From a virus, in IMG/VR virus record IMGVR_UViG_3300031787_000936, positions 1 through 22,010 of that record: a DNA stretch of 22,010 nucleotides; one strand, written 5' to 3'. The translations under genes and the position numbers were made by a program. The notes below the pieces were generated by a model. The model searched no databases. It was not told where the DNA came from and worked only from the letters and a program-made list of their open reading frames with translations. Shown in pieces: positions 1 through 22,010 of the stretch (its first letter is position 1; every line of letters begins with the position of its first letter).

Positions 1-21
1 GGTCAGGGGCACGCCAACTCG

Positions 22-1587
22 TCAGCCCGCGCGCACCCCGAGGCGCGCCTCGAGATTCTCGAGCCTCTGGCGGAGCGCGAGATGGGCGCGCGCAAGCGCG
101 ATGACGGCGGCAAGTGCCGCAGGGCCGTGCGCGACCGAGAGGAAGCCTGGATCGGAGCCGTCCCCGATCGCACCGCCGTCAGCTCCACCCCGCACCGCCT
201 CGGGCGCGGCGCGGGCGAGGCTTTGGGCACTGACGCCGATCTCGCGCCTCGTGCCATTCACACGGCGGAAGGTGCCATGGCGCACCTCGGCGATGCGCGC
301 GACGAAGTCATCGGGCAGCTCCGCCCAGTCGGTCTTCAGCCGCTCGTCCGAGAGCGAGGTGACATCGCCCGAGGCCTGCAGCGACGTCACATGCAGCGCG
401 CCATCGTAGTTGAGGCGCGTCGTCGAGGCGGGCGCGGTCGTGCCGCCATAGAGTTGGCCCGCCGCGCGTGTCGTGCCGTTGTAGAAGAGCGCGCCGGTCG
501 TGGCCGATCCTGCCGAGATGGCGGCGAGCGCGATCGAGCCCGAGGTGGTGACGGTGCCGCTCAGCCCCGTGCCGCCCGAGACCGAGGTGACGGTGCCTGC
601 ATTCGCCGTCGCCCCCGCCGCGATGCCATTGAGCTTCGACTTGTCGGCGGCCGAGAGGAACCCCGCGGCCGAGGTCGTGGCGTCAGCATGGCCATGCCCC
701 GCCGCCGCCGCGCCGATCTCGGCGAGCGTCCAGGCGAGATTGGCGCTGCCGTTCAGCGTCCGGGCGGTATCGCCGAGCGTCAGGGTGCGGCCCGTGGTCC
801 AGGTCGCGGCCGAGGCCACGACCTTGGCGCTGTCGGCGGTGTTGTCGACCGACCCGAGCCCGACATCGGCCTTGGCAAGGCTGACCGCGCCCGTCCGGCC
901 CGCGACCGAGGTCACCGCATTGACCTCGGCCCCCGCCGCGATGCCATCGAGCTTCGACTTGTCCCCCGTCGACATGAAGCCCGCATGCGTCGCACTCGCG
1001 GTCGAGACGGTGACGGCACTCCCGGTCGAGGAGGTGATGGTCCGGGCGTTGCCCGTGCCACCCTGTCCGAGATCGGTTGCGACATTGACCTGCGCCCCGG
1101 CCGCGATGCCATCGAGCTTCGTCTTCTCCGCCGATCCGTTCCACCAGCCGAGGATCGCCTGCCGGACGCGCGCGGCCGTGAAGGCGCGTCGGGTGGTGGC
1201 GGTGCCGGCGGCGGCCTCGGCCTCGGCGATGGTCGCGGCGCTCCATTCGCGCGCGTCCGAAAGGCGGGGGTCGGTCGCGTCGAGCTTGGCCTCGAACTCG
1301 GCCGCGGCGGCGGTGACGAAGACCCGGCCCTGCCCAGCGAGCGCGATCGCGGCCCCGCCCGCGGAGCTTTCGGAAGGGGCGCGCGTGAGGCTCGGGGGGG
1401 AGGCGCCATAGATCCCGAGGCCGATCTCCCAGGCCGGGCCTTCCTCGAGGACATAGCGCAGCGCGTCGCCATCCGCGACCCCCGCGGCAGCGAAGGACTG
1501 GAAGCCCTCGACCGCCGCCCCGAGCGCGAGCGTGCCCGTGCCGGTGGTGGGCGTGGTCATCCGCGCGCGGTTGACGAGGCGCGCCAT
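22..1587 (-). CDS. Tail fibre protein with C-terminal S74 (endosialidase-type) intramolecular chaperone domain
   Basis: This 521-residue protein is probably the distal or side tail fibre that contacts the host surface. Residues about 1-95 resemble the N-terminal module common in phage fibres, with the WEIGLGIY motif at 53-60. Three copies of a KLDGIAAGA-like motif lie near 157, 212 and 317, and a TGAVSLAKADVGLGSVDNTAD-type segment lies near 232-252; both are typical of trimeric fibre shafts. Residues about 411-521 begin with SDERLKTDW and end in a heptad-like helix (LRQRLENLEARLG), as in S74 peptidase chaperones. In that family the chaperone trimerises the fibre and then cleaves itself off at the serine of the SD motif. 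The start at 1587 keeps the conserved N-terminal motif and lies 3 bases after the upstream stop. A second ATG lies 9 codons in. No clear Shine-Dalgarno is seen. Fibre assignment is firm; which fibre it is remains inferred. Confidence 0.88.
   Translation of the reverse strand: MARLVNRARMTTPTTGTGTLALGAAVEGFQSFAAAGVADGDALRYVLEEGPAWEIGLGIYGASPPSLTRAPSESSAGGAAIALAGQGRVFVTAAAAEFEAKLDATDPRLSDAREWSAATIAEAEAAAGTATTRRAFTAARVRQAILGWWNGSAEKTKLDGIAAGAQVNVATDLGQGGTGNARTITSSTGSAVTVSTASATHAGFMSTGDKSKLDGIAAGAEVNAVTSVAGRTGAVSLAKADVGLGSVDNTADSAKVVASAATWTTGRTLTLGDTARTLNGSANLAWTLAEIGAAAAGHGHADATTSAAGFLSAADKSKLNGIAAGATANAGTVTSVSGGTGLSGTVTTSGSIALAAISAGSATTGALFYNGTTRAAGQLYGGTTAPASTTRLNYDGALHVTSLQASGDVTSLSDERLKTDWAELPDDFVARIAEVRHGTFRRVNGTRREIGVSAQSLARAAPEAVRGGADGGAIGDGSDPGFLSVAHGPAALAAVIALARAHLALRQRLENLEARLGVRAG
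598..1119 (-). repeat. Degenerate GIAAGA-type shaft repeats in the tail fibre gene
   Basis: Three in-frame copies of a segment encoding K-L-(D/N)-G-I-A-A-G-A lie at about 1078-1119, 913-954 and 598-639. The spacing is irregular (55 and 105 residues), so these are protein shaft repeats and not a tandem DNA array. Confidence 0.8.
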
Positions 1588-1590
1588 GGA

Positions 1591-2007
1591 TCAGGCGCCC
1601 CCGGCGGTCAGGGTGAAGGTCGTGACGCTCACCGACTGGTTCTGCGCGATGTTGGGGTTGTCGAGTTCCATGTCGCCGCCGCCACCGGTGATGGTGATGC
1701 TGCCCTGCAGATGGGTGAGCGTGCCGGCGGTGTTCTTGATGCGGAAATGGCCCGCGTTGGTGCCACCCGCGGCGGCGGTGGTGCCGGTTCCGGTCCAGAC
1801 GCCCTTGATCGTCTTGGTGCCGGTCGCGGCGGTCTCGAGCCAGTCCGCAGGGAGCGCGATCTCGACCAGAAGATTGCCCGCATCGGCTGTCCCCGTGTCG
1901 GCGGGCAGCGCGCCCGAGCGGATCTGCAGGATGGGGCTCGTGCCGATCGCGGCCTCGATCGCATCGAGGGCGGCGTTGCGGGCGATATCCGAGAATTGGA
2001 ACGACAT
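1591..2007 (-). CDS. Small phage structural protein of unknown function, upstream of the tail fibre
   Basis: This is a 138-residue protein. Residues 1-35 look helical (DIARNAALDAIEAAIG) and are followed by LQIRSGALPADTG. The rest is rich in Gly, Thr and short beta-like stretches, ending in a run that resembles a beta sandwich (HLQGSITITGGGGDMEL, then a Val/Thr-rich tail). I recognise the type from other phages, where it sits beside tail-fibre genes, but I know no assigned function. A strong Shine-Dalgarno (AGGAG, 8 bases before ATG) supports the start at 2007. It ends 3 bases before the fibre gene, so it is probably co-translated with it. A fibre-attachment or accessory tip role is an inference from position. 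Confidence 0.75.
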   Translation of the reverse strand: MSFQFSDIARNAALDAIEAAIGTSPILQIRSGALPADTGTADAGNLLVEIALPADWLETAATGTKTIKGVWTGTGTTAAAGGTNAGHFRIKNTAGTLTHLQGSITITGGGGDMELDNPNIAQNQSVSVTTFTLTAGGA

Positions 2008-2086
2008 GGCGGGATCTCCTCTCCATGGGGTTGGGTGGGGGGTGACTGAATGATGGGTGTGGTCTGCCGACGACGCCGCGGATCCG

Positions 2087-2461
2087 TCAGGGCGGATCGG
2101 GCCAAAGCGGCGCGCGCGGATCGGCGGTCGACGCGGGCAGGTCGCGTAACGCCTGGCGATGGCGCGCCCAGGCTGCGCGGTCGACCGGCGCGTCGGGGAC
2201 TTGCGTCCAGTCCGAGGCGGCGAGGCGCGCGTTGCGCGCCATGCGCAGATCGGCCCAGGCGCGCGCGAGCGCCTCGGCCTCGATCTCGGCCTCGGGCTTC
2301 GGCACGATCTGCCCCGCGACGACGCGCGCGCGCGTCCCGTCGACCCAGCCCGCGACGACGCCCTCGCCCGGCGCGAGGTTCAGCGCGACGAGTTCGGGGG
2401 CGAGCATGGCGCGCCGCGTGATCTCGCCGGTCGCCAGCGCATGGAAGCTCACGCGGATCAT
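2087..2461 (-). CDS. Phage tail assembly chaperone (Phage_tail_APC-like)
   Basis: This 124-residue protein matches the general plan of Phage_tail_APC proteins, which follow the tip protein gene in many siphophages. The C-terminal half reads WADLRMARNARLAASDW, then TQVPDAPVDRAAWARHRQALRDLP and a final WPDPP. The pattern W-x2-R-x2-R-x3-LxxxDW...P...R..LRDLP...WP..P is characteristic of the family. The N-terminal 60 residues are a separate small region rich in hydrophobic residues. The ATG at 2461 overlaps the stop of the J-like gene as ATGA, so translation is probably coupled. The same frame stays open far upstream, but that extension runs antisense-shifted inside the J-like gene and is not credible. 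Confidence 0.82.
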   Translation of the reverse strand: MIRVSFHALATGEITRRAMLAPELVALNLAPGEGVVAGWVDGTRARVVAGQIVPKPEAEIEAEALARAWADLRMARNARLAASDWTQVPDAPVDRAAWARHRQALRDLPASTADPRAPLWPDPP

Positions 2462-5295
2462 CGCTTCAACTCGATGATGAAGAGCGAGGCGCCGACGATG
2501 TGGACCTGATCGGCGTCCCCCGTCGTCGGCTCGCAGGTAAAGCTGTAGGTGACGGGCCCGGTCGCGATATGGGTCGTGTCCTGCACGAAGGCGCTGACGT
2601 TCAGCCCCGAGACCATCGGGCCCGAGACCCCGTCGATCATGACCCCATCCGCGCGGATGCGCATGTTCATGCGCGCGTATCGGTTCGAGAGGATGAGCCC
2701 GCCGGTCAGATGCGTGACATTGGCCTCCGCCATGACCCAGACGGGCGCACCCGACTGCACGATGGCGAGGCTCGCAAGCACCGTCTCGCCCCCGCCGACG
2801 CGGTTGATGGTGGTCACCGGCCCCTCGATGAAGCTCGGGAAGGTGACGGCATTGTCGGCGATCTTGGCGGTCGAGACGGCAAGATTGCCGATCTTTGCGG
2901 TGGTGATGAGGCCATCGCCGATCTGCGCTGCCGAGGTGATGATCCCGCTCGCCGCGATGAGGCCACCGGTGATGGTGTTGGCCGCGATCCGGTCGCCGGT
3001 GATGGTGCCAGCCGCGATCTTGCCCGCATCGATCGCGCCCGCGGCGATGGCGCTTGCCGTCACCGCGCCGGCGGCAATCTTGCCGGCATCGATCGCACCA
3101 GCCGCGATCTTTCCCGCCGTCACCGCGCCGGCGGCGAGCTTGCCCGTCGAGACCGCCCCCTCGCCGATCTGGGTGGTGGTGATCTGGCCCGCGATCTTGG
3201 CGGCGGCGATCGCCGCGATCTGATCGTCGGCAAGCTGGCCCGTGACGGCGACCGCGGGCACCTCGGCCGTCCATGCGCTGCCGGTCCAGCGATAAAGACG
3301 GTTGTCGGCGCGCGAGAAGGCAAGCTGGCCCTGGAAGGCGCCGGACACGGGCAGCGTCGCGACGATCTCGGGCGCGCTCAGCCCCGCATCGGCGAAAAGG
3401 CCCCGCACGCCGTTCTCGAAGGCGCTCTCGTCGAGCCAGACGGCGGGCGTCGTCGCATCGAGCCAGCTCGACCAGGCGGTCGGGCGCTCGGCGAGATAGC
3501 GCCCCCGCGCCTGATAGGCGGTCGCGGAGAGGAGCCCCTCCGAGACGAGAACCGCGCCCGCGGCCCGATCCGCGACCCCCGCGACGACGACCGCGGCACT
3601 CGCGGCAAGGCGGATCTCGTAGCCGACGAGGGCCGCGTCGCGCGCGGCCGTGCCGGTCCAGGCGAGGCGGATCGCGGGGCGTCGATCAAGCCCGAGACCG
3701 TCGCGGATCGTCGTGGCGGCGACCGACCAGCCCTCGATCACCTGCGGCGGGCGGGGAGCGAGGCCGGTCGCGGGCACGACCGCCGGCAGATCCTCGGCCG
3801 GGGACCAGAGGTAATCGGCCGGGTCGCGCTCGCGCAGAACGACCTCCTGGTTGATGCTGCCGGGCAGGTCGGCGATCTCGACCACCTCGAAGACCTTCGC
3901 GCCATAGCTGTTGCGCGCCGAGGTCCAGGCGATGGTGTCGAGCGGCTCGAGCACGAAGGCCTCGGGCGGCAGCACGAGCCGATGCGTCCGGAAGCGCCGC
4001 GCGTCCCGGACATAGGCGGCCATCAGTTGCGCGACCTGGCTGAGGTCAGGGCAGGCCGGAAAGCCGATGCTGGTCGACAGGCGCCGCCCGCCGTCCTCGG
4101 CCTCCCAGCTCGGGTTGAAGAGGGGCGGGGCCGCGCGTGCCGCCCAGAGGCTCGCGGGCTCGGGATACTCGGCCGCGATGGCATTGACGCTGGCGGCAAG
4201 CCCTGGGAAGGAGTCGAGCTCCTGCGGCGCCGAGATCACGATATCCTCATCCGTGATGAAGAGCACGGGTGGGGCCGGGGCGCCGACGCGCAGCCGGAAC
4301 ACCCCGCCCATCTCGCTGAGCTGCCCGAGGCAGGTCTTGGCGATCTCCTCGATCGCCTCGGCCGGTTCCGTCCCGAGCCTGACCTCGAGGCCGGCGACGA
4401 AGCTCGGGCGGCTGCCGATCGGCGCGTCGCAGGCGTTCATGGCGGCAAACCAGCTGTCGAGCGGCAGATCCTCGGCCGCCACCGCGCCGCCCCAGATGTC
4501 GCCGGATGGGAGCCGGATGCCGCGCAGGATGTTGTAGATCATCACCGCCGGGTTTGCCGAGCGCGCCCAGGTGGCGGGCTCGGCCCAGCGCTGCGCCCCC
4601 GCGCCGCCGACGGAAGCATCGAAGCGCGGATCGTAGAGCGCGATCCCGTCGAGCTCGAAGCGGACGGCCGGCAGCGTGTTGAAGACCGCGCGGTTCAGCC
4701 GAAAGGTCAGGATCGCATGGGCGGTGCCGGTGCCCACATGCGCCGCCGACCAGGGCCGGTCGGGGTAGCTTGCATATTTTGCGACCAGCATCGGGTCGGC
4801 CGTGGTCTGGGTGCCGTCGTAAAACCGGATCCAGGCGTGGTCGGTGTCGCCGACGCGCTGCCCAAGCAGCGGATGGCCGTAATCGGGATGCGCACTGGCC
4901 CCGAGGTCGGAATAGCCATCATTGAGGATGACGCGGCGAAGTGCTGCGCCGGGGATGTCGGAGAGCTCGATCACATAGGTCAGGAACCCGTTCGGCGTGC
5001 CCGCATCGTCATGGCTCATGGGCGGGCAGACATGGTGGCCGGCGGTGGCGGTGCGCCCCAGGATGAAGGCTTGCGGCTCGGTGCCCCCGGTCGTGGTGAC
5101 GGCGGTCTGGATACCGCCCTGGCGGATCGTGGGCTTCGGGGCGAGCGCGCGCGCGATGAGCGAGATGCCCGCCGAGATCGCGGTGTTGACGAGAAGCGTG
5201 CCGACGAACGAGCCCGCGGCATAGGCCGAGACGACAGAGATCGCCCCGCCCAAGGCACTGCCAAGGGCGGCGATGGCGGCACCGACTGCGGGCAT
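2458..5295 (-). CDS. Tail tip / host specificity protein (lambda gpJ-like)
   Basis: This 945-residue protein occupies the place of lambda gpJ, the central tip protein that binds the receptor. Residues 1-52 are Ala/Gly-rich and hydrophobic (two helical stretches), as in many tip proteins of this class. Residues about 345-495 look like the Phage-tail_3 domain. Residues about 515-620 resemble a fibronectin type III fold. Residues about 655-680 hold an LYRWTGSAW motif. Residues 701-790 and beyond are a run of 10-residue repeats. The last ~125 residues form a separate C-terminal domain that I cannot match and that is the likely receptor-binding end. The ATG at 5295 overlaps the previous stop as TGATG. 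The frame is open up to 5769, but that extension lies over the DUF6950 gene and has shadow-type composition. Confidence 0.88.
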   Translation of the reverse strand: MPAVGAAIAALGSALGGAISVVSAYAAGSFVGTLLVNTAISAGISLIARALAPKPTIRQGGIQTAVTTTGGTEPQAFILGRTATAGHHVCPPMSHDDAGTPNGFLTYVIELSDIPGAALRRVILNDGYSDLGASAHPDYGHPLLGQRVGDTDHAWIRFYDGTQTTADPMLVAKYASYPDRPWSAAHVGTGTAHAILTFRLNRAVFNTLPAVRFELDGIALYDPRFDASVGGAGAQRWAEPATWARSANPAVMIYNILRGIRLPSGDIWGGAVAAEDLPLDSWFAAMNACDAPIGSRPSFVAGLEVRLGTEPAEAIEEIAKTCLGQLSEMGGVFRLRVGAPAPPVLFITDEDIVISAPQELDSFPGLAASVNAIAAEYPEPASLWAARAAPPLFNPSWEAEDGGRRLSTSIGFPACPDLSQVAQLMAAYVRDARRFRTHRLVLPPEAFVLEPLDTIAWTSARNSYGAKVFEVVEIADLPGSINQEVVLRERDPADYLWSPAEDLPAVVPATGLAPRPPQVIEGWSVAATTIRDGLGLDRRPAIRLAWTGTAARDAALVGYEIRLAASAAVVVAGVADRAAGAVLVSEGLLSATAYQARGRYLAERPTAWSSWLDATTPAVWLDESAFENGVRGLFADAGLSAPEIVATLPVSGAFQGQLAFSRADNRLYRWTGSAWTAEVPAVAVTGQLADDQIAAIAAAKIAGQITTTQIGEGAVSTGKLAAGAVTAGKIAAGAIDAGKIAAGAVTASAIAAGAIDAGKIAAGTITGDRIAANTITGGLIAASGIITSAAQIGDGLITTAKIGNLAVSTAKIADNAVTFPSFIEGPVTTINRVGGGETVLASLAIVQSGAPVWVMAEANVTHLTGGLILSNRYARMNMRIRADGVMIDGVSGPMVSGLNVSAFVQDTTHIATGPVTYSFTCEPTTGDADQVHIVGASLFIIELKR
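2926..3195 (-). repeat. Tandem 30-bp (10-residue) repeats in the gpJ-like gene
   Basis: About nine consecutive 10-residue units follow the pattern AAG(A/T)(V/I)(T/D)AGKI, for example AAGAVTAGKI and AAGAIDAGKI. In DNA this is a 30-bp period. The units probably form a stalk between the tip body and the C-terminal domain. Copies are close enough for unit gain or loss by slippage. Confidence 0.85.
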
Positions 5296-5687
5296 CAGGG
5301 GGTTCTCACGGCAAAGGCGCGACGCATCCGGCCGCGGGGGACAAGGCCGAGGCCCGAGGGCGTCAGGCAATAGATCATCTCGCCCGCGACGATGCCGAGG
5401 GCCTCGGCCTCGAGGACGGCGAGATCGCCGGGCTGGGCGAAGGCGGGCGGGATCTCGGGCAGGTTGGCGGCGGCAAGGGCGATATGGTCGGCGTGTCCCG
5501 CTGCCTCGAGAAGGCGCCGCCCCTGGCGGAGGCTGCGATAGCGCCCGCGCCAGCCCCGCGCGAGGTCTCGGCCGGTGACGATCTTGACCCAGCCCGCCGC
5601 GAAGAGCGCGCAGTCGTGGCGCCCCGGCCGGAACGGGCGCGCGCCCGCCGCCGTGGCATGGGCGATGAGCCAGGAAAGCCGGTCCAT
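5295..5687 (-). CDS. DUF6950 / NlpC-P60-like tail protein (lambda gpK position)
   Basis: This 130-residue protein sits where lambda encodes gpK, a tail-associated peptidase-like protein. The N-terminal region carries GRHDCALFAAGWV (H24, D25, C26), which resembles the nucleophile-cysteine motif of NlpC/P60 folds. Further on are LPEIPPAFAQPGDLAV and GLGLVPRG motifs, which I associate with the DUF6950 family. A role in trimming peptidoglycan cross-links or in tail-tip assembly is inferred from family and position. A complete Cys-His catalytic pair is not obvious after the cysteine, so activity is uncertain. The ATG at 5687 overlaps the upstream stop as TGATG. An upstream ATG at 5714 would add 9 residues but would overlap the previous gene more deeply. 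Confidence 0.82.
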   Translation of the reverse strand: MDRLSWLIAHATAAGARPFRPGRHDCALFAAGWVKIVTGRDLARGWRGRYRSLRQGRRLLEAAGHADHIALAAANLPEIPPAFAQPGDLAVLEAEALGIVAGEMIYCLTPSGLGLVPRGRMRRAFAVRTP

Positions 5688-6298
5688 CAGGCGCGCTCCC
5701 GCTTCTCGCCCCACCAGACTTCGACCTCGCCCGCGATGTCGCTGTAGCTGCGGAACGCGTCGCCCGCATTCCGTCGGCGCATCTCGGCGTCGGAGCGCGT
5801 CAAGGTCAGCGCCCGGGTCAGCCCCCGCGCGGCGCTCGCGAGCGTGACCGTGGCCTCGCCCGTGCCCCCGACCTCGGGCGTCCGGATCTGCACCGCGTCG
5901 ATCCAGCCGCGAAACACCCGGATCGGCTCGGCGATCGGCTGATCGGTCTCGAGCGAGAGGAGCGCGCGGTGCACCTCGGCAGGCGCCAGTCGCGCGTCAT
6001 GACCTCGAAGGAGCTCCGCGACCTCGGGCGTGAGCGGGCTCAGCGCAATTTGCAGCATCCGAACCTCGAGCCCGATGCCGGCCCGGATCGGTTCCACCCC
6101 GATCAGACCGCCCGCGCCGTAATAGGTCCGGTTCACCCCGCCGATGGCGATGGTGAGGTGGTCGTCCCCCTGCCAGAGGCCGAGCGCCTCCTGCGCCCCC
6201 GTCGCACGATTGCGCGCGACGACATGCACCATGTGGCGGCTCGCCACGCCGGTGCGGGCGGCGAGATAGGTCGCGGAAGCAGGATCGAGGATGCGCAT
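5687..6298 (-). CDS. Phage tail tip/hub protein (lambda gpL position)
   Basis: This 203-residue protein lies between the distal tail protein and the DUF6950 gene, the position of lambda gpL. It has features common to tail hub proteins of this type: IRVFRGWIDAVQI near 142-154, TLASAARGL near 167-177, and an ending with RRRNAGDAFRSYSDIAGEV then WWG. I infer a hub or baseplate-like role joining the tube to the tip. I do not see the cysteines expected of an iron-sulfur gpL. The start at 6298 has a Shine-Dalgarno (AAGGA, 5 bases upstream). An in-frame ATG 18 codons earlier would fall within the brnT promoter region and is unlikely. Its 5' side abuts the brnTA island, so leftward transcription must cross that island or start within it. 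Confidence 0.72.
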   Translation of the reverse strand: MRILDPASATYLAARTGVASRHMVHVVARNRATGAQEALGLWQGDDHLTIAIGGVNRTYYGAGGLIGVEPIRAGIGLEVRMLQIALSPLTPEVAELLRGHDARLAPAEVHRALLSLETDQPIAEPIRVFRGWIDAVQIRTPEVGGTGEATVTLASAARGLTRALTLTRSDAEMRRRNAGDAFRSYSDIAGEVEVWWGEKRERA

Positions 6299-6320
6299 GG
6301 GGGTCCTTCTTCGCCTCGTC

Positions 6321-6350
6321 TTGACGAACGGGCGATCTAATCGTATATAC
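6321..6350 (+). promoter_or_regulatory. brnT promoter with GTATATAC palindrome
   Basis: A -35 box TTGACG (6321-6326) is separated by 17 bases from a -10 box TATATA (6344-6349), an almost ideal sigma-70 layout. The -10 box lies inside the perfect palindrome GTATATAC (6343-6350), a likely BrnA operator. The expected start of transcription is within a few bases of the brnT ATG at 6358, so the mRNA is probably leaderless or nearly so. Confidence 0.75.
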
Positions 6351-6357
6351 AAGCGCG

Positions 6358-6630
6358 ATGGATCTGGAGTTTGACGCCGAAAATGACGCGGCGAACCGCG
6401 TCAAGCACGGCGTCTCACTCGCGGATGCCGTCAGCTTCGAGATGTTGGCCGTTCTCGAGGATGATCGGTTCGATTACGGCGAGCAGCGATATCGGGCCTG
6501 GGGCTTGATCGATGGCGTGTTCTTCGCGCTGGCCTTCACGGTCCGAGGCGGGAAGGTCCGCCCGATCAGCCTGCGTCGAGCCCATGCACGGGAGATCAAG
6601 CGCTATGTCGCAGACCAGGAAGAAAGCTGA
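6358..6630 (+). CDS. brnT: BrnT family type II toxin
   Basis: This 90-residue protein has the BrnT signature: FDAENDAANRVKHGVSLADA at the N terminus and VRGGKVRPISLRRAHAREIKRY at the C terminus. BrnT is a RelE-fold ribonuclease that arrests translation until bound by BrnA. The gene is on the strand opposite to the phage structural genes and begins 59 bases from the gpL-like start, under its own promoter. It overlaps brnA by 26 bases. All the family's core segments are present and the length is normal, so it is probably active. It is probably repressed by the BrnT-BrnA complex at the GTATATAC site, as known for the family. Confidence 0.93.
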   Translation: MDLEFDAENDAANRVKHGVSLADAVSFEMLAVLEDDRFDYGEQRYRAWGLIDGVFFALAFTVRGGKVRPISLRRAHAREIKRYVADQEES

Positions 6631-6868
6631 CCTTGATAACCCGGAATGGACCAGGGCAGATTTTGCCAAGGCCGGCAGGCCCGATGCCGTGCTGCCCGGC
6701 GAGGTTCTGGCGGCGTTCCCACGTACTACCCGGGGGGCGCAGAAGGCGCCGACCAAGGTGCCGATCTCGATCCGCCTCAGCCCTGACGTGGTTGCGCATT
6801 ATAAGGCGACCGGGCCCGGTTGGCAGACGAGGATCGATGAGGATCTCAAAAAGGCCGCGGGGCTCTGA
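6605..6868 (+). CDS. brnA: BrnA family antitoxin (ribbon-helix-helix)
   Basis: This 87-residue protein is the partner of BrnT. Residues about 50-85 read VPISIRLSPDVVAHYKATGP then GWQTRIDEDLKK, the conserved BrnA core: a toxin-binding region followed by ribbon-helix-helix DNA-binding elements. BrnA neutralises BrnT and represses the operon. The ATG at 6605 lies inside the end of brnT (26-base overlap), a usual arrangement. An in-frame upstream extension starting at 6512 lies fully within brnT and lacks the family's N-terminal features. A short 25-base gap separates it from the next plus-strand gene, which is probably in the same transcript. Confidence 0.92.
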   Translation: MSQTRKKADLDNPEWTRADFAKAGRPDAVLPGEVLAAFPRTTRGAQKAPTKVPISIRLSPDVVAHYKATGPGWQTRIDEDLKKAAGL

Positions 6869-6893
6869 CCCGCGCGAGATGAAGGAGACCATC

Positions 6894-7148
6894 ATGCGCC
6901 CGGACGATATCTCGAGCCACGACTTCGAGCAGGATCCCGAACTGACGTTGCGCATGGCAGACGAGTGGCCGGTGGTGATCACCGATGAAGGCCAACCGTC
7001 TCACGTCCTGCTCAGTTGGGTCGATTACCACCGCTTGGTCGATGGGCCGCAAAATCTGGTCGCGAAGCTTTGCACTCCGGGGCTTTCGGATATCGACCCT
7101 GAGCCTGAGAGGGTCCGCATTGTCCCGCGCGATGTCGACTTCAGCTGA
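6894..7148 (+). CDS. Phd/YefM-like antitoxin, without an adjacent toxin
   Basis: This 84-residue protein resembles Phd/YefM antitoxins. DFEQDPELTLRMADEWPVVI, TDEGQPSHVLLSWVDYHRL and a C-terminal acidic tail ending in DVDF follow the usual order of DNA-binding half then toxin-binding tail. A clear Shine-Dalgarno (AAGGAG, 6 bases before ATG) supports the start at 6894 over an ATG at 6879. Such antitoxins normally precede a VapC/PIN or Doc toxin. Here only 36 bases follow before the convergent tail gene, so no toxin gene fits. It is either an orphan left by deletion or a third component of the brnTA transcript. Confidence 0.78.
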   Translation: MRPDDISSHDFEQDPELTLRMADEWPVVITDEGQPSHVLLSWVDYHRLVDGPQNLVAKLCTPGLSDIDPEPERVRIVPRDVDFS

Positions 7149-7184
7149 TATGCCCAAGGCGGCCCTTGTCATGATCCGACCGCC

Positions 7185-7838
7185 TCACCTCAGCGTCTGG
7201 ATGAAGTCGAAACTGGCGCCGCGGCTGAGCGCCTGACGCCCAGCGCCATAGGTCGGATCCGGCAGAAGGCGCGCCTTGCAGGCCGGTCGGATCAGCGAGA
7301 TCGTGAGCCCTGCGACAGCGCCCGCGCGCAGGTTCGGCACCACCTCGAGCATCGGGGTGAGGCCGCCGCTTGAGGCCGTGCCGCCCACGACGATGCGGTG
7401 CAGCGCGTATCGGACTGGGCTCGCGCCATACTGGAAGGACAGCATGTCGCCTGCGGAAAGGACATATCCCGACGGCAGACCGGTGACGCGCAACTCGCGC
7501 ATGTTCGCGGCGAGGCTGTGGATCGTGGGCGTGGCGGGCCCAAGGATCGCCCCTGTCGGATCGCCGGCGGGGCCGATCTGGCGCGGGTCGTGGCAAAGGA
7601 AGGTCGCACCCGGCTGGTCCATCAGGGCGATCAGCGCCTCCATCCCGGCGTGGTGCGGATGGCTGGCCTGGGCGAGCCGGATCGAGCCGGTCCAGAGCGC
7701 TGCGCCGAGGCTCGCGCTGATGACAGAGCCATCGCCAAGGCGCGTGTGTTCCTGCGGGTGCGAGAGCCGGAACGTCACCTCCTCGATGCGCAGGGCGCCG
7801 AGGAATTGGGCGTGGGTCAGCGGATAGGTCAGCGCCAT
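7185..7838 (-). CDS. Putative distal tail protein (lambda gpM position)
   Basis: This 217-residue protein directly follows the tape measure gene, with the TGATG stop/start overlap at 7838. That is the place of lambda gpM, which links the tube end to the tip. The sequence is beta-rich with no signal peptide or membrane helix. I recognise no named domain with certainty. Motifs such as THAQFLGALRIEEVTFRL at the start and GMEALIALMDQPGATFLCHD in the middle are typical of alphaproteobacterial phage tail proteins annotated only as hypothetical. The assignment rests mainly on gene order. Its downstream end is convergent with the Phd-like gene. Confidence 0.68.
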   Translation of the reverse strand: MALTYPLTHAQFLGALRIEEVTFRLSHPQEHTRLGDGSVISASLGAALWTGSIRLAQASHPHHAGMEALIALMDQPGATFLCHDPRQIGPAGDPTGAILGPATPTIHSLAANMRELRVTGLPSGYVLSAGDMLSFQYGASPVRYALHRIVVGGTASSGGLTPMLEVVPNLRAGAVAGLTISLIRPACKARLLPDPTYGAGRQALSRGASFDFIQTLR

Positions 7839-10273
7839 CAGCCCCTCCGCCGTGGGTCCTGTGCGACGCGCGCGAGGGTGCGCGGCGCGATCAGCCGGTC
7901 ATAGTGCTGCAGCGCGCCGGAGACGCCCGCATTCACCATCTCTTCGATCTCGCGGTTGCCGCGCGCGCCCTCGACATTGACGGAGATCTCCAGTCGCTGC
8001 GGCCCGGCGCCTTGGGTGCCGGCGGCCACGTCGCGGCGCGAGAGTACCCGCTCCCCGCGCTGCAGGATGGTTGGCACCTCGTCGGGCCGCAGCCCGGCCC
8101 AGCCACCACTGTGCAATCTTGGCGCGCCGGCGAAAGCCAGCGCCGGCACCTGCCGGGAATGTCCGGAAAGCCCGACCATGCCGCCGGCATGCGACACGGC
8201 CGCCGTGACATTGCCGCCGCCCCAGGGGCCAAATGCGCTGGAGAGCGCATCGGCGATGGGCCCGAGCACGGCATTGCGGAACTGCAGCACGGCGAGGTCC
8301 TCGAGGATCGAGGCCACCAGCCCCTTGAAGTCGAGCTTGCCGGTCTTCACGAAGGCCCGGAATGCGGTCTCCGCCGAGCGAAACGCGCCCACCAGGCTCT
8401 CGCCCAAGCCCTTGCCCCACTCCTTCGCGTCGCGGGCGTAATCGGCGAGCGCGGCGGAGACAGCGCGCCAGCCGGTGGCGGCATGATTCGCCCCGGCTGA
8501 AGCGTCAGCACCCGCCTGAAGCGCGGCCCCGCCTGCGCGGTTGGCCTGCTCCTCCGTCTCTTCCAGCGCATCGGTCACAAGGCGGGCGGCGCCTTCGGCT
8601 TCCGTCAGCGCATCAGCACCATCACTGCCCGCCGTGGTCACCGCATCCGTCAGCGCCTGCCAACTGGCGAGCGGCGCTGTTGCTCCGCGCGCGAGATCCT
8701 CGGCGGCCTCGCGATAGGCGTTGGCGCTGCCCAGCGCCTCGGTCGCGATCGCCCCGAGACCGAGGTTGGGGACAGCGAGGAGGTTCGTCTCGAACCCGCG
8801 GGCGAAGCCCTCGGCCGCGCGCCCGCCGATGTCGACGGCCTCAGGGACCACCGCCATCCAGTCGCCGAGATCGGGCGGCGCGATCGCCCATTCGGGGCGC
8901 CGACCGCCCAGGGTGAGGAGCGTGTTGATCGCCTCGGTGACGCCCGCGAGACCCGACTGCATCGCCTCGATCAGCGTGTTCATGGCGAGCGCGCCGATGC
9001 GGGCGAATACGTCCGGCAGCGCGTTCCACACCGCCTGCACCGCGTAGAACGTGCCCTGGAAGGTGTTCACCGCCGTATTGCCGAAGCCGACCACATTCTC
9101 GATCGCCGAGGCCATGGCGCCGGCGGCGTCCGACTTGATGTCGAAGAACATCGCCGTGGCCTGCGCCCCCGCCGCCGCGGCACCGAGCCCGATCCGGTCC
9201 CAGACCTCGACCGCGACATCCCTCAGAAGCCCCATCGCCGCCCCGAACCCGCCCGCGCCGCGCGCGAGCTGGCCGAATTGGTAGATCAACTCGCCCGCCC
9301 CCACGATCAGCGCCCCGATCCCGGTGCGGATGAGGGCGCCGCGCAGGAGCGTCAGCGCACCCGAGAGCGTGAGCGTCGCGACACGGGCCGCGACGAAGGC
9401 CGCAACCCAGCGCCCGGCCATGACGCCCGCGACGGCAATGGCGATGGCCGCCAGCCGCTCGAGATTGTCGGCAAGGCCGATCAGCGCCCCCGTCACCGTG
9501 GCGGAGGTGCCAGCCATCCGGTCCCAGGTCCCGACCAGTTGCAGGGCCGCGTTCCCGATCAGCGTGAAGGCATCGCCGATGGTGGCCGGCATGCTGTCTG
9601 CCTCGGCGCGGAGTTGCTCGAGATTGCCGATGAGCGCCCGGCGGATCACATTGCCGGTGATCGCGCCCTGCTGGCCGAGGCCGCGCAGGCCCGAGACGGT
9701 GGTGCCAAGCTCGGCCGCGAGCAACTCGGCCACCCGACCGCCCGAGGCGATCACGGTGTTGAGTTCATCCCCCGACAGTCGGCCGAGCGCCATCGCCTTC
9801 GAGAGCGCGCCCTGCACCGAGGCCGCGCGCTCGGCCTTGGCCCCCGAGACAACGAGTGCGTTGTTCAGCGCTTCGGTGAAGTCGAGCGTCTCGGCCGTGG
9901 AGAGGCCGAGTTCTCGCAGCGCGGTCGCGTTGGCCAGATAGCTCTCGACCGTCAGATCGAGGCTCGAATATGTCCGCCGCGCGACGGCCGCGAGCCGGTC
10001 CATGACGGCCGCGCCCTCGCCCTGCGCCCGCGTCGCAAGGGCGACCCGCGCGCCGAGGTCGGTCCAGCGGTCGGTCATCGCGACGATCTCGCGCAGGCCG
10101 AAGGCTGTCGTCACGAGCCCCGCGAGGCGGCGCAGCGCGACCGCGGCAAGATCGACCTCGCGCGTGATCGCGCGAAACCCCGACTGCCCGGCCTCGCCGA
10201 TCCCCTGCAACTCCGCCCGCACCCGCCGCCCGCCCTCGGCGACCAGCCGGACAGAAACCTGTTTGGTGGCCAT
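7838..10273 (-). CDS. Tail tape measure protein (lambda gpH-like)
   Basis: At 811 residues this is the second longest protein in the window. Tape measures set tail length, guide tube polymerisation and travel with the DNA. Residues about 50-230 match the lambda-type N-terminal region (ALSKAMALGRLSGDELNTVI and GLRGLGQQGAITGNVIRRAL). Residues about 275-330 form a long hydrophobic stretch. Residues about 695-745 carry the C-terminal hallmark HAGGMVGL...LHSGGWAGLRPDEVPTIL...GERVLSR. The protein is Ala-rich and largely helical. The ATG at 10273 has an AAGGA about 10 bases upstream. The higB operator lies only about 22 bases upstream of this start, on the opposite transcription unit, so the two may influence each other. 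Confidence 0.93.
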   Translation of the reverse strand: MATKQVSVRLVAEGGRRVRAELQGIGEAGQSGFRAITREVDLAAVALRRLAGLVTTAFGLREIVAMTDRWTDLGARVALATRAQGEGAAVMDRLAAVARRTYSSLDLTVESYLANATALRELGLSTAETLDFTEALNNALVVSGAKAERAASVQGALSKAMALGRLSGDELNTVIASGGRVAELLAAELGTTVSGLRGLGQQGAITGNVIRRALIGNLEQLRAEADSMPATIGDAFTLIGNAALQLVGTWDRMAGTSATVTGALIGLADNLERLAAIAIAVAGVMAGRWVAAFVAARVATLTLSGALTLLRGALIRTGIGALIVGAGELIYQFGQLARGAGGFGAAMGLLRDVAVEVWDRIGLGAAAAGAQATAMFFDIKSDAAGAMASAIENVVGFGNTAVNTFQGTFYAVQAVWNALPDVFARIGALAMNTLIEAMQSGLAGVTEAINTLLTLGGRRPEWAIAPPDLGDWMAVVPEAVDIGGRAAEGFARGFETNLLAVPNLGLGAIATEALGSANAYREAAEDLARGATAPLASWQALTDAVTTAGSDGADALTEAEGAARLVTDALEETEEQANRAGGAALQAGADASAGANHAATGWRAVSAALADYARDAKEWGKGLGESLVGAFRSAETAFRAFVKTGKLDFKGLVASILEDLAVLQFRNAVLGPIADALSSAFGPWGGGNVTAAVSHAGGMVGLSGHSRQVPALAFAGAPRLHSGGWAGLRPDEVPTILQRGERVLSRRDVAAGTQGAGPQRLEISVNVEGARGNREIEEMVNAGVSGALQHYDRLIAPRTLARVAQDPRRRG

Positions 10274-10286
10274 GGGATCAGGGTCC

Positions 10287-10315
10287 TTGATTCATGTATC
10301 ACGTCGTGATACACG
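10287..10315 (+). promoter_or_regulatory. higBA promoter with a perfect 19-bp operator palindrome
   Basis: TGTATCACG-T-CGTGATACA at 10295-10313 is a perfect inverted repeat with 9-bp arms, the expected form of a HigA operator. A possible -35 TTGATT (10287-10292) lies 17 bases before a possible -10 TACACG (10310-10315). The palindrome is seen directly; the promoter boxes are weaker. The predicted transcript start falls at or near the higB ATG. Confidence 0.7.
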
Positions 10316-10321
10316 GGCATC

Positions 10322-10603
10322 ATGATCATGAGCACCCGCGGAAAGCTCGCCGAGCAGGCCATGACGGGCCAGTTCGGCAAGGGGTTCCCCGCCGATCTGG
10401 TGAAACGAACGCGCGCAATGCTCTCGGCGCTGGATGCGGCGCATGTTCTTGAGGATCTGCGCTTTCCGCCGGGCAACCATCTGGAGGCGCTGAGTGGTGA
10501 CCGGGCGGGCCAGCATTCGGTCCGCATCAATGGCCAATGGCGCATCTGCTTTGTCTGGACCGATCAGGGCCCAGCTGACGTCGAAATCGTGGATTACCAC
10601 TGA
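10322..10603 (+). CDS. higB: HigB-type toxin (RelE superfamily)
   Basis: This 93-residue protein has the HigB 'host inhibition toxin' signature: LEDLRFPPGNHLEAL near 43-57 followed by GDRAGQHSVRINGQWRICFVW and a final VEIVDYH. HigB proteins cleave ribosome-bound mRNA. The C-terminal EIVDYH is typical and the length is normal, so it should be functional. Two starts are possible, 10322 (MIMSTRG) and 10328. I kept the first because the promoter suggests a leaderless mRNA and no Shine-Dalgarno is seen. The gene faces opposite to the tape measure gene, and its antitoxin follows 11 bases downstream, the toxin-first order characteristic of hig loci. Confidence 0.92.
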   Translation: MIMSTRGKLAEQAMTGQFGKGFPADLVKRTRAMLSALDAAHVLEDLRFPPGNHLEALSGDRAGQHSVRINGQWRICFVWTDQGPADVEIVDYH

Positions 10604-10614
10604 AAGGAGCCGCC

Positions 10615-10905
10615 ATGAGCCTGCTGACCCAACCGTCCCACCCCGGCGAGGTGCTCGCTGAGCTCTATCTTGCGCCTTTGGGGATGAAGGCGCCGACGCT
10701 GGCCAGGCAATTGCAGGTCCCCCGCACGCGGATCGAGCGTCTGGTCAAGGGTGAGACAGCGCTCACGGCGGACACGGCCATGCGCCTCGCCGCCTTCTTC
10801 CAGACCACGCCCGAATACTGGATGAACCTGCAGCGGGCCTGGGATCTGGCCCGCGCGCGCGAGACCGTCGACGTATCAGGCATTCAGCCGCTCCACGCTG
10901 CCTGA
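10615..10905 (+). CDS. higA: HigA-type antitoxin (XRE-family HTH)
   Basis: This 96-residue protein begins with SHPGEVLAELYLAPLGMKAPTLARQLQVP and continues with a helix-turn-helix core and the hallmark TADTAMRLAAFFQTTPEYWMNLQ then RAWDL. HigA binds and neutralises HigB and represses the operon through the palindrome before higB. A Shine-Dalgarno (AAGGAG, 7 bases before ATG) supports the start. The 3' end lies within a 53-bp repeat that is shared with the junction beyond vapBC, and its last codons (PLHAA, stop) have a counterpart (PALRAA, stop) there. Confidence 0.93.
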   Translation: MSLLTQPSHPGEVLAELYLAPLGMKAPTLARQLQVPRTRIERLVKGETALTADTAMRLAAFFQTTPEYWMNLQRAWDLARARETVDVSGIQPLHAA

Positions 10906-10942
10906 TCGTACCTCTTCGTTGACATCGCGCTCCATCACCGCC
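10890..10942. repeat. Direct repeat copy 1 flanking vapBC (higA / tail chaperone junction)
   Basis: This segment matches 11725-11777 at 47 of 53 positions by hand alignment, at a constant offset of 835. On the plus strand it encodes the end of HigA. On the minus strand it encodes a remnant of the tail chaperone C terminus, reading MERDVNEEVRSGSVERLNA then stop. The remnant frame is open for about 45 codons upstream but has no visible start. Confidence 0.85.
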
Positions 10943-11037
10943 CCTCCCTGCAGCGCGGCGCTTTCGGGCGAGCGTACCTCTAGCCTTGCAGTGCAGCACC
11001 TGAAGTCGTACTTTCCTTAGATCGATGAGTTGCAGGT

Positions 11038-11256
11038 ATGATGATGGCCGAGACAGCGACCCTCTCGACGAAGTTCCAAATCTCGATCCCCAAGGCGATC
11101 CGGGCGCCCCGGCGGTGGGACGCGGGCCTGACCTTCGCCTTCATACCGAAGGGAACCGGAGTTCTACTGGTGCCGATCCCCAAGCGCGAGACGCTGAAGG
11201 GCATCGCCCGCGGCGCCGATCCACGCGACGTCCGCGATCGCTCGGACCGCGCCTGA
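11038..11256 (+). CDS. vapB: VapB-type antitoxin (AbrB/SpoVT fold)
   Basis: This 72-residue protein has the swapped-hairpin AbrB motif LSTKFQISIPKAIRAPRRW followed by LTFAFIPKGTGVLLVPIPK, and then a short basic-acidic tail (RDVRDRSDRA) of the type that wraps the toxin. VapB neutralises VapC and represses the operon. Three in-frame ATGs (11038, 11041, 11044) are consecutive; the AGG at 11034-11036 would best serve the third. It overlaps vapC as TGATG at 11254-11258. The region between higA and this gene (10906-11037) holds repeat copy 1 and at best a weak promoter (TTGCAG, 17 bases, TACTTT at 11009-11014). Confidence 0.9.
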   Translation: MMMAETATLSTKFQISIPKAIRAPRRWDAGLTFAFIPKGTGVLLVPIPKRETLKGIARGADPRDVRDRSDRA

Positions 11257-11636
11257 TGGTCCTGATCGATACATCAGCCTGGATCGAATGGCTTATGGGA
11301 ACGCCCACAGGTGAGCGCCTCGCGCCGCTTCTGCCCGAGCAGGCCGCCTGGGTGGTGCCTACGATGGTCCAACTCGAGTTGTGCAAATGGCTAACCCGCG
11401 AAGTGGGCGAGGAAAAGGCCGATCAGGTGATCGCGTTCACGCAACTTTGCCGCGTCGTCGATCTCGACACCGCGACTGCACTTGGAGCCGCCGAGGCGTC
11501 GCGCACGCACGGCCTCGCAACTGCTGATGCGATCATCTACGCGACAGCGACCGCAGAGGGCGCGGAACTCGTCACCTGCGACGGGCATTTTGACGGGCTG
11601 CCGGGCGTAACCTTCGTCGCGAAGGTACGCGCGTGA
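11256..11636 (+). CDS. vapC: VapC-type toxin (PIN-domain ribonuclease)
   Basis: This 126-residue protein is a PIN-domain nuclease. The four conserved acidic residues are visible: D5 in LIDTSAW, E41 in MVQLELCKW, D91 in ATADAIIYATA and D109 in LVTCDGHFDGLPGV. VapC toxins cleave tRNA or rRNA with magnesium at this site. All active-site positions are intact, so the toxin is probably active. The ATG overlaps the vapB stop, so translation is coupled. It runs against the phage operon and ends 74 bases before the convergent tail chaperone ORF. I see no convincing terminator in those 74 bases. Confidence 0.94.
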   Translation: MVLIDTSAWIEWLMGTPTGERLAPLLPEQAAWVVPTMVQLELCKWLTREVGEEKADQVIAFTQLCRVVDLDTATALGAAEASRTHGLATADAIIYATATAEGAELVTCDGHFDGLPGVTFVAKVRA

Positions 11637-11710
11637 GATCGGCGCTTGCTGCTCACGGATCATGATTCCCTGCCATCTTGACGGGGTGCGGTCGCGTTAG
11701 CCTCTGCGCG

Positions 11711-11956
11711 TTACCCATCCCGGCGCTCCGCGCTGCCTGATCGCACCTCTTCGTTGACCTTGCGCACCATCGCCGCCTCAACGGTGGGGAGGAGTTCGGC
11801 GATGGCGAGGGAGGGGATGCCGAGCGCCGCGCCCAAGTGCAGCGCGGCGCCCATGTCCCAGCCGATGACGGCGGAACCTGACACCCGCAGCTGCCCCCCG
11901 AGGCGCTGGACCAGATCCCAGACCTGCCAGCCTTCGAGGCTTTGCGGGGCGTTCAA
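11711..11956 (-). CDS. Tail assembly chaperone, T part, made as a -1 frameshift fusion with gpG
   Basis: The open frame encodes SLEGWQVWDLVQRLGGQLRV, GWDMGAALHLGAALGIPSLA and a C-terminal VNEEVRSGSAERRDG. I associate this with the DUF7697-type proteins that follow tail chaperones in alphaproteobacterial phages. A stand-alone start is poor: only TTG at 11956, with no Shine-Dalgarno. However, the same frame is open back to the A_AAA_AAC site at 12046-12052 in the preceding gene, exactly the -1 frame. The fusion would be about 234 residues (123 from gpG plus 111), as in lambda gpGT. The 30 linking codons carry a CxxCxxxCxxC segment. In lambda, gpGT recruits tail tube protein to the tape measure. 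Its 3' end lies in direct repeat copy 2. Confidence 0.8.
   Translation of the reverse strand: MNAPQSLEGWQVWDLVQRLGGQLRVSGSAVIGWDMGAALHLGAALGIPSLAIAELLPTVEAAMVRKVNEEVRSGSAERRDG
11725..11777. repeat. Direct repeat copy 2 flanking vapBC (tail chaperone 3' end)
   Basis: This copy forms the true C-terminal coding end of the tail chaperone fusion on the minus strand. On the plus strand it still reads as a HigA-like ending (PALRAA, stop at 11738-11740), although no higA gene precedes it. Copy 1 is at 10890-10942. Together they bracket the vapBC module. Confidence 0.85.
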
Positions 11957-12414
11957 CCGCGACGGGCAGTCCGGGCAGTCTTGCGGGCAGGCTTGGCAGT
12001 AGTCGCCGCCCCCGCTGAATTCCCACTCGGCAAGGGCGGTGAGGCGTTTTTTTCCGCCTCGAGGATCATGGCGCGGGCGACATAACGGGTCTGGAACGCC
12101 TCGAAGATCGGCCAGATGTCGAGGAGCGCGTCGACCCCCTCAGCGCTCACCGGAACCGGAAAGCCGTTTGCGTCCCCGACACCTTTCCAGTCCCTGATGG
12201 AGACGCGGGCGACGGCCTTGGCCAGGGCAAGTGCGATGCCATCGGTGTCGGGCGCCGCGTCGGAGGGGTCCGCGCCCGCGGGGTCTGGGATCAGCCCCTG
12301 CGCCTCCTTGCGCGCGGCCATCATCAGCGCCGTGGTCATGGGGGCGGCCAGGATCTCGACGCCATGGCCGAGATCGAGCCATTGCGCCTCTTGGGTGAGG
12401 TTCAGCCGCAGCAT
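11953..12414 (-). CDS. Tail assembly chaperone, gpG-like
   Basis: This 153-residue protein lies between the tail tube and tape measure genes, the position of lambda gpG. It begins MLRLNLTQEAQWLDLGHGVEI, has a helical middle and ends in an Ala/Lys/Arg-rich tail (AKPARKTARTARRG). The start at 12414 is one base beyond the tail tube stop. A longer in-frame extension covers the tube gene and is a shadow. Codons 121-123 (GAA AAA AAC) contain an in-frame slippery heptamer, so a fraction of ribosomes should shift to -1 and make the longer GT product. In lambda, gpG coats the tape measure before tail tube polymerisation; the same role is inferred here. Confidence 0.85.
   Translation of the reverse strand: MLRLNLTQEAQWLDLGHGVEILAAPMTTALMMAARKEAQGLIPDPAGADPSDAAPDTDGIALALAKAVARVSIRDWKGVGDANGFPVPVSAEGVDALLDIWPIFEAFQTRYVARAMILEAEKNASPPLPSGNSAGAATTAKPARKTARTARRG
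12006..12052 (-). promoter_or_regulatory. Programmed -1 ribosomal frameshift signal (A_AAA_AAC plus GC stem)
   Basis: On the minus strand the heptamer A AAA AAC occupies 12052 to 12046 and sits correctly in the gpG frame (GAA AAA AAC). Six bases later CCGCCC (12039-12034) can pair with GGGCGG (12011-12006), a 6-bp all-GC stem with a 22-base loop. The -1 frame has no stop from here to 11711. Slippery site, spacing and stem all match known -1 frameshift signals. Confidence 0.88.
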
Positions 12415-12415
12415 C

Positions 12416-13357
12416 TCAGTACGCCTCCCGTGCGTTGATGAGCGTGACCGTGCACATGCGACCGAGGCCTGGGTCACGCGCCGCCTGCCAGTCGAAGGTC
12501 GCCTGCACGCCTTGCGGCCCCGCAATCTCGATCCGGGGACGCGGCAAATAGACGGCGTGGGCCGTGAGCGTCAGGCTCTCGCCCGAAGGTAGCGCATAGG
12601 CGAACTCGAGCGTGCAGGCCTCGCCGTTGATGGCCTGGGTCACCAGCGCCTGGTCGGCAAAGCGCACCACGATATTGCCGGTGAGCGCGGCGATCGACGG
12701 ATCGGCCCCTTCGATCTTGCCGTCCGAGCGGATCGTCTCCACCCGGTCGAGGCTGTTCGTATAGGTGATGTCGGCTGACACCACGTTACCGATGTTCGCA
12801 CCATTGCGGGTCACCGCGCCGTTGAAGTACCCGAACCGTCTGAGCGCCAGCTCGGCTGGCGTGCCGGCCGCCGACGCCGTGGCCACACTCTCGCCCTGCG
12901 CGATGATCCGCGCGGTCGCGGTCAGGAGCCCCGAGCGGCCCATCTGCCAACTGATGCTGTCGAGCTTACAGCCGGCATAGATCGCATAGCGGGGTACCTC
13001 CGGCATCCCGGTCTCGATCGCAAAGGACGGCAGGGTCCAGTTGCCCGACTGGAAGCTATGGGTGAAGGCCGGCTCAGACCCGGTCGTCACGGGCGCCCCG
13101 AAGGCCGCCTTCAGCCAGAAGCCGAATGCCTCGGCATCGATCGGGACGACGACATCGCCATCCGCCGTCAGCGCATCCTTGATGGGCGCCAGCGGATCGC
13201 GGCCATAGCCCAGAAGCTCCGAGGCCAAGAGCGGCTGCTCGGCCCCGAGCGTCGTGCTCGCAAAGGGCATGCGCGTGAAGCCGCTCGCGGGCGGCGTGCC
13301 ATAGGTCGTCTCGAACGCCAGCGCCATCTGCGCCCGCGCCCCCTGGGCTCGTGCCAT
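12416..13357 (-). CDS. Major tail tube protein (lambda gpV-like)
   Basis: This 313-residue protein fits the Phage_tube_2 type. It starts ARAQGARAQMALAFETTYGT then PPASGFTRMPFAS, a segment common in these tube proteins. It continues with EAFGFWLKAAFGAP, SFQSGNWTLPSFAIE and a C-terminal beta-rich part ending FDWQAARDPGLGRMCTVTLIN. It would form the hexameric rings of the non-contractile tube. A Shine-Dalgarno (GGAG, 7-8 bases before ATG) supports the start at 13357. It is followed directly by the gpG/GT chaperone gene, as in lambda. No sheath gene is nearby, consistent with a siphophage. Confidence 0.9.
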   Translation of the reverse strand: MARAQGARAQMALAFETTYGTPPASGFTRMPFASTTLGAEQPLLASELLGYGRDPLAPIKDALTADGDVVVPIDAEAFGFWLKAAFGAPVTTGSEPAFTHSFQSGNWTLPSFAIETGMPEVPRYAIYAGCKLDSISWQMGRSGLLTATARIIAQGESVATASAAGTPAELALRRFGYFNGAVTRNGANIGNVVSADITYTNSLDRVETIRSDGKIEGADPSIAALTGNIVVRFADQALVTQAINGEACTLEFAYALPSGESLTLTAHAVYLPRPRIEIAGPQGVQATFDWQAARDPGLGRMCTVTLINAREAY

Positions 13358-13383
13358 AGTTTGTCTCCGTAAAAGTCAGGTGG

Positions 13384-13806
13384 TCAGGCCAGCGCGTCGC
13401 TGGTGGCGTAATGCAGCACGATCGGCACGATCGCCGCCTTGATGGCCGCTCCGCCCTCGACTGGCAGATCGACGGGCTCCGGCGCCTCCGCCTCGACCCA
13501 GTCGCAGCGGCCACGCAGGGTGCGATCGGCGGCGATGGCCGCCCCGATCCGCCCGATCAGCCGGTCGAAGCGCGCGTCGCGGTCCTCGCCGGTCTGCACG
13601 ATCACCTCGAGTTCGGCACGGTGCTGGTAGTGATACACGAGCGGCGAGAGCGTGACGCCGGGCTCGCCGGGGTTCCCGTCGCGCAGGATCATGAGGCCCG
13701 AGGGCGGGATGCGTTCCGGCAGAACCTCGCCGCGCAGGAGCGGCACATGCGGCACCGTGCGCAAGAGGTCCGCCAAGGCGGTCAGGATGGTCTCGCGGGG
13801 TGTCAT
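13384..13806 (-). CDS. Tail terminator / minor tail protein (lambda gpU-like)
   Basis: This 140-residue protein lies immediately before the tube gene, the place of lambda gpU, which caps the finished tube. The pattern ETILTALADLL at the start, HRAELEVIVQTGE in the middle and AAIKAAIVPIVLHYAT at the end agrees with tail terminator proteins (helix, central strands, final strand ending Y-x-T). The start at 13806 is 5 bases after the stop of the DUF6441 gene. The longer in-frame extension to 14073 lies over that gene and is not supported. Confidence 0.8.
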   Translation of the reverse strand: MTPRETILTALADLLRTVPHVPLLRGEVLPERIPPSGLMILRDGNPGEPGVTLSPLVYHYQHRAELEVIVQTGEDRDARFDRLIGRIGAAIAADRTLRGRCDWVEAEAPEPVDLPVEGGAAIKAAIVPIVLHYATSDALA

Positions 13807-13811
13807 CGGGT

Positions 13812-14432
13812 CTATCTTTCCACCCAATTGGCCACGATCGCGCCGGGGATTCGCTCCTGAACGGCCCTGGCATCGCGCGCGAGATCGAGCCGCTTGCGCA
13901 ACTTGACCTGCGGCACGAGCAGGAAGATCGGCACGCTGGCCGCCCCGCGCCCGGTCTTCGAGCGCGACGCCACACCAAGGCCCCGGCTGTTCACGCGACC
14001 GTCGGCGACGAGGAGGCTCGGGCCGCGTGGGCGATAGACGAAGCGCAGCCGCAGCCCGCGGCGGCGTTCCCACTCGGCGGGGCTGAGGCGTTTGCCGCCG
14101 CTGCCCCTGCCGGCCGCCGGGGTCGGGATCGCGAGCCAGAAGCCCGACCGCGACCGGATCAGCGCGCCCTCATCATGCGCGCCCACGATCGTCGGCGCCT
14201 TCGACCAGACGAGGGCCGCGGCGTTGAGGCTGGGTCGCGCCTTGGGATAGCTCTCCGAACGGATGGTGCGGGCAAGCCGGGCCCCGAGCCCCGCGCCCAT
14301 GATCTGCGCGCGCCAGGCCGCCTTGAGCCCGGCCCCGGCCGAGCGGATGGCGGCCGTGACCGCGCGCTCGCCTGCCGCGGCCTCGGCCGCCATCAGCCGC
14401 GCAATGTCGCCCGCGATCTCCATGCGGATCAT
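13812..14432 (-). CDS. DUF6441-type phage tail protein (lambda gpZ position)
   Basis: This 206-residue protein resembles the DUF6441 family of phage proteins. Visible hallmarks are GERAVTAAIRSAGAGLKAAWR, LNAAALVWSKAPTIV, DEGALIRSRSGFWLAIPTPA and WERRRGLRLRFVYR followed by GPSLLVADG. It sits between the head-tail joining protein and the terminator, where lambda encodes gpZ. gpZ-class proteins complete the tail so that it can join the head. The equivalence is inferred from order, not sequence. The ATG at 14432 has GAGGG about 7 bases upstream; a second ATG lies 3 codons later. It is basic and contains no membrane segment. Confidence 0.82.
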   Translation of the reverse strand: MIRMEIAGDIARLMAAEAAAGERAVTAAIRSAGAGLKAAWRAQIMGAGLGARLARTIRSESYPKARPSLNAAALVWSKAPTIVGAHDEGALIRSRSGFWLAIPTPAAGRGSGGKRLSPAEWERRRGLRLRFVYRPRGPSLLVADGRVNSRGLGVASRSKTGRGAASVPIFLLVPQVKLRKRLDLARDARAVQERIPGAIVANWVER

Positions 14433-14447
14433 CCCGGCGCCCTCGCG

Positions 14448-14792
14448 CTATGAAGCCGGATCTGCATGCGGGTCGGGCCACCAGGGCAAGAGCTCCACCG
14501 TCCAGACGAGGCGCTCCCGATCCCGTTGCGGCGCGCCCTGCACGACGAAGATCTCGCCCGCGATCTCGAAGCGGTCACCCGCGGCAAGCTCGGGGCAGTC
14601 GGAAACCCGCACATCGAGCACCACGCTGTCGCTCACAAGCCGCGCCGCCCCGAACTCGACCATGCGGTCCGGACTGCGGCGCATCACCTGAACGCTGCGC
14701 TCCACCCCGACGCCCGCCTGATGGTAGAGCGCCGGGGTGGAAAGGTTCGGATCCGCGAAGAGGGCCTCAACCGCGTCGGCGAAGGCCGCCAT
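14448..14792 (-). CDS. Head-tail joining protein (lambda gpFII-like)
   Basis: This 114-residue protein directly follows the major capsid gene (TGATG overlap at 14792). Its features are AFADAVEALFADPNLSTPALY at the N terminus, VMRRSPDRMVEFG in the middle, and beta strands with AAGDRFEIAGEIFVVQGAPQ then RDRERLVWTVEL. This is the usual layout of head-tail attachment proteins that form a ring beneath the portal. The upstream in-frame ATG at 14873 would overlap the capsid gene and adds shadow-type residues. The protein ends with a short Pro/Asp-rich tail. Confidence 0.82.
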   Translation of the reverse strand: MAAFADAVEALFADPNLSTPALYHQAGVGVERSVQVMRRSPDRMVEFGAARLVSDSVVLDVRVSDCPELAAGDRFEIAGEIFVVQGAPQRDRERLVWTVELLPWWPDPHADPAS

Positions 14793-15805
14793 CACGTCCG
14801 CCGCGCCGAACGCAGCACCTGCGGGCGGGTGCAGATCGGGAGCGGGTTCGACTCGATCTCGAGGCGCACCCATTCGTCGCGGTCGCGGTCGGGGATCATG
14901 CGCGCGTAGAGCGGCAGGCCGAGCGTGTTCACCGTCTCAAAGGTGTCGGCCGGGGCGAAGTATATCTCGAAGAGGCCCTCGATGCCCTGAGGGTAGAAAT
15001 ACGCCTTGTCGGTCGGCACGCCCACGGTCGTGTTCCCGCCGTAGCGGCGGAAGGTGATGCCCGCGAAGGTGAACTCGTCCACGACCCGGCCGCGCAACTC
15101 GTTCGCCGCTGCCGTGTTGAGGTAGGTCTCGCGGATTTCCTTGTGGGCGACGAGATCGGCGAAGAAGGCCGAACCGCATTCGGCGCGCAACTGCACCGGC
15201 CCGATGGCAAGCCCGCCGAGGCTGTCCTCGACGCTCTCGATCAGCGCCTGGCAGCGTTTGCGCAGAGCGCCCGAGGCGGGCGTCGCATTGTCGAGGTCGA
15301 AGTCGATCTCGGCCGCGGGCGTGATCGCGAACTCGCTCGCGTAATCGATGACCGTCGCCCCGTCGCGGGGATCCTTCACCAGCCCCTGGATCGCGTTCAG
15401 GAGGTGGTATTCGAAGGTGAACTCTGCATCCGAGCGCAGGCGCTGCATGCGCCGCGCCACTTCGGCCTGCGCCTGCTGGGCCGAGCTTTCGGACCCGAAG
15501 TCGCGCAGGGCCTGGATCTCGGAGGCCCAGAGTACATCCTGCTTCTTGAACTGCCGGCAGACGAAGGCGCGGACCTGCCGCCGCTCGGGGCTCTGGTTGT
15601 CGTAGCCCGCGCCGCGTTCCGAGAAGGGGATGAGGGCGAGCGTGCCGTCGCGGCTTTCGATGATGACGCTGCGCGTGCGCACGCCCCTGCTGCCGAAGAG
15701 TCCCGAGCCCGAAAGGGTCGCGGGGCGGAAGGGGATGTTCTCGAGCGCGCGCGTCAGTTCGACGAGCGAGAAGGCATCGCTCTCGAAGATGTCCATGGTT
15801 GCCAT
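14792..15805 (-). CDS. Major capsid protein (lambda gpE family)
   Basis: This 337-residue protein has the gpE-family (Phage_cap_E) layout. The N terminus is MDIFESDAFSLVELTRALEN with IPFRPATL. Then come ERRQVRAFVCRQFKKQD, the region DAEFTFEYHLLNAIQGLVKD, and the C-terminal part with ADTFETVNTLGLPLYARMIP. Length is normal for the family (about 340). It builds the icosahedral shell together with the decoration protein encoded just upstream. The start at 15805 has AAGGA 8 bases upstream; a second ATG lies 3 codons in. It is 24 bases downstream of the decoration gene. Confidence 0.95.
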   Translation of the reverse strand: MATMDIFESDAFSLVELTRALENIPFRPATLSGSGLFGSRGVRTRSVIIESRDGTLALIPFSERGAGYDNQSPERRQVRAFVCRQFKKQDVLWASEIQALRDFGSESSAQQAQAEVARRMQRLRSDAEFTFEYHLLNAIQGLVKDPRDGATVIDYASEFAITPAAEIDFDLDNATPASGALRKRCQALIESVEDSLGGLAIGPVQLRAECGSAFFADLVAHKEIRETYLNTAAANELRGRVVDEFTFAGITFRRYGGNTTVGVPTDKAYFYPQGIEGLFEIYFAPADTFETVNTLGLPLYARMIPDRDRDEWVRLEIESNPLPICTRPQVLRSARRT

Positions 15806-15829
15806 GGGGATGTCCTTTCGATGGAGGGA

Positions 15830-16201
15830 TCAGCGCAGCACGATGCCGAGCGCGGCAAGGGCAGCGGTTGCGGCGGCGATCTGGGGTTCGGTCGCGCCGG
15901 TCGGAAAGGCGATCTCGTGGCGGTTCACGATCGCGGGGCCGCGCAGCACGACGACGCCCGGGGCATCGGCGGCAGTCGCATCGACCCCGTCCCAGAGGAT
16001 CGCGGCCGCGTTCTGGCTGCCGTTGGAGGCCCCGGGGGAGAGCACGGTGAACTTGCCGCCCGTGGTGATCTTGCCCAGCACCGTGCCGGGTTCGAGCTTG
16101 CCTGCGCCCGAGGCGATGGTGACGGTTTCACGGGTGTAGTCGCGCGAGCCTTCCCAGACGAGGAAGCCGCCTGCGTGTCTGCCTTCGGTCAATGTGGGCA
16201 T
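15830..16201 (-). CDS. Head decoration protein (lambda gpD family)
   Basis: This 123-residue protein matches the HDPD/gpD type. An N-terminal HAGGFLVWEGSRDYTRETVTI is followed by LEPGTVLGKIT, AAAILWDGVDATAADAPGVV, and the C-terminal HEIAFPTGATE with a terminal helix. Trimers of gpD lock onto the expanded shell and stabilise it against the pressure of packaged DNA. The gene sits between protease/scaffold and capsid, as in lambda. A Shine-Dalgarno AAAGGA lies about 9 bases before the ATG at 16201. Confidence 0.92.
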   Translation of the reverse strand: MPTLTEGRHAGGFLVWEGSRDYTRETVTIASGAGKLEPGTVLGKITTGGKFTVLSPGASNGSQNAAAILWDGVDATAADAPGVVVLRGPAIVNRHEIAFPTGATEPQIAAATAALAALGIVLR

Positions 16202-16207
16202 GGGGGA

Positions 16208-17296
16208 TCATCCTTTCTGTCGGAAGGTGCGGGCGATCACGTCGCCCCAGGGGTTGACGGGGGCCGCCCGGCCGGGTTGGGCATGGGCGGCGCTGATCTC
16301 GGGCGCGGTCTCGGCCCTGAGGGCGAGGAGGCGGTTGCGCACCGCATCGAGGTCCGCGCCCTCCTCGAGGAAGCGCCCGGCCATCTGCGGCTGCCCCGCG
16401 AGGCGGCAGAGGTCGATCACCGCGCGCGCATGGGCGATGGCCTCAGCCCGGATGCCATTTGCATCGAGCCCGGTGTTTGCGGCGGCAACACGGCGCTCGG
16501 ACGGGATCGATGGGTGGGTGTGACCGACGGAAACACCCTCGCCTTGCCCAGTCGGTGCCGATGGATCCTCTGATGCCTTGGTGGTGTCGCCCGAAGTGAT
16601 GTTGTCGTTCGCAACATCACTTTCGGGCGCAGCCGTCGGGGGTGCCTCCGCCGTCTGGTCCGGATCGCCTTCAAGACCGTCGGTGGCGGCGACGGTTGCC
16701 GCGACGTCCTCGAGCAGCGCAGGCGGTGCGTTGCGGAAGCGCGCGATGTCGAAGCTCGCCGCAATCCGCACCGGCTCGATCATGCGCGTGGCAAGCCCCG
16801 CCTCAAGGGCCGCCTGCGCATCGAACCAGGTCTCGGCCGCCATCAGGGCCGCGATTTCCTCTTCGGTGCGTCCGGACCTTGCCGCATAGCCGCGGACCAT
16901 GCCGCCTGCGATCTTGTCCATGGTGTCGGCCATCTCGCGCATGTCGGCGGCGGTGCCCATCACGAGCCCCGAGGGGTCGTGGATCATCAGAAAGGCATTC
17001 TCGGGCATGACGATCTCATCGCCCGCCATGGCGATGTAGGAGGCGGCCGAGGCGGCCACGCCGTCGATCCATACGGTGATCGTGCCGTCATGCCGCTGGA
17101 GCGCGTTGTAGATCGCCACGGCGTCGAAGACCGAGCCGCCTGGACTGTTTAGGCGCAGATCGATGGGCACCCCGTCCGGCAGTGCGCCGAGTTCCGCGAG
17201 GAACCCCTTGGCGCTGACGCCATAGGCGCCGATCTCGTCATAGATCAGCACTTCCGCGCCCGGGGCACGGGCACGGATCGTGTACCAGTTCTTCAT
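16208..17296 (-). CDS. ClpP-like head maturation protease with C-terminal scaffold region
   Basis: This 362-residue protein combines a ClpP-type serine protease (about 1-180) with a long tail. IDLRLNSPGGSVFDAVAIYN (46-65) is the oxyanion-type loop. S83 in DGVAASAAS is the likely nucleophile and H106 in FLMIHDPSG the likely histidine. The third residue is less clear (perhaps D159 in TWFDAQAALEAGLA). Residues about 205-270 are low-complexity (Asp/Thr/Pro/Glu-rich). Residues about 275-350 look helical and end in NPWGDVIARTFR, a common ending of phage proteases fused to scaffold. It would cleave scaffold and capsid parts in the procapsid. The start at 17296 has AGGAG 7 bases upstream. The gene is 4 bases from the portal stop. 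Confidence 0.9.
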   Translation of the reverse strand: MKNWYTIRARAPGAEVLIYDEIGAYGVSAKGFLAELGALPDGVPIDLRLNSPGGSVFDAVAIYNALQRHDGTITVWIDGVAASAASYIAMAGDEIVMPENAFLMIHDPSGLVMGTAADMREMADTMDKIAGGMVRGYAARSGRTEEEIAALMAAETWFDAQAALEAGLATRMIEPVRIAASFDIARFRNAPPALLEDVAATVAATDGLEGDPDQTAEAPPTAAPESDVANDNITSGDTTKASEDPSAPTGQGEGVSVGHTHPSIPSERRVAAANTGLDANGIRAEAIAHARAVIDLCRLAGQPQMAGRFLEEGADLDAVRNRLLALRAETAPEISAAHAQPGRAAPVNPWGDVIARTFRQKG

Positions 17297-17300
17297 CCTG

Positions 17301-18854
17301 TCACTCCTGTTCGGATTGCGCGGCCGCGTCAGATCCATCGGTTTCCGGGTCGGGTAGACTTGAAGGCGTTGCCCGCGCGCCTTGCGTCTCGCCGGGGCTT
17401 GTCCGGTAGCGGAGGCCCAGATCGGCCGACCGCTTGGCATCAGCCGCGTTCTCGCGGTCGACCTCCTCGACGTCGTAGCCGGTGGCCTCGACCACCTTGC
17501 GGCGCGAGGTGATCCCCGCCTCCATAGCCAGCACCTGCGCCTGGATATCCTTCAGCGGATCGACCCAGTCCCAGCGCGGCGGGATCCATTGCGCGGCCCG
17601 GAACCGGCCGGGTGCGGCAGCGAACCCGGGCAGATCGAGCGCGCCCGACAGCGCCGCGGTTTCCATCCAGCGCGCCCAGACGGGGCGGCAGAACTGGTGG
17701 ACAATCACGCCATGCTGCAATTGGCCGATGCGGCGGCGGAACTCCACGAGTTCGGCCCGTAGGCTCGAGTAGTTCGCCTGCCGGACATCGCCGGTCACGA
17801 GGTGGTAGGGCAGTCCCAGCGAGGCCGAGACCGCGAGCAACGTGCGATACTGGAACGCCTCGTAGCCCCCGCCCACATCGGCCGGGCTCGAGAACTTCAC
17901 GTCCTCTCCCGGCAGCAGCACCTGCATGGTGCCGGGCTCGAGGCTCGCAATCGCGGCACCCTCGGTATCGGCCGCGCCTTCACCCATCATCGGCTCTTCC
18001 GGCGCGGTCTTGGTGATGAAGCCCGCGAACATCGCCGCGGTCTTCTTCCGGTCGAGTTCGGCGTCGTCATACTGATCGAGCAGGAAGAGCCGCACCATGG
18101 CGGGTGCTACATGCGGCAGGCCCCGGATCTGGCCCGCATCGATGGGGCGGTAGATGTGCAGAACGTCCTCGGCCGGGACGCGGACAGTATCCGGCACCGC
18201 CACTCGCTGGTCCGTGCTGTCGCCCGGGTGGCGGCGGCGGAAGTGATAGGCGACGCGCCGCCCGATCCCGTCGAACTCGATCCCGCAGCGGATGCGGTTG
18301 CCGTTGGCGGCTGTCTCGGCCTTCTCGAAGGGCAGCATCTCGGACTGCAGGAGCTGCAACTGCATGGGCACCATCAGACCGTCTTCGGCGCGTCGGGGAC
18401 GCAGCCGGACAAAACACTCGCCTGCCACGAACATCTCGCGCGCGACCATGGCCTGCAGCCCGTAGAAGTCGGTGAGCCCGTCCGCGTCGGCCTCGTCCGT
18501 CCAGGCGAGCCAAAGACGCTGGACCCGATCGCGCAGGCCCGCATCCTCGATGAGCGAGGACGGCTTGATCCCGTCGCCGACGAGGTTTGCCGCGAAGGCC
18601 TCGCAGGCATTGGCGGCATAGCCGTTCGTCACCACCAGTTCGCGGGACCGCGCGAGCAGCCGCGGGCCGCCCGCAGCGACCAGCGCGTTGATGTTCTCCA
18701 AGGGCGGGTTCCAGCCCTTGAGCCGGCGCTTCGCCATCGCCCCTTCGAGCCGCGCGCGCAGTCCGGAGGGACCGTGGCTCCGGGGGAGCCGCGTAAGCCC
18801 GGAGGACGCAGGGCCGCCAGCGCTCCGAGGACGAAAGAGATCAATTATCCGCAT
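17301..18854 (-). CDS. Portal protein (lambda gpB type)
   Basis: This 517-residue protein matches lambda-type portals (Phage_portal_2). The motifs are GWNPPLENIN near the start, AANACEAFAANLVGDGIKPS, DFYGLQAMVAREMFVAGECF, VLHIYRPIDAGQIRGLPHVAPAM, DQYDDAELDRKKTAAMFAGFI, and the late EFRRRIGQLQHGVIVHQFCRPVW. Portals form the dodecameric DNA channel and bind the terminase. The start at 18854 is 4 bases after the gpW-like stop. An internal ATG at codon 40 is possible but would discard basic N-terminal residues. Length is near lambda gpB (533). No frameshift or truncation is visible. Confidence 0.94.
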   Translation of the reverse strand: MRIIDLFRPRSAGGPASSGLTRLPRSHGPSGLRARLEGAMAKRRLKGWNPPLENINALVAAGGPRLLARSRELVVTNGYAANACEAFAANLVGDGIKPSSLIEDAGLRDRVQRLWLAWTDEADADGLTDFYGLQAMVAREMFVAGECFVRLRPRRAEDGLMVPMQLQLLQSEMLPFEKAETAANGNRIRCGIEFDGIGRRVAYHFRRRHPGDSTDQRVAVPDTVRVPAEDVLHIYRPIDAGQIRGLPHVAPAMVRLFLLDQYDDAELDRKKTAAMFAGFITKTAPEEPMMGEGAADTEGAAIASLEPGTMQVLLPGEDVKFSSPADVGGGYEAFQYRTLLAVSASLGLPYHLVTGDVRQANYSSLRAELVEFRRRIGQLQHGVIVHQFCRPVWARWMETAALSGALDLPGFAAAPGRFRAAQWIPPRWDWVDPLKDIQAQVLAMEAGITSRRKVVEATGYDVEEVDRENAADAKRSADLGLRYRTSPGETQGARATPSSLPDPETDGSDAAAQSEQE

Positions 18855-18858
18855 CGCG

Positions 18859-19074
18859 TCAGAGCCCCTTGGCCGTCGTCACCCGAACCTGCCGCACGAT
18901 CCGCCGCCCTTCGGCCGCCGCGATGTCGCGATCCAACGCCTCGATGCCCCGGTCGATCTCGGCGACCGAGCGATACTCCACCGTCTTGCCGTCATAACTC
19001 ACCCGCGCCACGCCCGAGGCGCGCTGCGCAGAGAGCGCCTCGCGGCGGGCGCGGAGGTCGGTGATCGTCAGCAT
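18859..19074 (-). CDS. Head-tail joining protein, gpW-like
   Basis: This 71-residue protein is placed between terminase and portal, as lambda gpW is. It has the small gpW-type pattern: an N-terminal helix (LTITDLRARREALSAQRASG), a beta hairpin (VARVSYDGKTVEYRS), a second helix (EIDRGIEALDRDIAAAEG) and a terminal strand (RRIVRQVRVTTAKGL). gpW plugs the portal after packaging and forms the surface to which the tail joins. The ATG at 19074 is the only start without overlap into the neighbouring toxin island. A weak Shine-Dalgarno is all that is visible. Its upstream side is the operator region of the broken toxin locus. Confidence 0.8.
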   Translation of the reverse strand: MLTITDLRARREALSAQRASGVARVSYDGKTVEYRSVAEIDRGIEALDRDIAAAEGRRIVRQVRVTTAKGL

Positions 19075-19085
19075 GGTGCCCCCAT

Positions 19086-19121
19086 TGCGCCATTGACTTA
19101 TGTGCCAATGGCGCACATATG
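19086..19121 (+). promoter_or_regulatory. Promoter and operator of the relE-like/higA-like island
   Basis: Two overlapping inverted repeats are seen. TGCGCCATTG (19086-19095) pairs with CAATGGCGCA (19106-19115), and TATGTGC (19099-19105) pairs with GCACATA (19113-19119). A -35 TTGACT (19093-19098) stands 17 bases before a possible -10 CATATG (19116-19121). This is a probable antitoxin-repressed promoter. It lies 12 bases upstream of the gpW-like start on the other strand. Confidence 0.65.
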
Positions 19122-19126
19122 ACGTC

Positions 19127-19392
19127 ATGGCCATCATCACGGTTGCCGAAACACCCGAGTTCCAGCGCCGCGCTCGTGCGCCCTTGAGCGATGACGAACG
19201 CATGGCGCTCATCGACTATGTGGCGCGCAACCCGATGGCAGGCGTGCCCATCGGTAGCGGTGTCAGGAAGTTCCGATTTTTCTGATCACCATCTTCGCGA
19301 AGAACGAGAAGGCCAACCTGACCAAGGCAGAAACGGAAACGGTCAAGACCCTCGGCAGAATGCTGGCCGACAGCTATAGGAGCGCAAGATGA
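19127..19392 (+). pseudogene. Broken RelE/HigB-type toxin gene (internal deletion and frameshift)
   Basis: The first frame from ATG 19127 encodes the N-terminal half of a RelE/HigB-type toxin (TPEFQRRARAPLSDDERMALI, then YVARNPMAGVPIGSGVRKFRF) and stops at 19283-19285. From about 19279 another frame continues with the family's C-terminal half: FLITIFAKNEKANLTKAE, then TVKTLGRMLADSYRSAR, stopping at 19390-19392. The family's middle, normally about 25 residues with the basic strand after VRKxR, is missing, and the halves are out of frame. So the toxin is inactivated by an internal deletion of roughly 75 bases plus frame loss. The downstream stop overlaps the antitoxin start (ATGA), as in an intact locus. 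Confidence 0.85.
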
Positions 19393-19679
19393 GCGACACA
19401 TTCAAGAGCATCGAGCAGGGCCTGAAGGAGGCGCTTGCCCATGCACGGGGCGACAAGAAGGTCACGATCCACGAGATCGAGATCCCGGAAGCGGACGTTC
19501 GGGCCATTCGGGTGCGCACCGGGCTGTCGCAGGCCGAGTTTGCCCGGAGCATCGGCGTGAAGAAGTCGACGATCCTGAATTGGGAACAGCATCGGCGTTC
19601 GCCGGAGGGGCCGGCGCGTGTCTTGCTCGCGTTGATCGACAAGGATCCGGGTATCGTTCAGCGCACGCTCGCCGGCTGA
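19389..19679 (+). CDS. HTH antitoxin of the RelE/HigB partner type (NadS/HigA-like)
   Basis: This 96-residue protein has an N-terminal toxin-binding half (SIEQGLKEALAHARGDKK) and a C-terminal XRE helix-turn-helix (VRAIRVRTGLSQAEFARSIG, then VKKSTILNWEQHRRSPEGPA and LLALIDKDP). This is the standard partner of the RelE-type toxin whose broken gene lies immediately before it. The Shine-Dalgarno AGGAG is 6 bases before ATG. The frame is intact although the toxin is dead, so it may persist as an antidote against related toxins or as a repressor. It ends 3 bases before the convergent terminase stop, leaving no room for a terminator. Confidence 0.9.
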   Translation: MSDTFKSIEQGLKEALAHARGDKKVTIHEIEIPEADVRAIRVRTGLSQAEFARSIGVKKSTILNWEQHRRSPEGPARVLLALIDKDPGIVQRTLAG

Positions 19680-19682
19680 GCA

Positions 19683-21659
19683 TCACCCCATGTAACTCGA
19701 CCGCACCGTCCGCCGCCGAGCGGATGGGCGCGTGGAAGCCGCCCCACCCTTGGCTGGGGCAGGCGCCAAGGCGCCGGTTTCCACCGCGATGGACCGCTCC
19801 ATCTCCTCCCAGCGCGCCTCAGACCATCGGTCTGCCCCGAGGATCCATGCGGCAGCGCGCGCATAGACGCGGGCGTCGAGCGCCTCGTTCCTCTCGCGCA
19901 GCTTCTGCCATTCGAGCTTGGCAAAGCCGCGCTTGTTCTTGACCGTGACGAGCTGCTCGGCCGTCAGCTGTTTCAACCATTCAGCGTCGACCCAGCCCGG
20001 CAGATGGAGAAAGCCGGGAGGGAAACTCTCCCCACCCGCCGGGCTGGCTTCCGGCGGCTCGAGCCGCAGGAAACGATAGGTCTCGGCTTTGAACGTCGAG
20101 GTCGCCACCGACCACAGACGCGCGCCGCGACGCAAACGCTTGCCCCCCACCGTGGCATCGACAAATGTCGGCCCCGTGACAGGGCTTGCGCGGTTGAAGC
20201 CTTCGAGCCCCTTGATCGGGGCCACCTGTCCAAAGCCCACCTGCCGCGCCCAGGCGTAGACGGCGGCCGTCTCGTAGCCCGTGTCGATTGCGAGCCGCGC
20301 AATCGTCATCGGCGTGCCACTGGCGTGGGCCCAGGTCCGGCCCAGGAGGTCGGTCAGTTTCTGCCAGCACGCCTGCTCGCCCGGACCACCGTCGATGACG
20401 ATGTGATCGATGAGCCAGCTTTGCAGGCCCTTGCCCCAGGCCCAGACATCAACCTCGATCCGATCCTTCTGCACGTCGGCCCCAGCGGTCAGGAACAGCC
20501 CGCCCGCCGGCACCGTGCCCGCGCGCCAATCCTCCTTCAGCCCCTGCAACCGCTGCCAGTCCGGGGCCTCGCCGCTTTCCATCCAGGTCTCGCCCAGCGA
20601 GGTGTTGACGAAGGTCTTCATCGTCTCGTCCCCGCCAGCGCGCGCCGACAGGAACGCCTTGGCCATGGCCTCGAGCCGCACCCAGGGCGAGTAGATCTCG
20701 TTCAGATGGAACCCTGCCGTCCCGTTGAACGGCGCGTCCGCGATCCAGCGTCCCTTCGAGACTGCAGCCCAGCGGGTCTCATCCTTCCAGGCGGCGTCGC
20801 AGTCCGCGCAGTGGTAGCGCGCGGTTTCGGGGCGATGGCCGCCGCTCTCATCCTTGTCCCATTTGACCTGCCCCCAGATCAGCACCTGTTCCGAGCCACA
20901 TGCGGGGCACGGCACCCAGAAACGGCGCTGGTCGCTCTCCTCGAATGCCGCCTCGATCCGGCTGGCGCCCTTGTTCGTCGGCGTCGAGACCAGCACGATC
21001 TTGCGGTTCCAGAATGTCACCGTCCGCTTCTTGGCGAGGTTGACCGGGTCGCCCTCGGCCCCCGCGCTGAACGGATAGCGGTCGACCTCGTCGCAGAGGA
21101 GCAAGCGGATCGGTCGGCTTGCCAGCCCCGAGGGCGCGTTGGCGCCCACGATCGTCAGATGCCCGCCCGGAAACCGCTTGTGCAGGATCTTGTTATTGCC
21201 GTCCCTCGACCTGGGATCGGCGATCTTGCCCTGCAGGCAGGGCGTGTCCCGCGCCATCGGCGAAAAGCGGTCCTTCGACCAGGTTTCCGCGTCGCGCTCG
21301 GTGGGCATCACCACCATGATCGGCGCCGGATCGTGGTCGATATGGTAGCCGACCATGTTGAGGATCGACTCCGACTTACCGATTTGACTGCTCGACATGA
21401 TCACGACGGTTTCGGCCGCCGGATCCGAGATCGCATCCATGATCCCGCGCTGGTATTCCGCGCGGCTCGTGCGCCATTGGCCAGGCTCGGCGCTGGCCTC
21501 AGAGCTCAGCCGCCGGTTTTGGTCTGCCCAGTCGCTGATCGTCAGATCCGGGGGCGGCTTCAGCACCGCCAGTGCCTTGGCCACCGTCCGCTTCAGTATC
21601 GCTGACCCCTGCAAGGTCAATGTCGGCTTCGAGTTCAATGTCTGGCTGCGCGAGATCAT
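19683..21659 (-). CDS. terL: Terminase large subunit (lambda gpA family)
   Basis: This 658-residue protein is the packaging ATPase-nuclease. The conserved start region is ISDWADQNRRLSSEASAEPG then QWRT. A Walker A-like SSSQIGKSE (K95), Walker B LLLCDEVD (D190, E191) and a coupling motif VSTPTNKGASRIEAAF follow. Zinc-ribbon-like pairs CPAC (251-254) and CADC (284-287) lie before the nuclease half, where D395 (AGADVQKDRIEVDVW) and D459 (AIDTGYET) are likely metal ligands. The GpA family usually cuts at cos-type sites. The ATG at 21659 has GAGG 6 bases upstream but overlaps the small subunit by 161 bases. Later TTG or GTG starts (for example codons 8, 26 or 32) remain possible because conservation begins near residue 41. 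Confidence 0.94.
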   Translation of the reverse strand: MISRSQTLNSKPTLTLQGSAILKRTVAKALAVLKPPPDLTISDWADQNRRLSSEASAEPGQWRTSRAEYQRGIMDAISDPAAETVVIMSSSQIGKSESILNMVGYHIDHDPAPIMVVMPTERDAETWSKDRFSPMARDTPCLQGKIADPRSRDGNNKILHKRFPGGHLTIVGANAPSGLASRPIRLLLCDEVDRYPFSAGAEGDPVNLAKKRTVTFWNRKIVLVSTPTNKGASRIEAAFEESDQRRFWVPCPACGSEQVLIWGQVKWDKDESGGHRPETARYHCADCDAAWKDETRWAAVSKGRWIADAPFNGTAGFHLNEIYSPWVRLEAMAKAFLSARAGGDETMKTFVNTSLGETWMESGEAPDWQRLQGLKEDWRAGTVPAGGLFLTAGADVQKDRIEVDVWAWGKGLQSWLIDHIVIDGGPGEQACWQKLTDLLGRTWAHASGTPMTIARLAIDTGYETAAVYAWARQVGFGQVAPIKGLEGFNRASPVTGPTFVDATVGGKRLRRGARLWSVATSTFKAETYRFLRLEPPEASPAGGESFPPGFLHLPGWVDAEWLKQLTAEQLVTVKNKRGFAKLEWQKLRERNEALDARVYARAAAWILGADRWSEARWEEMERSIAVETGALAPAPAKGGAASTRPSARRRTVRSSYMG

Positions 21660-22008
21660 CGAGCACCTCGCGGATGGCGGCGCGGATCAGGTTCCGGGTG
21701 TCTCCGACGGTTGATTGTTCAAAGGCCTGCGGGGCCAGCCGGTCAGGCAGGGCCAGCAGACGGGTGCGCAAGAGCGCCAACACCGCGATCCAAGCCGCCT
21801 CGATCTGGTCGGCCGCGATCAGGGAACGGCGCCTTTCCTCGGCCTCCATCTCGGCGAGGTCGGCCCGCGCCCGGATGAAGCGCGCGCGTTCCGCTGCATA
21901 GTCTGGCGCACCCGCCTGGGCCTTCAGCGCCTGATCGCGCAGGTAGCGGACATAGCCGCGCACGGAGCCGACCAGGTCATATTGGCCGCGTTCGGCCTTC
22001 GGGATCAC
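21499..22008 (-). CDS. terS: Terminase small subunit (Nu1-like), N terminus outside the window
   Basis: About 169 residues are visible. VIPKAERGQYDLVGSVRGYVRYLRDQ corresponds to the end of the N-terminal winged helix-turn-helix of Nu1-type small terminases. Next comes a helical oligomerisation region (ERARFIRARADLAEMEAEER, ADQIEAAWIAVLALLRTRLL, LIRAAIREVLDDLAQ) and an acidic, Gly-rich tail. The small subunit recognises the packaging site and recruits the large subunit. The frame enters from beyond the right edge, and the GTG at 22008 is an internal valine codon, not a start. It overlaps the large subunit by up to 161 bases. A packaging site would be expected upstream, outside the window. Confidence 0.85.
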   Translation of the reverse strand: MIPKAERGQYDLVGSVRGYVRYLRDQALKAQAGAPDYAAERARFIRARADLAEMEAEERRRSLIAADQIEAAWIAVLALLRTRLLALPDRLAPQAFEQSTVGDTRNLIRAAIREVLDDLAQPDIELEADIDLAGVSDTEADGGQGTGGAEAAPGSDDQRLGRPKPAAEL

Positions 22009-22010
22009 GC

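Follow-up and report, generated by a model that had tools for sequence, protein, structure and literature searches.

Comparative evidence for a lambda-type -1 ribosomal frameshift joining two tail chaperone frames in a Rhodobacter-group phage

Results

Organization of the tail gene locus

The window analysed here is the IMG/VR virus record IMGVR_UViG_3300031787_000936 (22,010 bases), whose minus strand was read and translated. It comes from a Rhodobacter-group tailed phage. A pair of overlapping open reading frames lies between the genes for the tail tube and the tape measure protein, and the genes of the region are as follows.

12416-13357, minus strand: tail tube protein (PF18906, E = 5.8e-57)
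11953-12414, minus strand: gpG-like tail assembly chaperone, 0 frame, 153 residues (phrog_313, E = 1.9e-19)
11253 (approximately) to 11636, plus strand: PIN/VapC toxin (PF01850)
11038-11256, plus strand: likely VapB
10615-10905, plus strand: HigA (TIGR02607)
10322-10603, plus strand: HigB (PF05015)
7838-10273, minus strand: tape measure protein (PF20155, E = 9.6e-49)

The first frame opens at ATG 12414, with GGAGG ahead of it, and stops at TGA 11955-11953; its phrog_313 match makes it a member of the tail assembly chaperone family. No Pfam match was found for gpG, and neither sequence searches of solved structures with the profiles of G and of the second frame, T, nor Foldseek searches of both proteins against the PDB returned a useful match. 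In a second look by structure alignment, gpG resembled the HK97 tail assembly chaperone (PDB: 2ob9, Z-score: 4.4) and YqbN (PDB: 3klu, Z-score: 5.0), both weak and below a trustworthy level. A tail terminator gene (phrog_4204) is, like that of the tail tube, transcriptionally upstream of gpG. The order tail tube, G/T (11711-12414), tape measure counts in favour of a frameshift of the lambda G/GT type.

Two toxin-antitoxin modules (10322-11636), on the opposite strand within the tail operon, separate the T domain from the tape measure gene. Among 80 distinct relatives in which the start of the tape measure gene is visible (the window counted), 53 have no insert before this gene, 10 have HigBA and 6 have VapC; the window has both. 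This site in the tail operon is a toxin-antitoxin hot spot.

A slippery heptamer and a hairpin near the 3' end of gpG

The gpG frame reads GCG GAA AAA AAC, in which a run of seven A (12053-12047) is followed by C12046. The preliminary description had claimed a heptamer in the gpG phase, a 6-base spacer and an all-GC stem of six base pairs. The first two are borne out by our reading, and the elements of the junction are given below.

12046-12052, minus strand: slippery heptamer A_AAA_AAC in the gpG phase, identical in 231 of 242 distinct relatives
12040-12045, minus strand: 6-base spacer, GCCTCA
12030-12039, minus strand: 5' arm of the hairpin, CCGCCCTTGC (MFE -24.0 kcal/mol, z = -4.3 for the whole hairpin)
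12006-12015, minus strand: 3' arm of the same hairpin, GCGGGGGCGG, containing the Gly codons GGC GGG GGC

The 15 main ORFs of the minus strand (5,815 codons) contain just two in-phase heptamers of the X_XXY_YYZ type. The second is GGGAAAG at 3115-3109 (minus strand), which lies in a large tail protein gene (2458-5769) and is followed by a long open -1 frame. As a frameshift site it was rejected: the downstream Phage_tail_APC gene begins at 2461 with a start of its own in an ATGA overlap, most relatives align only from near that position onward, and a conserved -1 product ahead of it was not seen. This heptamer looks like a chance occurrence.

The stem at 12039-12034/12011-12006 is present at the expected place, but its size had been understated. 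The predicted fold has 10 continuous base pairs (12039-12030/12015-12006) and an inner helix of four more, and starts six bases past the heptamer. None of 200 dinucleotide shuffles was equally stable. When the segment was recoded with the same -1-frame amino acids and the codon usage of the family (n = 1,000), the mean MFE was -17.1 compared with -25.9 for the window, and a fraction of 0.001 was as stable. The hairpin therefore exceeds both chance and what would arise as a by-product of GC-rich coding.

The structure is also maintained in relatives. A stem of 13 positions, compared over 147 distinct blocks, is 91.8% paired, whereas slid versions of it reach 45-60%, and paired cells number 1755 compared with 1681 (sd 6) in shuffles. 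Variation in the stem is mostly from C-G to U-G, and the outermost position alternates between A-U, C-G and U-A pairs. The degenerate third positions of the Gly codons in the 3' arm are nearly invariant, and in 55 of 60 sampled relatives the block folds better than 95% of its synonymous recodings. The hairpins of two relatives (L155 and L320) are weaker and fall short of this level, so the hairpin is not universal; it may have been lost in the most distant members. In the window, spacing, stability and synonymous constraint together describe a stable downstream structure under selection.

An upstream Shine-Dalgarno-like stimulator of the dnaX style was sought in 234 loci, and no motif of at least four bases was found in the scanned interval; this interval omits the six bases adjoining the heptamer, and in the window these include GAGG. 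In Escherichia coli, A_AAA_AAC is reported to be far less shift-prone than A_AAA_AAG (PMC5009743), the heptamer preferred there and used by no member of this family. A second lysine tRNA (CUU) as the reason for AAC over AAG was considered and rejected: AAC is found in hosts with and without Lys-CUU. Eight Rhodobacterales genomes had one Lys-UUU and no Lys-CUU, and Lys-CUU was found in Devosia and Pannonibacter, in a check limited by draft genomes and a strict search pattern (records L382-L389, L350 and L351).

The -1 frame encodes a conserved domain with no start of its own

From C12046 the -1 frame reads RLTALAEWEFSGGGDYCQACPQDCPDCPSRL... (RLTALAEWEF...) for 111 codons, with a stop ending at 11711. 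Translation thus agrees with the earlier claim that this frame is open throughout the neighbouring ORF. Its features are as follows.

11711-12046, minus strand: T domain in the -1 frame, 111 residues and stop, accessible only after the shift, conserved from residue 1 (AlphaFold mean pLDDT 92.6)
11711-11956, minus strand: ORF starting at TTG, the call expected from a gene finder
11966-11998, minus strand: four-cysteine motif C17xxC20xxxC24xxC27, a putative metal site
11738-11875, minus strand: Pfam DUF7697 (PF24752, E = 3.1e-23), the C-terminal half of T (residues 58-103)

TTG 11956 is the sole ATG, GTG or TTG in the -1 frame between the upstream stop and T codon 45, and it lacks a Shine-Dalgarno sequence, as the preliminary description had noted. 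The ORF that starts there is, however, better regarded as a partial reading of a longer domain made only through the frameshift, since T is conserved for 30 codons upstream of the TTG and no Shine-Dalgarno sequence precedes it. In the window, gpG itself continues for 31 codons beyond the slip site, and this tail is predicted to be disordered (pLDDT about 50-59).

Membership of T in DUF7697 is clear (81.9 bits, curated cut-off 27). Pfam labels the domain 'unknown function', and a literature search on DUF7697 found no paper. The four cysteines lie in the N-terminal half of T and outside the Pfam model, probably because that family was built from ORFs starting after the motif. C17, C20 and C27 are invariant in the alignment, C24 is conserved in at least 90%, and 233 of 234 loci hold CxxC(3-12)CxxC. 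Compared with viral models, the T fold gave as its top named matches the tape measure chaperones of other phages, although weakly (E from 0.01 upward); the matches also include the Loki and CcrColossus chaperones. T may be a metal-binding module. That CxxC(3-12)CxxC binds zinc and is needed for recruitment of the tail tube, with DUF7697 as the C-terminal half of the module, cut off as gene callers miss the frameshift, is a proposal to which we give an even chance.

Both frames and the slip site are retained in relatives

Loci were recruited from IMG/VR with gpG alone (80) and with the -1 product (80), and both frames were present in every one; as this holds for the loci recruited by gpG alone, it was not created by recruiting with T. 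Further scans and GTDB genomes brought the collection to 323 sequences, which reduce to 242 distinct junctions from phages and prophages; these relatives are not independent of one another. The heptamer is A_AAA_AAC in 231, G_GGA_AAC in nine and A_AAA_AAA in one, and is masked in one. Every readable junction is slippery, those recruited by gpG alone included, and 26 more distant loci (T identity down to 34%) have the same three heptamers only. Comparison of related phages for the heptamer, as the preliminary description had proposed, thus speaks for conservation of the site.

A missed A in a homopolymer of what is truly a single ORF could produce the same arrangement, runs of this kind being prone to sequencing and assembly error. 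However, more than 200 distinct junctions, drawn from independent metagenomes as well as from genomes of isolates, share the seven-A layout, junctions of the G_GGA_AAC form lack a long run, and the gpG frame of 81 loci ends two or three codons beyond the site. We regard the probability of such an error as negligible.

These 81 early-stop loci also reveal how the region is read. Over T codons 2-16, entropy at -1-frame codon positions 1, 2 and 3 is 0.043, 0.035 and 0.409 bits, and over T codons 17-30, beyond the hairpin, it is 0.588, 0.458 and 1.336 bits. This pattern past the early gpG stops indicates that the region is translated in the -1 frame. Relative to expectation, synonymous codon entropy in the family is 0.08 at the EKN codons of the heptamer and 0.48 and 0.39 in the hairpin octets, compared with 0.60-0.92 over most of both frames.

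The second ORF could instead be an independent gene, expressed from TTG 11956 or by translational coupling, with the heptamer incidental. The -1 frame does contain a TTG, and two genes rather than one are annotated in some deposited relatives. Against this, T is conserved from its first residue, directly after the slip site and 30 codons ahead of the TTG, and synonymous choices at the heptamer are almost wholly conserved. Of the 234 loci in which both frames are complete, 130 have no start codon for T at all, leaving no other way there to translate the -1 frame, and only two have a Shine-Dalgarno-like motif ahead of a candidate start. There was no clear case of a stop in the -1 linker among these loci (L061 and L286 were set aside because a translation contained stops or ambiguous bases), nor a relative in which a good independent start with Shine-Dalgarno sequence replaces the slippery site. 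An independent second gene is accordingly most improbable.

Slippage of RNA polymerase on the run of seven A in the window, adding an A and so fusing the frames in the transcript, would yield the same protein. The G_GGA_AAC lineages, in which the frame relation is unchanged without a long homopolymer, argue against it, as does the constraint on a hairpin at the distance expected for a ribosomal stimulator; we consider transcriptional slippage very unlikely. The swap between two canonical heptamers, which changes EKN to EGN, is expected under selection for slipperiness but not under selection for the protein or for a homopolymer.

The cyanophages Sc-Yong805-1 and Nsp-JY21 (L163 and L162; Synechococcus and Nostoc) have the same G/T layout, with A_AAA_AAA at about 1995-2001. 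Their records list two separate genes and no fusion, and the frameshift seems to have been overlooked in annotation.

Discussion

A probable programmed -1 frameshift from gpG to gpGT

Sequence comparison makes it very probable that gpG and T are joined by programmed -1 frameshifting of ribosomes, as in lambda G/GT. This supports the original reading of the locus; the relatives yielded none of the observations that would speak against it, and phage RcKemmy is annotated with the same fusion. Ribosomes translating gpG would pause at the hairpin, six bases beyond A_AAA_AAC, and we infer that a minority re-pair one base back, from AAA AAC to AAA AAA. These would read on in the -1 frame and produce gpGT, which is gpG followed by the 111-residue T domain, and unshifted ribosomes would terminate at the gpG stop codon. 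The ratio of gpG to gpGT would be set by the slip site and the hairpin. By analogy with lambda, gpG would coat the tape measure protein and gpGT would, through T, recruit the subunit of the tail tube.

The mechanism is already well known as the tail chaperone frameshift of lambda. What is added here is comparative support across a large family of phages and prophages of Rhodobacterales and some cyanobacteria, a larger hairpin than had been described, and the placing of DUF7697 and the cysteine motif. DUF7697, a domain of unknown function, gains a position and a likely role, and automatic annotation can evidently truncate the T domain and lose its four cysteines, a motif that is nearly invariant. 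Being well sampled, the family also offers natural data on swaps of bacterial slip sites (A_AAA_AAC to G_GGA_AAC) and on constraint on the hairpin.

Comparison with known systems

The window resembles lambda in the gene order around G/T, in the position of the pair between the tail tube and tape measure genes, in an X_XXY_YYZ heptamer near the 3' end of G, in the -1 direction of the shift and in a T frame without its own start. The slip heptamer of lambda is G_GGA_AAG, whereas the window has A_AAA_AAC followed by a strong, conserved hairpin. The window T domain also differs in having the four-cysteine motif and DUF7697, and its gpG lacks a Pfam match. The gpG/gpGT frameshift of lambda was described by Levin (1993) and by Xu, Hendrix and Duda (2004, 2013, 2014), as cited in a review of the mechanism and its wide conservation (PMC5009743). 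For two frameshift genes in a chaperone cluster like that of HK97, 6% and 7% have been measured (PMC3711429).

The two main heptamers of the family are also known from Caulobacter phages, with AAAAAAC in the phiCbK type and GGGAAAC in Colossus, both in the chaperone gene that precedes the tape measure gene (PMC3556154); the T fold has a weak match to the Colossus chaperone. In Acinetobacter phage Loki, AAAAAAC adjoins the stop of gp12 and a gp12-gp13 fusion has been proposed (PMC5313236). Loki thus shares the heptamer with the window, and the T fold has a weak match to its chaperone.

Eleven Rhodobacter capsulatus phages, RcKemmy and ten relatives (MW677517 and others), match both window proteins. 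The paper on these phages notes that the frameshift typically occurs in genes for tail assembly chaperones (PMC8601537). Their G (40-41% identity) and T (53%) are homologous to those of the window and the hairpin lies at the same distance, although the slip site is G_GGA_AAC and the stem is GCGCCCTTGC/GCAAGGGCGC. In RcKemmy the fusion is annotated as a joined CDS, tail assembly chaperone, as we propose for the window.
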